This document shows, one piece after another, positions 1 through 64,000 of a stretch of 64,000 nt of DNA. The translations under genes and the position numbers were made by a program. The notes under the pieces were generated by a model that searched no databases, was not told the DNA's origin, and worked only from the letters and a program-made list of their open reading frames with translations. Numbering within the stretch: the stretch's first letter is position 1; each line of letters begins with the position of its first letter. Source of the DNA: Phenylobacterium sp. (lineage in GTDB: Bacteria > Pseudomonadota > Alphaproteobacteria > Caulobacterales > Caulobacteraceae); the NCBI RefSeq assembly GCF_030679875.1, contig NZ_JAUXSP010000006.1, positions 193,653 to 257,652 on the forward strand. Direction: 5' to 3'.

Positions 1-759
1 GGGCGCAATCCCCACCAGCCCGCCGCCATCTGGATGGCGGTCCTGCTTGAGGGGGAGTCGACCCTGCTGGACGGCGACCGCGAAATCCCCATGGCGCCGG
101 GCGACATCGTCTATGGCCCGACGGGGCAGACGGCCGGCCTGCGCCTGGAGAGCCGGTTTCGCCTGCTGTTCATCACCGCGCCGCGGGTGGCTCTGGATCA
201 CCGGCTGCTGGCGCCCTCGGCCCTGCGCCTCGGACATCTGGCGACTGTCGCGGGCATAAATCATGTTTTTTCAGGACTGTTACGAGCTACGGCTGATGCG
301 CTGGATGACCTGACGAGCGACCAGCTCCGCCCGGTCGAACTGGCGCTGACCGAGTTCCTGGTCGCCTGCCTGGCCCAGGACGGGGGGCCGGCTGCGCGGG
401 GCGGCGCCGAGGGGGCCCGTGCGGTCCAGATGCACAGGGTCCGCCAGACCATCGAGGTTCTGCTGGCCGAGCCCGAGCTCACCCTGCGCCGGGTGGCTGA
501 TGAGGACGGTGTCTCGCCCCGCTACCTGCAGAAACTGTTCGCCGGGCAGGGGCAGAGCTTCACCGGTTATGTGCGCGGCCGGCGGTTGGAGCGCTGCCGG
601 GCTGACCTCGCCAGCCCCGCCTGCGCCCAGCTCTCGATCTCGGAGATTTGCTTTCGCTGGGGCTTCAACGGCTCGGCCCATTTCAGCCGGGCCTTCCGCA
701 GCGCCTATGGCCAGTCGCCCCGGGAATACCGCCGCGCAGCCCTCGGCGAAGAGGCCTAG
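1..759 (+). CDS. AraC family transcriptional regulator (5' end cut by window edge)
   Basis: The reading frame is open to base 1, so the start lies outside the window; 252 residues are visible. The N-terminal part looks like a cupin-type ligand-binding domain (an EGESTLLDGD strand followed by PGDIVYGP). The C-terminal ~100 residues form the paired helix-turn-helix of AraC/XylS proteins, including the typical ending ISEICFRWGFNGSAHFSRAFR and SPREYRR. It should bind DNA and respond to a small molecule that I cannot identify. It converges with a ribokinase-family gene, sharing the four bases CTAG at the two stop codons, so control of that gene is possible but not shown. Confidence 0.9.
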   Translation, partial: GRNPHQPAAIWMAVLLEGESTLLDGDREIPMAPGDIVYGPTGQTAGLRLESRFRLLFITAPRVALDHRLLAPSALRLGHLATVAGINHVFSGLLRATADALDDLTSDQLRPVELALTEFLVACLAQDGGPAARGGAEGARAVQMHRVRQTIEVLLAEPELTLRRVADEDGVSPRYLQKLFAGQGQSFTGYVRGRRLERCRADLASPACAQLSISEICFRWGFNGSAHFSRAFRSAYGQSPREYRRAALGEEA

Positions 760-1667
760 GCGCCCGCCATCAGCGCCTCGACCTCGGCGGCCAGGGGCAT
801 GGAGGCCGCCGCGCCGGCCCGTGTGACCGAGAGCGCCGCGGCGGCGTTGGCGAAGGCCATGGCGTCGGGCAGGGTGAGGCCGCGACTTAGGCCAGCGGCG
901 AGGGCTCCGCAGAAGCAGTCGCCCGCGCCGGTCGTGTCCACCGCCCGCTGTCGTAGGCCGGGGACCTGGAAGGCCTCGTCCCCCCGCACCGCCACGGCGC
1001 CGGCTGCGCCCAGAGTGGCCAGCACCGTCTGACCTGGCCGGGCCAGGACCTGCGCTGCAGCGAGGGCGGCGGAAGCGTCGGCAGGTTCGGCGTCCAGGCC
1101 TGCAAAGCTCGCCAGCTCGGTCTCGTTGAGGATCAGGAGGTCGGCCAGGGCCAGCAGGGCCGCGCCCTCTGAGAGAGCAGGCGCGGTGTTGAGGATCTTG
1201 ATCGCGCCGGCCGCGTCCGGCCGCCTGAAGATCGCCTCAATGGCCTCCAATGTCGCCTCGAACTGGGTCAGGATCACCTTTGCGCCGGCGAGATCAGCGC
1301 TCAGCGCGGCCTGCGCGCCATAGAGGGCGTTGGCCCCGGCGGCGACCACGATCATGTTCCGGGCGGCGTCATCGACGGTGATGAAGGCCTGACCGGTCGG
1401 GGCGCCGGCCTCGCGCCGCACGCCACCCACATTCACGCCCGCGCCCACAAGAAAATCGAGCATGAAGTCGCCGGCGCTATCCTGGCCGACGGCGCCCAGC
1501 AGGCGCGTCTCTGCACCCAGGCAGGCGGCGGCGACGGCCTGGTTGGCGCCCTTGCCGCCGGGAAATTGGATCAGGCTCCGGCTGGCGACGGTCTCGCCGG
1601 GGCGGGGCAGATCCGCCACCCGCGCCACATGGTCCAGGTTGACGCCGCCCAGGACGCAGACGCTCAT
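756..1667 (-). CDS. rbsK: ribokinase (PfkB family sugar kinase)
   Basis: A 303-residue PfkB-family kinase that phosphorylates a free sugar, most likely ribose, in the cytoplasm. The N-terminal glycine-rich substrate motif is FPGGKGANQAVAAA, and the C-terminal ATP/anion-hole signature is DTTGAGDCFCGALAAGL with the catalytic Asp. The start at 1667 is chosen over one 18 bases upstream because GAGGAG sits about 8 bases before it and homologues begin at this point. No ribose transporter is adjacent, so the exact sugar is inferred from family resemblance only. Confidence 0.85.
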   Translation of the reverse strand: MSVCVLGGVNLDHVARVADLPRPGETVASRSLIQFPGGKGANQAVAAACLGAETRLLGAVGQDSAGDFMLDFLVGAGVNVGGVRREAGAPTGQAFITVDDAARNMIVVAAGANALYGAQAALSADLAGAKVILTQFEATLEAIEAIFRRPDAAGAIKILNTAPALSEGAALLALADLLILNETELASFAGLDAEPADASAALAAAQVLARPGQTVLATLGAAGAVAVRGDEAFQVPGLRQRAVDTTGAGDCFCGALAAGLSRGLTLPDAMAFANAAAALSVTRAGAAASMPLAAEVEALMAGA

Positions 1668-1743
1668 GGGACGACTCCTCGCCAATGACTCCAGCGTCAG
1701 GACCTAGGACATTTGCCCTGAAATGTCAGGGCCCCGCGCGGTG

Positions 1744-3123
1744 TCAGATCGCCTTGGCGTGGCGTTGTGCGTCTGGCGCGAGATGAGCGTCGAACAGGGC
1801 GCAGATGGAGCGCACCAGCATCCGTCCCCGGGGCGTCACGCTCAGCATCTGACCGTCCCAGGTCGCCAGGCCGTCCTGCTGAAAATCGTGCAGCCGGACG
1901 ATGGAGTCCTGCAGGTCAGCGATGGTGCGGCCGTGGCGTTCGCAGGCCGCGGCCAGATCAACGGCGAAGTCGCACATCAGGCGCTCAATGATATCAGCGC
2001 GGAAGCGGTCCTCGTCAGTGACCGCCACGCCCCGGGCGATGGGCAGCTTCCCGTCGGCCACGGCGTGACGCCAGCCAAGTTCCTGGGTGATGTTCTGCAC
2101 ATAGCCCCCCGGCGTCGTGCCGATGGCCGAGGCGCCGAGCCCCAGCAGCGTACCGGCCGCGTCGGTGGTGTAGCCCTGGAAGTTGCGATGCAGGGTCCCA
2201 TTGGCGGCGGCCTTGGCCAGGGCGTCCTGCGGCAGGGCGAAGTGATCCAGGCCGATCTGGACATAGCCCTCGGCCTTCAGCCGTTCAGCGGCGGCCTGGC
2301 TCTGTTCCAGCCGTTCGGCGGGGCCGGGCAGGGCGGCTTCATCGATCAGCTGCTGGTGGGTCTTCATCCAGGGCACGTGGGCGTAGCCGAACAGGGCCAG
2401 CCGCTCCGGGCGCAGGGTCAGGACCGAGTCCAGGGTGGCCAGGGTGTTACGGGTGGTCTGGTGGGGCAGGCCATACATCAGGTCGAGATTGATGGAGCCG
2501 ACACCGGCCTGACGAAGATCGTTCACGCATTCGGCGATATCCTCGAACTTCTCCTGGCGATTGACCGCGTTCTGGACCTCCGGGGCCAGGTTCTGCACCC
2601 CGAGGCTGGCCCGCGACAGGCCGTGATAGGCCGCAGCCCGGATCCAGTCGCGCGACAGGACCGCAGGGTCCAGTTCGGCGGCGATCTCGGCGTCGGGGGC
2701 CAGGTTGAAGACGTGGCGCAGGCCGCCGAAGATGGTGGCCAGTTCCTCGACGCTGAGCATGTTGGGGGTGCCGCCGCCCAGGTGGATGTCGCCCACGGCC
2801 ATCTTGCCGGGCAGGGCCTGCTCCAGGATCGAGAGCTCGCTCATCAGCAGGGCGACATAGTCGCGCACGGGCTCGTGGCGGCTGACCGCCCGGGTGTTGC
2901 AGCCGCAGTACCAGCAGAGGCGGGCGCAGAACGGGATGTGCAGATAGACCGAAACCGGCGTGGTCACCGGCAGGGCCGCCAACCACTCACGATAAGTGGC
3001 TTCGTTCACCTCGGGGGTGAACTGCACCGCCGTCGGATAGCTGGTGTAGCGGGGCGCGCGACCATCGTACTTGGCGATGAGGTGTGCATCGGCGGGGGCG
3101 TGGGGGTTGTAGAGCACGGTCAT
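1744..3123 (-). CDS. hemN: oxygen-independent coproporphyrinogen III oxidase
   Basis: A radical-SAM enzyme that decarboxylates coproporphyrinogen III to protoporphyrinogen IX without oxygen, for haem synthesis under microaerobic or anaerobic conditions. With the start at 3123 it has 459 residues, the usual HemN length. The cluster motif CxxxCxxC is at residues 66-73, followed directly by a further Cys (C66, C70, C73, C75), as in true HemN. The GGGTPNML SAM-binding segment follows. The start follows GGAG with a 10-base gap; an earlier in-frame ATG at 3177 lacks support. It lies next to fixK, and a FixK-like palindrome at 3157-3170 precedes it. Confidence 0.95.
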   Translation of the reverse strand: MTVLYNPHAPADAHLIAKYDGRAPRYTSYPTAVQFTPEVNEATYREWLAALPVTTPVSVYLHIPFCARLCWYCGCNTRAVSRHEPVRDYVALLMSELSILEQALPGKMAVGDIHLGGGTPNMLSVEELATIFGGLRHVFNLAPDAEIAAELDPAVLSRDWIRAAAYHGLSRASLGVQNLAPEVQNAVNRQEKFEDIAECVNDLRQAGVGSINLDLMYGLPHQTTRNTLATLDSVLTLRPERLALFGYAHVPWMKTHQQLIDEAALPGPAERLEQSQAAAERLKAEGYVQIGLDHFALPQDALAKAAANGTLHRNFQGYTTDAAGTLLGLGASAIGTTPGGYVQNITQELGWRHAVADGKLPIARGVAVTDEDRFRADIIERLMCDFAVDLAAACERHGRTIADLQDSIVRLHDFQQDGLATWDGQMLSVTPRGRMLVRSICALFDAHLAPDAQRHAKAI

Positions 3124-3156
3124 GAACCATCTTCTCCAAGGGGTCGGCGCCTCGCC

Positions 3157-3170
3157 CTGACCCAGATCAA
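3157..3170 (-). promoter_or_regulatory. FNR/FixK-type box upstream of hemN
   Basis: Read on the minus strand the site is TTGATCTGGGTCAG, against the FNR/FixK consensus TTGAT-N4-ATCAA. The left half is perfect and the right half has two mismatches. Its centre is about 40 bases before the hemN start codon. hemN genes are classic FNR/FixK targets, and fixK is the next gene. Binding is inferred. Confidence 0.6.
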
Positions 3171-3341
3171 AGCCCAATACCGACGCTGAGCAGACTTGAA
3201 CCGGCCAGCCCCAGGGCGCTGGTCAAAAAGCAACTGCCGGCGCAGCGAGACCAGCTCCGTCTGGGGCGGAGCCGGGCGCTGCGCCGGCGGCGCTGAAGCA
3301 GGACCTCGACCGCGACGGGGTGGATGCGGGGCGAGATCCGG

Positions 3342-3370
3342 TCTCGACAGGTCCGGGCGCGGGCCTGGGC
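3342..3370. repeat. copy 1 of a ~29-base dispersed repeat
   Basis: The segment begins TCTCGACAGGTCCGGGCGC and closely matches 41101-41130, which begins TCTCGACAGGTCTGGGCGC. The first 12 bases are identical, and over the whole stretch there are about two substitutions and one or two extra bases. It lies just downstream of the fixK stop in the 265-base hemN-fixK gap. I see nothing else identifiable in that gap apart from the hemN promoter. Confidence 0.5.
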
Positions 3371-3388
3371 AAGCCCACGCTCGATGGC

Positions 3389-4033
3389 CTATTCGGCGAG
3401 ACGTTCCAACGCATCCCAGCGGGTCACGCGGAAGCGCCGGCAGCCGTCGAATTCGACGACCGAGGCGCCCTGAAGCTGGGTCAGCATCCGCGAGACGGTT
3501 TCAATGGTCAGGCCCAGATAGTCGGCCATGTCCTGGCGCCCCATGGGCAGGGCGATCTGCTGGGAGCGATCGCGCTGGGCCAGGTCCATCAGGAAAGAGG
3601 CGACCTTCTCGCAGGCGGTCTTGCGGCCCAGCACCAGCAGGTGCTCCTGGGTGCGCTCCAGTTCGCGGCGGGTGGCCTGCCAGAGCGCGCGATCCAGATC
3701 TTCGTCGCCGGCGAAAGTCTTTACCGCCGAACGTTTCACCACCAACAGGGTGCAGTCGCACAGGGCCTCGGCCGAGAAACGATGCAGCTCACCGGTTTCC
3801 AGGCCGACCAGGTCGCCAGCGTAGTAGAAGCTGCCCACCTGGCGTCGGCCGTCGCTCAGCAGGCGGGTGGTCCGCACCGCGCCGGACACGACGATGTAGA
3901 GCAGGTCGGCCTCTTCATCCTGGCAGAAGATTTCCTCGTCCTTGGCGAAGTTCATGCGCAGCCCAAGACGCTCCATCACCTGAGCGATGGCGGGGGTGGC
4001 GAGGGGGGCGTCGGAGGCGTAGGCGAGGGTCAT
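3389..4033 (-). CDS. fixK: CRP/FNR family transcriptional regulator, FixK type
   Basis: A 214-residue regulator with an N-terminal cyclic-nucleotide-binding-like beta roll and a C-terminal winged helix. The recognition helix reads ETVSRMLTQLQ, with the E..SR pattern that reads TTGAT half-sites. It lacks the N-terminal cysteine cluster of true Fnr, so it should not sense oxygen through an iron-sulfur cluster. That fits FixK, whose level is set by FixJ. Start 4033 is preferred over 4090: an AGGA(C) stretch precedes it and homologous sequence begins there. A FixJ-like site lies 71 bases upstream. It probably activates hemN, the quinone reductase and the receiver-only gene nearby, plus terminal oxidase genes elsewhere. 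Confidence 0.92.
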   Translation of the reverse strand: MTLAYASDAPLATPAIAQVMERLGLRMNFAKDEEIFCQDEEADLLYIVVSGAVRTTRLLSDGRRQVGSFYYAGDLVGLETGELHRFSAEALCDCTLLVVKRSAVKTFAGDEDLDRALWQATRRELERTQEHLLVLGRKTACEKVASFLMDLAQRDRSQQIALPMGRQDMADYLGLTIETVSRMLTQLQGASVVEFDGCRRFRVTRWDALERLAE

Positions 4034-4103
4034 GGCGGAGGTCCTTGAGCCGATGACCTCATCCTGGCGCGCGCCGCCCTGCGCTGACATTCAGGTCCGC
4101 TAC

Positions 4104-4117
4104 CTAAGTAGTTTCCC
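4104..4117. promoter_or_regulatory. FixJ-binding-like site upstream of fixK
   Basis: CTAAGTAGTTTCCC differs at one position from GTAAGTAGTTTCCC, which I recall as the high-affinity FixJ site of the Sinorhizobium meliloti fixK promoter. The core also forms an inverted repeat, CTAC-CTAA-GTAG, at 4100-4111. It lies 71 bases upstream of the fixK start, on the fixK side of the divergent intergenic region. The call rests on sequence similarity and on fixJ being two genes away. Confidence 0.75.
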
Positions 4118-4164
4118 GGAAGTGCGGCGCCTGGAATCTGTGGCGCCTCGCAGCGTCGGCGTCC

Positions 4165-4178
4165 TTGACGCTCGTCAA
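4165..4178 (+). promoter_or_regulatory. FNR/FixK box between fixK and quinone reductase gene
   Basis: TTGACGCTCGTCAA is a perfect inverted repeat of TTGAC around four bases, close to the FNR/FixK consensus TTGAT-N4-ATCAA. It lies 51-64 bases upstream of the gene starting at 4229 and about 130 bases from fixK. It is best placed to activate the flavodoxin-fold gene. Autoregulation of fixK is also possible. Confidence 0.8.
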
Positions 4179-4228
4179 GGCGCCGGCCCGGATCACAGCC
4201 CAAGACTGTCGAGCCTGGAGAGCTCCCC

Positions 4229-4831
4229 ATGACGGCCGCCCGAATCGCCCCCCGCAAGATCCTGCTGATTAACGGCCATCCCGATCCCCATCCGGACCGG
4301 CTGTGTTCGGCCTTGGCCAGCGCCTATGCCGAAGGGGCGCAAGCTGCGGGCCATCACGTCAGGCGGATCGAAGTCGGCGGGCTGGCGTTGCCGCCCATCA
4401 CCTCCCAGGCCGCCTTCATGGCCCCCTCAAGCCCTGAGGTCGCCGAACTCCAGGCGGCCGTGCGGGAGGCCGATCATCTGGTGCTGATCTACCCGCTTTG
4501 GCTGGGGGCGCCCCCAGCCGTGCTCAAGGCCTTCCTCGAACAGGTGTTCCGCTATGGCCTGGCCCTGGCGGCGCCGGGGGAGGCCAAGGGGGTCAAGGGC
4601 CTGCTCGCTGGCCGCTCCGCCCGGGTTGTGGTGACCATGGGCATGCCGGGCTTCATCTTCCGCCTGGTCTTCTTCGCTCACGGCCTGAAGTGCGTCAGCC
4701 GGGGGCTGCTGTGGGTGTCGGGATACCGGCCGGTGCGAGAGATGGCCCTTGGTCCCGTCGAATCGCCCGATCCGGCCCGCCGACTGCGTTGGATTGCACG
4801 CCTGCGCAGCCTAGGCGCAGAGGCTGCATGA
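4229..4831 (+). CDS. flavodoxin-fold NAD(P)H dehydrogenase (quinone) family protein
   Basis: A 200-residue protein of the NQO1/KefF/MdaB family: FMN or FAD-bound enzymes that reduce quinones with NAD(P)H in the cytoplasm. The N-terminus has the flavin-phosphate loop after a beta strand (LLINGHPDPHPDRLCSAL), then the typical DHLVLIYPLWLGAPPAVLKAFLEQVF segment around residues 85-110. It diverges from fixK with a strong FNR/FixK box 51-64 bases before its start, so it is probably induced at low oxygen. The exact substrate cannot be assigned. Confidence 0.85.
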   Translation: MTAARIAPRKILLINGHPDPHPDRLCSALASAYAEGAQAAGHHVRRIEVGGLALPPITSQAAFMAPSSPEVAELQAAVREADHLVLIYPLWLGAPPAVLKAFLEQVFRYGLALAAPGEAKGVKGLLAGRSARVVVTMGMPGFIFRLVFFAHGLKCVSRGLLWVSGYRPVREMALGPVESPDPARRLRWIARLRSLGAEAA

Positions 4832-4845
4832 ACGACTGCGCCTCC

Positions 4846-5220
4846 TCAGAGGGGCAGCATCTGGTGGATGTGGCCGAGCAGTAGATCTCCGAGAAGGGGT
4901 TTCTCGACCACCTGAGCCTGAAGGCGTGCGGCCCGGGCGCGGACCTCCGGCGTGGGGTTGCTGGTGATCAGTATGGCGGGCAACGCCACGGCGCGGTCGC
5001 GGAGAACCTGCAGCACATCCAGCCCTGACATGCCGCTCAGGCGATAGTCCAGCACCAGACAGGCCCGATCCTCCGGCAAGACCTGCCTCATGAGGTCTTC
5101 TCCAGTGGCGGAGGATTTCACGCGATAACCTTCGATCTCGAGGGAGAAGGTCAGCGCCCGTCTCAGAGCCGCATCGTCGTCTAGCAGGACGACCATAGGC
5201 GCAGGACGTATGACGGTCAT
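4846..5220 (-). CDS. single-domain response regulator, FixT-like position
   Basis: A 124-residue receiver domain with no output domain. Phospho-acceptor Asp58 (VLDYRLSGMSG), the acidic DDD at 14-16, the Thr of LITSN and Lys107 (VEKP) are all present. In Caulobacter crescentus, a receiver-only protein, FixT, is made under FixK control and inhibits FixL. This gene has the same company (fixL, fixJ, fixK) and a FixK-like box at 5292-5305. Unlike what I recall of C. crescentus FixT, which binds an Fe-S cluster through several cysteines, it has a single Cys (54). Start 5220 lacks a clear Shine-Dalgarno; 5235 and 5265 are in-frame alternatives. The FixT role is inference. Confidence 0.8.
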   Translation of the reverse strand: MTVIRPAPMVVLLDDDAALRRALTFSLEIEGYRVKSSATGEDLMRQVLPEDRACLVLDYRLSGMSGLDVLQVLRDRAVALPAILITSNPTPEVRARAARLQAQVVEKPLLGDLLLGHIHQMLPL

Positions 5221-5291
5221 GGTCTCAGCAAGCATTGGCCACGGGCTCAGGGAGCGGAACGCCAAATCTAGGGGCGGGGGGGCGCCCGTCC

Positions 5292-5305
5292 TTGATCCAA
5301 CGCAA
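5292..5305. promoter_or_regulatory. FNR/FixK-type box upstream of receiver-only gene
   Basis: TTGATCCAACGCAA has one perfect TTGAT half-site and a second half with two mismatches, spaced by four bases. It is centred about 78 bases before the start at 5220, in the gap between fixJ and the receiver-only gene. The position suits activation of the latter by FixK. Confidence 0.6.
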
Positions 5306-5356
5306 AGGTCAGCCGCGGGCGCCCAGCCCGAGCGAGATTTCCTGCTGCGCCATGCC

Positions 5357-5953
5357 CTAGGGTCTGATCAACAGCACCATGCGGATCAGCTCCGAGAGGC
5401 CCCGAGCGCCGGTCTTCGACATGACGTTGGCCCTGTAGACCTCCACCGTTCTGGGGCTGATACCCAGTTCGTGGGCGATCACCTTGTTCAGCTTGCCCTC
5501 GACAACGCCCTCAAGAACCTCGTGCTCCCGGGGGGAGAGACTGTCGAGAACGGCGCGAACCCGCTCGCGTTCGGGGTCCTCGGCGATGGTCGGGCTCTGC
5601 GCTGTGCGGATCGCCGCCAGGAGTCGGTCCTCCTCGAATGGCTTCTCCAGAAAGTCGACCACCCCGGCCTTCATGGCCTCTACCGCCAGGGGCACGTCAC
5701 CGTGACCTGTGATCATGATCACAGGATAGGCGCATCCGCGGGACTTCAGCCGCCGCACCAGCTCCAGCCCTGACATCTCAGGCATACGGATGTCCGTAAC
5801 GATCACGCCAGCGGGCGCCGCATCCAGCGCCTCGAGGAACCGCGGGGCTGAGTCGTAGGTGCGGGCGACGAGTCCGGCCGTGTCCAGGAGGAAGGCGAGG
5901 GATTCGCGCATCGCCTCGTCATCGTCGATCACATGAACAACAGATTCAGTCAT
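5357..5953 (-). CDS. fixJ: two-component response regulator FixJ
   Basis: A 198-residue FixJ with an N-terminal receiver domain, phospho-acceptor Asp54 ([11 protein letters not shown]), the Thr in MITGHGD and the Lys in FLEKPF. The C-terminal LuxR-type helix-turn-helix carries the [22 protein letters not shown] signature. Phosphorylated FixJ activates fixK. The start at 5953 overlaps the end of fixL by eight bases, so the pair is translationally coupled. The matching DNA site is seen upstream of fixK at 4104. Confidence 0.95.
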
Positions 5954-7439
5954 CGGACTCCAAATCCTCACGCCTCACCCCGCGAAGGGTGAAGCGAAAA
6001 ATCGTGCCGCCCCCCGGATTAGGCTCGGCCCAGATCCGTCCCCCGTGCGCTTCGACGATCGTCCGCGAGATCGAAAGGCCAACACCCATACCTTGGGGCT
6101 TGGTGGTCACGAAAGGCTGGAAGAGCTGATCGATCATCTGCGGGGCGATCCCTGGACCTGAATCGGCGACGGTCACCTCAACCATATCCTCGGCGGCGGG
6201 CTGGGTCGCGACGGTCAGTTCCCGGCGCGTCGAGGTCTCCATGGCGTCAATGGCGTTGCGCATGAGGTTCAGCAGCACCTGCTGGATCTGGACCTTGTCG
6301 GCCAGAACCAGGCCCAGCTGGTGATCGAGCTGGAACTGCAGGCGCACCCCCCGCTCCTTGGCGCCGATCATGGCCAGGGCCCCGGCTTCCTCCAGAAGCT
6401 GCGGCAGATTTTCGATGCGTCGGTCAGATTCGCCCTTGGACACGAAGTCCCGCAGGCGCCGGATGATATGGCCTGCCCGCAGCGCCTGTTCGGTGGCGCT
6501 GGACAGGGCGCCCTTGATCTTGTCGCGGTCCAGTTGCGGCGCGTCCAACAGTCGCTCGGAGCCCTTCACATAGTTGGCGATGGCCGACAGGGGCTGGTTC
6601 AGCTCATGGGCCAGGGCGGAGGCCATTTCGCCGAGCGCAGTCAGCCTGGAGACGTGAACCAGCTCCGACTGCAGATCCTGCACCCGGCGCTCGGTGCTCT
6701 GGCGCTCGGTCAAGTCGCGGACAAAGCCGGTGAAGAACCGATTGCCCATCGTCTCCATCTCGCCGACGGCCAGTTCCATGGGAAAGGTGGAGCCGTCCTT
6801 TCGTGCGCCCACCACGACCCGGCCAATACCGATAATCCGCCGCTCGCCGGTCTGCATGTAGCGCAGCAGATAGCCGTCGTGCTGCTCCCGGTAGGGACTG
6901 GGCATCAGGGCCGAGACATTGCGGCCCACAGCTTCGTCCGCGCGCAGGCCAAACAGTCGTTCTGCGGTCGCGCTGAACGAGCGCATCACCCCAAGGTCGT
7001 CGATGACGATCATCGCGTCGGGAACAGTCTCCAGAATGGACCGGAGCCTGGCCTCGCTCTCGGCCAGGTGCAGGATGGCCTGTGCGCCCTCGGTGGTGCG
7101 CCGCTGCAGGTGGCTGCCGGCGATAGCGATCGCGACGCCGCTGATGACGAACAGCAGACTGTCGACCTGGTTGGCCATGCCGGTAAACGCGGCATGTCCG
7201 CCGAGCGCCCACGCACACCCCATGCCGGCGAAGGTCGCCAGCAGGGCCGGGCCTGCGCCCCCCATGAGCCCGCCTATGACGGCGGCTGGCAGGAAGACCA
7301 GATAAACGGTCCGTTCCCCCACCAGAGGCAGGATCGCGACAAAAAGGGCCGCCGATAGGGCGGTAGCCCCCACCGCCCACAGGTATCCGGTCCAGGCGGG
7401 TCGCCGAGTTGCGACGTTGTGCCAAGTGAGCCAGTGCAT
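5946..7439 (-). CDS. fixL: oxygen-sensing haem PAS histidine kinase FixL
   Basis: A 497-residue membrane kinase. About four hydrophobic segments lie in residues 15-110. A PAS domain follows, with the FixL haem pocket: His187 in [12 protein letters not shown] as proximal ligand, then [11 protein letters not shown] with the conserved arginine and [14 protein letters not shown]. The HisKA domain has His278 in [13 protein letters not shown], and the ATPase domain has N, G1 and G2 boxes. Deoxy haem allows autophosphorylation and transfer to FixJ. The start at 7439 has no clear ribosome site; an upstream ATG at 7490 would add a basic stretch and is less likely. It is transcribed with fixJ. Confidence 0.95.
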
Positions 7440-7522
7440 GGAGAGATGCGGTAGAAGGGGTCGCCGCGCTTGGCAAGCACGGCGGACCAACCGCGCGGGC
7501 GGTGGCGGAAGAGGCGACTGAG

Positions 7523-8146
7523 ATGGACGAGGTCAGATGGGCGCCCTTTCTCGTGGCCGCAGTGCTGATCGAGCTCACCCCCGGCCCCAACATGGGCTAC
7601 CTCGCCCTGGCCAGCGCGCGACGGGGTTGGGCCGCCGGTCTGTTGACCGTCGCGGGCGTGACCTTGGGACTGACGGTCCACATGGTGGCCGCCGCGGCAG
7701 GGCTGTCGCAATTGGCTGCCGCCCAGCCCCTGTTGTACGAGGGGCTCCGCTGGACAGGCGTCTTCTACCTGCTTTGGCTAGCCTGGGAAGGCTGGCGCGA
7801 CCGTGCGGCGTCTTCGACCTTGGAAGACAAGTCGGTCGGGGATTGGCGGGACGTGCGCCGGGGTTTCATCACCAACCTGCTGAATCCGAAGGCGCTGATC
7901 TTCTATGTGGCGGTGTTGCCAAGCTTCGCGCCCCCTGGCGCGGAGAGCCCGTTGCGGGTCTTCCTGCTGCTGGGTTCGATCCACCTCACCGTCTCGATAG
8001 TGATCCACATCGCGATCGTGGCCCTGGGCGCCCGCGCCTATGACTGGGTGGCCCGGACCGACCGGGCGCCCCAGATCCAGGGCGCCTTCGCCCTAGGTCT
8101 GGTGGCGGTGGCGGCCTGGGTGGCCTGGAGCACCCGGGGGGGCTAG
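7523..8146 (+). CDS. LysE/RhtB family amino-acid exporter
   Basis: A 207-residue inner-membrane protein with five or six hydrophobic segments. It has the LysE-family signature [23 protein letters not shown] near the N-terminus and [19 protein letters not shown] at mid-protein. These transporters export amino acids or their derivatives by proton exchange; the substrate is unknown. Start 7523 follows GAAGAGG by about 8 bases; an ATG at 7502 is an alternative. It diverges from fixL and converges with the small gene at 8143-8247, overlapping at the stops. Confidence 0.9.
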
Positions 8147-8247
8147 CGCTTGCCGCCGTTCGACCAGAGGCTGAACCCAAACAGGGTGACGGCGAAGGCG
8201 CCGAAGGTGGCCAGGACCAAGCCCAGGTAAAGGTCGTGAAAACTCAT
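8143..8247 (-). CDS. 34-residue single-pass membrane protein, unannotated type
   Basis: A small ORF on the minus strand starting ATG at 8247 after AGGAG at an ideal distance. It encodes MSFHDLYLGLVLATFGAFAV and then [14 protein letters not shown]. Residues ~6-28 form one hydrophobic helix with small-residue spacing (G9, G16, G24), and the tail is basic, so a one-pass membrane peptide with its C-terminus in the cytoplasm is plausible. The stop overlaps the end of the LysE gene tail to tail. A FixJ-like CTAGGTAG at 8316-8323 lies 69 bases before its start, nearly the spacing seen at fixK. I do not recognise the family; an oxidase accessory peptide is one guess. Confidence 0.6.
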   Translation of the reverse strand: MSFHDLYLGLVLATFGAFAVTLFGFSLWSNGGKR

Positions 8248-8315
8248 GGTTTGCTCCTCTCGAATGCAGGAAAGGATTCCGTCCGGCCGCTCAGGCGAAA
8301 ATTCCGGTTTGACGC

Positions 8316-8323
8316 CTAGGTAG
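8316..8323. promoter_or_regulatory. second FixJ-like site, between small membrane gene and cytochrome c
   Basis: CTAGGTAG matches the CTAAGTAG core of the fixK upstream site with one change. It sits 69 bases upstream of the minus-strand gene starting at 8247 and about 67 bases upstream of the plus-strand cytochrome c starting at 8390. Either or both could be controlled. The extended GTTTCCC flank of the fixK site is not present, so the call is weaker. Confidence 0.4.
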
Positions 8324-8389
8324 GACTACGGAGGCGGCAGGATCTGGACCCATCAGCTAGGATGCCCCGCCACCCATGGGAGACTTGCA

Positions 8390-8776
8390 ATGCGCGAAGC
8401 CTTGATCGTTCTGTGCCTCGCCGGCGCCCTGGCCTCCTGCGCGACCCCAGCCGCGCCTCCGCCGCAGACCTTGAGTCCCGCCGCCGAGCGCGGCCTGCAA
8501 TTCGTCGCCCGATCTTGCGCGGGATGCCACGCCGTGGGCTATGGGGGGCATAGCGCCAATGCGGTGGCGCCGGGCTTCGCCAGCGTGCGGATGCGCCATA
8601 CCGCCATCGGGTTGGAGCGGTCGCTGGCGCAGATCGCCCGGGAAGGCCATGGCGAGATGCCGCCGATCTATATGACGTCGGCCGAGATGCAGGACATCGT
8701 GGCCTATATTGAATCCCTGGAGCCCGTCGCGGAGGCCCCTTCGCCCGGCGCCGTGATCAACAGGGCGGCGCTTTAG
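8390..8776 (+). CDS. lipoprotein mono-haem cytochrome c
   Basis: A 128-residue c-type cytochrome. The lipobox LASC puts the acylated Cys at residue 17. A proline-rich linker leads to one CxxCH haem motif (CAGCH, residues 43-47), and the class I sixth ligand is probably a Met in GEMPPIYMT near residue 90. It should be anchored to a membrane in the periplasm and carry electrons to or from a redox partner not seen here. It converges with the fusion gene at 8773, overlapping by four bases. The FixJ-like core upstream suggests low-oxygen control. Confidence 0.88.
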   Translation: MREALIVLCLAGALASCATPAAPPPQTLSPAAERGLQFVARSCAGCHAVGYGGHSANAVAPGFASVRMRHTAIGLERSLAQIAREGHGEMPPIYMTSAEMQDIVAYIESLEPVAEAPSPGAVINRAAL

Positions 8777-11259
8777 AGAATTCGCCGGCTCCAGTCGCCG
8801 TAGCGCGCCCGCACTGGGCCCCGCCGAACCGACAGCGCGATGAGGGCGAGCCCCGCGGCCATGGCGGCGGCGGTGTGCAAGGTGGAGCTTTCGAATGTCA
8901 GGGCGCTGACCAGCAGCGCGGCGCCCAGCAGGGGCAAGGCCAGGCGAGCCGTGCGGGTCACCTCTGCTGCAGCAATAGCCACCACGGTCAACACGAGCGC
9001 CCCGATCAGGTGGTCAGCATCGGCCGCCGCGCCTTCGGCCCCGAGTGTCAGGCGGCTGAACATCAGCCAGATCCCTATCGCAGCGGCCACAGCCAGATTC
9101 CACGGCAGATTGACCCCGCCGCCCGCCATGTCCCGCAGGATGACCGGCGCCGGGCGGGCGAACTCGTCGGTTTCGACTTCGGAGCCACCCTCATCGGTGT
9201 CGCCGACCAGAAGCGTTCTCAGGATCGGATGACCCGCCTGTTTGCGCCGCGCCAGGAATTGCAGGCTCGCGAGCAGTTCGTCCATGGCGTAGGGCACCTG
9301 CAACAGCATGGCCGCGGCGCCGATCAGGCACAGGGTGCACCAGGTCCCGATCACGATCGGCTGGATGATGATGAAGGCGATGGAGACCACGCCCAGGGGG
9401 ACGATCATCAGACCGAAGGCGATCACCAGCCAAGGCATGGTCCGCCAGCGTCGCCGGGAGCCGATGAGCCCGGTGACGATTTCCAGTGCGTAGACCAAGG
9501 CGCCCACGGCCGCATCTGGAATGGGCCAGGCCTTGGACACATCCGAAGTGATGATCTCTTCGGTCCCGTTACGTGGGTCCGGCCCCCCGGGGAAGAAAGG
9601 CTCCCATACGGCGTCGATGTGGCCGAGCTGGTAGGCCGACAGGATCAGCGAGACGAAGAGCCCGATCACAGCCAGGCCGATGATCGGCAGTCGCTGGGTC
9701 CAGTCGGACGGATTGTAGCCCCAGCCCGGGGGCGTCAGGGGTCCTGTGCGCTCGGCGGCAGGCGTGACGCCAGGGTCGGGACGAAACCCCACCGCCAGCG
9801 CCATGGTGAGGCCGCCGACAAGCACGCCATTCAGGAACGCTGCGGAAGAGGGCGTCCAGAACAGGATCGGCGCAAAGATCACCCACAGCCCCACCGCCGC
9901 CGCGCCCCAGCGGGCCAGCCATAGGCGCGGACTGAGGGAGAGCGCGCCCAAGACGATGAGGCCGATCCCGGAGGCGACCTGGCTGGCGACCAACCGGCCG
10001 TCCTCCAGGCCCATGGCCGGCGGCGTGGCCACCAGCCAGGCCCCCAGGGCCATGACCGCCATATGCGCCCAGCGTTGGCGGGCATGGGCGTCGCTGAAGG
10101 CCGCTTCATGCGCCAGCCGGGTCGACTCGGGCTCCAGGTCGGCGTCCTTGGCCACGCTCATCCAGGCGGGCACCGGAACACCGTTGGCCTTGTGCCAGCC
10201 CTCCGGGTCGGCCTGCAAGGCGGCCACCAGCCGTGGCAGCTCGTCCCGCAGATGGTGGCGGGGCCGCCAGTCCAGCACGGCCGCCGCCCGGCTGATATCC
10301 AGGGCGTAGTGGTCGTCCGCCATCCGGACCATGAAGGGGCGGATGAAGGGCTTTTCCCCTTGATCCAGGGCGTCTGGAATGACCGGTTCGAGCTTTTCCT
10401 GGACCCAGGCGCCCACGGCCGCGATCGGCTTGGGCGCGCGAAGCGTCAGCCAATCTTCGCCGTGGATAAGTTGGCCGATCTGATCCTGCAGCGCTTGGTA
10501 GGACAGCGCCTCGGCCTCGCCGATCAGGACGGCTGTGTCGCCAGGCAGGCGGTCGCGCCTGTCCACGGCGCGCACGAAGGCGTCCACCATGTCATCCTTG
10601 TGGAGCATGGACTGGCCAACCTCGGTGTCCCCCGAATAGAGGTGGCTCTCAAAGTCTCGCTCGTAGATGCGGGCGATCTGCTGGGAGAGGGTCGGAACAG
10701 CGGTCTGCTCGTCATAGACCCCGGCGAGCCGAAGCAGCAGGTAGGGGATGTCGCCGGCGTTTTCGGCGACGGCGGCCTCGGCTGCGGCCTTGGACTGGGG
10801 ATAGATCCACTGAGGATCGAGGGGCTGGCGCTCGTCCAGCCGCTCCCCTGGCTTCACCGGGGCGTGGACCAGCATGGTGCTCGCATAGATGAACTGCTCG
10901 ACCTCGAAGGTCTGCAGAGCCTTGAGCAGGCGGCGCGTCCCCGCGACATTGAGCGCCTCGTACAAGGGGTGATCCTCGCCCGAGAAATCGAAATAGGCCG
11001 CCAGATGAATGACGCTGGCCAGCCGAGGGCCATAGCGTCGGCGCACCTCGGCCAGGGCCGCGGCAATGGACTGCGCCGAGGTCAGGTCAGCCGCGATCAG
11101 AGGGAAGTCGTTGGAGCCGCCCTCCAGGTCCAGCCCAACAATCTGATATTTATCAGAGAGGTGTGCGGCGAGGGCCGCGCCCAGATTGCCTGCGGCGCCG
11201 GTGATCAGCACCAGCGGTTTGTCGTGTCCTGTCAGATCGCGCGGTGACGTCGAAGTCAT
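8773..11259 (-). CDS. NAD-dependent epimerase / SPW-repeat / VKOR-like membrane fusion protein
   Basis: An 828-residue three-part protein. Residues ~15-330 are an extended short-chain dehydrogenase with the Rossmann loop GAAGNLG and active-site YPQSK. Residues ~395-490 are hydrophobic and resemble the SPW repeat. Residues ~520-670 resemble vitamin K epoxide reductase, with the redox pair WCTLC. A further membrane segment ends the protein. The two cysteines of CTLC are the only ones in the chain, so the loop cysteines that relay electrons in classical VKOR are missing. Function is unknown; a membrane quinone- or disulfide-linked reaction is inferred. It ends against the cytochrome c gene and follows two small genes in an apparent operon. 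Confidence 0.85.
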   Translation of the reverse strand: MTSTSPRDLTGHDKPLVLITGAAGNLGAALAAHLSDKYQIVGLDLEGGSNDFPLIAADLTSAQSIAAALAEVRRRYGPRLASVIHLAAYFDFSGEDHPLYEALNVAGTRRLLKALQTFEVEQFIYASTMLVHAPVKPGERLDERQPLDPQWIYPQSKAAAEAAVAENAGDIPYLLLRLAGVYDEQTAVPTLSQQIARIYERDFESHLYSGDTEVGQSMLHKDDMVDAFVRAVDRRDRLPGDTAVLIGEAEALSYQALQDQIGQLIHGEDWLTLRAPKPIAAVGAWVQEKLEPVIPDALDQGEKPFIRPFMVRMADDHYALDISRAAAVLDWRPRHHLRDELPRLVAALQADPEGWHKANGVPVPAWMSVAKDADLEPESTRLAHEAAFSDAHARQRWAHMAVMALGAWLVATPPAMGLEDGRLVASQVASGIGLIVLGALSLSPRLWLARWGAAAVGLWVIFAPILFWTPSSAAFLNGVLVGGLTMALAVGFRPDPGVTPAAERTGPLTPPGWGYNPSDWTQRLPIIGLAVIGLFVSLILSAYQLGHIDAVWEPFFPGGPDPRNGTEEIITSDVSKAWPIPDAAVGALVYALEIVTGLIGSRRRWRTMPWLVIAFGLMIVPLGVVSIAFIIIQPIVIGTWCTLCLIGAAAMLLQVPYAMDELLASLQFLARRKQAGHPILRTLLVGDTDEGGSEVETDEFARPAPVILRDMAGGGVNLPWNLAVAAAIGIWLMFSRLTLGAEGAAADADHLIGALVLTVVAIAAAEVTRTARLALPLLGAALLVSALTFESSTLHTAAAMAAGLALIALSVRRGPVRARYGDWSRRIL

Positions 11260-11291
11260 AGACCGCCCTCAGATTGCGCTGCGGGGAGGGA

Positions 11292-11564
11292 TTAGAAGCT
11301 GAAAATGGCGGCGATCACGACGGCCACCAGCATGACCCCGGCTGCCACGCCCCATACGACCGGCGGCAAGGTCAGTCCGGGCGCGTTCGGGTCTGGGCGT
11401 GTGGGCAATTCTGGGCGGGCCCGGCCGGGGGCGGAGGGGGGCGCATGGGCGCCGCCGGCCTCAGCGTCGGTCCCGGCCGGCGCGGCGCCAGGATCAAAAA
11501 CCGGCTCGGCGCCATTGGGGCGCTCGCGCCATTGGTCATCCTTGGTCTGGAGCGGGTGCGTCAT
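11292..11564 (-). CDS. hypothetical protein with C-terminal membrane anchor
   Basis: A 90-residue protein: a polar, Pro/Gly/Ala-rich first 65 residues, then one hydrophobic helix (VVWGVAAGVMLVAVVIAAIFSF) at the extreme C-terminus. This looks like a tail-anchored or single-pass membrane protein. It is 32 bases upstream of the fusion gene on the same strand, which suggests one transcript. I recognise no family, and the Shine-Dalgarno is weak. Confidence 0.6.
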   Translation of the reverse strand: MTHPLQTKDDQWRERPNGAEPVFDPGAAPAGTDAEAGGAHAPPSAPGRARPELPTRPDPNAPGLTLPPVVWGVAAGVMLVAVVIAAIFSF

Positions 11565-11612
11565 GGGGGGATGAACCCACGCGGCCGGTGGAGGTTCCGC
11601 CGACCATCATTG

Positions 11613-11879
11613 TCACCCCACCGCGGGGTCCGTCTGGTCGCGGGCTTCCTCACCGCGGTGATGCTCTGTGCGACCAGCACTGGCTTCTGAGGTGGCGAAG
11701 ACTTCTTCCTGCCCGTCCTCGCCAAGCCGGGATCGAGCGCCGGCGAGGTCGGCCTCAGCCTCGGCCAGGACGATCCGCAGGGCTTGGGCCTCATCCTCGG
11801 CTTCGACCACGCTTCGGCGCAGGGGCTGGGCTTCGGGCCGCTCGCCCAGGCGGACTTCAATCACCCATCTTGTCGGCAT
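11613..11879 (-). CDS. hypothetical protein, charged, 88 residues
   Basis: It starts at ATG 11879 after a good AGGAG. The N-terminus forms a predicted strand (RWVIEVRLGERPEAQPLRRS), followed by a strongly acidic Ala/Glu-rich helix around residues 25-50 and a polar tail. No signal peptide or membrane segment is seen. It is first of three minus-strand genes leading into the epimerase fusion (gaps of 48 and 32 bases). Function unknown; the good start site and strand agreement support a real gene. Confidence 0.6.
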   Translation of the reverse strand: MPTRWVIEVRLGERPEAQPLRRSVVEAEDEAQALRIVLAEAEADLAGARSRLGEDGQEEVFATSEASAGRTEHHRGEEARDQTDPAVG

Positions 11880-11954
11880 GGCCGGCTCCTGTGCAGTAGC
11901 TCAACCTCAACGGCTGAATGCAGGGCCTGCTCCAGGCCCGCTGGAACAAACACG

Positions 11955-11983
11955 AAAAAGGGCCGGCGCAAGCGCCGACCCTT
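11955..11983 (-). terminator. rho-independent terminator of cspA
   Basis: On the minus strand an 11-base-pair stem (one G-T pair) with the four-base loop CTTG is followed directly by TTTTT. It lies 26 bases after the cspA stop, as expected for this highly expressed short gene. Confidence 0.85.
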
Positions 11984-12009
11984 CGCTGTTCTGCAGTCCG
12001 AAGAGGCTT

Positions 12010-12219
12010 TTAGGCCGCTTGCAGGTTGGCTGCGGACATCTTGCCGTTGCGGGCGTCGCGCTGCATTTCGAAGCCAAGCTTCTGGCCCTCGTGCAGCGAG
12101 GCCATGCCGGCGCGCTCCACGGCCGAAATGTGAACGAAAACGTCGGCGCCGCCGTCGTCAGGCTGGATGAAGCCGAAGCCCTTTTGGCCGTTAAACCACT
12201 TTACGGTTCCGGTGCTCAT
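12010..12219 (-). CDS. cold-shock protein (CspA family)
   Basis: A 69-residue single cold-shock domain with both RNA-binding motifs: KGFGFIQ (RNP1) and DVFVHIS (RNP2). It binds single-stranded RNA/DNA and acts as an RNA chaperone. AAGGGA lies 7 bases upstream of the start, and a terminator follows. The upstream 307 bases hold no gene on this strand, so a long structured leader, common for this family, is possible. Confidence 0.95.
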
Positions 12220-12526
12220 GTTGATCCCTTTCCGGGTCTAAATATTCACGCGCCCAAGAGCGGTCGCGCGATCAAATCTTCGGAGAGGGTCGAGGAGTCC
12301 AGACGTCGTACAAAGTGCGCAGCGGTGGATTTTAGGCGAGCCAAAACGATATTCGATTGCTCAAAATTGCATGAAAACCCCGTGTTTGGCAAGATTATTT
12401 TCGCAAATGCCCAGACTTACAGCGAAATTTCCTATACACCGTTTCTTCACAACACGTTCTGGCCGCCGGCCCTCATTGCGTTTCTCGCCCTGTGGAGGTC
12501 TCGGCCAGACCTCACGGGAGCATGGC
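12220..12526. promoter_or_regulatory. cspA leader and divergent promoter region
   Basis: A 307-base gap between divergent cspA and the DUF2188-like gene. It is clearly more AT-rich than the rest of the window, especially 12330-12450, which suits promoters and a leader. The minus strand carries TAAAAT near 12330-12335, a possible -10, but I cannot pair it with a convincing -35. I see no coding sequence I would defend here. Confidence 0.4.
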
Positions 12527-12736
12527 ATGCGCGAAATTCGGGATCGGATCGTCTTCACGGTGGCCCGCCATGACGGTTACTGGGCCGTCGAGCAGGACGG
12601 CGCCTTCTCCGACCACAGCCTGGACAAGGAAGAAGCCAAGGCGGCGGCCAACAAGCGCGCCCGCGCCGCCCAGGACAAGGGTCAGCCCTGCCTGGTGCGG
12701 GTCAGCGGCGAGCATGGCTTCTTTGCCGCCGCCTGA
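12527..12736 (+). CDS. DUF2188-like small protein
   Basis: A 69-residue protein. The pattern of short strands RIVFTVARHDGYWAVEQDG followed by an Ala/Lys-rich helix (KEEAKAAANKRARAAQDKG) resembles DUF2188, small proteins of unknown function. Start 12527 follows GGGAG by about 7 bases; longer in-frame starts upstream have no such signal. It diverges from cspA and converges with a lipoprotein gene. Confidence 0.7.
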   Translation: MREIRDRIVFTVARHDGYWAVEQDGAFSDHSLDKEEAKAAANKRARAAQDKGQPCLVRVSGEHGFFAAA

Positions 12737-12763
12737 TCTTGAAACGTCGCCGTCGCCCGCCGC

Positions 12764-13054
12764 TCAGTTCGAGCCGGGCGGCGGTGGCATCTCGCTGCCG
12801 GCTGGCTGCGAGCCGGGCGCGCTGTAGGCTTCAGACGGGACGCCGCCGGGCTGCCCATAGTCCGGCGTCTGGCCAGTGGCTCCGCCGAGCGCGTCAGAGG
12901 GTGGGGCGTTCAGAGTTCCAGCCTCATTGTCCACGACGGCTTGCTCGTTCCCGGCTGTGGCGGGATTGCCCTGGCCGCACGCGGCGATCAGGAGACCGGC
13001 CGCCGTCAAGGCGCCGGCGAGGCCCAGGCGGGGCGTGTGGTTGACCGTGGTCAC
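12764..13054 (-). CDS. small Pro/Gly-rich lipoprotein
   Basis: Using GTG at 13054, which follows GGAGG by 7 bases, the protein has 96 residues: a signal peptide ending in the lipobox LIAAC and then a low-complexity chain rich in Gly, Pro, Ala and Ser. No domain is recognised. The first in-frame ATG (13096) would put an unsuitable stretch before the signal peptide. Confidence 0.6.
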   Translation of the reverse strand: MTTVNHTPRLGLAGALTAAGLLIAACGQGNPATAGNEQAVVDNEAGTLNAPPSDALGGATGQTPDYGQPGGVPSEAYSAPGSQPAGSEMPPPPGSN

Positions 13055-13257
13055 GAGTGATCCTCCTCTGGTTCCACAGGCCAATGCGCCGCCCATGGCT
13101 AAGGTTCCGCGTCGCGGCCGATGAACTGCGCAAGGGGTGGGCGCCGGGAGGATAGATCAGCCGGCTATGCTCTTCAGCCCTGGCGTGAAACCTGTGCCAT
13201 ACTGCAGGGGAGACTCAATCGCGCGGTGCGCGTGTACGGCTTGAGGAACCCAAAACC

Positions 13258-13767
13258 ATGAAGACGCCGTCCCAATCTGTCCGGTGGCCCCATTTCCGAC
13301 GCGGCTTGATGGGCGTGGCCCTCGTTGTTCTGATCGCCGGCTGTAACCAGCAGGCGGCCGAGCAGGCGACAAGCGATGAGCCGCTTCCGCGGGCCGTAAG
13401 CGAACGCCAGGAGGGGTTCAAGGCCCTGGGCGCGGCCTTCAAGATCATCAATGATCAACTCAAGACCGACTCCCCGGACATGGCGGCCATCGTGCCGGCG
13501 GCGGCTCAGATGAATGAGTTGGCTGGCCAGATCCCCACCTGGTTTCCCGCGGGCACCGGCCCGGATGACGGGGTGAAGACCGACGCCCTGGCCACGGTGT
13601 GGAGCGATCCGGAAGGCTTCTCCGCGGCTCAGACCCGTCTTGCAGAAGCCACGACCCGGTTGCAGGCGCTGGCCACGGCCGGAGATGCGGCGGGTCTGCG
13701 CGAGCATGTGAAGATGGTCGGCGCCAGCTGCGGCGGCTGTCACGACAACTTCCGGGTCAAGCAGTAG
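13258..13767 (+). CDS. cytochrome c' / c-556 family lipoprotein
   Basis: A 169-residue protein with a signal peptide ending in the lipobox LIAGC. A four-helix region follows, and the haem motif CGGCH lies close to the C-terminus, the layout of cytochrome c'. Members bind NO or carry electrons in the periplasm. It is followed after two bases by a cytochrome b561-type gene, a frequent pairing in which the b-type protein passes electrons across the membrane. Confidence 0.92.
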   Translation: MKTPSQSVRWPHFRRGLMGVALVVLIAGCNQQAAEQATSDEPLPRAVSERQEGFKALGAAFKIINDQLKTDSPDMAAIVPAAAQMNELAGQIPTWFPAGTGPDDGVKTDALATVWSDPEGFSAAQTRLAEATTRLQALATAGDAAGLREHVKMVGASCGGCHDNFRVKQ

Positions 13768-13769
13768 CC

Positions 13770-14426
13770 ATGTCCGGCCAGGGACCTCGTGTCCGGGTCT
13801 GGGACCTGCCCACCCGCCTCGTCCATTGGGCCCTGGTGATCCTCGTCGTGGTGGCCTGGCTGACCGGCGGCGAGCGGATGAACATCCACCGCTACGCCGG
13901 CTATGGCATTCTCGGCCTGGTGATCTTTCGGCTCTACTGGGGGGTGGCTGGCGGATCCACGGCGCGGTTTTCGCAGTTCGTGAAGGGCCCGGGCGCGGTG
14001 CTAGCCTATGCTCGGGGCTGGCGCGGGAAGCCGGCGAGTTTTGGCCACAACCCGCTGGGCGCGCTCAGCGTGCTGTTGCTGCTGCTGCTGCTGATCTCAC
14101 AGGTTGGACTTGGGCTGTTCGCCATTGATATCAATGGCATGGAGTCCGGCCCCTTGGCGCGTTTCGTAGACTTCGAGACGGGCCGCAAGGCTTCTGATCT
14201 GCATGAGCTGAACTTCCGGCTGCTGCAGGCCGCGGTGGCGTTGCATCTGGTGGCCATCGCCGCCTATGCGGTGTTCAAGCGCCGCAATCTGGTCACGCCC
14301 ATGGTGACCGGCCAGGACGCGACTCCCGGCCTGGAGGGCGAACTACAGCCGTCGCCCCTGTGGCGGCTGGCGCTTGGAGTCGCGATCTCCGTCTTGGTGG
14401 TGGTGCTGATCGCCCGCGCAGGCTAG
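13770..14426 (+). CDS. cytochrome b561 family membrane protein
   Basis: A 218-residue inner-membrane dihaem cytochrome b with four or five hydrophobic helices. Likely haem ligands are the histidines in [18 protein letters not shown] and [18 protein letters not shown]. It starts two bases after the cytochrome c' stop, so the two are probably translated together and work as an electron-transfer pair between the quinone pool and the periplasm. Confidence 0.9.
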
Positions 14427-14437
14427 TCAGCCGCCTC

Positions 14438-15280
14438 ATGATCCTGACCCTATCCTGCGCCGACCGGCCCGGCATTGTCAGCCGGGTGGCGAGCTTCCTG
14501 TTCGAGCGTGGCGGCAACATCATCGACGCCCAGCAGTTCGGCGATGTCGAGACCGATCGCTTCTTCATGCGGGTGGTGTTCGAGGCTGGTGAGCCGCCGG
14601 TCGAGGCCCTGCGCGAGGCCTTCGCCCCCATCGGCGCCGAGTTTGGCATGCGATGGACGCTCCGAGACCCCAAGGTGCGTCGCAAGGTGATGATCCTGGC
14701 CTCCCAGGCTGACCATTGCCTGTCGGACCTGATCTGGCGCTGGCGTCGGGGCGAACTGCCCATGGACATCTGCGCTGTGGTGTCGAACCACGCCGCCGAC
14801 ACCTATTCCAGCATCGACCTCAGCGGTCTGCCTTTCCACCACCTGCCGGTGGGCCGTGACACCAAGTTGGAGCAGGAGGCAGAGCTCTGGGCCCTGGTCC
14901 AGTCCACCGGCGCCGAGCTGGTGGTGCTCGCCCGCTACATGCAGATCCTGTCCGACGGTCTGGCCGCCAAGCTGGAGGGGCGTTGCATCAACATCCACCA
15001 CTCCTTCCTGCCGGGCTTCAAGGGCGCGCGGCCCTATCACCAGGCTCACGCCCGCGGCGTGAAGGTGATCGGGGCGACCGCCCACTACGTCACCGCCGAC
15101 CTCGACGAAGGCCCGATCATCGAGCAGGACGTGGAGCGGATCAGCCACCGCGATACGCCGGCCGCCTTGATCCGCAAAGGCCGCGACATCGAACGGCGCG
15201 TGCTGGCCCGGGCGGTGCGCTGGCACCTGGAGGACCGGGTGCTGCTGAACGGCGCCAAGACCGTGGTCTTCACCGACTGA
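14438..15280 (+). CDS. purU: formyltetrahydrofolate deformylase
   Basis: A 280-residue enzyme that hydrolyses 10-formyl-THF to formate and THF, balancing one-carbon pools. An N-terminal ACT domain ([24 protein letters not shown]) precedes the formyltransferase domain. The catalytic Asn-His pair is in [15 protein letters not shown] and the Asp in [10 protein letters not shown]. Start 14438 is 12 bases after the cytochrome b stop. Confidence 0.95.
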
Positions 15281-15290
15281 GGCGGACGCC

Positions 15291-16448
15291 TCAGTACGAG
15301 CGGGGCAGGCCCAGCACGTGCTCGGCCAGATAGGCCAGGATCAGGTTCGTGGAGATCGGGGCTACCTGATAGAGGCGGGTCTCGCGGAACTTGCGCTCCA
15401 CATCATATTCCTCGGCGAAGCCGAACCCGCCGTGGGTCTGGATGCACATGTCGGCCGCCGCCCAGGAGGCTTCCGAGGCCAGCAGCTTGGCCATATTGGC
15501 CTCCTCGCCGGCCGGATCGCCGGCCTCGTAGCGGGCCGCGGCTTCATAGGTCATCAGCTTGGCGGCGCGCACCTGCGCATAGGCCCGGGCGATAGGGAAC
15601 TGGACCCCCTGGTTCTGCCCGATAGGCCGGCCAAAGACCACGCGGCTGGTGGCGTAGTTCCGCGCCTTGTCCACGAACCAGCGCCCGTCGCCAATGCATT
15701 CGGCGGCGATCAGGATACGCTCGGCGTTCATGCCGTCGAGGATGTAGCGGAAGCCCTTGCCCTCTTCGCCGATCAGGCTTGAGGCGGGGATTTCCAGGTC
15801 GTCGAAGAAGAGCTCCGTGGTGGCGTGATTGAACATGGTGCGGATCGGCTTGATGGTCAGGCCGCGCCCAACGGCTTCGCGCATGTCCAGCAGGAAGACT
15901 GACAGACCTTCGGTCCTTTTCGCCGTCTGCTCCCGGGGGGTGGTCCGGGCCAGCAGGACCATCAGGTCGGAGTGTTCGGCCCGGCTGATCCACACCTTCT
16001 GGCCGTTGATGACGTAGGTGTCGCCCTTGCGCACCGCCTGGGTGGTGATGGCGGTGGTGTCGGTCCCGGCGCCAGGTTCGGTGACGCCGAAGGCCTGCAG
16101 CCGCACCTCGCCCGAGGCGATCTTGGGCAGCCATTGGGACTTCTGAGCCTCGCTCCCGTGCCGCAGCACTGTGCCCATGGTGTACATCTGGGCGTGGACG
16201 GCGGCGGCATTGCAGCCGCTGGCGTGGATCTCTTCCAGAATGGCCGCGGCCGCCGACAGGCCCAGCCCGCTGCCGCCATAGGCCTCCGGGATCAGCACGC
16301 CCAGCAGGCCGGCCTGCGTCAGCGCCTCGACGAACTCAGTGGGATAGGCCCGCTCCCGATCCCTGACGCGCCAGTACTCGCCCGGGAAGTCCGCGCAGAG
16401 CCTCCGAACGGTCTCCAGGATCGCTTCGAGTTCGCCAGGATGGCCCAT
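15291..16448 (-). CDS. acyl-CoA dehydrogenase
   Basis: A 385-residue flavoprotein of the acyl-CoA dehydrogenase family, which makes the alpha-beta double bond in acyl-CoA esters and passes electrons to ETF. It shows FGVTEPGAGTDTTAI (FAD/substrate loop), the WISRAEHSD segment, and the C-terminal QTHGGFGFAEEYDVER region. Start 16448 follows a GGGGGA stretch. Chain-length preference cannot be read. It converges with purU. Confidence 0.92.
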   Translation of the reverse strand: MGHPGELEAILETVRRLCADFPGEYWRVRDRERAYPTEFVEALTQAGLLGVLIPEAYGGSGLGLSAAAAILEEIHASGCNAAAVHAQMYTMGTVLRHGSEAQKSQWLPKIASGEVRLQAFGVTEPGAGTDTTAITTQAVRKGDTYVINGQKVWISRAEHSDLMVLLARTTPREQTAKRTEGLSVFLLDMREAVGRGLTIKPIRTMFNHATTELFFDDLEIPASSLIGEEGKGFRYILDGMNAERILIAAECIGDGRWFVDKARNYATSRVVFGRPIGQNQGVQFPIARAYAQVRAAKLMTYEAAARYEAGDPAGEEANMAKLLASEASWAAADMCIQTHGGFGFAEEYDVERKFRETRLYQVAPISTNLILAYLAEHVLGLPRSY

Positions 16449-16622
16449 GGTCGTCCCCCGTTGGATGTTATCCCAAGCCCATAGAGGAGGCGATGGCCCC
16501 GGGAAACCACGCCGCGACGTCAAGCCGGGCAGAGTTTCTACATCGGCCGCTTCGGCCTGCTGGCGCTGGGCTGCGGTTTGCGGCAGATGGCGCGGAGAAA
16601 TCCTACCCACGGAGCCACACCT

Positions 16623-17468
16623 TTGGACCAGCTCAAGGCGCTGATCACCTCACCGCGCACAGAGAAGATCGTCACCGCCCTGATCGTGCTCAACGCGATC
16701 ACCCTGGGGTTGGAGACCAGCCCCTGGGCGATGGCGAGTTTCGGGAACGTCCTGCTGATCCTGGACCGGGCGATCCTGGCGGTGTTCGTCGTCGAGATCG
16801 TCGCGCGGATCGCCGTCCACCGGCTGGCCTTCTTCAAGGACCCCTGGAGCCTGTTCGACTTCGCCATTGTGGGTATCGCGCTGGTGCCAGCCGCCGGCGC
16901 GTTTTCGGTGCTGCGAGCCCTGCGCATCCTGCGCGTGCTGCGGATGATCACCCTGGTGCCGTCCCTGCGCCGTGTAGTGGGCGCCCTGATCAGCGCTCTG
17001 CCGGGCATGGGCTCGATCATCCTGCTGATGACGCTGATCTTCTATGTGGCCTCGGTGATGGCCACCAAGCTGTTCGCCGCAAGCTTCCCCGAGTGGTTCG
17101 GGACGATCCCGGCCTCAGCCTATTCCCTGTTCCAGATCATGACGCTGGAGAGTTGGTCCATGGGCATCGTGCGGCCGGTTATGGAGGTCTATCCCTATGC
17201 CTGGGCCTTCTTTGTGCCCTTCATCCTCTGCACCACCTTCACCATGCTGAACCTGTTCATCGGCATCGTGGTCAACGCCATGCAGAGCGAGCATGAGGAA
17301 GAGGCCAAGGCCGAGCGCCAGCAGATCGAGGAAGACCTGCGTCTGGCCAGCGTGGAGCGCCAGCAGGCCCATGCCGAGGACGCCGCCGATCTCGCCGCCC
17401 TCCGCAGCGAGCTGGCCGCCTTGCGTCAGGAAATCGGCGCCCTGAGCGGTCGTCTGGCCGGCCGATAG
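16623..17468 (+). CDS. bacterial voltage-gated sodium channel (NavBac type)
   Basis: A single-domain six-helix ion channel; four copies form the pore. S4 has four arginines three residues apart ([12 protein letters not shown]). The selectivity filter reads TLESWS, the sodium filter of NaChBac and NavAb. The C-terminal ~60 residues are a charged coiled coil, as in this family. I favour TTG at 16623: GGAG lies 8 bases before it and the next residues match where NavAb begins, giving 281 residues. ATG at 16587 or 16578 is possible but has no ribosome site. Roles in motility or pH response are known for relatives, not shown here. Confidence 0.9.
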
Positions 17469-17494
17469 CCGGCGACGACAGGCTTAAGCTTTGG

Positions 17495-19627
17495 TTGAGA
17501 AGCCACGGTCTAGGTTGGCCCCAAGGTATCGGCCGTTCGCCCTTGTCCTGGAGTTCCCCCATTACTCGTCAAAGCCGACAGCTCCTGCTCGCCGTCACGC
17601 TTTACGGCTGCTACGTCGCCAACCTGTGGCTGACCAATGTTCTGCAGGTGTCGACGGGCATAGGGACGATCTGGACCGCCAACGCCTTTGTCATCGGCGC
17701 CCTCCTGCTGCTGCCGGCCCGGTGGGCGCCAGCCCTTCTCGCCGTGGGCTTTGTGCTGCAGGGCGCCGTCATCCTCGCCTTTGGCCATCCCCTGTATGGG
17801 GCCATCGGCTATAGCCTGTTGAATGTGATTGAGGCCGTGGCGGTCGTCTATCTCGCCCGGCGCTTCAATGCGGTTCGACTGACCACGCCAGGGCGGTTCG
17901 CGGCGCTGATATTTCTGGCGCTGGCGCCAGTCCTGATCTTCGCGGCCCTGCTGCTCGGCCTCGGCGCCCTGGTGATCGAGGGTGAGTTCCCCGCGGCGAT
18001 GCTGGTCAACCGTTTGGCGGCCAAGTTCCTTGGGATGTCCATGGTCCTGCCCGCCATTCTGCTGCTCAATCAGGAGCGCCGGACGCGTCTCGCCTCGGAA
18101 AGGTCGTGGGAAATCACCCTTGGCTATGTGGCCGTAGCCGTGCTGGTCGCGCTGATCATCACGCCGGCCGCGCCCATCGCCCTGCTGGCCATGTTCCCCG
18201 TGATTACGATCCTTGGCCTGCGCACAGGACCCCAGGCGGTAACCGTGGCCATGGCGGTGGCGTGCGTGGTTCTGCTGACGGTCGGCGTCCTGTGGGGGCG
18301 CACCCCGGTGCTGGCCGAGACCCGGTCGCTCTATCAGCAGATCACCCTCTTCCAGGTCTATCTTGGCCTGGTGTTCGGCACCGGCATCGTCACCGCCCTG
18401 ATGGCCATTCACCAGCAGCGCCTGCGAGACCTGATCCTTCGCCGGTCCATCAGCCACCAGCGGGCGCGAGAGCGGGCCGAAGCCGCCTCGGTCGCCAAGA
18501 CAGACTTCCTGGCCACGATGAGCCATGAAATCCGCACGCCCCTGAACTCCATCATCGGCTTCGCCCAGGTTCTGGAGATGGACAAGGAGATGCGGGCCGA
18601 CAGTCGCCGCCAGATCGACCTGATCCGGCGCTCAGGCATCGCCCTGCTCACCGTCGTCAACGACATCCTCGACTTCTCGAAGGTCGAGGCGGGCCGCATC
18701 GAACTCGATCCCAAGCCCGTTGATCTGGGCGTGGTCTGCCGTGACGCGCTGGCTATCGTGGCCGAGGCCGCCGACAGCAAGGGTCTCGTCCTGACCTTGG
18801 AGATCGAGGGCGAAATCACCGCCGGTCACGTCTGCGACGATCATCGCCTCTGCCAGGTCCTGCTCAACTATCTGAACAACGCCGTGAAATTCACTGACGC
18901 CGGGCAGGTCACGCTGTCGCTGGCCATGACTTCGGAGGGTGATCGAGACCGGGTGCGCATCTCGGTCAGCGACACCGGGGTCGGGATCGCCCAGGACGCC
19001 GCGGCGGGCCTCTTCGAGCGCTTCAGCCAGGTGGACTCCTCGGTGAGCCGCACCCATGGGGGCACCGGACTGGGCCTGGCGATCTGCAAGGGACTCATCG
19101 AGGCGATGGGCGGGCAGGTGGGCGTCGACTCCGCCCCGGGGGTCGGATCGACCTTCTGGCTGGAGCTCAGCCTGGAACGGGCCAGCGTGACGGCGCCGTC
19201 CGTCGAGGAAGAGGGGCGCGGCGAGAGCCTGTCCGCTCATATCCTCCTGGTCGACGACCACCCGATGAACCGCGAACTCGGGGTGCTGATGCTGCAAATC
19301 CTGGGCTGCACCGCCGACGTAGCCTGTGATGGGCGCGAGGCCATCGAGGCGGCGAAGACCGGCCGCTACGACGCCATCCTGATGGACCTGCACATGCCGG
19401 GGGTCGATGGTCTCGCCGCCACCCGGGCGATCCGAGCTCTGGAGGGCCCGGAGGGCAGGACCCCGATCATCGCCATGAGCGCTGACGTGCTGCCCGAACA
19501 GATTGCGCGCATGCGCGAGGCAGGCATGGTCGACAGCGTCGACAAGCCGGTGAAGATCGAGAACCTGTACGCCTGTCTCAGCCGCTGGATGGGACCTGCC
19601 GCCTCCAGCGAGTCCGCCGCGGCCTGA
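17495..19627 (+). CDS. MASE1-domain hybrid histidine kinase
   Basis: About 710 residues. Seven or eight hydrophobic helices in residues ~30-300 form a MASE1-like sensor. HisKA follows with the phospho-His in ATMSHEIRTPLNSI, then an ATPase domain (NNAVKF, DTGVGI, GTGLGLAICKGL) and a C-terminal receiver with Asp in ILMDLHMPGVDG and Lys in VDKPVK. The signal is unknown. The start is uncertain: TTG 17495 has no ribosome site, whereas GGAG at 17550-17553 precedes an ATT at 17561 in frame, which would begin just before the first helix. The next stage of the phosphorelay could be an Hpt protein such as the one at 42583. Confidence 0.9.
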   Translation: MRSHGLGWPQGIGRSPLSWSSPITRQSRQLLLAVTLYGCYVANLWLTNVLQVSTGIGTIWTANAFVIGALLLLPARWAPALLAVGFVLQGAVILAFGHPLYGAIGYSLLNVIEAVAVVYLARRFNAVRLTTPGRFAALIFLALAPVLIFAALLLGLGALVIEGEFPAAMLVNRLAAKFLGMSMVLPAILLLNQERRTRLASERSWEITLGYVAVAVLVALIITPAAPIALLAMFPVITILGLRTGPQAVTVAMAVACVVLLTVGVLWGRTPVLAETRSLYQQITLFQVYLGLVFGTGIVTALMAIHQQRLRDLILRRSISHQRARERAEAASVAKTDFLATMSHEIRTPLNSIIGFAQVLEMDKEMRADSRRQIDLIRRSGIALLTVVNDILDFSKVEAGRIELDPKPVDLGVVCRDALAIVAEAADSKGLVLTLEIEGEITAGHVCDDHRLCQVLLNYLNNAVKFTDAGQVTLSLAMTSEGDRDRVRISVSDTGVGIAQDAAAGLFERFSQVDSSVSRTHGGTGLGLAICKGLIEAMGGQVGVDSAPGVGSTFWLELSLERASVTAPSVEEEGRGESLSAHILLVDDHPMNRELGVLMLQILGCTADVACDGREAIEAAKTGRYDAILMDLHMPGVDGLAATRAIRALEGPEGRTPIIAMSADVLPEQIARMREAGMVDSVDKPVKIENLYACLSRWMGPAASSESAAA

Positions 19628-19643
19628 GCGCGAGCGGACAAGA

Positions 19644-19985
19644 TCAGGGTAGGGGATCGCCCTCCCGCGTCCGGTTCCTGTCCCAGGATCCGAACTCATA
19701 GGCGATGCAGCGATCGACCAGGGTGCGCCAGACGGGCTCGGCGATGGCTTCGGACAGGCCAGCCTCCCGGGCGGCGGCGCGGACCTTGGCCACTACGTCT
19801 TCGATCCGGGCCTCGTCGCGCACCACGCCGCGATGGGGCTTGATGCGGGCGGCGGCGTCCATGAAGCCCTGGCGCTCGGCCAGCAGCTTGACCAGGGCGC
19901 GGTCCAGGGCGTCGACCCCTTGGCGGACCTCGGTCATGGTGGTGCAGTCGGCGGGCGCCTTGTGGTCGTCGATCTCAATCAGCAT
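19644..19985 (-). CDS. chorismate mutase (AroQ class)
   Basis: A 113-residue all-helical chorismate mutase converting chorismate to prephenate for Phe/Tyr synthesis. Key residues fit the AroQ pattern: an N-terminal Arg in TEVRQGVDALDRALVKLLAERQGF, then ARIKPHRGVVRDEARIEDVV, and a C-terminal helix with WRTLVDRCIAYE. There is no signal peptide or fused dehydratase. It converges with the histidine kinase gene and is separate from the DAHP synthase gene at 49.8 kb. Confidence 0.9.
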   Translation of the reverse strand: MLIEIDDHKAPADCTTMTEVRQGVDALDRALVKLLAERQGFMDAAARIKPHRGVVRDEARIEDVVAKVRAAAREAGLSEAIAEPVWRTLVDRCIAYEFGSWDRNRTREGDPLP

Positions 19986-20018
19986 TCAGCACTCTGGTCG
20001 CTTTGCGCCGGCGCCTCT

Positions 20019-20987
20019 CTAGATGCCGGCCCCGTTGTCTATCGCCCGCAGGGCGGCCTCATGGGCCTGGGCCTCGGCCGTGATCCAGGCGGTGAACGCC
20101 TTGACCTGAGGCAGCCGGCCCTTGGCCTTGGGGTGGACGAGGTAATAGGCGAAGTCCACCGCCGTGGCGATCTGTAACGGCGCCACCAGACGTCCGGCCT
20201 CCAGATCGGCCTGGGCCAGGGTGCGCTTGGCCAGCGCCACGCCGCGGCCATTGGCGGCCGCCTCGATGACCAGGCTGGACTGGTTGAACCGCGGGCCCCG
20301 CGAGCCATCCACCGTCTTGAGCCCCCGGGCCGCCAGCCACATGGCCCAGTCGGGGCAGGAGGCGTCGAGCTCGGCCGAGCCGTCGTGCAACAGGATGTGG
20401 TTCACCAGATCGGCCGGGTCGTTCAGCGGGTTCTTCGCCATCAGGTCGGGGCTGGCCACCGCCAGCACCGTCTCGCTCATCAGGGGGGTGACCTCAAGGC
20501 CAGGATAGCGGCCCGAGCCATAGCGGATGGCGAGGTCGACCTCGCCGGCGCTGAGGTCCACCAACTCCATGCCGGCCGAAAGCCAGACATCGACCTGGGG
20601 ATGGGCCTCCTCGAACTTGCCGAGCCGGGGCACCAGCCATTTGGCGGCGAATGAGGGCGCCGCGGTGATGCTGAGCCGGCGGCCATCCACCGCGGCCGTG
20701 AGCAGGGAGGCGGCCTCGGCCAGACGATCGAAGGCCTCGCGCAGGGCGGGCAGGGCGGTCTGGGCGGCGTCGGTCAGCAGCAGGCCCTTGGGCGTGCGCT
20801 TGAACAGCGCCGCCCCCACATAGTCCTCCAGGTTCTGAATCTGCTGGCTGACCGCGCCTGGCGTCACCGAAAGCTCCTCGGCGGCCCGGCTGAAATTGAG
20901 GTGACGGGCGGCGGCCTCAAAGGCGCGCAGGGCGTTCAGCGGCGGCAATCGCCTGCGATCTCCGCTCCGCTCAGCCTGTCGTTCCAT
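20019..20987 (-). CDS. LysR family transcriptional regulator (GcvA-like)
   Basis: A 322-residue LysR protein: winged helix with LNALRAFEAAARHLNFSRAAEELSVTPGAVSQQIQNLE, then a periplasmic-binding-protein-like effector domain from about residue 95. The overall pattern resembles GcvA. It diverges from the sulfate-assimilation operon and shares a 174-base intergenic region carrying a large inverted repeat, so it may control cysG onward. Start 20987 has AGGA 6 bases upstream; a start at 21059 would run through that inverted repeat. Confidence 0.9.
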   Translation of the reverse strand: MERQAERSGDRRRLPPLNALRAFEAAARHLNFSRAAEELSVTPGAVSQQIQNLEDYVGAALFKRTPKGLLLTDAAQTALPALREAFDRLAEAASLLTAAVDGRRLSITAAPSFAAKWLVPRLGKFEEAHPQVDVWLSAGMELVDLSAGEVDLAIRYGSGRYPGLEVTPLMSETVLAVASPDLMAKNPLNDPADLVNHILLHDGSAELDASCPDWAMWLAARGLKTVDGSRGPRFNQSSLVIEAAANGRGVALAKRTLAQADLEAGRLVAPLQIATAVDFAYYLVHPKAKGRLPQVKAFTAWITAEAQAHEAALRAIDNGAGI

Positions 20988-21020
20988 AAGTTTTCCTGAA
21001 CCCCCGGGCAGAACTCCTTG

Positions 21021-21057
21021 GGTTGCGAAGTGGGGTGGTTTTCCCCAGTTTGCAACC
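21021..21057. repeat. inverted repeat between LysR regulator and cysG, putative operator
   Basis: Arms GGTTGCGAAGTGGGG (21021-21035) and CCCCAGTTTGCAACC (21043-21057) pair at 13 of 15 positions around a 7-base spacer. It is 34 bases from the LysR start and 104 bases from the cysG start. The size and placement suit a regulator binding site, perhaps for the LysR protein itself. Binding is not shown. Confidence 0.65.
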
Positions 21058-21094
21058 ATCCGGCGGCGTTATGGCCCTTTCGCTGGCGGATATT

Positions 21095-21125
21095 CGACGG
21101 GGCGGGCCTAGGGTCCGCCCCGTCG
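21095..21125 (+). promoter_or_regulatory. hairpin in the cysG leader
   Basis: An 11-base-pair perfect stem (CGACGGGGCGG with CCGCCCCGTCG) encloses a 9-base loop, ending 36 bases before the cysG ATG. A tiny GCC-TTCG-GGC stem-loop follows at 21126-21135. No T-run follows, so a simple terminator is unlikely. It could be a leader control element or a barrier to transcription toward the LysR gene. Confidence 0.5.
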
Positions 21126-21161
21126 GCCTTCGGGCTCAAGAGTGATAGAGAAGCTAAATCT

Positions 21162-22007
21162 ATGGCGTCCAGCGACAGAACCAACAGGCGACCCGGCGGC
21201 CTCGTCCTTCTGGACGGCGCAGCGGTGCGCGCGGCTGGGACGGTATGGCTGGTCGGCGCCGGCCCCGGCGATCCGGAGCTGCTGACGCTGAAGGCGCTGA
21301 AGGCCCTGCAGGGCGCCCAGGTGGTGGTTCACGACGGTCTGGTGTCCAACGAGATTCTCGAGCTCGCCCCAGCCGGCGCCCAGAAGATCAGCGTGGCCAA
21401 GCGGAAGTCCCGCCATGCCTATGCCCAGGATGAGATCAACCGGATGCTGGTGGCCTTCGCCCTCCAGGGGCTGAGGGTTGTGCGGCTGAAGGGCGGCGAT
21501 CCGTTCATCTTCGGCCGGGGCGGCGAGGAGTTGGAAGCCTGCCGCGAGGCGGGCGTCGAGTGCGTCATCGTCCCCGGCGTCACCGCGGCCCTGGCCGCCG
21601 GCGCCAGCGCTGGCGCGCCCCTGACCCATCGGGGCGTGGCCCAGGCGGTGACCTTTGTCACCGGTCACGCCGCCAAGGATGGCGAGCCGGATCTGGACTG
21701 GGACAGCCTCGCCCGCCCCAACCAGACGGTGGTGATCTATATGGGCGTCTCCACGGCGGCGGGGATCGCCCGCAGGCTGACACAGGCCGGCCGCAACCCG
21801 GCCACGCCGGCGCTTATTGTCGAGAACGCCAGCCGGACAGATGAGCGCCGCCTTGTCACCAGCCTGGCGGGGCTGGCGGAGGTCGCCGCGACGCTTACGG
21901 GTCCGGCCCTGCTGATCGTGGGCGAGGCCATGGCCCTGGCCCAGGCGGGGGAACCAGGGCAGACGACGCAGATTGAGGCTCGCGCCGCCGAGCTGGGAGG
22001 CAAGTGA
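21162..22007 (+). CDS. cobA: uroporphyrinogen-III C-methyltransferase (sirohaem branch)
   Basis: A 281-residue SUMT that methylates uroporphyrinogen III twice with SAM to precorrin-2. Motifs include VWLVGAGPGDPELLTLKALKAL near the N-terminus and VVRLKGGDPFIFGRGGEE. It lacks the CysG dehydrogenase/chelatase domain, so another protein must finish sirohaem. As first gene before cysI it very likely supplies sirohaem for sulfite reductase. The start has no Shine-Dalgarno; GCTAAATC just before it resembles a Caulobacter -10, so a leaderless transcript is one option. It might also be called cysG. Confidence 0.92.
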   Translation: MASSDRTNRRPGGLVLLDGAAVRAAGTVWLVGAGPGDPELLTLKALKALQGAQVVVHDGLVSNEILELAPAGAQKISVAKRKSRHAYAQDEINRMLVAFALQGLRVVRLKGGDPFIFGRGGEELEACREAGVECVIVPGVTAALAAGASAGAPLTHRGVAQAVTFVTGHAAKDGEPDLDWDSLARPNQTVVIYMGVSTAAGIARRLTQAGRNPATPALIVENASRTDERRLVTSLAGLAEVAATLTGPALLIVGEAMALAQAGEPGQTTQIEARAAELGGK

Positions 22008-22008
22008 G

Positions 22009-22368
22009 ATGAAGGCCCTGACCGCCAACCGCCTGATCGACGGCGATGTCGTGTTCTGGAAGTCCGGCCGGTGGGTCGAGGGCTTCGGTGAAGCCGAACT
22101 GTTTGATGACCCTGCCGCCGCCGAGGCCGCCGAAGGCCATGCCAAGTCGCAGCCTACGGTCGTCATCGACCCCTATCTGATCGAGCTGATGGAGTCCGAC
22201 GGTCTCTGGGCGCCGCTGAGCTATCGCGAGCGCATCCGGGCCTTGGGGCCCACCAACCATCCGACCCACGGCAAGCAGGCGCAGGGCGGCGAGGTGATTG
22301 AAGCCTTGCTGCATGCCGACGGCGCGGCCCGCTCCAGCGGTCGCGTCAACCTGATCAAGCGTAAGTAA
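22009..22368 (+). CDS. DUF2849 family protein
   Basis: A 119-residue protein of DUF2849, found in alphaproteobacterial sulfite-reductase operons. It begins MKALTANRLIDGDVVFWKSGRWVEGFGEAELFDD, contains the VIDPYLIELMESDGLWAPLSYRERIRALGPTNH segment and ends in a basic tail. GGAGG precedes the start, which is one base after the cobA stop. Its role is unknown; context suggests help in sulfite reductase function or assembly. Confidence 0.85.
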   Translation: MKALTANRLIDGDVVFWKSGRWVEGFGEAELFDDPAAAEAAEGHAKSQPTVVIDPYLIELMESDGLWAPLSYRERIRALGPTNHPTHGKQAQGGEVIEALLHADGAARSSGRVNLIKRK

Positions 22369-22378
22369 GGAGCGCCGA

Positions 22379-24034
22379 ATGTACCAGTACGACGCTGTCG
22401 ACCAGGAATTCGTCGCCGACCGCTCCCGGGAATTCCGCGAGCAGGTGGCCCGCCGCCTGTCTGGCGAACTGAGCGAAGACCAGTTCAAGACTCTGCGCCT
22501 GATGAACGGCCTCTATCTGCAGCTGCACGCCTATATGCTGCGGATCGCCATTCCCTATGGGTCGCTGAATGCGCGCCAGATGCGCCGCCTGGCCCATATC
22601 GGCCGGGTCTATGACCGGGGCTATGGCCACTTCACCACCCGCCAAAATCTGCAGTTCCACTGGATCAAGCTGCGGGACGCCCCAGACATCCTCGACCAGC
22701 TGGCCGAGGTGGACATGCACGCCATCCAGACCAGCGGAAACTGCATCCGCAACGTGACGTCAGATCCCTATGCCGGCGCCACCGCCGAAGAGCTGGATGA
22801 TCCGCGGGTCTGGTCGGAGGCGATCCGCCAGTGGTCGAGCCTGCACCCGGAATTCTCGTTCCTGCCGCGCAAGTTCAAGATCGCCATCACCGCCTCGGCC
22901 AAGGACCGCACGGCGGCCAAGGTCCACGATATCGGCCTGATGATCCGCCGCGGCCGCGACGGCCAGCTGGGCTTTGAGGTGATCGTCGGCGGCGGCCTCG
23001 GCCGCACCCCCTATGTGGGCCCGACCATCACCGAGTTCCTGCCAGCCAACCGGTTGTTCTCGTACCTGGAGGCGATCCTGCGGGTCTACAATCGCCATGG
23101 CCGCCGGGACAATATCTACAAGGCGCGGATCAAGATCCTGGTCGCGGCCCTGGGCGCCGAGGAATTCGCCCGCCAGGTCGCCGAGGAGTGGGCCAAGATC
23201 GGTCCCGAAGGCGACCTGCCCGACACCGAGCTGGCGCGCATTCGCGGCGCGTTTGCGACCACCGTCTTTGAAGCCCTGCCAGCGCGCTCGGAGGCCTTCG
23301 AGTCCGCCAAGGCGGCCCATCCCGCCCTGGCCCGGTTCGCCCGCAATAATCTGCGGCCGCACAAGAAGCCCGGCTACACGATCATAGAGGTCTCGCTGAA
23401 GACCATCGGCGACACCCCTGGGGACGCGACCTCGGATCAGATGGACGTGATCGCCGACCTGGCTGAGCGCTATGGCCAGGACGACATCCGAGTGACGCAT
23501 GAGCAGAACCTGGTCCTGCCACATGTGCGGCTCGACGACGTGCCGGAGGTTTTCGCGCAGTTGCAGGCCGCGGGTCTGGCCAGCGCCAATGTGAACCTGA
23601 TCTCCGATATCATCGCCTGCCCGGGGCTGGACTATTGCGCGCTCGCCAACGCCCGGGCCATCCCGGTGGCCCAGCAGATCGCCCAGACCTTCGCCGACCC
23701 CGACCGCGCCGAGGCCATTGGCGAGCTGAAGATCAAGATCAGCGGCTGCATCAACGCCTGCGGCCACCACCATGTGGGCCACATCGGCATCCTGGGCGTC
23801 GATAAGAAGGGCGAGGAGTTCTACCAGCTGACCCTGGGAGGCTCCGGCGCCGAGGACGCCGCGGTGGGCAAGATGCTCGGCCCGGCCCTGCCGTACGACA
23901 AGGTGGCCAGCGCCATCGACACCCTGGTCGAGGTCTATCTGCGCGAGCGTCAAGAGGGCGAACGCTTCCTCGACACCTATCGCCGCACCGGGGTCGAACC
24001 CTTCAAGGAGGCCGTTTATGCCGACGCTCATTAG
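22379..24034 (+). CDS. cysI: sulfite/nitrite reductase haemoprotein subunit
   Basis: A 551-residue sirohaem and 4Fe-4S enzyme. The ferrodoxin-like repeats are present (NGLYLQLHAYMLRIAIPYG; RQNLQFHWI). The cluster/sirohaem cysteines lie in two groups: CPGLDYC and, about 40 residues later, SGCINACGHHHVGHIG. It reduces sulfite to sulfide in the cytoplasm; nitrite reduction is possible in the family, but the cys operon context argues for sulfite. No flavoprotein CysJ is adjacent, and a ferredoxin-NADP reductase ends the operon, so ferredoxin is the likely donor. Confidence 0.93.
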   Translation: MYQYDAVDQEFVADRSREFREQVARRLSGELSEDQFKTLRLMNGLYLQLHAYMLRIAIPYGSLNARQMRRLAHIGRVYDRGYGHFTTRQNLQFHWIKLRDAPDILDQLAEVDMHAIQTSGNCIRNVTSDPYAGATAEELDDPRVWSEAIRQWSSLHPEFSFLPRKFKIAITASAKDRTAAKVHDIGLMIRRGRDGQLGFEVIVGGGLGRTPYVGPTITEFLPANRLFSYLEAILRVYNRHGRRDNIYKARIKILVAALGAEEFARQVAEEWAKIGPEGDLPDTELARIRGAFATTVFEALPARSEAFESAKAAHPALARFARNNLRPHKKPGYTIIEVSLKTIGDTPGDATSDQMDVIADLAERYGQDDIRVTHEQNLVLPHVRLDDVPEVFAQLQAAGLASANVNLISDIIACPGLDYCALANARAIPVAQQIAQTFADPDRAEAIGELKIKISGCINACGHHHVGHIGILGVDKKGEEFYQLTLGGSGAEDAAVGKMLGPALPYDKVASAIDTLVEVYLRERQEGERFLDTYRRTGVEPFKEAVYADAH

Positions 24035-24524
24035 GCGCCTGGACGACGACCAGTTCATCCTGGCCGACGACCCGTTCACCGCTGTGGCCGACGATGAGGG
24101 CCTGCCGCCCGGCGACGTGATCATCTCCTTCACCCGCTTTCAGGCCGAGGGCGACCGACTGCTGACCGAGGGCCGCGCCGTGGGTGTGCGCCTGGAGCCG
24201 GCCGAGGAGGTTGAGGCCCTGGCCTATGACCTGCCGCGGATCGCCGTCGTCGCCCTGGCCTTTCCGAAGTACCGTGATGGGCGAGGCTATACCGCCGCCC
24301 GGCTGCTGCGAGAGCGGTTCGCCTATGCCGGAGAAGTCCGCGCCGTGGGCGAGGTGCTGCGCGAGCAGGCCGGCTTCATGGTCCGTTGCGGCTTTGACGC
24401 TTTCGCCCCGGCCGACGGCGCAAGCCCGCAGGACTGGGCCCACGCCGTCCATCGCCACCGCCACGTCTACCAGCGGGCCGCCGATCTGCGCACGCCGGCC
24501 TTTGTGGAGCGCGAGGGAGGGTGA
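24018..24524 (+). CDS. DUF934 family protein
   Basis: A 168-residue protein of DUF934, regularly located between cysI and cysH in proteobacteria. It has the GVRLEPAEEVEALAYDLPRIAVVALAFPKYRDGRGYTAARLLRERF core. Its start overlaps the end of cysI by 17 bases, so translation is coupled. The molecular role is not known to me; it is a conserved accessory protein of sulfite reduction. Confidence 0.88.
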   Translation: MPTLIRRLDDDQFILADDPFTAVADDEGLPPGDVIISFTRFQAEGDRLLTEGRAVGVRLEPAEEVEALAYDLPRIAVVALAFPKYRDGRGYTAARLLRERFAYAGEVRAVGEVLREQAGFMVRCGFDAFAPADGASPQDWAHAVHRHRHVYQRAADLRTPAFVEREGG

Positions 24525-24526
24525 CC

Positions 24527-25282
24527 ATGGCCTATGATCAGACCGACCATCTCTCCGTCGCCAACCGGCTTGACGGCGAGCTGCGCCATGCCCAGCCGAC
24601 CGAGATCATCGCTGCGGCGCTTCGGGAGTTCGGCGACAAGCTGGCCATGGTCTCGTCGTTCGGGGCGGAATCGGCGGTGCTGCTGCATCTGGCCGCCCAG
24701 GTCAGCAAGGACATCCCGGTGCTGTTCCTCGACACCGGCATGCTGTTTGGCCAGACCCTGGACTATCGTCGCGGCCTGGCGAAGCGCCTGGGTCTGACCG
24801 ATGTCCGCGACCTGCGTCCGCACTACCAGGACCTGGCGGTGTCGGACCCGCAGGCCAAGCTCTGGGAGACCGATGTGGACGGCTGCTGCCACATTCGCAA
24901 GGTGCTGCCCCTGGACCGCGCGCTGGCCGACTTCGACGCCTGGATCACCGGGCGCAAGCGCTTCCACGGGGGCGACCGGCTGGCCCTGCGGGTGGTCGAA
25001 GAGGCCGAGACCCAGACCAAGTTCAATCCCCTGGCCAACTGGGGCAAGGAAGAGCTCGACGCCTATGTCGTGGCCCATGACCTGCCTCCCCATCCCCTTG
25101 TGGCGCAGGGCTTTCCGTCGATCGGCTGCTGGCCCTGCACCTCGCCGGTGGAGGATGGACAGGATGTCCGCGCCGGCCGTTGGCAGGGTTCGCAAAAAAG
25201 CGAATGCGGCATACATGTCGCCCGGGCGCCCGGCGTCTCGATGATCGGCGGCGGCTCTGGCAATGTCGGCGGCGATATCTGA
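24527..25282 (+). CDS. cysH: adenylyl-sulfate (APS-type) reductase
   Basis: A 251-residue reductase releasing sulfite from activated sulfate with thioredoxin as donor. The cysteine pairs CC in GCCHIRKVLP and CxxC in IGCWPCTSPV mark the 4Fe-4S APS/PAPS-reductase type. The C-terminal ECGIHV holds the catalytic Cys. PP-loop residues are in SSFGAESAVLLHL. Start 24527 is six bases after GGGAGG. Confidence 0.93.
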   Translation: MAYDQTDHLSVANRLDGELRHAQPTEIIAAALREFGDKLAMVSSFGAESAVLLHLAAQVSKDIPVLFLDTGMLFGQTLDYRRGLAKRLGLTDVRDLRPHYQDLAVSDPQAKLWETDVDGCCHIRKVLPLDRALADFDAWITGRKRFHGGDRLALRVVEEAETQTKFNPLANWGKEELDAYVVAHDLPPHPLVAQGFPSIGCWPCTSPVEDGQDVRAGRWQGSQKSECGIHVARAPGVSMIGGGSGNVGGDI

Positions 25283-25370
25283 TCGGCGCTCATAACTAGG
25301 TTTGGAGCATCCCGCCCGACCACCGCACCCCGCGTGCGGGGACATGCTCTGGGACAGAAAAGACGAAGTG

Positions 25371-26183
25371 ATGACTGACGTGACCGTGGCCGCCCCGGCC
25401 CCCAAGAAGGCCAGCGCCTTTCACCTGGAGACCGTGACCTGGGTCCAGCACTGGACCGACAGCCTGTTCTCATTCCGCACGACGCGAGATCCGTCCCTGC
25501 GGTTCTCCAGCGGCCAGTTCGTGATGGTCGGGCTCGAGGTGGACGGCAAGCCGCTGCTGCGAGCCTATTCCATCGCCAGCCCCGCCTGGCACGAGGAGCT
25601 GGAATTCTATTCCATCAAGGTGCCTGACGGCCCGCTGACCTCGCGCCTGCAGAAGATCCAGGTGGGCGATCAGGTGCTGATCGGCCGCAAACCCACTGGC
25701 ACCCTGGTGCTGGACGGCCTGAAGCCCGGCAAGCGCCTCTATATGCTCGGCACCGGCACGGGCCTGGCCCCCTGGCTGTCCCTGGCCCGCGACCCCGATG
25801 TCTATGAGCGGTTCGACGAGGCGATTGTCACCCACACGGTGCGCAATGTGGCCGATCTCAACTATCGCGAACTGTTTGAGGAAGACCTGGCCAAGGACGA
25901 GATCCTCTCTGAGGTGATCGGCGACAAGCTGCGCTATTACCCCACCGTCACCCGGGAGCCGTTCAAGACCCAGGGCCGGATCACTGACCTGATCGCCTCG
26001 GGCAAGCTGTTCGAAGATCTGGGTGTCCCGCCGCTGGATCCGGCCGTGGACCGGCTGATGCTCTGCGGCGGTCCCGGGGTCCTGGCCGACCTGAAGACCA
26101 TGCTGATCGAGCGCGGCTTCGAAGAAGGCTCGATCGCCAAGCCCGGCGACTTCGTCCTGGAAAAGGCCTTCGTCGAGACCTGA
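25371..26183 (+). CDS. fpr: ferredoxin-NADP reductase
   Basis: A 270-residue FAD enzyme. It has the FAD motif RAYSIASPAW, the NADP-binding LGTGTGLAPWLSL, and a C-terminal CGGPGVLADLKTML, ending VLEKAFVE as bacterial subclass I FNRs do. It passes electrons between NADPH and ferredoxin or flavodoxin. The 88-base gap after cysH and the shared strand suggest co-transcription and a role in feeding electrons to CysI. Start 25371 has only a weak GAAAAGACGAAG upstream. Confidence 0.93.
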   Translation: MTDVTVAAPAPKKASAFHLETVTWVQHWTDSLFSFRTTRDPSLRFSSGQFVMVGLEVDGKPLLRAYSIASPAWHEELEFYSIKVPDGPLTSRLQKIQVGDQVLIGRKPTGTLVLDGLKPGKRLYMLGTGTGLAPWLSLARDPDVYERFDEAIVTHTVRNVADLNYRELFEEDLAKDEILSEVIGDKLRYYPTVTREPFKTQGRITDLIASGKLFEDLGVPPLDPAVDRLMLCGGPGVLADLKTMLIERGFEEGSIAKPGDFVLEKAFVET

Positions 26184-26191
26184 GGGACGTG

Positions 26192-26219
26192 GCCCCCTTG
26201 GCCTATTTGGCCGGGGGGC
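26192..26219. terminator. hairpin between convergent fpr and 3D-domain gene
   Basis: Stem of GCCCCC with GGGGGC and then GGCC with GGCC, separated by a small internal loop, with loop TATTT. It starts 9 bases after the fpr stop and spans the stop of the opposing gene. Without a T-run it is only a probable bidirectional terminator. Confidence 0.4.
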
Positions 26220-26685
26220 AACCCTTGAATTCGCCGACCTTGGTGACGGTCAGTTCCGAGAGGTTCAGGGGCATCATCGGCTTCATGGAGGCGCGTCCAT
26301 GGCCGGTATAGAGGTCAATTTTCTCGCCCTTGATCGCGCCGCCGACGTCCGAAGCGTACCAGTAGCCGTCATGCGCGCCCCCGTCGGGCAGGGGCAGGCC
26401 GACCGTCTCCTTGATGAACAGAACGGTGCGGCGGGGGATCAGGTTCTTGTCGATGGCCGCGGTGCGCATGGCCACGACCTTGCAGCCCAGAGAGTCCAGC
26501 GCGCCGACGCCCGCAGCGCCTGCGTGATAGAGCGTGGCGCGCATCCGGTAGGCTGGCGTGCCGGGCAAGCCGCCCGTCACCGCGCCGACAATCAGATCGC
26601 CGATCGGATCACTCGTGGAGGCCTGGGCGCTGGAGGCCAGGGCCAGAAGAGGTAGAGCCGCCAGGGCGGCAAGGCGGCGTCGCAT
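26203..26685 (-). CDS. secreted 3D-domain protein
   Basis: A 160-residue protein with a signal peptide cleaved after SSAQA. The C-terminal ~80 residues match the 3D domain (named for three Asp residues) shared with MltA-type lytic transglycosylases: AMRTAAIDKNLIPRRTVLFI and ASDVGGAIKGEKIDLYTG. The rest of MltA is absent. It may bind or cut peptidoglycan in the periplasm. Two cysteines in the mature part could form a disulfide. Confidence 0.8.
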   Translation of the reverse strand: MRRRLAALAALPLLALASSAQASTSDPIGDLIVGAVTGGLPGTPAYRMRATLYHAGAAGVGALDSLGCKVVAMRTAAIDKNLIPRRTVLFIKETVGLPLPDGGAHDGYWYASDVGGAIKGEKIDLYTGHGRASMKPMMPLNLSELTVTKVGEFKGCPPAK

Positions 26686-26851
26686 GGCGGCGTCATCCTG
26701 CGTCGTGAAGCTGGTGGCCAGTCCGTACCCGGCTGGGGGTCGCCCGGCAACCCGTTCAATTGAGGTCTTCTCGCGGCGCTATGAGTCGATCTGGCTTGGC
26801 GCCCTGCAACGGTCAGATATCACCGAGCGCTGAACGAACGAGGGGACTCAG

Positions 26852-27442
26852 ATGAGCCTGAAGATCTATGGGGATTCCATCTCAGGCAACTGCCTGAAGG
26901 TGAAGTGGACGGCCGAGCGACTCGGGCTCGACTATCAGTGGATCGAGATCGACCTGTTGAAGGGCCAGACCAGGGCCCCGGAGTTCATGGCGATCAATCC
27001 GGCCGGCCAGGTCCCAGTCGTGGTTCTGCCCGACGGCCGGCCCCTGGCTCAGTCCAACGCCATCATCCTGCACCTGGCGGAAGGCTCAGATCTGATCCCG
27101 GCTGACGCCTATGCCCGCGCCCGGATGCTGGAGTGGATGTTCTGGGAGCAGTACAGCCACGAGCCCTATGTGGCGGTGGCCCGTTTCCATGTGGTCTATC
27201 AGGGGCGGGCGGTCGCAGACCTGGATCCGAAGCTGGTGGCCAAGGGCGAGGGGGCCCTGCAACGGCTGGAGGATGGTCTGGCGGACGCTCAATTCCTCGT
27301 GGGCGATCAGCTCAGTCTCGCCGATGTCGCCCTGGTGGCCTATACCCGGCTGGCTGGCGAGGGCGGCTTCGATCTGGCGCGATACCCGAAGGTTCAGGCC
27401 TGGATCGCGCGGGTGGAGACAGCCCTGCCGATCAAGTCCTAG
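26852..27442 (+). CDS. glutathione S-transferase family protein
   Basis: A 196-residue cytosolic GST: thioredoxin-fold N-terminus (KIYGDSISGNCLKVKWTAERL; NPAGQVPVVVLPDGRPLAQSNAIILHLAE) and an all-helical C-terminus (DQLSLADVALVAYTRLAGEGGF). The Ser/Asn near residue 10 is the likely glutathione-activating position. Substrate unknown. A GAGGGGACT ribosome site precedes the start. The S1/P1 nuclease gene follows by 11 bases. Confidence 0.92.
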   Translation: MSLKIYGDSISGNCLKVKWTAERLGLDYQWIEIDLLKGQTRAPEFMAINPAGQVPVVVLPDGRPLAQSNAIILHLAEGSDLIPADAYARARMLEWMFWEQYSHEPYVAVARFHVVYQGRAVADLDPKLVAKGEGALQRLEDGLADAQFLVGDQLSLADVALVAYTRLAGEGGFDLARYPKVQAWIARVETALPIKS

Positions 27443-27453
27443 GAGTTTCCGCG

Positions 27454-28470
27454 ATGCGGATTGCGACGCTTCCCCTCGTCCTGGCGGCCCTTGCCGTTCT
27501 GTCGCCGAGCCAGGCCCTCGCCTGGGGGGGGCATGGGCACCGGATCATCGGGGTGGCGGCCATGGAGGCGCTCCCGGATGATGTTCCGGCCTTCCTGCGT
27601 GATCCGACGGCGATCAGCCAGATCGGCGAACTGAGCCGCGAGCCTGACCGCTCCAAGGGCGCTGGGAAGATCCACGGCTCCAACCGCGACTCCGCCCATT
27701 TCGTCGACATTGATGACGCGGGCCTGGTGATGGGAGGGCCGAGGTTCGAAAAGCCCATAGCGCCGACCCGCGCCGACTATGAGGCGCAGCTGCAGGCGGC
27801 CGGGACGGACAGCTGGAAGGCCGGCTATCTGCAGTACTCCATCGTCGACTCCTACCAGCAGCTGACCCTGGATTTCGCCTATTGGCGGGTCCTGGTCGCC
27901 GCCGAGGCCCGGGAGCGCGATCCCGGCCGCCGGGCCTGGTACGCCGCCGACCGGGCCCTGCGCGAAGGGCTGTTGAAGACCACGATCGGCTCGCTCTCGC
28001 ACTATGTGGCCGACGGCGCCCAGCCCCTGCACACCACGGTCCACTACAATGGCTGGAGCGCGGACTATCCCAACCCCAAGGGCTACACCGCGGCCAAGAT
28101 CCATGGCCTGTTTGAGGGTGAATTCACCCGCGCCAACCTGGGGCTTCCGGAGCTGAAGGGGGCCATGTCGGCCCTGCGAATCTGCGATTGCGCCATCGAG
28201 GACCGGACCGTCGACTACATCCTGGCGGGCTTCTCCCAGGTGGAGCCCTTCTACGCCCTGGAGCAGGCCGGGGGCTTTGCGCCCGCCGACCCCCGGGGCG
28301 TGGCCTTCGTCCTGACCCGCACCAGCGCCGGGGCCTCGGAGCTGCGGGACCTCATCGTCGAGGCCTGGCGCGACAGCGCCGACTCCCAGGTGGGATGGCG
28401 ACCGGTGAAGGTGGTGGATGTCGAGGCCGGCCGGGTCGATCCGTTCGACGCCCTGTTCTCCGTCGACTGA
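27454..28470 (+). CDS. secreted S1/P1 nuclease
   Basis: A 338-residue zinc-dependent nuclease for single-stranded nucleic acids. The signal peptide ends QALA, leaving Trp as the mature N-terminus (WGGHGHRIIG). In this family the N-terminal Trp amine and nearby His are zinc ligands. Further ligands lie in SAHFVDID and SHYVADGAQPLHTTVHYNG. AGGAG precedes the start. It probably scavenges nucleotides outside the cytoplasm. The stop overlaps the Nudix gene start by one base. Confidence 0.92.
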   Translation: MRIATLPLVLAALAVLSPSQALAWGGHGHRIIGVAAMEALPDDVPAFLRDPTAISQIGELSREPDRSKGAGKIHGSNRDSAHFVDIDDAGLVMGGPRFEKPIAPTRADYEAQLQAAGTDSWKAGYLQYSIVDSYQQLTLDFAYWRVLVAAEARERDPGRRAWYAADRALREGLLKTTIGSLSHYVADGAQPLHTTVHYNGWSADYPNPKGYTAAKIHGLFEGEFTRANLGLPELKGAMSALRICDCAIEDRTVDYILAGFSQVEPFYALEQAGGFAPADPRGVAFVLTRTSAGASELRDLIVEAWRDSADSQVGWRPVKVVDVEAGRVDPFDALFSVD

Positions 28471-28922
28471 TGGCGACGGTTCCCCAGTTTGGCGCCCCAG
28501 AGCCCGCCCGTCCCTATCCCGACCGGCCGGTGGCCTTCGGGGTCGGCCTGCGGGAGGGTCTGGTGGCCCTGGTGCGGGTGGAGCCGGCCGACGGACCTGT
28601 GCGCATCGACCTGCCGGGCGGCGGCATCGACCCCGGAGAGACCCCCGAGGCGGCCATGGCTCGGGAATTTGTCGAGGAGACGGGGCTGGAGGTCCGGCCG
28701 CTACATCTTCTGACGCGGGCCGACCATTTTTTCGTCAATGGGGCCGCTGACAGCTTCAACACCCGGGGGTTCTTCTATGCGGTGGAGGTCCTGGCTGAGC
28801 GTCCGGAGCGGAAGATCGAGGCCGACCACAGCCTCTTCTGGCGCAACCCGGATGAGGCGCTCCGCCTGCTGAGCCGCGACAGTCACGCCTGGGCGCTCGC
28901 CTGCTGGCTGCGCCGGGCCTGA
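28470..28922 (+). CDS. Nudix hydrolase
   Basis: A 150-residue protein with a full Nudix box, GGGIDPGETPEAAMAREFVEETGLEV (given here as G..E..REFVEE..G, residues ~50-72). The metal-binding Glu residues are intact. It cleaves a nucleoside diphosphate linked to another group; the substrate is unknown. Its ATG overlaps the nuclease stop (TGATG), indicating coupled translation with the secreted nuclease. Confidence 0.9.
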   Translation: MATVPQFGAPEPARPYPDRPVAFGVGLREGLVALVRVEPADGPVRIDLPGGGIDPGETPEAAMAREFVEETGLEVRPLHLLTRADHFFVNGAADSFNTRGFFYAVEVLAERPERKIEADHSLFWRNPDEALRLLSRDSHAWALACWLRRA

Positions 28923-29007
28923 ACCGCCGTAGCGCCCTGGCGGGCGCGTTGCGCGAATGTCTTCCAGGCTTTAGTGGCTGGCGCACACAACGCCCTCAGG
29001 AGTCGTC

Positions 29008-29913
29008 ATGCCCCAGGCCCAGATCATCGACGGCAAGGTCTATGCCGAACGCGTTCGCGCCGGGGTGGCGCAGGAGGTGGCCCGTCTGCGCCAGGATCAC
29101 GGCTTGCAGCCAGGCCTGGCGGTGATCGTGGTCGGGGACGACGCGGCCAGCCAGGTCTATGTGAAATCCAAGGGCGAGCAGTCCCTGGCCGTGGGGATGC
29201 ATTCGGTGACCCACCGGTTGCCGGGCGACGCCCAGCTGGACGAGCTTCTGCTGTTGATCGCCGGCCTGAACGAGGATCCCCGGGTGCATGGGATCCTGCT
29301 GCAGCTTCCGCTGCCCGGTCATCTGGAGACCCGCGCGGCCCTGGCGGCCATCCATCCGGACAAGGATGTGGACGGTCTGCATGTGGTCAATGCCGGGCGA
29401 CTGGCCAGCGGCGAGCCGGCCCTGACGCCCTGTACGCCGCTCGGCTGCATGATCATGCTGCGGGAGACCCTGGGGGATCTGACCGGCAAGACCGCAGTGG
29501 TTGTCGGGCGCTCGGTCCTGGTGGGGCGGCCAGTGGCGCAGCTGCTGCTGCAGGCCGACTGCACCGTGACCATCGCTCACTCCCGCACCCGTGACCTGGC
29601 CGGGGTCTGCCGACAGGCCGACATCCTGGTGGCCGCCGTGGGCCGGCCGCAGATGATCCGCGGCGACTGGATCAAGCCCGGCGCCACGGTGATCGATGTG
29701 GGCATCAACCGCGTCCCCTTCGACAATCCTGAAAAGGCCGCGGCGGGAAGAACCAAGCTGGTCGGGGATGTAGCCTTCAAGGAAGCCCGCGAGGTGGCTG
29801 GCGCGATCACCCCGGTCCCTGGGGGCGTCGGCCTGATGACGGTGGCCTGTCTGCTGCAGAACACGGTCACCGCCGCCAAGCGACAGGCCGGGCTCGAGCC
29901 ATCTGACGGGTAG
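29008..29913 (+). CDS. folD: bifunctional methylenetetrahydrofolate dehydrogenase/cyclohydrolase
   Basis: A 301-residue FolD interconverting 5,10-methylene-THF and 10-formyl-THF with NADP. It has the catalytic YVKSKGEQS with Lys, the signature [15 protein letters not shown], the Rossmann stretch [18 protein letters not shown], and [15 protein letters not shown] near the C-terminus. A terminator-like hairpin follows. Confidence 0.96.
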
Positions 29914-29936
29914 GGGCGACGCCGAGACGCCGCCCC
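29913..29936. terminator. terminator-like hairpin after folD
   Basis: GGGGCG pairs with CGCCCC and, past one mismatch, CG with CG, around the loop CCGAGA; ATTT follows on the plus strand. It lies between convergent folD and the acetamidase gene and may stop both transcripts. Confidence 0.45.
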
Positions 29937-29943
29937 ATTTCGC

Positions 29944-31041
29944 CTATTCCGTCCAATAAGGCGCAGGCTTCAGGAACAGCTTCTTGGGCACGGTCCCGTA
30001 GATGATCTCCACGCCGTCCACAGCCTCGGCGACGGCGAAGTCCACCGCGATGCTGGAGATGGAATAGGCGTCAGCCTTGGAAATTCCGGCATGCGCCTCC
30101 AGGAAGGCCACCGTATTCTCCACCGACTTCCGCATGGCGTCGTCGAGGTCCTCATCGAGGCCCATCACATAGTAGTTCGCGGCGTCCTCTGCGAAGGGCG
30201 CCGGCATGTCGGCGCCTTTGCCCTTGTGCACGATGAACTGGAGCGTGCCGGTCAGCGAGGCCTCGATGGCGTTGCCCGACACCTCTCCATCGCCCTGGGC
30301 GGCATGGGCGTCGCCTGTGTAGAACAGAGCCCCCGGATTGAAGACCGGCAGGTAGAGGGTTGATCCCACAGTCAGGCGCTTCAAGTCCATATTGCCGCCG
30401 AAGATGCCTGGGGCCCGGGAGCCCACGACGCCGATGGCCGGGTCCGGCGCCACGGCCATGATCCCCAGGAAGGGGATGAGCGGCACCTCGATTTCCGGGG
30501 AAAAGAGCGCCACCTGACGCTCCAGGTCGAACTTCAGGATCTTCTGCACCTGCTCGGTCAGAAGGCCAGGGACGACGCCCCCCGTGCCAGGGCTGTTGAC
30601 CCCGTAAGGCACCCGGTTTTCCAGGTCGACGACCCGGATTTCCAGCATGTCGCCCGGCTCAGCACCCTCCACATAGATGGGGCCGGTGAGAACGTGACCG
30701 CGCCAGCCCTCGCCGGTGCTGGCTGCGGCGATGTCCTTCACATCCTGCAGGATCTCGTCGGCCGTGATGCCGGCCTGGGCGAAATAGGCGACGGGATCAC
30801 TGGTGAGCCCGCCATGGGAGACGGTGTCGATGCGCACAGTCTGTCCCGATGTGATCCTGAGCACAGGCGTGCGGGTCGCCGAGATCGAACCTCGCAGGAC
30901 GGTCTCAGGGGTTGAGCGAAGATAGGCGTCGTGCGCCGCCGGCTGGGCCATGGCAGGTCCACAGAGCGCCATGAGGGCGGCGGCGACAGAAACGTGTCTG
31001 ATCACGAGGCTGGGTCCTTTTCCAATTGTGGGGGGCGACAT
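29944..31041 (-). CDS. exported acetamidase/formamidase family protein
   Basis: A 365-residue protein. An N-terminal signal peptide (hydrophobic stretch VIRHVSVAAALMALCGPAMAQ) precedes the FmdA/AmdA fold, which has HVLTGPIYVEGAEPGDMLEIRVVDL and FYTGDAHAAQGDGEVSGNAIE. Most family members are cytoplasmic, so secretion to the periplasm is unusual. Its start abuts the stop of the TonB-dependent receptor gene with no gap, so the two are probably one operon. It may cut an amide bond in the ligand taken up by that receptor (inference). Confidence 0.85.
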   Translation of the reverse strand: MSPPTIGKGPSLVIRHVSVAAALMALCGPAMAQPAAHDAYLRSTPETVLRGSISATRTPVLRITSGQTVRIDTVSHGGLTSDPVAYFAQAGITADEILQDVKDIAAASTGEGWRGHVLTGPIYVEGAEPGDMLEIRVVDLENRVPYGVNSPGTGGVVPGLLTEQVQKILKFDLERQVALFSPEIEVPLIPFLGIMAVAPDPAIGVVGSRAPGIFGGNMDLKRLTVGSTLYLPVFNPGALFYTGDAHAAQGDGEVSGNAIEASLTGTLQFIVHKGKGADMPAPFAEDAANYYVMGLDEDLDDAMRKSVENTVAFLEAHAGISKADAYSISSIAVDFAVAEAVDGVEIIYGTVPKKLFLKPAPYWTE

Positions 31042-34000
31042 CTAGAAGCTCATCCGCACGCCGGCCTTGAAGGCGCGGCCGACAAGGTCGTAGGGAGAGC
31101 CGCCAAGGCTGATCGCCACAATCGGCGGGTCCTTGTCGAACAGGTTGTCGATATTGAGATAGGCCTGAATCTGCCGGCCGGGCCGATCGACGACCTGATA
31201 GCGCAGGCTGGTGTTCCAGTAGACCGCCTCTGGCCAGACGTTCTTGTTCACGCTGTTGGAAGCGGCCGGGTTGTAGTTCGGGTCTTCCGGCCCCACGAGA
31301 TTGACGTTGTACTTGATGGAGCTGGTGTAGCGGACCATCAGGTTGGCGGTCAGTCGGCCAAGATTGTAGGTGGCCTGGCCGTTCCAGGACCAGGTGGGGA
31401 TCGTGGCGCCGGCATTGTCGGTGTCTCTGACGCCGGCGATGGTCCGCAGGTCGTCGACCCAGGTGCCCAGGGCCCGCACCGTCAGAGAGCCTGGCAGGTC
31501 AAAATTCTCCAGCGGGGCCCGATAGGCCATCTCGATATCCACCCCGTTGGTCTTCAGGGCGTTGAGGTTCAGCTGGGGCACATTGACCCGGGCGACGCCG
31601 ATTGGGCTGCTGGGATCAAGCTCGACAAAGCGGGCGTAGGACTGATCGCCCTGGACCAGCAGGCGGTCGAGGATTTCCTGGACCCCCAGGGTGGCGATGA
31701 CGTCGCGGATCTCGATGTCGTAGTAGTCCACCGAGGCGCGGAAGCCTGAGGCCCATTCCCATGTGGGCTGGATGACCACGCCTAAGGTGGTGGTGTCGGC
31801 GGTCTCCGGGACGAGCTGGTCGTTGCCCACCGTGTTGCTCTTGGTGAAGCCCGAACGGCCGGTGACCCGGTTGACGACGTTGGGATTGCCCTCTGAGCCC
31901 GGATTGAACAGCTCATTGATGTTGGGGGCGCGGATGTCCCGGGAGCGGGTGAAGCGCAGGCGCAGGGCGTCGACGGGCTCCCAGGTGGCGCCGACCTTCC
32001 AGGTGGTGACCGAACCGGAGGTGGAATAGTTGGTCCGCCGCACCGCGCCGTTCAGGTCCAGGGACTGGGCGAAGGGCAGGTCGCGCAGGATCGGCACGCC
32101 CCCTTCGAGATAGGCCTCCTTGACCTCGATCTCACCCGTATAGGTGGGGTAGTTCTGGTTCATCAGCGCGCCGCGCTTGCAGTCGGGGCAGCCGTTCACA
32201 TCGGCGGTGTCCTTGCGCCACTCGAACCCTGTGGCGACGGCCACGGGGCCGGCCGGAAGGCTGAAGAGCTCACCGGCCAGATTGGCCTGGACGGTGTATT
32301 GACGAAGGTCGTTCTTCTGCTGCGACGCGGAATTGAAATAGGCGTTCGCGGCCTTGTTCTGCTCCACATTGGCGCCGAAGATATTGTAGGGCACGCAGCC
32401 GGGGGAGAGGTTGGCGATCCACTTGGCCCGCTCCTCCGGGCGCTGAGCGTTGAAGTGGGGGTTGGTCTCTACGGGACCGCAGGCCGGCTTACCGTCGGGC
32501 CCCGTCACCACGTAGGCCGCCTGGAAGAAGTCAGCTGTACGGGGCGTTCCGCTGAGGTTGGGATTGAAGGTCGCCCGGCCAAGGCCGACGCCCACGTCCC
32601 ATTTCCAGTCGGTGAACACCTTTCCATCGATCCCGAAGTCGGCCTGCAGGCTTTCGGTGCGGTTGCGTGACCGGATTGAGCCGACATCGTCTCGTCGGGT
32701 GGCGCTGTAGGGGATCCGATCGACCCCGGCGGCTCGCATCGCGGCGACCACCGAGGCGGGCAGGAAGGGGTTCGTGATCAGGACCGGGTAGTTGTTGTAG
32801 TTGGGAATCCGCGCGCCGAACGACTGGCCGTAGGTCAGCAGATTGCCATAGTGCAGCTGCGCGAAGGCGTTGATGTCAGGGGTCAGTTCATACTCGACCC
32901 GGGCCAGGGCTGCGCTGCGGTCATAGGCCGGACGCAGGCGCTGGTCGGGGTTCTCCCAGCTGTCGACGGTGCCGCCGATCATCTCGGTGTTCCCCACGAT
33001 CGAGCCGTACTGATACTGGTAGATCCCGCCGTCGGCGTTCCAGGCGGTGCCCCGCAGGGGGCCAGACGGAACCAGGCCATTGGAATTGTAGGCCGAGGTG
33101 AAGACATTGTTGGAAATGATGGTGGCCGGCAGGCCTGCTGGACGGTTGGCCGGAAGAGACAGGACGCCGGGATAGCTTTCCCCCCAGTCGCGGGAGTCCA
33201 TCAGTCCTGAGCCGTTGTTGAGGGTGAAGTCGCCGCCGATGATGAAGTGACCGCGGCCATCGGCGAAGGAGGTCCCATAGGCTGTGGACCCGTTGACCTC
33301 GACATTGTCGCCTTCCTGCGACACGCCGTAGTGCATGTTGACGTCGAGCCCCTCCATCCGGTTGCGCAGGATGAAGTTGACCACGCCGGCCACGGCGTCG
33401 GAGCCATAGGCCGCCGAGGCGCCGCCGGTGACGATCTCCACCCGTTCGATCAGGCTGGTCGGGATGAGATTGGTGTCAAAAAGACCAGTCTGGCCGTCGG
33501 GGACGTGACGGCGGCCATTGAGCATGACGAGCGTCCGCTGCCCGCCCAGGCCGCGCAGATCCAAATTGGCCTTGGAGGCGTTCTGCGCGCCGGTCGAATT
33601 GACGCTGGGGCCGCTGGAGCCGCGGAAGCTCGGAATGTCGCGGACAATTTCGAAGACGCTGGCGGCGGCCCGTTGTTCGATTTCCGCGGCGCCGACGGTG
33701 GTGACCGGGGTCGGGGCCTGGAAGCCGCTCACCTGGAGGCGCGAGCCGGTCACCAGGACTTCGCCGACCTCGACCTCAGCGGCCGCCGGAGCGGGTGGCC
33801 GCGCGGCCTGGGCCGTCTGGATAGGCGCGCTCGGAGCCTGCCAGGCGGTTCTGATCAGCGGCGCCGCCGGCGCTGGCCCAAGGGTGATGGTGCGGCCGTC
33901 GTCGGCGACCACCACGAGATCGGTGCCGGCCAACAGCCCCTGCAAGGCCTGACGGACCGGCAGGTCCCCCTGGACGCCACGGGTCTGCTTGTGCCTCACC

Positions 34001-34194
34001 TGATCGGCGGCGACGAGGATCTGGACCCCGGCTTGGCGGGCGAATTCGGCGATGCCTGACGACGCCGGCTGAGGGGCGACCTGGAAGGGCTGAACCTGCG
34101 CCCACACCGGCGCGGCGGTCAGCATCGCCCCGACGGCGCAGGCGCCAAACAGGCCCCGCCGCCATGCGCTCATCGTCTTGCTATTGGTGCTCAT
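31042..34194 (-). CDS. TonB-dependent receptor with N-terminal signalling (STN) domain
   Basis: About 1050 residues. The signal peptide ends PVWAQ. An STN domain (residues ~40-110) has FARQAGVQILVAADQVRHKQTRGVQGDLPVRQALQGLLAGTDL. An Ala/Pro linker leads to the TonB box and plug (VEVGEVLVTGSR; VEIVTGGASAAYGSDAVAGVVNFILRN), then a large beta barrel ending in Phe. It imports an unknown ligand. The STN domain with adjacent FecR and FecI-like genes makes it a cell-surface signalling receptor. Start 34194 follows GGGGGATAAG; 34224 would lie inside a hairpin. A CPDC pair in a barrel loop could be a disulfide. Confidence 0.93.
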   Translation of the reverse strand: MSTNSKTMSAWRRGLFGACAVGAMLTAAPVWAQVQPFQVAPQPASSGIAEFARQAGVQILVAADQVRHKQTRGVQGDLPVRQALQGLLAGTDLVVVADDGRTITLGPAPAAPLIRTAWQAPSAPIQTAQAARPPAPAAAEVEVGEVLVTGSRLQVSGFQAPTPVTTVGAAEIEQRAAASVFEIVRDIPSFRGSSGPSVNSTGAQNASKANLDLRGLGGQRTLVMLNGRRHVPDGQTGLFDTNLIPTSLIERVEIVTGGASAAYGSDAVAGVVNFILRNRMEGLDVNMHYGVSQEGDNVEVNGSTAYGTSFADGRGHFIIGGDFTLNNGSGLMDSRDWGESYPGVLSLPANRPAGLPATIISNNVFTSAYNSNGLVPSGPLRGTAWNADGGIYQYQYGSIVGNTEMIGGTVDSWENPDQRLRPAYDRSAALARVEYELTPDINAFAQLHYGNLLTYGQSFGARIPNYNNYPVLITNPFLPASVVAAMRAAGVDRIPYSATRRDDVGSIRSRNRTESLQADFGIDGKVFTDWKWDVGVGLGRATFNPNLSGTPRTADFFQAAYVVTGPDGKPACGPVETNPHFNAQRPEERAKWIANLSPGCVPYNIFGANVEQNKAANAYFNSASQQKNDLRQYTVQANLAGELFSLPAGPVAVATGFEWRKDTADVNGCPDCKRGALMNQNYPTYTGEIEVKEAYLEGGVPILRDLPFAQSLDLNGAVRRTNYSTSGSVTTWKVGATWEPVDALRLRFTRSRDIRAPNINELFNPGSEGNPNVVNRVTGRSGFTKSNTVGNDQLVPETADTTTLGVVIQPTWEWASGFRASVDYYDIEIRDVIATLGVQEILDRLLVQGDQSYARFVELDPSSPIGVARVNVPQLNLNALKTNGVDIEMAYRAPLENFDLPGSLTVRALGTWVDDLRTIAGVRDTDNAGATIPTWSWNGQATYNLGRLTANLMVRYTSSIKYNVNLVGPEDPNYNPAASNSVNKNVWPEAVYWNTSLRYQVVDRPGRQIQAYLNIDNLFDKDPPIVAISLGGSPYDLVGRAFKAGVRMSF

Positions 34195-34209
34195 CTTATC
34201 CCCCGTGAC

Positions 34210-34233
34210 TGATGCCGGCTCCATCCGGCGTCA
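34210..34233 (-). repeat. inverted repeat just upstream of the receptor start
   Basis: Nine base pairs (TGACGCCGG with CCGGCATCA, one G-T pair) around a six-base loop, 16-39 bases before the receptor ATG. In the leader it could affect translation. No match to a known element. Confidence 0.4.
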
Positions 34234-34341
34234 GGGGGGAGGACGGCCTGGGGTCACAGTTCCGGGGGAGGCGGCCCGCAGGTCGGCCCATTCCACAGGG
34301 ATCGCTTGAAAATTAGTCAGACGTCGAAGCTTGCGGCGCGA

Positions 34342-35292
34342 TCACGGGCGCCGCAGGCGCAGGACCTCGCCTTCGCGGCGAACCTCGGCGCCGAGGAGGG
34401 TCGTCACCGATGTGACGAAAGATTCCGGATCCCCCGTCCGAAACAGGCCGACCAGCTGTTCGCCGCCGAGCTCGGGATCCTCGACGACGATCTTCAGCGA
34501 ATTATAGCGGTTGAACTCCGCGGCGGCCTCGCTGAGGGTCTCCCCGTCGAGGACGAGCTCCCCCTGACGCCATGCGAGGCTGCGACGGATCGCGGCAGGG
34601 TCAGGTCTCACCACAAAGGCCTGGTCTGTATCGGTGACCGACAGCCGATGGCCCGCGCGCACGTCGGCGCGCTGACCGCCATCAGACCGCGAGGCCTCGA
34701 CCACGCCTTCTGTGACCTGCAGGTCCGTTCGCCCGCCGAGCTGGCGAACACTGAACGCCGTCCCCAGGGCCTGAAATCTCGCCCCACCCGCCTGGACGAT
34801 AAAAGGCCGTTGGGGATCATGGGCGACATCGAACCAGGCCTCCCCTTGCAGGACCTCGATCTGTCGCCGGCGCGTGGTGATCTGGACCTTGAGCGCGCTC
34901 TCGGTGTTGAGGATCATCTGGGTGCCGTCGGCCAGAGGGGCCCGCCGGATCTCCCCCAGGCCGGTTGTGAATCGCTCGGTCCCGAGGTTCATCACGATGG
35001 CGGTCCCGCCAATCGCCGCCGCCGCGGCTCCACCGCCCCAGGCCAACAGGGCGCGGCGGGGCAGGGTGGGAGCCTTCGCCGGCTGCAGATCAGTCGATGG
35101 GAGGGCTCTGGCTCGATCCACCAGACTCAGGGCGGCCTGGGCGCGCAGATAGGCGCCCTGTCGCCGGGGATCCCCAGCCAGCCAGGCGGCCAGTTCAACG
35201 TCAGTCGTCGGCTCAAGGCCTCGCGCATCGCTCCGCACGGCCCAGAGGGCCGCCTCGTCATCGATCTCGTTTGCGGCTTGAACCTCTGACAT
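34342..35292 (-). CDS. FecR family anti-sigma / signal transducer
   Basis: About 316 residues. The N-terminal cytoplasmic anti-sigma part has ALWAVRSDARGLEPTTDVELAAWLAGDPRRQGAYLRAQAAL. A membrane segment (LLAWGGGAAAAAIGGTAIVM) follows near residue 90. The periplasmic FecR domain has GEIRRAPLADGTQMILNTESAL and GEAWFDVAHD, and a C-terminal STN-like region ends VRREGEVLRLRRP. It passes the receptor signal to the sigma factor. Start 35292 overlaps the sigma gene end by 35 bases; 35328 is an alternative. Confidence 0.9.
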   Translation of the reverse strand: MSEVQAANEIDDEAALWAVRSDARGLEPTTDVELAAWLAGDPRRQGAYLRAQAALSLVDRARALPSTDLQPAKAPTLPRRALLAWGGGAAAAAIGGTAIVMNLGTERFTTGLGEIRRAPLADGTQMILNTESALKVQITTRRRQIEVLQGEAWFDVAHDPQRPFIVQAGGARFQALGTAFSVRQLGGRTDLQVTEGVVEASRSDGGQRADVRAGHRLSVTDTDQAFVVRPDPAAIRRSLAWRQGELVLDGETLSEAAAEFNRYNSLKIVVEDPELGGEQLVGLFRTGDPESFVTSVTTLLGAEVRREGEVLRLRRP

Positions 35293-35845
35293 CTGGCTGT
35301 GTGCGGCTGGCCGCCTCTTCTGTCCCATCGACCCCGGTGAGGGCGCTCAGGATGAGACGCAATCCCCGCGCCGCCTGGGCCTCCACCACATTCTCGGTGA
35401 CGCCGAGCCGCTGGGCGATCTCACGCTGGGACAGCCCATCGACCCGGCGCAACATGAATATCGTCCTGCACCGCTCTGGCAAAGCCTGGATCACGGCCTG
35501 GACCCTGCGAAGTTCAAGGCGGCCGGCGACCACCCGTTCCGCAGACGGCGCATGATCTAAGACGTCCAACAGCGCTAATTCCGTCGTTCGGGCGAGGGAG
35601 ACCACCCGGGCCTGCCTAAGCCGGTCCGTCACGACGCTGCGAATGGTCTGGAACAGATAGGCCCTGCCGTTCTGGATATGATCGATCGAGGACAGGGCGG
35701 CGATACGGCAATAGCCGTCCTGAACAATGTCGTCGATCTCATCCCGACTCCAGCCGGCGCGGCTCAGCCAGCGACGCACATCCCCCTCGTGAGGCAGGAT
35801 CTGCGCGCCGACCCAGGCCACGAATATTGCGCGGGTTTGGACCAT
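35258..35845 (-). CDS. FecI-like ECF sigma factor
   Basis: A 195-residue sigma-70 family factor with region 2 (WSRDEIDDIVQDGYCRIAAL; GRAYLFQTIRSVVTDRLRQ) and region 4 (ALPERCRTIFMLRRVDGLSQREIAQRLGVTENVVEAQAARGLRLI). It directs RNA polymerase to the receptor locus when the ligand is sensed. A GGGAACACC stretch lies before start 35845. The order sigma, FecR, STN receptor on one strand is the standard cell-surface signalling layout. Confidence 0.92.
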   Translation of the reverse strand: MVQTRAIFVAWVGAQILPHEGDVRRWLSRAGWSRDEIDDIVQDGYCRIAALSSIDHIQNGRAYLFQTIRSVVTDRLRQARVVSLARTTELALLDVLDHAPSAERVVAGRLELRRVQAVIQALPERCRTIFMLRRVDGLSQREIAQRLGVTENVVEAQAARGLRLILSALTGVDGTEEAASRTQPDVRGSSRKRDR

Positions 35846-36098
35846 GGCGGTGTTCCCAGGCGGCGCCGGAGGCGCAGACCATCCACCCTGACGGTTGAAT
35901 CGCGCTGACGCAGTAGCAAGGCGCGGTGTCCCGCAAACACCAGCCACAAGGCCAAGCTGACCTTTAGGCGTTCATTCAGGGGCAGGAACGCGCAGACGCT
36001 TGCTCGGTCTGCAGGCGAGGCCCGAGCCAGCTCGCTCAAGGCGTGCGCACTCATGGGGTGCGGCCGCGGCCGCGTACCTGTTTCGGTTGTCGGCGGCT

Positions 36099-36722
36099 CT
36101 AGCCGCGCGGCGCGCCGCGCCGATTGGACCAGTCCACCAGGGCGGCAAGGACCTCACTGACGGCGGTGTCATAGGCCGCCACGATCTGGCCAACCCGGTT
36201 GTCGGGCGCGCGGACCTGGGCTTCGAAAATCTCTTCGGCCACCAGGGCGCGGTCGTCCCGAGCCACCAGAGTCGCCCGCAGCCGGACAATCACCAGCGGG
36301 GCGGCGCTCTGGCCTTGGTCATAGACCGTCTCGAACTGACGGACATCAAGGCGCAAGACGCTGGCGGCCTCACGCACCTCGCCCCGCGTAACCAACCGGG
36401 CGGGGCCGGTATTGGCGTCGAAGGCCTTGGCGACCGCCTCGTCGAACAGGGTGCTGGCCGGCGCGACCCATCGTGCGCTGGCCACATAGGCCGCTTCAGT
36501 TCCGGTCATGGTCAGGATCCGGTCACCGCTGGCGGCGCGATCAAAGCCGGTGCTGGGCAGGACAAGACCGAAGGACTGGGCGCTACGGGGCGCGTCCACG
36601 GCTCCCATCGCGCCCCCAAAGCGGTAGAGCTGAGAGGGGTCGGCGTCGGGGAGCAGTGAGACGCAGGCCGACAGGCAAAGGGCGGTGGCGGTGATGGCCA
36701 GGGTCCGCAGTTTCGCGATCAT
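36099..36722 (-). CDS. ABC transport auxiliary lipoprotein of the MCE system
   Basis: A 207-residue lipoprotein (lipobox LSAC, Cys20) of the PqiC-like ABC_trans_aux family, with VLRLDVRQFETVYDQGQSAAPLVIVRLRATLVARDDRALVAEEIFEAQVRAPDN typical of its single domain. It overlaps the MCE gene by four bases (ATGA) and ends the four-gene operon mlaE-mlaF-mlaD-like. It probably links the periplasmic MCE assembly to the outer membrane. Confidence 0.88.
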   Translation of the reverse strand: MIAKLRTLAITATALCLSACVSLLPDADPSQLYRFGGAMGAVDAPRSAQSFGLVLPSTGFDRAASGDRILTMTGTEAAYVASARWVAPASTLFDEAVAKAFDANTGPARLVTRGEVREAASVLRLDVRQFETVYDQGQSAAPLVIVRLRATLVARDDRALVAEEIFEAQVRAPDNRVGQIVAAYDTAVSEVLAALVDWSNRRGAPRG

Positions 36723-37657
36723 GGCTGAATTTCCATTTCCTTGGCCGGCCCCTTGCCGACAACCCCGCGGGGGTTGGAGCTGACCTCATTGGTGAGCCGC
36801 GAGAGAGACTCTGCGGCGTCCTGCAGGGTTTCGGCGGCGCGGGTGACCTGCGGCAGGCCGTAGGTGGCGAAGTCCGCGGTGGGACCTTCCAGGCTGGCGA
36901 GCATGCGGCGCAGATCAGCAGCGGCGGCCTCGGTTTCCGTGGCGGCCTGGCTCAGGCTGGCCATCGCCGCGCGGCCGTCGGTGTCGACGATATCGCGGGT
37001 GGAGGCCGCGAGCGCCCGGGCCTCTTCCGCCGCCTCGCCGATGTTCTGCAGGGCGGCCTGCGCGTCGGCGATGATCGCCTTGCGCTCCCGCAACTCCGCG
37101 GTGACCGCCTGGGCGTCGGAAATGGCCGCCCCCAGGGTCAGAATGTTCTCGTCAGACAGCACGCGATTGACCCGGTCCAGGGCCTCCACGGTCCGCGACA
37201 GCACCGTCCCGCCGCCTTCCAGGAGGTCAGCCAGGGTGCTGCGCTGACTCTGGATGACCGGGACCCTGCCTTCCGGCGCGGTCTCCTTGAGCAGGGGCCG
37301 GGTGGAGGTGCCTGCGGTGATCTGGATATAGTTCAGGCCGGTGATGCCCTGTGGCTCGAGGGTGGCGAAGGAGTCGACGCGGATCGGCACGTCGGAGTTG
37401 ACCCGCACGCGGGAGATCACCCGGCTCGGATTGGTCCGGTCGAGGGAAATGTCCGTCACTTCACCGACCTTGATGCCGTTGAAGTGGACCTCGCCCCCCT
37501 GGGTCAGGCCTCGGACGGGCCCCTGAAACAGGATGTCATAGACATCATAGTCCCGGGCGAAGGCCACCCGCGCCAGCCAGATGCTGAAGATCACCAGCCC
37601 CACGAAGAGGATCAGGGTCGATAGGCCCACCAGGGCGTAGTTGGCGTTCTTTTCCAT
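36719..37657 (-). CDS. MCE family (MlaD-like) substrate-binding protein
   Basis: A 312-residue periplasmic protein held by one N-terminal helix (LVGLSTLILFVGLVIFSIWLARV). The MCE domain at ~40-115 has VRGLTQGGEVHFNGIKVGEVTDISLD and QGITGLNYIQITAG. A long alpha-helical C-terminal half probably forms a coiled coil or tunnel. It binds lipid for the ABC complex encoded upstream. It is two bases from the ATPase gene. Confidence 0.92.
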   Translation of the reverse strand: MEKNANYALVGLSTLILFVGLVIFSIWLARVAFARDYDVYDILFQGPVRGLTQGGEVHFNGIKVGEVTDISLDRTNPSRVISRVRVNSDVPIRVDSFATLEPQGITGLNYIQITAGTSTRPLLKETAPEGRVPVIQSQRSTLADLLEGGGTVLSRTVEALDRVNRVLSDENILTLGAAISDAQAVTAELRERKAIIADAQAALQNIGEAAEEARALAASTRDIVDTDGRAAMASLSQAATETEAAAADLRRMLASLEGPTADFATYGLPQVTRAAETLQDAAESLSRLTNEVSSNPRGVVGKGPAKEMEIQP

Positions 37658-37659
37658 GG

Positions 37660-38496
37660 TCAGGCCCGGCTCCCCTGGGCGGTCGCTTTCGCCGCAGCGC
37701 GGCCCCGGGGTCCAAGGAAGTATTCCTGAATCCAGGGATGGTCGGAGGATTCGAGCTCGGCGACCGGCGCCTCGGCCACCACCTTGCGGTCGGCGATCAC
37801 CGCCACACGGTCAGTGATCGTATAGAGGCTGTCGAGGTCGTGGGTAATCATGAACACCGTCAGGTGGAGGCTGTCAGAGAGGTCGCGGATCAGCTCGTCA
37901 AAGGCTCCCGCGCCGATCGGGTCAAGACCGGCGGTGGGTTCGTCGAGAAACAGCAGATCGGGATCCAGGGCGAGCGCTCGGGCCAGGGCCGCACGCTTGC
38001 GCATGCCCCCCGACAGCTCTGAGGGCTTGAGGGCGCCGGCGTCGGGCCGCAGGCCGACCAGGGCGATCTTGAGGTCCGCCAGCTCTTCCATCTCCCGGAT
38101 CGACAGCTTTGTATGCTCGCGCATGGGCGCCTCGATGTTCTCACGCACGGTCAGGTTGGAGAACAACGCGCCGTGCTGGAAGAGAACGCCCCAGCGGCGT
38201 TCCAGTCCCCCGCTCTTCCGGGCGCCGCTGACGTCCTGTCCGAAGACCTTGACCGTGCCGTCCTCGGGGACCTTGAGGCCGATGATGGAATTGAGCAGGA
38301 CCGACTTTCCTGAGCCCGACCCGCCGACCACGGCCACGATCTCGCCGCGTCGGACATTGAGGTTCAAATCCTCATGGACCACATGGTCGCCGAACTGCGA
38401 ACGCAGGCCCTCGACCTCGATCACGAAGTCATCCGGGCGGTCGGTCTGCGGGGCTTCAGCCTGCGGGACGACGGACGGGGGGGCGAGGTCGGTCAA
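37660..38496 (-). CDS. ABC transporter ATP-binding protein (MlaF-like)
   Basis: A 278-residue ATPase with Walker A GGSGSGKS, signature LSGGMRK, Walker B LLFLDEPTAGLD and the H-loop His of ITHDLDS. It powers the MCE lipid transporter. I place the start at TTG 38496, which overlaps the permease stop by four bases and has GGAG 8 bases before it; the frame is open further upstream, but that stretch is coding in the permease frame. Confidence 0.93.
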   Translation of the reverse strand: MTDLAPPSVVPQAEAPQTDRPDDFVIEVEGLRSQFGDHVVHEDLNLNVRRGEIVAVVGGSGSGKSVLLNSIIGLKVPEDGTVKVFGQDVSGARKSGGLERRWGVLFQHGALFSNLTVRENIEAPMREHTKLSIREMEELADLKIALVGLRPDAGALKPSELSGGMRKRAALARALALDPDLLFLDEPTAGLDPIGAGAFDELIRDLSDSLHLTVFMITHDLDSLYTITDRVAVIADRKVVAEAPVAELESSDHPWIQEYFLGPRGRAAAKATAQGSRA

Positions 38497-39602
38497 ATGT
38501 CCAGCTCCATGTAGAGCAGGGCGAAGGCCGCATCGATCATGATGATGGCGAAGATGGCGTGGACCACCGCCGCCGTCACCCGCCGGCCGAGGGACTCCAC
38601 GTCGCCGCCGACCTCCATGCCCTGGCGGCAGCCGATGCCGGCGATGACGATGGCCATGATCGGGGCCTTGGACAGGCCCACCCAGAAGTGGGTTGGGCCG
38701 ACATATTCCAGAATGCGCTGGAAGAAGAAGCTCGGACCGATGTCCAGCACGCTCCAGGTGACGGCCAGACCGCCGCACAGACCCGCCAAGGTGGCGACGA
38801 AGGTCAGAAGGGGGATGGTCACCAGCAGCGCCATGAAGCGCGGGAAGACCAGGGCCTCGAACGGATCGACACCCATGACCTTCATGGCGTCCACCTCCTG
38901 GTTCATCTTCATCGAGCCGATCTCGGCGGCGAAGGATGAGGCTGACCGGCCGGCCAGGAGGATGGCGGTGATCAGGATGTTGAACTCACGCAGGACCGCG
39001 ACGCCGATCAGCTCGACGGCGAAAACCTGGGCGCCGAACTCGCGAAGCATGTTGGCGCCCAGCAGGCCGACCACGGCGCCGATGAAGAAGGAGGTCACCG
39101 CGACGATGGGAATGGCGTCCAGTCCAGCCCGCTCGGCCAGAGAGAAAACCGACGCCCAACGGATCCGCATGGGATTGGCCACGCTCTTGGCCAGCACGAT
39201 GAGCAGATGGCCGGCGAAGACCAGGGTGTCGAAGGCGTCATAGCCGGTGCTGACGACGCCCTTGCCGATCCGCACGGTCATTTCGTGCCAACCGCTGGGT
39301 TCGCGTTTGGGCGGCTCGCGCTTGGCGGCGGCCTCAGCGACGAGTTCGATCAGTCGCTGGCTTTCGGGGCGGGCCTCGACTTTGGCCGGATCGAGGACGC
39401 CGCCTGCGGCGCGGATCAGGGCGAAGGCGCCCGCGGTGTCGAGCTTGCCGACCTCGGTGAGGTCATAGTGCGCCGCCGGCGCGCCGCGGAGCGCGGCGCT
39501 CAGACGGCGGCCTTCCCGGTCAAGGGCGTTGAGCGTCCAGTCTCCCGTCAGCTTGACCGTCCGTGCGTCACCGTCCCCCACGAGTTCGAAGGCGGCAGGC
39601 AT
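38493..39602 (-). CDS. MlaE-type ABC permease with N-terminal STAS-like domain
   Basis: A 369-residue protein. Residues ~1-95 look like a STAS domain (VKLTGDWTLNALDREGRRL; YDLTEVGKLDTAGAFALIRAAGG), and the rest is the MlaE permease with five helices and the conserved LGANMLREFGAQVFAVELIGVAVLREF and EIGSMKMNQEVDAMKVMGVDPFEALVFPR. In E. coli, STAS (MlaB) and MlaE are separate; fusion is common elsewhere. It forms the membrane part of a phospholipid or sterol transporter with the three genes downstream. Confidence 0.93.
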   Translation of the reverse strand: MPAAFELVGDGDARTVKLTGDWTLNALDREGRRLSAALRGAPAAHYDLTEVGKLDTAGAFALIRAAGGVLDPAKVEARPESQRLIELVAEAAAKREPPKREPSGWHEMTVRIGKGVVSTGYDAFDTLVFAGHLLIVLAKSVANPMRIRWASVFSLAERAGLDAIPIVAVTSFFIGAVVGLLGANMLREFGAQVFAVELIGVAVLREFNILITAILLAGRSASSFAAEIGSMKMNQEVDAMKVMGVDPFEALVFPRFMALLVTIPLLTFVATLAGLCGGLAVTWSVLDIGPSFFFQRILEYVGPTHFWVGLSKAPIMAIVIAGIGCRQGMEVGGDVESLGRRVTAAVVHAIFAIIMIDAAFALLYMELDI

Positions 39603-39760
39603 TTGGCCGTTGGGAGAAACCTTGGAAATGGTGCGGCTCCAAACTCATGGCGGACTCAGACGGCGCCGCCCCGCGAAATCCTAGCAGAGCCGGGGGTCTG
39701 GTCGGAACGTCTTATGGCGCCGGTTGTTCCCCGACGACGAAAGTTGCCGAAAATCCCAAG

Positions 39761-39777
39761 CGTGACCATGGATCACG
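39761..39777. repeat. short palindrome in mlaE upstream region
   Basis: CGTGA and TCACG flank seven bases in the 270-base divergent gap between the mlaE-type gene and the gene at 39873. It resembles a CRP-like site, but the spacing is one base too long. It may be an operator. I see no gene in the rest of this gap. Confidence 0.25.
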
Positions 39778-39872
39778 TCTCGCTTTCGCCCGAATTGACC
39801 GTGTAGAGAGGGGCGGTCGGTGGGAGCCTCACCGACACATGGAAAAGCGTATTCAAGGCTGGGAGCGTTGCG

Positions 39873-40229
39873 TTGGCCCGCCAACTCGATTTCGTCGGCA
39901 AGTCCGGCGCCAATTATCGTTACACCGCCCTGGAGGATGATCGCATTCCTCCAACGGCTGGTGCTAACTACGTCATCGCCGAAACCGGTCCGGAGACCCG
40001 TCTGATCTATGCGGGGGAAACCGAGAACGTCATGGCCGCGGACCTGGCAGGGCGTCTCGATGAGGTCCGTCAGCGATGGCCGGCGGCCGAGTTGTTGCTG
40101 CGGCTGAATGTTCGGCGCGCGGTGCGAATGGCTGAGCGGGATGATCTGGTGGCCGAGCATCTGCCGCCGCTCAACGATCCGCCCGAGACGCAGCCGTCCG
40201 CTGACCAAGGCGCCTCTCCGAACATATGA
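39873..40229 (+). CDS. hypothetical protein, possible degenerate GIY-YIG fold
   Basis: A 118-residue protein from TTG 39873, which has GGAG 7 bases upstream. Residues 31-55 read ANYVIAETGPETRLIYAGET-ENV, resembling the two-strand YVI..(L)IYVGET core of GIY-YIG nucleases. Residues 86-101 (MAERDDLVAEHLPPLND) resemble the C-terminal Glu helix and P-x-LN end of the fold. The second Tyr/Gly pattern is altered (IYAG) and the usual catalytic Arg is not obvious. A nuclease or a structural relic is possible; this is a weak, motif-level call. Confidence 0.6.
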   Translation: MARQLDFVGKSGANYRYTALEDDRIPPTAGANYVIAETGPETRLIYAGETENVMAADLAGRLDEVRQRWPAAELLLRLNVRRAVRMAERDDLVAEHLPPLNDPPETQPSADQGASPNI

Positions 40230-40277
40230 TCTGAGGGCTGGCCCGGTCAGCGGGGCGACGATCCCGACAAAGGGCGG

Positions 40278-40306
40278 CCTGCGCCTACCGATCAGGTCGG
40301 CGCAGG
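40278..40306. terminator. bidirectional hairpin between convergent genes
   Basis: CCTGCGCC-t-ACC pairs with GGT-c-GGCGCAGG around the loop GATCA, 11 pairs with one mismatch. It is 11 bases from the superoxide dismutase stop and 49 bases after the opposing gene. There is no T-run, so termination is probable rather than certain. Confidence 0.5.
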
Positions 40307-40316
40307 GTCGTCAGCG

Positions 40317-41042
40317 TCAGTCCTGGCGTGCAGCGTCAAACAGGCGGCTGGCCTCGTTCCAGTTGAGCACCTCCCACCAATTGGTGAGATAGCTCCCGCG
40401 GTTGTTCTGATGCTTCAGGTAATAGGCGTGCTCCCAGACATCGTTGGCGACAATGGGCGCGCCCTTGACCGGGGCGTCGTCCATCAGCGGGTTATCCTGG
40501 TTGGGTGTCGAGACGACGGCCAGCTTTTCGCCGTCCCAGACAAGCCAGGCCCAACCTGAGCCGAACCGTTGAGCGCCCGCGGCCTCGAAGGCCTTCTTGA
40601 AGGCGGCCATGGACCCGAAGTCCTTGTCGATCTCGGCCTTGAGGCCGTCGGAGGCTTCGCCGACCTGATCTGTCGGGGCCATCAGCGTCCAGAACAGGGT
40701 GTGGTTGTAGTGACCGCCGGCGTTGTTGCGCACCGCCGCCGGGTGGTTGGAGACCTCGGCCAGGATCGCCTCCAGCGACTTCCCGGCCAGGGCGGGCGTT
40801 TCAGCCACGGCGGCGTTGAGGTTGTTCACATAACCCTGGTGGTGGCGACCGTGATGGATCTGCATGGTCTGTGCGTCGATCACCGGCTCAAGGCCATCGT
40901 ACCCGTACGCCAGAGGGGCGAGCTCAAAGGCCGCGGCGGGAGCGACGGCGGTCTGGGACGCGGCCGGCTGAGCCTGCGCCAGGGCGGGCGCAGCCACAAG
41001 GCAGGTGGCGAACAGGGCGAGGCGCAACGTAGGCAGAGGCAT
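40317..41042 (-). CDS. exported Fe/Mn superoxide dismutase
   Basis: About 241 residues. A signal peptide (LRLALFATCLVAAPALAQA) precedes a full Fe/Mn SOD. Metal ligands are His in MQIHHGRHHQGYV, His in GGHYNHTLFW, and Asp/His in NDVWEHAYYLKHQNN. It removes superoxide in the periplasm. Fe/Mn SODs are usually cytoplasmic, so export is notable. Start 41042 is preferred because a GAAGGA lies 11 bases before it; ATG 41054 would add four residues. Confidence 0.92.
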   Translation of the reverse strand: MPLPTLRLALFATCLVAAPALAQAQPAASQTAVAPAAAFELAPLAYGYDGLEPVIDAQTMQIHHGRHHQGYVNNLNAAVAETPALAGKSLEAILAEVSNHPAAVRNNAGGHYNHTLFWTLMAPTDQVGEASDGLKAEIDKDFGSMAAFKKAFEAAGAQRFGSGWAWLVWDGEKLAVVSTPNQDNPLMDDAPVKGAPIVANDVWEHAYYLKHQNNRGSYLTNWWEVLNWNEASRLFDAARQD

Positions 41043-41100
41043 TTTTGAGGTCATCCTTCAGTTCTAACGGGCGGCGGCGAGCATAGCGCCACGGCGGCTA

Positions 41101-41130
41101 TCTCGACAGGTCTGGGCGCAGGCTCTGGGC
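41101..41130. repeat. copy 2 of the ~29-base dispersed repeat
   Basis: Matches 3342-3370 closely (identical for the first 12 bases, then one change in the next seven). It lies in the 243-base gap upstream of the exported superoxide dismutase, where I see no gene. Confidence 0.5.
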
Positions 41131-41297
41131 GCGGCCCTATCGCTGGCAACGCCCCAAGCGCGCGAAGCGTTGCAGCCGCTTGGCGCGCCTTCCGCAGCAT
41201 TGGAGCCCCGTTCTGTGGTCGAAACGCGCTCAAATCCTTGAACCCAGCGCCTCAGATGTCAGTCGCGCGGGCCAGAGGAGGGTGCGTAGGCGAATCC

Positions 41298-41957
41298 TCA
41301 GCTCTCAGCCTTGCGCATCAGCTCGCGGCGCTCCTCCAGACCACGGTGCAGTTCCACCAGGACCCGTGCGGCGTGGGGGTTCTGCTGGATGGCGCTCCAG
41401 TAGGCGGCAACCTTGGGCGCGTCCTTCAGCGGATCGGGGACATCGAAGGTGGGGGTGACATTCTCCACCAGGAAGAGGGCCGGAACCAGGGTGCAGTCGG
41501 CCAGGGACAGTTCCCCCCCGACGGCGAAGCCCGTGCCGTCCAGGTACTGGTCCAAGGTGCGGACCCCCCGGGCGGTCTGGCCGGTCAACAGGTCGCGAAC
41601 GCCGTCATTGCGGCTCGATCGCCGGCCCTGCGGAATGCACATGAAGATGTTGTTCATGACGTAGATGTCAGCGATCCGCGACACCGTCCGGATGCGGGCG
41701 CGCTCCCGGGGGGAGGCCCCCAGCAGGGGCGGGGCAGGGTAAAGCTCTTCCAGATATTCGCTGATCACCTCGGACTCAGCGATCACCTCGTCGCCCAGGT
41801 CCAGGGCGGGGATGCGGGCGATGGGGGATACCTTGCTGAAGCCGGCCTGCGGAAAGCCGGGTGGCCGGGCCAGCTCGATATCCTCGATGCCCTTGGCGTA
41901 GATCTGCATCCGCACCTTGGCCGAATAGGGGCTCAGGTCCCCGCTGTAGAGCTTCAT
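41298..41957 (-). CDS. glutathione S-transferase family protein
   Basis: A 219-residue GST from ATG 41957 (GGGGA 8 bases upstream; ATG 41963 would be too close to it). The thioredoxin-fold half begins MKLYSGDLSPYSAKVRMQIYAKGI with Ser/Tyr at the usual catalytic position. The glutathione-binding IARIPALDLGDEVIAESEVISEYLEELYP is intact. The C-terminal helices contain GELSLADCTLVPALFL. Substrate unknown. Confidence 0.9.
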   Translation of the reverse strand: MKLYSGDLSPYSAKVRMQIYAKGIEDIELARPPGFPQAGFSKVSPIARIPALDLGDEVIAESEVISEYLEELYPAPPLLGASPRERARIRTVSRIADIYVMNNIFMCIPQGRRSSRNDGVRDLLTGQTARGVRTLDQYLDGTGFAVGGELSLADCTLVPALFLVENVTPTFDVPDPLKDAPKVAAYWSAIQQNPHAARVLVELHRGLEERRELMRKAES

Positions 41958-42057
41958 CGACATCTTCCCCGTTCGTGGCCGCCAGTCTGGCGCGGCGTCT
42001 CGCCTACGCATAGGGCGCCCTCTGGCCCCGTGGCGACCTCGACGGTGTCCGGCGCGT

Positions 42058-42333
42058 TCAGGCGGGGCCACGGGCCAGCCACAGCGCCAGGACGACGGCC
42101 TGGGCGCCGACGATTCCGGCCAGTCGGGCGCCGAAGGGTTGCTTGCGCGTCTTGTGCCGAAGGATCTGCTGGGCGGCCAGGGCCGCAGGCGCCCCGCCCA
42201 GGGCGGCCATCAACAGGAGGGTCCGCTCAGCCATCCGTCGACCGCCGTCCCGGGCCCTCTGTTTGTCGAGGGCGAAGACTGCGAAGGTCGCGATGTTCAG
42301 GGCGATCAGACCAAAGGCGGCCAGGGTCCACAT
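42058..42333 (-). CDS. DUF1294 family membrane protein
   Basis: A 91-residue inner-membrane protein with two or three hydrophobic helices. The family signature is FALDKQRARDGGRRMAERTLLLMAALGGAPAALAAQQILRHKTRKQPF. Start 42333 has GGAG 9 bases upstream; the longer frame to 42393 has no such signal. Function unknown. Confidence 0.85.
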   Translation of the reverse strand: MWTLAAFGLIALNIATFAVFALDKQRARDGGRRMAERTLLLMAALGGAPAALAAQQILRHKTRKQPFGARLAGIVGAQAVVLALWLARGPA

Positions 42334-42415
42334 GAGAGATTGCTCCGCCGCAGCCAGATCGGCGCATCCGATCCCGCTCCAGCGCGAGGCCACCTTCAGT
42401 TTTCGCGGGAAAACT

Positions 42416-42491
<76 letters not shown>

Positions 42492-42582
42492 GTCGCGTCA
42501 GACCCCTTCCTGCGGGGGTCCCGGCGAGGGCGCGGAACATAGCCGGATTTCCGGGCTTGGCAAGCGAGGGACGGAGAGAATT

Positions 42583-42939
42583 ATGGCGCGGCGCGATCTG
42601 ACCGGGGCGGTGGACTTCGCCTATCTGGAATCCTACGCCGCCGGCGACCTGGAGGTGGTGGCTGAAGTCCTGGAGCTGTTCCGCCAGCAGGCGGCGCTCT
42701 GGGCGCCCCTGATCGCGCCCGGCCAGGAAGGGTGGCCCGACGCGGTCCACACGATCAAGGGAACCGCCCGGGGGATCGGCGCCCACACTCTGGCGAAGGC
42801 CTGTGAAGCCGCTGAGACCCACGGTGAGGGGCGGCTGTCGGCGGTGCGGGACGCCCTCGATGCAGCCCTCGCCGACGTGGCGGCCTATGTCCACGAGCTC
42901 ATGCTGCGCTCGCTCAAGGGACCCCCGCGCTCGCCTTGA
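42583..42939 (+). CDS. stand-alone histidine phosphotransfer (Hpt) domain protein
   Basis: A 118-residue helical protein. The Hpt signature is AVHTIKGTARGIGAHTLAKACEAAE with the phospho-His in VHTIKG near residue 55. It has no kinase or receiver attached, so it should shuttle phosphate between a hybrid kinase and a response regulator. The hybrid kinase at 17.5 kb is one possible partner, without direct evidence. GGAGAGA lies 5-8 bases before the start; the next feature upstream is tRNA-Lys. Confidence 0.85.
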   Translation: MARRDLTGAVDFAYLESYAAGDLEVVAEVLELFRQQAALWAPLIAPGQEGWPDAVHTIKGTARGIGAHTLAKACEAAETHGEGRLSAVRDALDAALADVAAYVHELMLRSLKGPPRSP

Positions 42940-42960
42940 GGTGTCAGCTCACCTGGGCAG

Positions 42961-43173
42961 TCAGTGGGCGCGGCCGCCGCCTTCGTCAGACTCGACCCCT
43001 TGGTCGCCGCCATCGGCCTCGGGATCAACAGGGTCCGGCGGTCCCTCGGCCCCGTACTGGGCCAGCACCCCGTGCAGTCCAAGCAGGGCGTCCTGCGTCA
43101 CCACGGCGTGCAACCAGACCTCATAGCGCCCGTCGCTCAATGGCCGGTAGGTCAGCTCGGGGGGCTTGCTCAT
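42961..43173 (-). CDS. hypothetical protein, acidic tail, 70 residues
   Basis: Residues 1-40 (TYRPLSDGRYEVWLHAVVTQDALLGLHGVLAQYG) look folded, and the C-terminal ~30 are acidic and Gly-rich. It has no signal peptide. Start 43173 is chosen by protein character; the ribosome site is weak. Unknown family. It converges with the Hpt gene. Confidence 0.55.
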   Translation of the reverse strand: MSKPPELTYRPLSDGRYEVWLHAVVTQDALLGLHGVLAQYGAEGPPDPVDPEADGGDQGVESDEGGGRAH

Positions 43174-43342
43174 GATCAGGTCCGAATCGCGGGGCGTTCG
43201 GCGCAGACTACCCCATCGGCTCGCCCCCTGAGACCCAGGCCGGCGGCCGGCGAGGCGCAAAGCGATTAGACGCAAGCCTCTGTCCGCGCCTAGGATCATG
43301 CGGAAAGCGGCCAGGCGCCGCCCCCTTTGCGGAGAAGACCTG

Positions 43343-43909
43343 ATGAGAATCGCCCTGATCCTGGCGGCGGCGGCCTGGCTGGCCACAGCCCCCGCCGCCC
43401 TTGCCCAGAGCCCGGCAGGCGCGTTCTTCGACGCTCTGGGCAAGCTCTGCGGCCAGAGCTTTGCGGGTCAGGTGGCCGCCGGCAACGAGACCGATGCGGC
43501 TTTCCGCGAGGCTGAGCTGATCATGCACGTGGCGAGCTGCAGCGAGACCGAGATCCGGATCCCTTTCCATGTGGGCGAGGATCATTCGCGAACCTGGGTC
43601 ATCACCCGCCTGGGCGATGATCGGCTGCGTCTGAAGCATGACCACCGCCACACCGACGGAACCGAGGACGAGCTCTCCCAGTACGGGGGCGACAGCCTGG
43701 AGGCGGGCTCGGCCGGCCGTCAGAGCTTCCCGGTGGACGCCTACTCCATCGCGCTGTTCACCCGTACCGACCGGACGGTGTCGAACACCAATGTCTGGTC
43801 CCTGGAGCTGTCCGACGAGGCCTTCACCTATGAGCTGGCTAGGCCTGGGCGCCTGTTCCGGGTCGCATTCGATCTGACCCAGCCCCTATCGACCCCGGCG
43901 GGTCTTTAA
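43343..43909 (+). CDS. secreted hypothetical protein
   Basis: A 188-residue protein with a signal peptide (ALILAAAAWLATAPAALAQ). The mature part has FFDALGKLCGQSFAGQV and IRIPFHVGEDHSRTWVITRLGDDRLRLKHDHRHTDGTEDELSQYGG, a pattern seen in conserved hypothetical proteins of Caulobacterales and sphingomonads. The His-rich KHDHRHTDG might bind metal, which is speculative. GGAGAAGA precedes the start. Confidence 0.8.
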   Translation: MRIALILAAAAWLATAPAALAQSPAGAFFDALGKLCGQSFAGQVAAGNETDAAFREAELIMHVASCSETEIRIPFHVGEDHSRTWVITRLGDDRLRLKHDHRHTDGTEDELSQYGGDSLEAGSAGRQSFPVDAYSIALFTRTDRTVSNTNVWSLELSDEAFTYELARPGRLFRVAFDLTQPLSTPAGL

Positions 43910-44025
43910 GCGCCAGCCGTCCGCCGGATCAGTCTGAGCCGTCTCGAAGGTCGAAGAGGAGCGGGCGAGTAAGGTGGGGATCTGGCCAGCGCCGCGGGGA
44001 GAAATCTCTGACCCGCTGAAAGGAA

Positions 44026-44100
44026 TGGTGGATGCGACAGGGATTGAACCTGTGACCCCCTCGGTGTGAACGAGGTGCTCTCCCGCTGAGCTACGCATCC
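44026..44100 (-). tRNA. tRNA-Val (anticodon CAC)
   Basis: A 75-base tRNA including an encoded CCA. GGATGCG pairs with CGCATCC, the anticodon stem CCTCG/CGAGG closes the loop TTCACAC, giving CAC, and the T arm ACAGG-TTCAATC-CCTGT is intact. Confidence 0.97.
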
Positions 44101-44116
44101 ATCGGAAGGGTTGCGC

Positions 44117-44839
44117 CTATAGCGTCTCGTTCGGCCCGGGGCAAGCCGGCAGTAGCTGCAAACAGGCGGCGGGCAGGTCGGCGTAGTGGTCGATGAGGAT
44201 GTCGGCGCCCAGGTCGGCGACCGGAACCTCGGTATAGCCGAAGCTGACCAGGATCAGGGGCACGCCCGCGGCCCGGGCTGCGCCGGCGTCCGGGGAGGCG
44301 TCGCCGATCATGATGGCGCGGCTGGCCTGTCCTCCGGCCCGGGCGATGGCGGTCTCCAGGTGGCGGCGGTCGGGCTTCTGGGCCGGGGCGGCGTCAGCGC
44401 CGACAACGGCCTCGAACAGGGATGACAGGTTCAGCGCGTCCAGCAGGTTGGTGGAGAGGTCGGTACGCTTGTTGGTGCAGACCACCAGGCGCGCGCCGGC
44501 CCCCCGCAGGGTTTCCAGGGTCTCGACCATGCCGGGGAAGGGCGCGCTCTCATCGGCGATATGGGCGTTGTAGCGGGCGATGAAGCGGTCGAAGAGGCCG
44601 CCCATGGCGTCGTCGGCGATGGGATGGCCAGCCTCGCTGAAGCCCCGTTGCAGCAGCCAGCGGGCGCCCTTGCCGATGAAGGGACGGGCCTCGGCCAGCG
44701 GCAGGGGGGCGTGGCCTTCCTCCTGCAGGATGACGTTCAACGTGCCGACCAGGTCCGGCGCGGTGTCCACCAGGGTCCCGTCGAGGTCGAAGGCGAGCGT
44801 CGCGCCGGCCAGGGCCGAGAGGTCGAGGGGGGCGGCCAT
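44117..44839 (-). CDS. gph: phosphoglycolate phosphatase (HAD family)
   Basis: A 240-residue HAD hydrolase. Motif I is FDLDGTLVDTAPDL, the Ser/Thr motif is VVCTNKR, motif III Lys is in APAQKPDRRHLETAI, and motif IV is MIGDASPDAGAARAAG. It dephosphorylates 2-phosphoglycolate made in DNA repair and carbon metabolism. It diverges from glmU and precedes tRNA-Val by 16 bases. Confidence 0.9.
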   Translation of the reverse strand: MAAPLDLSALAGATLAFDLDGTLVDTAPDLVGTLNVILQEEGHAPLPLAEARPFIGKGARWLLQRGFSEAGHPIADDAMGGLFDRFIARYNAHIADESAPFPGMVETLETLRGAGARLVVCTNKRTDLSTNLLDALNLSSLFEAVVGADAAPAQKPDRRHLETAIARAGGQASRAIMIGDASPDAGAARAAGVPLILVSFGYTEVPVADLGADILIDHYADLPAACLQLLPACPGPNETL

Positions 44840-44930
44840 GACGGATGCGTTTCCTTTCGTCGAAACCTGTCGCCGTTTCGGCTAAACGCCCCATGATTGC
44901 AATGCCGTCGACTCGCCAAGGACCTGTCCC

Positions 44931-46292
44931 ATGACCTTCAGCGCCAGACCCCGCGCCGCCGTGATCCTCGCCGCTGGTCAGGGCACGCGGATGAAGTCGC
45001 CTGTGCCGAAGGTGATGCACAGGGTCGGCGGCCGCACCATGCTCGACCGGGCTATCGACGCCGTCCAGGCGGCTGGCTGCGCGCGGGTGGTGGTGGTGGT
45101 CGGGCCCCACAGCCCCGAGGTGCGCGCCGCGGTGGTGGCGCGTCTGGGGGAGGACGCGGTCGCCGTGCAGGACCCGCCGCTGGGCACCGGTCATGCGGTG
45201 CTGGCCGCCCGGGAGGCCCTGGCTGATTTTGACGGTGAGGTGCTGGTCACCAATGGCGATTGTCCCCTTCTGGAGGGCAAGGACCTCGAGCCCTTGTTCG
45301 CCCTGCGCACTCAGGGGGTGGCCCTGGCCCTGCTGGGATTTGAGCCCGTCGATGCGGCGCTTTACGGCCGGCTGATCCGCGGCGCCGACGGTCACGTGCT
45401 GCGGATCGTGGAGGCCCGCGACGCCAATGAGGAGGAGCGCCACGTCCGGGCCTGCTATTCGGGCATGATGGTCGCCGACCGGGCCCAGCTGTTCGCCTGG
45501 CTGGCCCGGATCGGCAACGACAACGTCAAGGGCGAGTACTATCTGACCGAGGCGGTCGCCATCGCCGTCGCCGACGAGGCGCAGGTTCGTGCGGTGTTCG
45601 CCGCCGAGAGCGCGGTGATGGGGGCGGACTCGCAAGCCCAACTGGCCGCGGCCGAGGCCATCTTCCAACAGCGGCGGCGACACCACTTCCTCAGCGAGGG
45701 GGTGGCCATGCCGGCCCCGGACACGGTGCATTTCTCCTGGGACACGCAGATCGCGCCCGGCGCCACGGTCGAGCAGTTCGTGGTCTTCGGTCCCGGGGTC
45801 AGCGTTGCGACCGGCGCGGTGATCCGCGCCTTCAGTCATCTGGAAGGCGCGCAAGTCGGCGAGGGCGCCCTGGTGGGCCCCTATGCCCGGCTGCGCCCTG
45901 GCGCCCAGATCGGCGACCGGGCGCATATCGGCAATTTCGTCGAGGTGAAAAAGGTGGTGGTCGGCGAGGGGGCCAAGGCCAATCATCTCGCCTATCTGGG
46001 AGACGGGACGGTGGGGGCGGGCGCCAATATCGGCGCTGGGACGATCTTCTGTAACTATGATGGCTTCGACAAGTTCGAGACCCATGTGGGCGAGGGCGCC
46101 TTCATCGGCTCCAACTCGGCCCTGGTGGCTCCGGTGCGCATCGGGGCCGGCGCCTATACGGGCTCAGGTTCAGTGATCACCCGTGATGTGGCGCCCGACG
46201 CCCTGGCCCTGGGGCGCGGGACGCAGGTGGAGAAGAGCGGCTGGGCCGCCGGTTTCCGCGCCACCAAGGCCGTGCGGTCGAAAAAGCCCTGA
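44931..46292 (+). CDS. glmU: bifunctional UDP-N-acetylglucosamine pyrophosphorylase / glucosamine-1-phosphate N-acetyltransferase
   Basis: A 453-residue enzyme that makes UDP-GlcNAc for peptidoglycan and lipid A. The uridyltransferase half has [22 protein letters not shown] and TNGDCPLL; the left-handed beta-helix half has hexapeptide repeats with NFVEVKKV and [27 protein letters not shown] precedes the start. rpiA follows by 90 bases. Confidence 0.96.
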
Positions 46293-46382
46293 CATCGGCC
46301 ACCGTTCGGGCGTGGTCTTCCCCGCCCCAGGCGCCTAGAAGAAAGCCCCCGCCAAGGTCCGGCGGCCGAGCACGGAATCAAG

Positions 46383-47066
46383 ATGGACGCAGACGCCCAG
46401 AAAAAGGCCGCCGGCGAGGCCGCCGCCCAGATGGTCGAGGCCGGCATGGTGGTCGGGCTGGGCACGGGTTCGACCGCAGCCTGGTTCGTCAAGGCGCTGG
46501 CGGCCCGTCAGCTTGACGTGACCTGCATCGCCACCTCGGTGGCCACCGCTGAACTGGCTCAGAGCCTGGGCCTGAAGCTCACTGAGCTTGGACCAGTGAA
46601 GTCCATCGACCTCACCGTGGACGGGGCCGACGAGATCGGCCCGGCCCTGTCGCTGATCAAGGGGGGCGGGGCGGCCCTGCTGCGCGAGAAGCTGGTCTGG
46701 GAGGCCTCGCGCCGCTGCGTGGTCATCGCCGACGCCGCCAAGCGGGTGTCCATGCTGGGCAAGTTCCCGCTGCCCATCGAGGTGGTGGCCTTCGCCCACC
46801 AGACAACGGCCCTGCGCATCTGTGACGCGCTTTCGGAATGCGACCTGGGCGTCGCGCCGCGTCTGCGGATGAAGGACGGGGCGCCGGTGCGGACCGACGG
46901 GGGCAATCTTATCTATGACGCCGCCTGTGGTCGGATCGAGGACCCCGCGGCGCTCGCCGATGCGCTGAAGAGCGTCACCGGCGTGGTCGATCACGGCCTG
47001 TTCCTGGACCTGGCCGACCTGGCCCTGGTGGGGACGCCCCAGGGCGTCGTCACCGTCGAACCCTGA
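46383..47066 (+). CDS. rpiA: ribose-5-phosphate isomerase A
   Basis: A 227-residue enzyme interconverting ribose-5-phosphate and ribulose-5-phosphate. Phosphate-binding GLGTGSTAAWFVKAL, the catalytic DGADEIGPALSLIKGGGAALLREK (Asp/Glu and Lys) and the C-terminal DHGLFLDLADLALVGTPQGV are all present. It is 17 bases from gor and likely co-transcribed with it. Confidence 0.96.
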   Translation: MDADAQKKAAGEAAAQMVEAGMVVGLGTGSTAAWFVKALAARQLDVTCIATSVATAELAQSLGLKLTELGPVKSIDLTVDGADEIGPALSLIKGGGAALLREKLVWEASRRCVVIADAAKRVSMLGKFPLPIEVVAFAHQTTALRICDALSECDLGVAPRLRMKDGAPVRTDGGNLIYDAACGRIEDPAALADALKSVTGVVDHGLFLDLADLALVGTPQGVVTVEP

Positions 47067-47083
47067 AGTGGAGTGACCTGAGC

Positions 47084-48469
47084 GTGGCCCAGTACGACTA
47101 CGACCTGTTTGTCATCGGCGCCGGTTCTGGCGGGGTGCGCGCCGCGCGACTGGCGGCCGTGAGCGGCGCCCGCGTGGCGGTGGCCGAGGAGGACCGGGTC
47201 GGCGGCACCTGCGTGATCCGCGGCTGCGTGCCCAAGAAGTTCATGGTCTACGCCTCGGAATATGCCGGTCATTTCAAGACCGCCCAGGCCTATGGCTGGA
47301 GCTTTGGCGAGGCGCCGCGCTTCGACTGGCCGACCTTCCTGGCGGAAAAGGACAAGGAGATCGCCCGTCTGTCGGGGATCTATGTGACCAACCTGCAGAA
47401 CGCCGGCGCCGAGCTGGTCCACGCCAAGGGACGTCTGGCGGACGCCCACACCATCGAACTGGTTGGCAAGGACAAGACCGTCACCGCCGGCAAGATTCTC
47501 ATCGCCACTGGCGGCCGGCCATGGGTCCCGAAGGACCTGCCGGGGATCGAGCACGTCATCACCTCAGACGAGGCCTTCCATCTGGCGGATCTGCCCGAGC
47601 GGATGGTGATCGCCGGCGGCGGCTATATCGCCGTGGAGTTCGCCTGTATTTTCAGCGGACTTGGAGTTGACGTGACCCTGGTCCACCGGGGCCCGAACAT
47701 CCTGCGGGGGTTTGACGACCATGTCCGCGCCCATCTGGCCGAAGAGCTGGAGAAGAAGGGCATCAAGGTTCTGCTGGGCTGCCAGCATGAGCGGGTGGAG
47801 AAGACAGCCGGGGGCCTGGTGAGCCACCTGTCCAGCGGCGCGACCCTGAACTCCGACCTCGTGCTCTTCGCCCTGGGCCGTGAGCCCTATGTGGAGGGGC
47901 TGGGACTGGAGGCCGCCGGCGTGGAGGTCCAGGACGGGGCCATTGTGGTCGATGACTATTCCCGCACCAATGTGGAGAACATCTGGGCCGTCGGCGACGT
48001 CACCAACCGGATCAACCTGACGCCCGTGGCGATCCGCGAAGGCGCAGCCTTTGCTCAGACCGAGTTCTACGACAACCCCACGACCTTCGACCACGAGATG
48101 GTCGCCTCGGCGGTCTTCTCTCAGCCGGCCATCGGCTCGGTGGGGCTGACCGAGGCCGAGGCGCGCCGCGCCCATGGCCAGGTGGATGTCTATCTGTCTC
48201 GCTTCCGCGCCATGAAGCACACCTTTTCGGGCGGAGAGGAGCGGGCGCTGATCAAGCTGGTGGTGGACGCCGAGAGCCAGAAGCTGCTGGGCTGCCATGT
48301 GGTGGCGCCCGATGGTCCGGAGATCATCCAGATGGCGGCGATCGCGCTGAAGATGGGCGTCACCAAGGCCCAGTGGGACTCCACCTGCGCGGTGCATCCG
48401 ACCCTGGCTGAAGAACTGGTGACCATGCGGGAGAAGTATCTGCCCCAGGACCTGGGCCCGGTGGCGTGA
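47084..48469 (+). CDS. gor: glutathione-disulfide reductase
   Basis: A 461-residue FAD disulfide oxidoreductase using NADPH to reduce GSSG. The FAD site is VIGAGSGGVRAARLAA, the redox disulfide GGTCVIRGCVPKKFMVYAS, the NADPH site AGGGYIAVEFACIFSGLG and the C-terminal active His-Glu in CAVHPTLAEELV. It uses a GTG start with GGAG 10 bases before it. Its stop overlaps the next gene start (GTGA). Confidence 0.95.
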   Translation: MAQYDYDLFVIGAGSGGVRAARLAAVSGARVAVAEEDRVGGTCVIRGCVPKKFMVYASEYAGHFKTAQAYGWSFGEAPRFDWPTFLAEKDKEIARLSGIYVTNLQNAGAELVHAKGRLADAHTIELVGKDKTVTAGKILIATGGRPWVPKDLPGIEHVITSDEAFHLADLPERMVIAGGGYIAVEFACIFSGLGVDVTLVHRGPNILRGFDDHVRAHLAEELEKKGIKVLLGCQHERVEKTAGGLVSHLSSGATLNSDLVLFALGREPYVEGLGLEAAGVEVQDGAIVVDDYSRTNVENIWAVGDVTNRINLTPVAIREGAAFAQTEFYDNPTTFDHEMVASAVFSQPAIGSVGLTEAEARRAHGQVDVYLSRFRAMKHTFSGGEERALIKLVVDAESQKLLGCHVVAPDGPEIIQMAAIALKMGVTKAQWDSTCAVHPTLAEELVTMREKYLPQDLGPVA

Positions 48470-49716
48470 AGCTGGCGGCCTCCCTCTTCGCCGGCCCGGG
48501 GTTCGCCCGCTGGTGCGGCTGGGTGCTGGTGTTCGCCGCAGCGCTCACCGGGCCGCTGGGTTGGGTGGGGCCTCTGGCCTTCGCCGTACTGCTCAGCCTT
48601 GTGGGCTTGCTGACCTTGCCGGCGCTTGAGGTGCGGGAGGCCGATCGGCCCGCCGCCCTGGCCATCCTGGTCCTGGTGATCTGGGCGGCGGGCTCCATGC
48701 TCTGGAGCCCCTATGAGCCCGAAGCCCTGTGGAGCTCGAATGCGGTCAAGCTGGCCTGCCAGGCGGCGCTCTATTGGGCGGCCTATTGCGCGGTGCGGCG
48801 CGCCGACCCGCAGATCCTGCGCTGGGCCATGGCGGTCTTCATGTGGGGCCTGTCGGGCCTGGCGGCGGTGATCATTGTCGAGGCGGTCACCGGCGCCGCC
48901 CTCTATCAGGCCCTGCGCCAGGCGATCTCTGATCCTATCCGGCCGGACTTGGCGGTCCGCAACGTGGCCCAGGGTGTGTTTGTCCTGGCCGTGCTTTGGG
49001 GGCCGGCCGCCCTGGCCGCGATCCGTCTGGGCTGGTGGCAGCTTGCGGTGCTCATGGCCGCTGGCCTCGTCGCCGGCGCGGTGGGGCTAAATGCGGACGC
49101 TCCCTTGATCGCCCTGGCGGGGGCCAGCGCAGCGGGCGCTGCGGTCTATCGGTGGCCGCTCATCGCCCCGCGGGTGCTGGGCGCCGGCGCCGGTCTGTTC
49201 TTCCTCGCCACGCCGCTGATCCTGTGGGCGCTGCGGGAGCAAGGAATCTATGCCGCGCTGCAGGACAGGGTCAGCCTCTCCTGGAGCATGCGCATGGACT
49301 ACTGGAGCTATGCGGTGGACTGGATCAGCGACAAGCCTCTGCGGGGCTGGGGCCTGGACGCCAGCCGCATGTTCGGGCCGGGCATCCGGCTGCATCCCCA
49401 TGACGCCGCCCTGCAGGTCTGGCTTGAGCTTGGCGTGATCGGGGCTGCGGCCGCCACCGTCTTCTGGGTGACACTCTTTCATCGTCTGGAGCGGCGCAGC
49501 CCCGACCTGGGAGCGGCGGCGGGAACAGCCGCGGCGGTCAGCTATCTCACCTTCGCCGCCGTGAGCTTCGGGGTCTGGCAGGAATGGTGGCTGGCCCTCG
49601 GCGCGCTGGCTCTCGTCACAGCCGCCGGCGCCCAGCGTCTGGCCATGGCCACCTCGACGTCAAAGGCTGCAGCGGGGTCGCGCAGAGCATCGACCTATCC
49701 CCCCATATCGGAGTAG
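48466..49716 (+). CDS. O-antigen ligase/polymerase (Wzy_C) family membrane protein
   Basis: A 416-residue inner-membrane protein with about 10 helices. The family signature for the large periplasmic loop is [14 protein letters not shown] and [20 protein letters not shown]. Such proteins polymerise or ligate surface polysaccharide. No glycan genes are adjacent, so the substrate is unknown. The GTG start overlaps the gor stop by four bases. Confidence 0.88.
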
Positions 49717-49777
49717 AAGGCCCCTCTTTCGTCCCCGGGCATCGCCGCCCGATCTCGGGATGACGCGGAGCCGACTG

Positions 49778-51157
49778 ATGAGCGACAACTGGAAACCAGC
49801 GTCCTGGCGCGCCAAGACCGCCAAGCACATTCCGGACGACTATCCGGACGCTGCGGCCCTTGAGCGGGTGGAGCAGACTCTGCGCGGCATGCCGCCCCTG
49901 GTGTTCGCTGGCGAGGCGCGACGCCTGAAGTCGCTGCTGGGCGATGTGGCCGAGGGCCGCGCCTTCCTGTTGCAGGGGGGCGACTGCGCCGAGAGCTTCA
50001 AGGAGTTCCACGCCGACAACATCCGCGACACCTTCCGGCTGATCCTGCAGATGGCGGTGGTCCTGACCTTCGCCGGCGGCAAGCCGGTGGTGAAGGTGGG
50101 CCGCATGGCTGGCCAGTTCGCCAAGCCCCGCTCCTCCGCCGTCGAGAAGATCGGCGATGTGGAACTGCCTTCTTATCGCGGCGACAACATCAACGGCATG
50201 GAGTTCACGCCTGAGGCCCGGGCGCCCGATCCGGAACGCCTGCTGAAGGCCTATGCCCAGTCGTCCTCGACCCTGAACCTGCTGCGGGCCTTCGCCGGCG
50301 GCGGCTATGCCGACCTCTACAACATCCACCGCTGGACCCTGGGCTTCGTCAATGACAGCCCGCAGGGCGCCCGCTACCGCGAGCTGTCGGAGAAGATCAG
50401 CGAGGCCCTGACCTTCATGGCCGCCATCGGGGTCACCCCCGACAGCCATCCCGACCTGCACCGGGTGGAGTTCTTCACCTGCCACGAGGCCCTGCTGCTG
50501 GGCTTCGAGGAGGCGATGACCCGCGTCGATTCCACTTCAGGCGACTGGTACGACACCTCGGCCCATCTGCTGTGGATCGGCGAGCGGACCCGTCAGCTGG
50601 ATGGGGCCCATGTGGAGTTCTGCCGCGGGGTGAAGAACCCCGTGGGCGTGAAGGTCGGCCCCTCCCTCGAGCCCGATGAACTGTTGCGCCTGATCGATGC
50701 GCTGAGCCCGGCTAACGAAGCCGGTCGCCTGACGCTGTACGGCCGGTTCGGCCACGACAAGATCGCCGACCGTCTGCCCCGTCTGATGCAGGCCACCAAG
50801 GCCGGCGGACGCAACGTGGTCTGGGCCATCGACCCGATGCACGGCAACACGCTCACCGCCGCCAATGGCTATAAGACCCGGCCCTTCGATCGCATCCTGT
50901 CGGAGGTGAAGTCCTTCGTCGAGATCGCCAAGGCAGAGGGCGTGCATCCCGGCGGCGTCCATTTGGAGATGACGGGCCAGAACGTGACGGAATGCCTGGG
51001 CGGCGCCCGCGCCCTGAGCGAGGGCGACCTGGCCGACCGCTATCATACCCACTGCGACCCGCGCCTGAACGGCGAGCAGGCCCTGGAACTGGCCTTCCTG
51101 GTGGCCGAGAAGCTCAAGGAAGACCGGGTCGACATGGCCCGCCGGGTGGCGGTCTAG
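49778..51157 (+). CDS. class II 3-deoxy-7-phosphoheptulonate (DAHP) synthase
   Basis: A 459-residue plant-type DAHP synthase for the first step of the shikimate path, joining PEP and erythrose-4-phosphate. Class II features: [11 protein letters not shown] with the metal Cys, [13 protein letters not shown], a mid-protein [22 protein letters not shown], and [10 protein letters not shown] with the metal His. Start 49778 has GGAG 7 bases upstream; the ATG at 49760 does not. Confidence 0.95.
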
Positions 51158-51185
51158 TCCAGCCGCCAGTCTGACTGGTGATCCC

Positions 51186-52562
51186 ATGACCCACCCCGCG
51201 AGCCCCGAGGCGCCAGCGGCGCCCGGGCGCCACATGCTCGTGCGTCAGGATCTGCGACAGCTGCTGAAGCTGTCGGGGCCGGTGGTGCTCGCCCGCCTGG
51301 GCATCATGACCATGGGCCTGATGGACGCCATCGTCGTGGGGCGCTACTCGGCCGTGGAGCTCGGCTTCCACGCCATGGCCTGGGCGCCCACCTCGGTGAT
51401 CCTGACCATGGCCATCGGCCTGCTGACCGGCGTCCAGGTGATGACCGCCCGCGCCGTGGGCGAGGGGCGCCGGCATGAGAGCGGCGCCGTGCTGCGACGG
51501 GGGCTGGTCTATGGCGCCTGGATAGGTCTCGCCTCCATGCTGGCGCTGGTCGCCGTGGCGCCCTGGGGCCTGTCGCGGATCGGTCTGGAGCCCAGCCTGG
51601 CGGCGGGCTCCATCGGCCCGGTGATCATCTTCGCCCTGTCCCTGCCGACCTATGTGGTGGCCTGCGCGGCCAGCTTCTGGCTGGAGGGCCTGTCGCGGCC
51701 TGGGCCGGCCATGGTGATCATGTGGCTGGCCAATGTGGTCAACCTTGTCTTCCTGCTGCTGCTGGTGCCTGGCGTCTTCGGCTTGCCAGCCCTCGGCGCC
51801 GTCGGCGCGGCCTGGGCGACCTTCGCCGCCCGGGCCTTTCTTGTGGCGGGCCTGCTGATCTACATCGCCAGAATGGCTGAGGCCCGCGAGCTAGGCGTGT
51901 TCGCCAAGCCCATTCGTGACCGCCTGGCCGAAGCCGAGCAACGCAGGGTCGGCTACGGGGCCGGCGCCTCCAACTTCTTCGAGGTGGCCGCCTTCGCCTC
52001 CCTCAACATCGTCGCTGGCTGGATCGGGACCTTGGCGCTGGCGGCCTGGACCGTGGTCCTGAACGTGATCTCCATGGTCTTCATGGCGCCGCTTGGCCTG
52101 GCGGCGGCTACGGCCGTCCTGGTCAGCAGCGCCTATGGCGCCCGGGACCGGGCGGGGGTCGCCCGCGCGGCCCTGGTCGGTTTCGCCGTGACCGCCGTCT
52201 TCGGAGTCGTCGTTTCTTTCGTGATCTGGCCCGCCGCCCCCTGGATCGCGGCCGCCTATACGACCGACCCGCAGGTGATCGCGGTCGCCGCCGCGGCCCT
52301 GGCGCTTTCCTGCCTGTTCCTGCTGGCGGACGGGCTGCAGGTGGTGATCGCCCAGGCCCTGCGGGCGCGCGGCGATGTGTGGATGCCCACCTTCACCCAC
52401 CTGACCAGCTATGTGGTGATCATGATGCCGCTGGCCTGGTGGCTGGCCCTGCCCATGGGCATGGGCGTCACCGGCCTCGTCTGGGCCGTGATCCTGGCGA
52501 GCCTGGTTTCGGTCGGCCTGCTGGCGGCGCGCTTCTGGCGGCTGTCGCTCCAGCCCCTCTGA
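51186..52562 (+). CDS. MATE family efflux transporter
   Basis: A 458-residue inner-membrane exporter with 12 helices in two halves. Family features include KLSGPVVLARLGIMTMGLMDAIVVGRYS in helix 1 and the second-half ALSCLFLLADGLQVVIAQALRARGDVWMPTF. It expels cationic drugs or metabolites in exchange for Na+ or H+. It is 28 bases after the DAHP synthase stop. Confidence 0.92.
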   Translation: MTHPASPEAPAAPGRHMLVRQDLRQLLKLSGPVVLARLGIMTMGLMDAIVVGRYSAVELGFHAMAWAPTSVILTMAIGLLTGVQVMTARAVGEGRRHESGAVLRRGLVYGAWIGLASMLALVAVAPWGLSRIGLEPSLAAGSIGPVIIFALSLPTYVVACAASFWLEGLSRPGPAMVIMWLANVVNLVFLLLLVPGVFGLPALGAVGAAWATFAARAFLVAGLLIYIARMAEARELGVFAKPIRDRLAEAEQRRVGYGAGASNFFEVAAFASLNIVAGWIGTLALAAWTVVLNVISMVFMAPLGLAAATAVLVSSAYGARDRAGVARAALVGFAVTAVFGVVVSFVIWPAAPWIAAAYTTDPQVIAVAAAALALSCLFLLADGLQVVIAQALRARGDVWMPTFTHLTSYVVIMMPLAWWLALPMGMGVTGLVWAVILASLVSVGLLAARFWRLSLQPL

Positions 52563-52568
52563 ACCGCT

Positions 52569-53471
52569 TCAGCGACCGGCGCCGAGGATCCAGCCCTCTT
52601 CGCGCTCGGCCTCCGCCAGAGCCGCCTCGTCCAGGCCCCTTGGCGCGGCGAACAACTCGGCCAGCTTGCCGGCTTCGTCCAGCTTGGCGAAGTGTTCGGC
52701 GGTCTCGCGCACCTGGACCAGGTCTTTCACCTCTCCCGGGGCGGCCTTGATCTTCAGCAGGGACGGATAGACCTCGGCGACCACGGCTTCGACGCCCTCC
52801 AGGTCGGCTGGCGTCAGAGCGCCGAAACCGGTCTCCAGCGGCCAGACGCGCAGGGCCTCGCCGCGGGCGGCCTTCAGGCGCTTGACGGCCGGGATGCCCA
52901 ACAGGGCCTGACCACCCACCGAGCCATTGTAGTAGAGCTTCCAGATCGACGCCGCGCCCTTGGCCGCGACATCGGCATAGCGAAACTCCGGCAGATCATC
53001 GGGACCGTGCGCCCTGGTGCGCTTGGGCTGCAGGGTGGTGAGCGCGTCCTTGGGCGGGCAGCCCCAGAACGGGAAGGGGCCGCCGGTCAGGCGCCGATTC
53101 AGCTCCGAGCCGACGCCAAAGCGGTTATTGGTGTTGTCGGCCTTGTCCTTGACCATCTTGTCGACCTGATCCCAGACCGCCCGCCACGGCGGATCGCCGG
53201 CCAGGTTCAGGCCGGCCGCGAAGCCGCGGGGAAATCCCAGGGGGAAGTCGAAGCCCACCAGGGCGCGCTCGCCCCGCTTTCTCAAATCGTCGAGGATCGT
53301 CCCCAGCAGCTTCTCGGCTTCGCCGCGGGTGGCGGGATTGTGGGACTCAAACGACATGCGGAAACGCACATCACGCTTGAGCACGCCGATCCAGACGGAG
53401 TCTGTCCCGGTGCCCGGCTTGGCCGCCGCGCTCCAGTCAACAATCAGATAGGCGCTGAAGAGGCGCGACAC
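52569..53471 (-). CDS. DUF429-like RNase H-fold hypothetical protein
   Basis: A 300-residue cytoplasmic protein. The N-terminal YLIVDWSAAAKPGTGTDSVWIGVL, the VGFDFPLGFPRG segment near residue 75 and VVAEVYPSLL near 235 place three acidic residues as in the RNase H-like DUF429 group. Nuclease activity is unproven. Similar proteins have sometimes been labelled as cobalamin biosynthesis proteins, which the sequence does not support. It converges with the MATE gene. Confidence 0.65.
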   Translation of the reverse strand: MSRLFSAYLIVDWSAAAKPGTGTDSVWIGVLKRDVRFRMSFESHNPATRGEAEKLLGTILDDLRKRGERALVGFDFPLGFPRGFAAGLNLAGDPPWRAVWDQVDKMVKDKADNTNNRFGVGSELNRRLTGGPFPFWGCPPKDALTTLQPKRTRAHGPDDLPEFRYADVAAKGAASIWKLYYNGSVGGQALLGIPAVKRLKAARGEALRVWPLETGFGALTPADLEGVEAVVAEVYPSLLKIKAAPGEVKDLVQVRETAEHFAKLDEAGKLAELFAAPRGLDEAALAEAEREEGWILGAGR

Positions 53472-53602
53472 GGCATGGCTCCGGACGGAAAAGGGGGAGG
53501 AGTTCTATTTGTAGACCGTCGGCCGGGGCGGGCCAATGGCATGTCGTTCACAAGACACACAAGATGGCTATGGTGCGTCTTGGTTCGTCCCCGGAGATTC
53601 CT

Positions 53603-53944
53603 ATGAGAGCTGTCCTGTTCGCCGCCGCCCTGGCCTCCACCCTGGCGCTCGCCGCCTGCGGACAATCGTCTGACACCTCGGGCTCGAGCGGCGCGGCCAG
53701 CGTGGCCGAGGTAGCCCCCACGGGGCCTGAGCTGAGCGGCGTCGGCGTCATCGCCACCCTGGATGGGCGGAGCGTGTCCATCGACCACGAGGGCGTCGAG
53801 GGCGGGCAGCCCGCCGGTCGCCAGGAGTTCCGCGCCTACGCCACCGTCCTGGCCGAGGCGCCGCTGGAGCCCGGCTCGCGGGTCAGCTTCAAGTATCAGG
53901 ATGCTGAGCCTCTGCCCGTCCTGACGGAACTTACCGCGCGCTAG
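53603..53944 (+). CDS. CusF-like lipoprotein without methionine metal ligands
   Basis: A 113-residue lipoprotein (lipobox LAAC, Cys19). Residues 45-113 fit the small beta barrel of CusF copper chaperones: GVGVIATLDGRSVSIDHEGV with His62, then a PLEPGSRVSFKYQ strand pair. The CusF Trp and two Met copper ligands are absent (the segment reads GGQPAGRQEFRAY). Copper binding is therefore doubtful; it may bind another ligand or be structural. No Cus efflux genes are nearby. Confidence 0.7.
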   Translation: MRAVLFAAALASTLALAACGQSSDTSGSSGAASVAEVAPTGPELSGVGVIATLDGRSVSIDHEGVEGGQPAGRQEFRAYATVLAEAPLEPGSRVSFKYQDAEPLPVLTELTAR

Positions 53945-54019
53945 GCCCCTCTCCAGCCCGGATGGTGGCGCCCGCCTGGCGGATCATGCTAGGCGGCCCC
54001 CCCGGGCCATGGAGGTGAT

Positions 54020-54943
54020 ATGAGCGAGTCCCTGCGAGGCGGCGTCATCGGCGCCGGCGTCTTCGGCGCCTATCACGCCCGGCAATACGCCCGTCTGCCC
54101 GGCGTAGACCTGGCCGCCGTCTTTGATCCCCATCCCGAACGGGCCGCGGCGCTCGCCATGCCCCTGGGCGGTCGAGCCTTCGCCACCCTGGAAGACTTCC
54201 TGGAGGCGGTGGATGTGGTCACCATCGCGTCCCCGGCCGCCTTTCACGCCGAACAGGCGCTCGCGGCGGTGAAGGCCGGCAAGTCGGTCTATATTGAAAA
54301 GCCGATCGGGGTAGATGTCGCCAAGGTCGAGGCGGTGGCTCAAGAGGCCGCCCGGCGGAACCTGACAGTCGCCTGCGGGCACCAGGAGCGGGTGCTGTTC
54401 CAGGTGATGGGCCTGTTCGATATCCCGGCCCAGCCCCTGCGGCTGGAAGCCGTGCGTCACGGCCCGCCGTCAGACCGCAGCCTGGATGTGTCCGTCGTGC
54501 TCGACCTGATGATCCACGACCTGGACCTGGCCCTGGCCTTGTCGAAGGCCGCGCCGGTGACGGCCGAAGGGGAGGGGGCGGTGGTTCGGTCTGACTCCTG
54601 GGACACCGCGCGAAGTGAGGTGACCTTCGACGACGGTTTCACCGCTCTGTTCGACGTCTCCCGCGTGGCGCAGGCGCGGCGGCGCACCATGAAACTGGTC
54701 TATCCCTCCGGCGAGTTGGAGATCGACTTCCTGACCCGCGAATTCCGCAACACCACGGGCTTCGCCCTGAACGCCGACTTCGCCGACACCCCGGCGGCCA
54801 AGGACACCCTGGGCGCCAGCATCGAGGCCTTCCTCGCCGCCGTTCGTGGCGAGGCGCCCCGGCCCATTGTCACCGCCACTGAGGCCATTGCGGCCCTCGA
54901 CCTGGCTCTGGCTGTCGAGCAGGGCCTGACCGCCGGAGCCTAG
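54020..54943 (+). CDS. Gfo/Idh/MocA family oxidoreductase
   Basis: A 307-residue NAD(P)-dependent dehydrogenase. The Rossmann loop is GVIGAGVFGAYHARQYARLPG, and the family signature EKPIGVDVAKVEAVAQEA holds the catalytic Lys. A C-terminal beta-sheet domain follows. It probably oxidises a sugar or cyclitol, substrate unknown. GGAGGTGAT gives an excellent ribosome site. A Fur-like box and a siderophore receptor follow. Confidence 0.92.
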   Translation: MSESLRGGVIGAGVFGAYHARQYARLPGVDLAAVFDPHPERAAALAMPLGGRAFATLEDFLEAVDVVTIASPAAFHAEQALAAVKAGKSVYIEKPIGVDVAKVEAVAQEAARRNLTVACGHQERVLFQVMGLFDIPAQPLRLEAVRHGPPSDRSLDVSVVLDLMIHDLDLALALSKAAPVTAEGEGAVVRSDSWDTARSEVTFDDGFTALFDVSRVAQARRRTMKLVYPSGELEIDFLTREFRNTTGFALNADFADTPAAKDTLGASIEAFLAAVRGEAPRPIVTATEAIAALDLALAVEQGLTAGA

Positions 54944-54964
54944 ACCGGCGAAACCGGCGACGTT

Positions 54965-54983
54965 AATGAGACTCGTTCGCAAT
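54965..54983 (+). promoter_or_regulatory. Fur-box-like site upstream of siderophore receptor
   Basis: AATGAGACTCGTTCGCAAT is an imperfect 19-base palindrome close to the Fur box seen in alphaproteobacteria, lying 84-102 bases before the receptor start at 55067 in an AT-richer patch. It predicts repression by Fur when iron is plentiful. Confidence 0.65.
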
Positions 54984-55066
54984 AATTAGCTTGCCACCTC
55001 CCGGGCCATTGAGGCAGAAATGCGACTGCGAAGCGGTCGCATAATGCGGTCCGGGCGGGGGATGCT

Positions 55067-57163
55067 ATGCGGCGAATTTTGTTGGTTTCGGCGGCGATGA
55101 CCGCCCTGGCTTCGGGGGCTCAAGCTCAGGAGGCCGAGGTGAGCGAGGTGGTGGTCACAGGACGCGCCCAGCAGCTCTACCGCACCCAGGAGGTGCAGGC
55201 CGGCCGCCTGCCGACGCCACCGCTGCAGTCCAGCCAGGCGGTCCAGGTCATCAACGCCGAACTCATCGCCGACCAGGGCGCCCGAGACGCCCAGGACCTG
55301 TACCGCAGCATTTCCGGCGTCAGTTTCTTCTCCTACGCCGGCGTCACCGCCCGGGGGTTTCGGCAGGAAGAGATCTTCTTCGATGGCCTGCGCGGCGACC
55401 CCTATGCCGGCTTCTCAGTGCCACAGCTCTTCAATGTGGAGCGGGTGGAGTTCCTCAAAGGGCCGGCCGGCATGCTGTATGGCCCCGGGGCGCCCGGCGG
55501 CCTCTTCAACTACGTGACCAAGAAGGCCGAGGAGCCGTACTCGGCCAAGGTGGCGGCCGTGGTCGGCAGCGAGGCGCGATATGGGGCGTCGGCTGAGATC
55601 AATGGCGCCTTGCCCGTGGCGGGCGTCGCGGGACGCTTTGGCGCCTTTTACGAAGAGCAGAACACCGCGCGGGTGAACGCCCGCTCAGAAATTCTCATCC
55701 TCGACGGCGGCTTGAAGATCGACCTGCCGGTCGGTGAGCTGAATCTACAGGCCACCCACTACGACCAGAACCTGCCGGGAAATCGGCTGAGGGGCGTGCC
55801 GACCAACAATCTGGGAGAATTCCTCACCGACCGCCGTTGGAACCACAACGAACCCACCGATTTTCTGCGCCTGGAAGCCAATGTCTATCAGGCCAGTTGG
55901 ACGGCGGAGGCCAGTGACACCCTGACGCTGAACGCGGCGCTTCGGTACACCGACGGGCTGGAGACGCAGAAATACCACGAGCCTTTCGGCCTGGCTGATA
56001 CGGATGGCGACGGGGTTCTCGACACGTCCAGGCGCCAGTACCGCGACCAGGTCCGGGACCAGTCCAACTGGTCGGCCGCCGCCAATCTGATCTGGGCCTT
56101 TGACCTCGCCGGGGTGGAAAGCCGCCTCTTGGCCGGCGCGGACTGGTTCACCAACGAACTCGCGTTTGAGGGCCGCAGCGTCAATGGGACCTTCGTGGCG
56201 ACACCGACCACGCCGATGCCCCTCAGCCTGTTCAACCCCGTCTATGGCGTTGCGCCGGTCAGCAGCTACCGCCTCCCGGCCTATGCGGTCTCCCTGACGG
56301 AGTCCGATCGGGCCGGCGGCTATCTGCTCTATGAGGCGACGGTCGGGAACCTCATCGGGACCGTGGGCGCCCGCTATGACAGGTTCGAGGACGTCTCCGG
56401 CACGACATCGTTCGAGGACGACGCCCTGACCTGGCGGATGGGTCTCGTCTATCGTGTACGCCCAGACATCTCGATCTATGGCCAGTGGGCCGAGAGCTTT
56501 GAGCCCCAGGGCGCCAGCAGCCAGACGCCCCTGGCTGGGGGTCCCTTCGCCCCGACCGAAGGGGAGATGTTCGAAGCTGGCCTGAAAAGCGAACTGATGG
56601 GTGGCCGCCTGCAAGGATCTGCAGCGGTCTATCACATCACGCGAACCAACATCCTGCAGGCCGATCCCCGCGGCGATATCGGCGGCGACGGAACCAACGA
56701 CCTGGTCGCCTTCGGCGAGATCACCAGCAAGGGGGCGGAATTCGATCTGGCGGCGGACATCACCACCGACTGGGTGCTGACGGCCTCATACGCCTACAAC
56801 GACACCCGCATCACGGGGGACAATGGCCGGACCGCCATCACCAACAGTGTGGGCGACCGCTTCGCCAACGCGCCGGAGCATACGGTCGGCTTCTGGACCC
56901 GCTACCAGTTTCCCGACCTTGGCCTGGCCGTGGCCCTGGGCGGCGACTACGTGGATGTCCGCCGCTCGATGTCCGATCAGAAGGTGCGGCCCTACCTCAT
57001 CTTCGACGCCTCGATCATCTACACCCACGGCCCCTGGCGGGCCCTGGTGCGCATCGATAATCTGACCGACGAGGTCTACGCCGCCTCAGGTTTCATTGAC
57101 CGGACGGGGCACTTCCCCGGCGATCCCAGGTCGGTCTTCCTCGAACTTTCCCGGCAATGGTAG
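55067..57163 (+). CDS. TonB-dependent siderophore receptor
   Basis: A 698-residue outer-membrane receptor. The signal peptide ends SGAQAQ. The TonB box SEVVVTGRA leads to a plug with LIADQGARDAQDLYRSISGV and ERVEFLKGPAGMLYGPGAPGGLFNYVTKK, then a 22-strand barrel ending VFLELSRQW. The plug pattern is that of ferric-siderophore receptors such as FpvA or FhuA. Probably iron-controlled. Its end overlaps the PepSY gene by 7 bases. Confidence 0.93.
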   Translation: MRRILLVSAAMTALASGAQAQEAEVSEVVVTGRAQQLYRTQEVQAGRLPTPPLQSSQAVQVINAELIADQGARDAQDLYRSISGVSFFSYAGVTARGFRQEEIFFDGLRGDPYAGFSVPQLFNVERVEFLKGPAGMLYGPGAPGGLFNYVTKKAEEPYSAKVAAVVGSEARYGASAEINGALPVAGVAGRFGAFYEEQNTARVNARSEILILDGGLKIDLPVGELNLQATHYDQNLPGNRLRGVPTNNLGEFLTDRRWNHNEPTDFLRLEANVYQASWTAEASDTLTLNAALRYTDGLETQKYHEPFGLADTDGDGVLDTSRRQYRDQVRDQSNWSAAANLIWAFDLAGVESRLLAGADWFTNELAFEGRSVNGTFVATPTTPMPLSLFNPVYGVAPVSSYRLPAYAVSLTESDRAGGYLLYEATVGNLIGTVGARYDRFEDVSGTTSFEDDALTWRMGLVYRVRPDISIYGQWAESFEPQGASSQTPLAGGPFAPTEGEMFEAGLKSELMGGRLQGSAAVYHITRTNILQADPRGDIGGDGTNDLVAFGEITSKGAEFDLAADITTDWVLTASYAYNDTRITGDNGRTAITNSVGDRFANAPEHTVGFWTRYQFPDLGLAVALGGDYVDVRRSMSDQKVRPYLIFDASIIYTHGPWRALVRIDNLTDEVYAASGFIDRTGHFPGDPRSVFLELSRQW

Positions 57164-58398
57164 CCCTGGACCGGGAAGACACGACGATCGCGAGGCCTCG
57201 GCCAAGGAAGAAGGCCTCACGCGTCTGGTGGGAGGTGCACCAGTGGGCGGGCCTGAAGGTCTCGATCCTGCTGAGCTTCATCCTGCTCACCGGAACCCTG
57301 GCGACCCTCAGCCACGAGATTGACTGGCTGCTGCGGCCCGCCATGCGGGTCGATCCCGCCACGGTCGGCGCGGAGGTGAATTGGGCGGCGGTGGCGCGAA
57401 CGGCGGCGGCTCAGGCCGGGGCGGGGCGGGTTGTCAGCCTGGAGGGGCCGATCGATCCCTGGTTCGCTGCGGCGGCGATCCTGGAAGCCCCCGACGGAGG
57501 GCTGTCCTTCGCCTATGTCCATCCGGCCACCGGCGAATTTCAGGGGACCGGTCACTGGGTGAGCGCCCAGCGCATCCTGCGCAACATGCATCGCCACCTG
57601 ATGATGCCGATCCCCATTGGCGTGCCCATCGTCACCTCCCTCTCGTTGCTTCTGGCGGTCAGCCTCGTCACGTCCTTTGTCGTCTACAAGAAGTGGTGGC
57701 GGGGCTTCCTGAGGCCCATCCGCCTGACGGACCTGCGCACGGCCATGGGCGACTTTCATCGCCTGGCCGGTCTCTGGAGCCTTTGGTTCGTGGCCCTGAT
57801 GATCCTGACGGGCCTCTGGTACCTGGCCGAGGAAACGGCTTTCCCGGCGCCTCGACTGCCCGTGGCCAAGGTCAAGCCGGCCGTAGAGAGCGTCGAGATC
57901 CTGGCTTCTCGTCTCCCGGCCACATTACAGGAGGCCCAGGCCGCCAATCCAGACCTGCGCATTGAGCGGATATTGTTTCCCACCGAAAAGTCCGGCGCCT
58001 TTGTCCTGCATGGCCAAGACGAGGCGATCCTGGTGCGCAGCCGGGCCAACGCCCTCTGGACGGAGGCGGAGACCGGCGAAGTTCTGCTGGTGAACGACGG
58101 CCGGGATCTGAACCTGCACCAGAGGTTGTCGGAAGCCGCAGACCCGTTGCATTTCGGGACCTGGGGCGGGTTGGCGACCAAGGTCATCTGGTTCGTCTTC
58201 GGCCTCGCCCTGACCAGCCTTTCGGTGTCTGGCGTGGCGATCTACGCCTTGCGCCTGATCCGTACTGAGCGAAAGCCCAGGCGCTGGGGCCCGGCCCTGG
58301 CGATCAGCTGGCGGGGCATGGGGGTGTGGCGCTGGCCAGCCGTTCTGCTGATCGTCATCGGATTTCTTCTCATACCGACGGTCTTTCTGCAGGCCTAG
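57157..58398 (+). CDS. PepSY-associated membrane protein, siderophore-iron reductase type
   Basis: A 413-residue inner-membrane protein with four helices and PepSY periplasmic segments. The signature is WWEVHQWAGLKVSILLSFILLTGTLATLSHEIDWLL, then NMHRHLMMP, FHRLAGLWSLWFVALMILTGLWYLAEE and ALRLIRTERKPRRWG. Relatives such as FoxB act in iron removal from siderophores, with histidines likely binding haem. It overlaps the receptor gene by 7 bases, so the two work together. Confidence 0.9.
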   Translation: MVALDREDTTIARPRPRKKASRVWWEVHQWAGLKVSILLSFILLTGTLATLSHEIDWLLRPAMRVDPATVGAEVNWAAVARTAAAQAGAGRVVSLEGPIDPWFAAAAILEAPDGGLSFAYVHPATGEFQGTGHWVSAQRILRNMHRHLMMPIPIGVPIVTSLSLLLAVSLVTSFVVYKKWWRGFLRPIRLTDLRTAMGDFHRLAGLWSLWFVALMILTGLWYLAEETAFPAPRLPVAKVKPAVESVEILASRLPATLQEAQAANPDLRIERILFPTEKSGAFVLHGQDEAILVRSRANALWTEAETGEVLLVNDGRDLNLHQRLSEAADPLHFGTWGGLATKVIWFVFGLALTSLSVSGVAIYALRLIRTERKPRRWGPALAISWRGMGVWRWPAVLLIVIGFLLIPTVFLQA

Positions 58399-58456
58399 GG
58401 TTTCGAGGGGCGGCGCGGGCCCCTAGCTTGGAGCGAAAGCCCTCCAGGAGCGCCCG

Positions 58457-58933
58457 ATGACTGACGCCTATGCCTTTTCATTCCAAGCCATTGAGGGGGG
58501 CGTCCTGCCCCTGACCACCTTCAAGGACAAGGTCGTCCTGGTGGTGAACACGGCGTCCAAATGCGGGCTGACGCCGCAGTATGAGGGGCTAGAGAAGCTC
58601 TACGGCGACTATCGCGACCAGGGACTGGTGGTTCTGGGGGTGCCCTCCAACCAGTTCGCCGGCCAGGAGCCCGGGACCGAGGCGGAGATCGCGGCCTTCT
58701 GCGCCACAAGCTTCGGCGTGGACTTTCCCCTGACCGCCAAGACCGATGTGAAGGGCGAGAGCGCCCATCCCTTCTACCAGTGGGCCAAGGCTGAACTCGG
58801 CGAGTCCGCCGATCCAGCCTGGAACTTCCACAAGATCCTGGTGGGCAAGGACGGCCGCCTGATCCGCGCCTTTGGCCCTCGCACAGATCCGATGGATCTG
58901 GAGGTTGTCGAGGCGATCAAGGCCGCTCTCTAG
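58457..58933 (+). CDS. glutathione peroxidase family protein (Cys type)
   Basis: A 158-residue thiol peroxidase. The active-site Cys is in NTASKCGLTPQYEGLEKLY (Cys in place of selenocysteine), with the catalytic Gln in SNQFAGQEPG and Trp/Asn in WNFHKILVGKDG. It reduces hydroperoxides with thioredoxin or glutathione. AGGAG precedes the start and a terminator follows. Confidence 0.94.
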   Translation: MTDAYAFSFQAIEGGVLPLTTFKDKVVLVVNTASKCGLTPQYEGLEKLYGDYRDQGLVVLGVPSNQFAGQEPGTEAEIAAFCATSFGVDFPLTAKTDVKGESAHPFYQWAKAELGESADPAWNFHKILVGKDGRLIRAFGPRTDPMDLEVVEAIKAAL

Positions 58934-58939
58934 ACAGCG

Positions 58940-58965
58940 ACGGGGATAGGTTCGCCTGTCCCCGT
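58940..58965 (+). terminator. terminator after glutathione peroxidase
   Basis: An 11-base-pair stem (ACGGGGATAGG with CCTGTCCCCGT, one T-G pair) capped by a TTCG tetraloop, 6 bases after the stop, followed by TTATCT. The stem is strong; the T-run is short. Confidence 0.75.
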
Positions 58966-59068
58966 TATCTCAGCTCCATGAAACTTCATCCCCCCGTCGC
59001 GAGCCTGTCACCGCTTGGGTCCAGAGCGACGCCGTCGAGAAGGCTCGACCTGGAATCGGGGATAATCA

Positions 59069-61462
59069 ATGCACTATATGGGTCTGAAGCGCAGACTGTA
59101 CGCGACCGTCGCTATCAGCATGGCAATTGGCGCCCTGGGCGGGCAGGCCTGGGCCGATGATGCCGCCACCGTCGACGAGCTCATCGTCACCGGCACCCGG
59201 GAGGTCGGGCGCACGCAGTTCACGACCCTCGCGCCGGTCGATGTGTTGTCGCAGGACATGATCCAGGCCTCCGCCACGGCCCAGCTGGGCGAAAACCTGG
59301 CTCAGCAGATTCCCTCCTTCATCGTCCAACGCCTGCCGACCTCCGATGGCCTGCAGTTCGTCCGGCCAGCCACACTGCGCAGCCTGTCGCCCGACCAGAC
59401 CCTGGTCCTGGTGAATGGCAAGCGCTTCCATCGCTCCGCCTTCCTGGGGTCTCGGGGCGCCCAGGGCGCGGACCTGGCCCAGATTCCATCCTATGCGGTC
59501 AAGCGCATTGAGGTGCTGCGAGATGGCGCTTCGGCCCAGTACGGCTCGGACGCCATCGCCGGCGTCATCAACATCATCCTCAATGATCAGCCCGGCGTGC
59601 GCGGCTTTGCTCAGGCCGGACAGTTCGCAGAGGGGGACGGGGTCACCTACCGGGCCGGCGCGCAGGCTGGCGTCGAGATCGGCGCGGCCAACTTCAACCT
59701 GACCGCCGAATGGTCGGACGCCGAGGCCACCTCGCGCACCCGCCAACGGCAGGACGCCATCGCTTTCCAAGCCGCCAATCCGACGCTCAGGGTCCCCGAC
59801 CCCGTGCAGCGTTGGGGCAATCCTGACCTGGAGACCCGGGCGCTTGGCCTGAACGCAGTGGTCGACACTGGCGAAGCTGGCGAGCTCTACGGCTTTGTCA
59901 CCTATACCGAGACCGAGGGCGTCAACGACATCAACTGGCGCAATCCCGACACCAATCCAGGCATCTATCGCCCCACCGCGGCCTTCCCGGGCTTTGATCT
60001 GCGCAGCATCTATCCCGCCGGCTTCACCCCCATCGAAGGGGTCGAGTCCCAGGACTATCAGACGCTGGCCGGCTTCCGGAACGTCTCGGGCGACTTCACC
60101 TGGGATCTCAGCGCCGCCTACGGGCGCAACGACACGGCCTTCTTCCTCAACAACACCATCAACGCCTCGCTCGGCCCCAACAGCCCGACGGACTTCGATC
60201 TCGGCCGGCTGTTGCAGTCGGAGTTCAACCTGAACGCTGACGCGGTCTATCGGATGGACATGGCCGCCCTGGCCGCGCCGCTGAACATCGCCTTCGGCGC
60301 CGAGCGTCGGGTGGAGACCTATGCGATCCGCCCCGGCGATCCGGACTCCTACGCCGTCGGCCCGGGCGCCGCGTTTGGTCTGGCGCCAGCCTCCAACGGC
60401 TTCCCCGGCTTCAGCGACATCCAGGCGGGTGAGTGGTCGCAGGAAAGCTATGCCGCCTATGTGGATGTCGAAGCCCAGCTGACGCAGGCCTGGAGCCTGG
60501 GCGGCGCGCTTCGCTACGAGGACTTCTCGGAGTTCGGCGATACTTTGAACGGCAAGATCGCCAGCCGCTACGCCATCACCGACAACCTCGCGCTCCGCGG
60601 CGCATGGTCCAGTGGCTTCCGCGCCCCCACGCCCGGCCAGCTGAACTCCACCAGCACCTCGCAAGGCCTGGACACAGTGACCTTGCAGCTCTTCACCTCG
60701 GGCCGCCTGTCGCCGACCAATCCGGTGGCGGTCTTCCTGGGCGCCGAGGCCCTGGAGCCGGAGACCTCCGAAACCCTCACGGCCGGCCTGACCTGGCGCA
60801 CCGACTTCGGCTTCTCAGGGTCTATCGACGCCTATCAGATCGATGTGAGCGACCGCTTCTCCTCCTCGGCCGCCGTCACCGTGACCCCAGCCATCCGCGC
60901 CCAGCTGGTGGCGGCCGGCGTGCCCGGCGCCTCGGCCTTCACGCGCATCAACTGGTTCGCCAACGACTTCGACACCCGCACCCGCGGGGTGGACGTGGTC
61001 GGCGCCTACGACCGCGATCTCGGCCCAGGCGGGCTCAATCTGACGGGCGCCTACAACTACAACCAGACCGAGGTCACGGCTGGCTCCATCGCCGCCAATC
61101 CGACCCAGCAGCGCCTGTTCGAGGAATCCCGGCCGCAGCACAATGCGACCGCCTCAGCCACCTATGAGGTGGGGCCCTTCGAAGTCCTCGGCCGCATGCG
61201 CTACTACGGATCCTGGACGGACTCCACGGGCAACGCCACCGGCGACATCTTCCAGGACTTCGGCGCGATGACCTTCTTCGACCTCGCGCTGACCTATGCC
61301 CCGACGGAGTTTGTCTCCATCCGGATCGGGGCGGAAAACGTCTTCGACTCCTATCCGGACGAGGCGGTGTTCCAGGCCAGCCGCGGGCTCGTCTACTCGC
61401 GGAACTCGCCCTACGACACCAACGGGGCGATGTACTATCTGCGCTTCGACACCAGCTTCTAG
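59069..61462 (+). CDS. TonB-dependent receptor
   Basis: A 797-residue outer-membrane receptor: signal peptide ending AWADD, TonB box VDELIVTGTRE, plug with LRSLSPDQTLVLVNGKRFHRSAFL and RIEVLRDGASAQYGSDAIAGVINIIL, and a barrel ending YLRFDTSF. It has no STN domain, and no Fur-like site is evident. The plug resembles receptors for organic nutrients more than siderophores. ATG 59078 is a second start. It is 12 bases before an exported aminotransferase gene, suggesting a nutrient-processing locus. Confidence 0.92.
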   Translation: MHYMGLKRRLYATVAISMAIGALGGQAWADDAATVDELIVTGTREVGRTQFTTLAPVDVLSQDMIQASATAQLGENLAQQIPSFIVQRLPTSDGLQFVRPATLRSLSPDQTLVLVNGKRFHRSAFLGSRGAQGADLAQIPSYAVKRIEVLRDGASAQYGSDAIAGVINIILNDQPGVRGFAQAGQFAEGDGVTYRAGAQAGVEIGAANFNLTAEWSDAEATSRTRQRQDAIAFQAANPTLRVPDPVQRWGNPDLETRALGLNAVVDTGEAGELYGFVTYTETEGVNDINWRNPDTNPGIYRPTAAFPGFDLRSIYPAGFTPIEGVESQDYQTLAGFRNVSGDFTWDLSAAYGRNDTAFFLNNTINASLGPNSPTDFDLGRLLQSEFNLNADAVYRMDMAALAAPLNIAFGAERRVETYAIRPGDPDSYAVGPGAAFGLAPASNGFPGFSDIQAGEWSQESYAAYVDVEAQLTQAWSLGGALRYEDFSEFGDTLNGKIASRYAITDNLALRGAWSSGFRAPTPGQLNSTSTSQGLDTVTLQLFTSGRLSPTNPVAVFLGAEALEPETSETLTAGLTWRTDFGFSGSIDAYQIDVSDRFSSSAAVTVTPAIRAQLVAAGVPGASAFTRINWFANDFDTRTRGVDVVGAYDRDLGPGGLNLTGAYNYNQTEVTAGSIAANPTQQRLFEESRPQHNATASATYEVGPFEVLGRMRYYGSWTDSTGNATGDIFQDFGAMTFFDLALTYAPTEFVSIRIGAENVFDSYPDEAVFQASRGLVYSRNSPYDTNGAMYYLRFDTSF

Positions 61463-61474
61463 GGACGATCGGCC

Positions 61475-62746
61475 ATGGCGAAACTCACCCGTCGCGGCGT
61501 CGTCGCCGCCGGTCTGGCCCTGGGCGCAGGCTCAGCGGCTTCGGCCGCCCGGCCGGCGGCGGGGGGGATCGTCCTGGCCGCCGACGAGACGTACTGGGCA
61601 GGGATCGCCGCCCAGTACGATCTCGCCTCGGACGTCGTCCAACTGGAGAATGGAAACTGGGGGGTGATGGCGCGCCCCGTCCTGGCGGCCTATGAGCGCC
61701 ACCAGGCGATGGTCAATCGCCGGAACTCCTTCTACTCGCGCCGGGAACATGGCTCCGACCTGACCCGGATCCGGGCGCGGGTGGCCGCCAGTCTCGGGGT
61801 GGAGCCGGACGAGATCGCCTTCACCCGCGGGGCCACCGAGGCCTTGCAGGCCCTGATCGGCGGCTACAACCGGCTCAGGGCCGGCGACCAGGTGCTGACC
61901 GCTGACCTGGACTATGACTCCATGCAGAGCGCCATGGCCTGGCTCAAGGACCGCCGTGGCGCGGACCTTGTCCGGGTCAGCCTGCCTGAACCTGCCACCC
62001 GGGAGGGGCTGATCGAGGCCTATGCCATGGCCCTCGACGCCCATCCGAGGGTGAAGCTGATGCTGCTGACCCAGGTCAGCCATCGCAACGGCCTTCGCCT
62101 GCCCGTGGGAGAGATTACCGCCTTGGCGCGGGCTCGCGGTGTGGACGTGATCCTGGATTCCGCCCATGCCTGGGGCCAGGTGGACACGCAGCTGCGCGCG
62201 CTGGGCGCTGACTTCGTGGGTCTGAATGGCCACAAGTGGATCGGCGCGCCCATCGGGGTCGGCGTCCTCTACATCGCCAGGTCCCGCATCGCCGATATCG
62301 ACCCCTTCATGGGCTCGGACGACCATGCCGCCGGCGACGTGCGCCTGCGGGTCCATACGGGCACCGCCAACATGGCCGCCTATCTGGCCCTGGAGGATGC
62401 GCTCGACTTCCACGAAGCCATAGGAACCCCGGCCAAGGCCGCGCGGTTGACCTATCTGCGTCGCCGTTGGACCGAGCCCCTGCGCGGCGTGGCGGGCGTG
62501 CAGGTCCTGTCGCCGCCAGATGACCAGATCGGCTCGGCCCTGGGCGCCTTCCGACTGACGGGGCGTGCGACGCCGGCGGACAACGTGGAGCTGGCCCGGG
62601 TTCTGCTGGAACGGTTCGGAATCTTCACGGTCGCCCGGCATGGCCTGGCAAGCGGATCCTGTGTCCGGGCGACGGTCAGCCTCTTCACCCGTCCGGCTGA
62701 GGCAGACCGGTTGAGCCAGGCCCTCCTGGAGCTCAGCCGGACCTGA
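61475..62746 (+). CDS. Tat-exported class V aminotransferase (isopenicillin-N-epimerase-like)
   Basis: A 423-residue PLP enzyme. The N-terminus TRRGVVAAGLALGAGSAASAA looks like a twin-arginine signal. The PLP site has the Asp in VILDSAHAWGQVD and the Schiff-base Lys in GLNGHKWIGAPIGVGVLY. FTRGATEALQALIGGY binds the cofactor phosphate. The fold is that of CefD, NifS-like lyases and kynureninases. It may racemise or cut an amino-acid compound in the periplasm; the substrate is unknown. It is 12 bases after the receptor gene. Confidence 0.9.
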   Translation: MAKLTRRGVVAAGLALGAGSAASAARPAAGGIVLAADETYWAGIAAQYDLASDVVQLENGNWGVMARPVLAAYERHQAMVNRRNSFYSRREHGSDLTRIRARVAASLGVEPDEIAFTRGATEALQALIGGYNRLRAGDQVLTADLDYDSMQSAMAWLKDRRGADLVRVSLPEPATREGLIEAYAMALDAHPRVKLMLLTQVSHRNGLRLPVGEITALARARGVDVILDSAHAWGQVDTQLRALGADFVGLNGHKWIGAPIGVGVLYIARSRIADIDPFMGSDDHAAGDVRLRVHTGTANMAAYLALEDALDFHEAIGTPAKAARLTYLRRRWTEPLRGVAGVQVLSPPDDQIGSALGAFRLTGRATPADNVELARVLLERFGIFTVARHGLASGSCVRATVSLFTRPAEADRLSQALLELSRT

Positions 62747-62830
62747 AGGCGCCACCGGTCCCGCAGCCTTGGCGACTCCCTGGGTGAGCGGTAGGGAGGG
62801 GGCCTAGGCTTGAAAGGTCATCTGAAACCC

Positions 62831-63529
62831 ATGCGGCGTCTGGGCCTGATCGGCGGCATGAGCGCCGAAAGCACCACCACCTACTACCAACTGCTCAATC
62901 AGGGGGTTCGCGCCCGCCTGGGCGGACTGCATTCCGCCGAGCTTCTGCTGTGGTCGGTGGACTTCGCCCCCATCGCCCAGATGCAGGCCGCAGGCGACTG
63001 GGCGAGGGCCGGCGCGCAACTGGCTCAGGCGGCCCATGTCCTGGAGCGGGCGGGGGCCGAGGCCGTGCTGATCTGCGCCAACACCATGCATCTGGTGGCC
63101 GATCAGGTCGCCGCCGCCGTGTCCGTGCCGCTGATCCATATCGGCGACGCCACCGCCGGCGCCCTGGTGGAGCTCGGCGTCAAGCGGCCCCTGCTGCTGG
63201 CCACCCGCTTCACCATGGAAGAGCGCTTCTACCGCGCCCGCCTGGAAGACTACGGCCTTGAGCCCATGATCCCAGGGGACGGCGCGCGGGAGCGGCTCCA
63301 CGCGATCATCTATGATGAGCTATGCCAGGGGGTGATCGATATGGGGTCCAGGACGGCGGTCATGGCCATGATCGAGCGTGGCCGGGCCGAGGGCGCCGAC
63401 AGCGTCATCTTTGGCTGCACGGAGATTGGTCTGCTGCTGGAGCCGGAGTCGGTCGGTCTGCCCGTGGTCGATTCCGCCCTGGCCCATGTCACAGCCGCCC
63501 TGGACTTCGCCCTGGCGGCGCAGGCCTGA
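62831..63529 (+). CDS. aspartate/glutamate racemase family protein
   Basis: A 232-residue cofactor-free racemase with both catalytic cysteines: ICANTMHLV (Cys near residue 81) and FGCTEIGLL (Cys near residue 195), and LGLIGGMSAESTTTYYQLLN at the N-terminus. It interconverts D- and L-Asp or Glu. ATG 62831 is chosen; a TTG at 62810 after a GGGAGGGGG stretch is an alternative. It follows the exported aminotransferase by 84 bases. Its stop abuts the EF-hand gene stop. Confidence 0.93.
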   Translation: MRRLGLIGGMSAESTTTYYQLLNQGVRARLGGLHSAELLLWSVDFAPIAQMQAAGDWARAGAQLAQAAHVLERAGAEAVLICANTMHLVADQVAAAVSVPLIHIGDATAGALVELGVKRPLLLATRFTMEERFYRARLEDYGLEPMIPGDGARERLHAIIYDELCQGVIDMGSRTAVMAMIERGRAEGADSVIFGCTEIGLLLEPESVGLPVVDSALAHVTAALDFALAAQA

Positions 63530-63877
63530 TCAGTCGCGACGCCGCTGCCGGTCGGCCTCGGCGTTGATATATTCTTCAAAGCCGCTGGCCTTAACCGCCC
63601 GGTCTTCCAGCCGCGCTGGGCTGGGCGCTCCCCCGGCGCTATCGCCCGGCTTGAAGGTCACGCCTGGCTCGGAGGCGGGCGGCGCATCGACGGCGTAGGG
63701 GCTGGGCTGGTCCCAGGGCGCCGGCCCCCCCTTACTGGCTTCGTAGTCCGCCCGTTCGGCGTCGCTGACCACGCCATCACGATTGGCGTCGGCCGGATGG
63801 TGGAGCCGCAGCGTCTGGGCCTGGGGGCTCCCGGCGAGGAGCATCGCCAACAGGGTTGCGGGCCAGAAAACGCGCAT
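63530..63877 (-). CDS. secreted EF-hand domain protein
   Basis: A 115-residue protein with a signal peptide (VFWPATLLAMLLAGSPQAQ). One canonical calcium loop DANRDGVVSDAE lies near residue 30, followed by a Pro/Gly-rich stretch and an acidic-basic helical C-terminus (GFEEYINAEADRQRRRD). It probably binds calcium in the periplasm; partner unknown. Start 63877 has GAGGGA about 9 bases upstream. It converges with the racemase gene with no gap. Confidence 0.8.
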   Translation of the reverse strand: MRVFWPATLLAMLLAGSPQAQTLRLHHPADANRDGVVSDAERADYEASKGGPAPWDQPSPYAVDAPPASEPGVTFKPGDSAGGAPSPARLEDRAVKASGFEEYINAEADRQRRRD

Positions 63878-63942
63878 TTCGAGCGTCCCTCTCACTGGAG
63901 TCAGCCCAGATCATCGCCCCTGCGGTGGAGGCGGGCAAGGCC

Positions 63943-64000
63943 TCAGGGCAGGGCGACGGCGCCGAACAGGTGCGGATGGCTAACCAGCAGGACCGCATAG
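63943..64000 (-). CDS. possible C-terminal end of a gene running off the right edge
   Basis: On the minus strand the frame entering at base 64000 reads YAVLLVSHPHLFGAVALP and stops at 63943. The residues look protein-like, and gene spacing leaves room for a gene here, but 18 codons are too few to assign a family. Confidence 0.3.
   Translation of the reverse strand, partial: YAVLLVSHPHLFGAVALP

Follow-up and report, generated by a model that had tools for sequence, protein, structure and literature searches.

Low-oxygen oxidases harbour small single-helix proteins, such as CcoQ/FixQ, CydX, and other small oxidase subunits. The first two presumably correspond to the Pfam families PF05545 and PF08173. 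The 34-aa peptide described here shares with them its small size and single helix, but NCBIfam gave only isolated matches of single members to unrelated families, and a Pfam scan of 36 members at E <= 10 listed no CcoQ, CydX, or CcoS model. There is no accepted Pfam or NCBIfam match for the family, in agreement with the initial annotation, which recognised none for the peptide; the scattered matches of single members had best E-values of 0.021 in Pfam and 0.0031 in NCBIfam (SecE). One of the 36 scanned members matched CcmD (PF04995) at an E-value of 0.14 only, and we claim no relation to that family.

CcoM of Pseudomonas stutzeri, a cbb3 oxidase subunit of 36 aa, resembles the peptide in size and in being a membrane protein tied to low-oxygen respiration (according to the available part of PMC10433244). 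However, no oxidase chain was matched by the family profiles, and the family is also present where ccoN was not found. Among PDB sequences, profile A1 had no match at E <= 10 and profile A3 had 20, all of them GABA receptor chains with E-values of 0.72 or worse. No CcoM-like chain was found by sequence in this search, which used a PDB copy that may not include a CcoM chain of at least 20 residues. In size and setting the peptide is closest to CcoM or CydX-type small subunits, but it has no detected sequence relation to them and is not confined to genomes in which a cbb3 oxidase was found. It can also be likened, in general character, to YohP, the 27-aa stress peptide of E. coli, as a stress-linked small membrane peptide with no detectable catalytic activity; unlike our family, YohP is tied to stress and the stringent response and not to FNR/FixK, as far as the accessible text of PMC12719787 tells. 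Among the matches listed in our search of the open-licence literature, we found no description of the peptide family, which is weak evidence of absence since subscription papers were mostly outside the scope of the search.

On the regulatory side, the closest described systems are the fixK promoters activated by FixJ. Their described elements are CSNAATWT at about -33 and, upstream of it, a site of the TAAG or GTAMGTAG type, and fixK was the only consistent FixJ target in the Caulobacterales genomes of the same study, in the portion of it at hand (PMC4999443). The pattern CTACYTAGG-N7-CCKGAAT, common to the small ORF and fixK of one genome, contains this published CSNAATWT, but the target here is not fixK.

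The small gene and its FixJ-type promoter

The window, i.e., the whole stretch of 64,000 nucleotides of Phenylobacterium DNA that was analysed, contains a minus-strand fix cluster composed of fixK (3389-4033), a FixT-like single receiver domain (4846-5265), fixJ (5357-5971), and fixL (5946-7490), next to which lies a plus-strand LysE-type gene. fixJ matched NCBIfam NF006900 above the cut-off. fixK matched NF050806 (FixK, E 3.8e-66) with 222 bits, below the cut-off of 300, and the ATG at 4033 is its likely start because the start of the longest ORF, at 4090, overlaps the promoter element described below. The FixT-like gene was named from FixT NF051882 (E 2e-13, below the cut-off) and from its place in the fix cluster. 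Its translation contains a single cysteine; Caulobacter FixT is a four-cysteine Fe-S protein (PMC7078487, from the part of the article available). FixL has a hydrophobic N-terminal region (hydropathy; DUF4118-like, below the cut-off) and PAS and kinase domains (Pfam).

The initial annotation had placed a small ORF with a ribosome site and a single helix on the minus strand at 8143-8247, and both its coordinates and its strand proved right. The stop codon overlaps that of the LysE-type gene, tail-to-tail, at the palindrome CTAG (8143-8146). Directly upstream of the ORF lies the ribosome-binding-site-like GAGAGGAGC (8253-8261, minus strand), and GAGGAGC is conserved ahead of the start in seven of the nine sequences aligned for the window clade. 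In 28 pairs from 8 close Phenylobacterium genomes, pN/pS ranges from 0.00 to 0.59, and codon positions 1, 2, and 3 account for 11, 12, and 21 variable sites. Equal synonymous and nonsynonymous change, which according to the initial annotation would have spoken against the gene, is thus not what we observe: the small ORF is a real gene whose reading frame is under purifying selection.

A search with this one sequence in 60 relatives (window genome included, E <= 1) gave matches in 18 genomes, and 16 peptides, the window's included, make up one family. Five loci (L016, L018-L021) were rejected as chance, their matches lying inside long unrelated frames or lacking a start, as were profile matches inside long frames in the genus and class searches. 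Using a profile of the 16 peptides, we found strong members in 30 of 100 Phenylobacterium genomes (E <= 5.7e-11), every translation of which was inspected. AlphaFold2 models the 34-aa peptide as one helix, from residue 3 to 31 (mean pLDDT 91.6), and hydropathy also predicts a single transmembrane helix. Summed over the 30 strong peptides, the charges are +0/-25 on the N-side and +64/-7 on the C-side, so that, by the positive-inside rule, the acidic N-terminus is predicted to lie outside and the basic C-terminus inside. The peptides have the conserved pattern YL..V..AF..F...L and are otherwise a mostly hydrophobic helix with few fixed residues.

Upstream of the gene, CTAGGTAG at 8316-8323 reads CTACCTAG on the strand of the small ORF and shares 7 of its 8 bases with CTACTTAG, which precedes fixK in the same relative orientation. 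The distances to the starts are 69 for the small ORF (8316-8247) and 71 for fixK (4104-4033, given the ATG at 4033). The initial annotation had reported both the likeness of the two cores and these distances, correctly. A match of 8 bases would by itself mean little. It is part of a larger minus-strand element, CTACCTAGG-N7-CCGGAATTT (8299-8323), with a core at 8323-8315 and a CSNAATWT-type element CGGAATTT at 8306-8299; the matching element upstream of fixK is CTACTTAGG-N7-CCTGAAT (4089-4111, minus strand). In the window clade the pattern reads CTAC[CT]TAGG-N7-CCGGAATTT, and the promoter block is conserved in all 9 aligned sequences, the window's included. The 23-bp pattern common to both promoters has exactly two exact matches in the 3.5-Mb genome of the window, at fixK (4111-4089) and at the small ORF (8323-8301). 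It has two more with one mismatch, one of them just upstream of the gene of the alternative oxidase (AOX). As a reversed control pattern gave 5 matches at up to two mismatches in this genome, against 5 for the real one, we put weight only on the exact and nearest matches. The site match goes beyond chance because the block is kept in the nine sequences of the clade, the genome holds but two exact 23-bp matches, and the frame is under purifying selection.

The same arrangement holds beyond the window clade. Core and downstream element are found in 25 of the 30 strong upstream regions, 71-82 nt before the start, whereas 200 dinucleotide shuffles averaged 0.16 such regions and never exceeded 2; exact CSNAATWT is found in 16 of them (200 shuffles: mean 0.6, maximum 3). 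The wider consensus is CCGTA-N3-CTAC[CT]TA[AG]G-N7-CC[GC]GAAT or near variants. Two of the off-pattern regions (L026 and L125) are recognisable but deviating, and L032, L033, and L038 are also without the element. As at fixK, the core and the CSNAATWT-type element stand at fixed spacing and point at the gene. Regulation of the small ORF by FixJ, as predicted from these sites, is well supported. If CSNAATWT sits near -33 here as well, the transcript would begin at about 8274, with a leader of about 27 nt.

The cytochrome c that the initial annotation had described as a plus-strand lipoprotein is indeed found at 8390-8776, divergent from the small ORF (Pfam Cytochrome_CBB3 at E 6.1e-9, and Cytochrom_C), with a lipobox-like LASC close to the N-terminus as read from the translation. 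A possible -10 element of this gene, CTAGGAT (8357-8363, plus strand), is exact in 6 of 9 aligned sequences. The FixJ-type site would fall near -50 of this putative -10, which makes co-control of the cytochrome geometrically possible. On its other side, the cytochrome adjoins a minus-strand gene (8773-11259) for an 828-aa fusion of NAD-dependent epimerase, SPW repeat, and VKOR domains (Pfam), and it does so in 7 of 9 loci of the window clade.

Linkage to fixLJ

The initial annotation had proposed testing whether the peptide stays linked to fixLJ or to the cytochrome, which it does in part. fixLJ lies within about 7.5 kb of the small ORF for 24 of the 30 strong members, and a related cytochrome is divergent from it in 10 of the 30 (window, L022-L024, L028, L118, L119, L123, L124, and L130; 43% identity in L028). 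The other six are away from fixLJ (L025, L120, L031, L032, L033, and L038), the FixJ matches of these genomes being on other contigs or far off. The arrangement of the genes varies, which makes the linkage more telling. In the window clade, the small ORF is convergent with LysE and beside fixL. In ten loci it is convergent with fixJ, and in nine of these AOX lies beyond fixL, giving the order AOX-fixLJ-small ORF. In L030, L036, and L125 it is downstream of fixJ on the same strand, with the order NRAMP, cytochrome, ccoNOP, and ccoG onward in L036, and in L031 it is divergent from AOX. Finally, in L028 and L130 it immediately precedes fixL, both genes being read in one direction. There it is the first gene before fixL behind a FixJ-type promoter, and fixLJ could be positively self-regulated in these two loci.

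A member is missing from nine other fixLJ loci of Phenylobacterium. Among these, L141 has a FixL 90% identical and shows (at 6101-6345) a clean deletion of the small ORF and of half the FixJ core, with fixL, LysE, and the cytochrome kept; the gene is therefore dispensable at least there. The deletion joins at CCTACC, a sequence present at both ends in the relative L138. This loss bears on the necessity of the gene, and not on its reality or its regulation elsewhere. On the cytochrome side, L141 has a palindromic stretch that was not seen in L138. In the eight further loci (L147/L234, which are one place, L148, L150, L159, L230, L231, L233, and L235), neither profile found a member, and some of these genomes carry one elsewhere. 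Across 78 fix loci scanned, there were eight clear members (L138, L140, L142-L146, and L158, from assemblies already counted) and none in the remaining 70 at E < 0.2, with no member in the fix loci of Kaistia, Xanthobacteraceae, Mesorhizobium, and Novosphingobium. Ten loci have a FixL at least 75% identical; among these, the sequence of L139 breaks off short of this position, and in L141 the gene is gone. In one clade, then, there is a strong tendency for the gene to be linked to fixLJ. A 34-aa hydrophobic peptide, MPFEAIVVLGLVTFIFATFAAGLVWADYQTREFR, lies beside a FixT-like gene in a fix locus of Hyphomicrobiales (L156:9568-9687); its E-value of 3.1 to the family makes it a lead only.

Such linkage would be expected of a transmembrane modulator of FixL, induced by FixJ, that binds the membrane N-terminus of FixL and feeds back in parallel to FixT. 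The loci with the small ORF upstream of fixL or downstream of fixJ on one strand, and the hydrophobic N-terminal region of FixL, fit this reading. Nevertheless, we consider it rather unlikely, given the strong members away from fixLJ, the nine fixLJ loci lacking a member, and the deletion in L141 that spared fixL.

Diverged members, the FNR/FixK box, and the oxidases

An iterated profile over 34 further loci added 24 diverged Phenylobacterium members; 20 of their genomes are not among the 30, and G011 and the assembly of L149 supplied the rest. Two TTG-started frames within the end of a LysE-type gene (L132:3182-3256 and L137:3202-3276, E 0.011-0.014) were left out. Three loci (L218, L232, and L149, E 0.016-0.29) were kept despite scoring below these frames, partly for their place in a fix cluster, and the 24 diverged loci are therefore unfit for measuring linkage. 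The diverged members usually have upstream of their start the motif TTGAY-N4-RTCAA of FNR/FixK regulons: in its strict form, TTGA[TC]-N4-[AG]TCAA, it is present at 16 of the 24 loci, 64-71 nt before the start. The diverged locus L136 has a FixJ-type element. Among the 30 strong members the strict box occurs in two, and the window's own gene is without it. One genome, G465, carries two family members, L136 behind its FixJ-type element and L232 in a cco-hemN-fix cluster.

The search of 385 genomes of the class returned 24 with a member at E <= 3e-5, the window's included. For 13 of the other 23, which were rows of profile A3, the E-values are not independent. The strict box lies within 160 nt in 17 of the 23 (10 of the 13 profile rows and 7 of the 10 added by the search); loci L259-L263 were left out of the 23, and over all 28 loci the count is 19. 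As background, the box precedes 6 of 194 gene starts and 2 of 575, and it occurs in 228 of 20000 windows taken at random. Where a class carrier has ccoN or cydA, the box was found in 16 of 18 cases, versus 1 of 5 where it has neither; this comparison is post hoc and uncorrected. A plasmid search with one class peptide gave no match. In total there are 77 homologous frames: 30 strong, 24 diverged, and 23 class-level. The majority follow a site of the low-oxygen type. The family thus reaches other alphaproteobacterial families, usually behind an FNR/FixK box, which goes beyond the initial annotation. With such boxes in most relatives, low-oxygen control seems to characterise the family as a whole, the window clade being placed, by its sites, directly on FixJ.

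Several of the diverged members have genes of low-oxygen respiration as neighbours. We searched ccoN, fixJ, cydA, and AOX with family models, while ccoO, ccoP, ccoG, ccoH, ccoI, hemN, NRAMP, and LysE outside the window were named by tblastn to window genes that had been named by reading or Pfam. The order ccoNOP-ccoGHI-hemN-peptide is found in L218, L221, and L232 and is partly seen in L149, L161, and L220, the peptide gene of L161 coming directly after hemN. L216 and L217 have the order fixK-peptide-cytochrome-ccoNOP, and L116 has peptide-ccoN. Altogether, members lie beside ccoN, cco-hemN, or a fix cluster in L036, L116, L149, L161, L216-L221, L225, and L232. Among 13 class loci, fix or cco neighbours were recognised by eye in none of 12. 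The thirteenth, L100, is from another alphaproteobacterial family, and its genes were also named by eye: a peptide with an FNR box is followed on one strand by fixL-like and fixJ-like genes (4002-6512). Its fixL-like translation begins directly at the PAS domain and has no membrane region (by eye). Both the 12 loci without a recognised fixLJ and this kinase argue further against modulation of FixL through its membrane N-terminus.

In the genus, all 30 strong carriers have fixJ (61 of 70 other genomes), 29 have cydA (39 of 70), 26 have ccoN (41 of 70), and 25 have AOX (25 of 70), all counts being uncorrected for ancestry or genome incompleteness. In the class, ccoN is found in 16 of 24 carriers and 140 of 361 other genomes, with the same lack of correction; cydA, in 15 of 24 carriers versus 27 of 46 others from a hand-picked set, is no commoner in carriers. 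The initial annotation had seen in the peptide a possible subunit of a terminal oxidase. It does lie among cco genes in several Phenylobacterium genomes, yet ccoN was not found in 4 of the 30 strong carriers, some of whose genomes are incomplete, and neither ccoN nor cydA was found in 5 of the 24 class carriers. Two genomes (G034 and G490) have a FixJ-type small ORF, and neither ccoN nor AOX was found in them. A strict subunit of cbb3 or bd oxidases is rejected on this co-occurrence, and no single oxidase is required by the family. In five relatives (G001:C155, G451:C9, G445:C99, G463:C31, and G479:C31), the small ORF shares its contig with a cydA-type gene some 8-10 kb away, which in four of the five is a second copy.

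That no single oxidase is required, and that most of the peptide is a hydrophobic helix in which few residues are fixed, would also suit a general low-oxygen membrane peptide that alters membrane properties or energy use and has no single-complex partner. Such an effect has been reported for YohP (PMC12719787, in the part of the paper at our disposal). We regard this as unlikely, since there are signs of a specific partner: purifying selection, the conserved pattern, and recurrent positions next to cco, hemN, fix, and AOX genes.

The alternative oxidase and the proposed role

The element upstream of AOX in the genome of the window is at G000:C2:19983-20005. Among 29 Phenylobacterium AOX loci scanned (L269-L288, L027, L029, L035, L121, L122, and L126-L129), a FixJ-type element was found with at most one mismatch in 9 and with at most three in 24, at -50 to -83 from the extrapolated start; these counts are without a shuffle control, matches with three mismatches can arise by chance, and that of L275 is at an unlikely position. 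AOX looks like a direct FixJ target in Phenylobacterium, judging from these upstream regions. Among the matches listed in our search of the open-licence literature, no description of AOX as a FixJ target was found, which is weak evidence of absence as subscription papers were mostly outside its scope.

The small ORF and AOX both appear to be targets of FixJ, and one clade has them as neighbours. With the order AOX-fixLJ-small ORF in nine loci and a divergent pair in L031, the peptide could serve AOX specifically. This is very unlikely, as 5 of the 30 strong carriers have no AOX match, the diverged members sit with cbb3 genes, and the AOX elements include the three-mismatch matches just mentioned. 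That the ORF is untranslated, and the conserved block nothing more than promoter sequence of the cytochrome or of fixL, could be argued from the shortness of the frame and its loss in L141, and is extremely improbable in view of pN/pS, the codon-position pattern, the conserved start and ribosome site, and the 77 homologous frames, most of them behind low-oxygen-type sites.

Because no one oxidase is required, we propose an accessory role without naming a complex, the main alternatives being modulation of FixL and a general effect on the membrane. In the proposed sequence of events, FixL would phosphorylate FixJ as oxygen falls, and FixJ would bind the element at 8299-8323 and activate the small ORF as it does fixK, possibly also activating the divergent cytochrome from the other side. 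The peptide would then insert N-out/C-in. Its most likely task there would be that of a small factor that assists or stabilises the respiratory chain at low oxygen. That it is a microaerobically induced single-helix membrane microprotein, accessory in low-oxygen respiration with no one complex named, is a reading to which we give an even chance. A wider one is tentative, and we hold it possible rather than likely: a widespread FNR/FixK-controlled microprotein of Alphaproteobacteria would be a dedicated component of the low-oxygen chain, joining whichever low-oxygen oxidase is present, and Phenylobacterium would have rewired it to FixJ along with AOX, as a conserved FixJ output beyond fixK. Judging from the sites, and independently of this wider reading, most of the family seems to be controlled by FNR/FixK, with the lineage of the window one step up the cascade, under FixJ, as for the AOX gene. 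We infer the direction of this shift from the distribution of the sites and not from a tree.

Small membrane proteins of respiration easily escape annotation, and this family lies outside Pfam and NCBIfam in a class long studied for low-oxygen respiration. Control sites, linkage, and selection agree on one undescribed family. With the small ORF and AOX, the FixJ regulon of Caulobacterales would reach beyond fixK. The family provides FixLJ with a testable direct output there, and it offers an example of one gene apparently shifting between two levels of one cascade. In many Alphaproteobacteria, it is probably an overlooked part of living with little oxygen.
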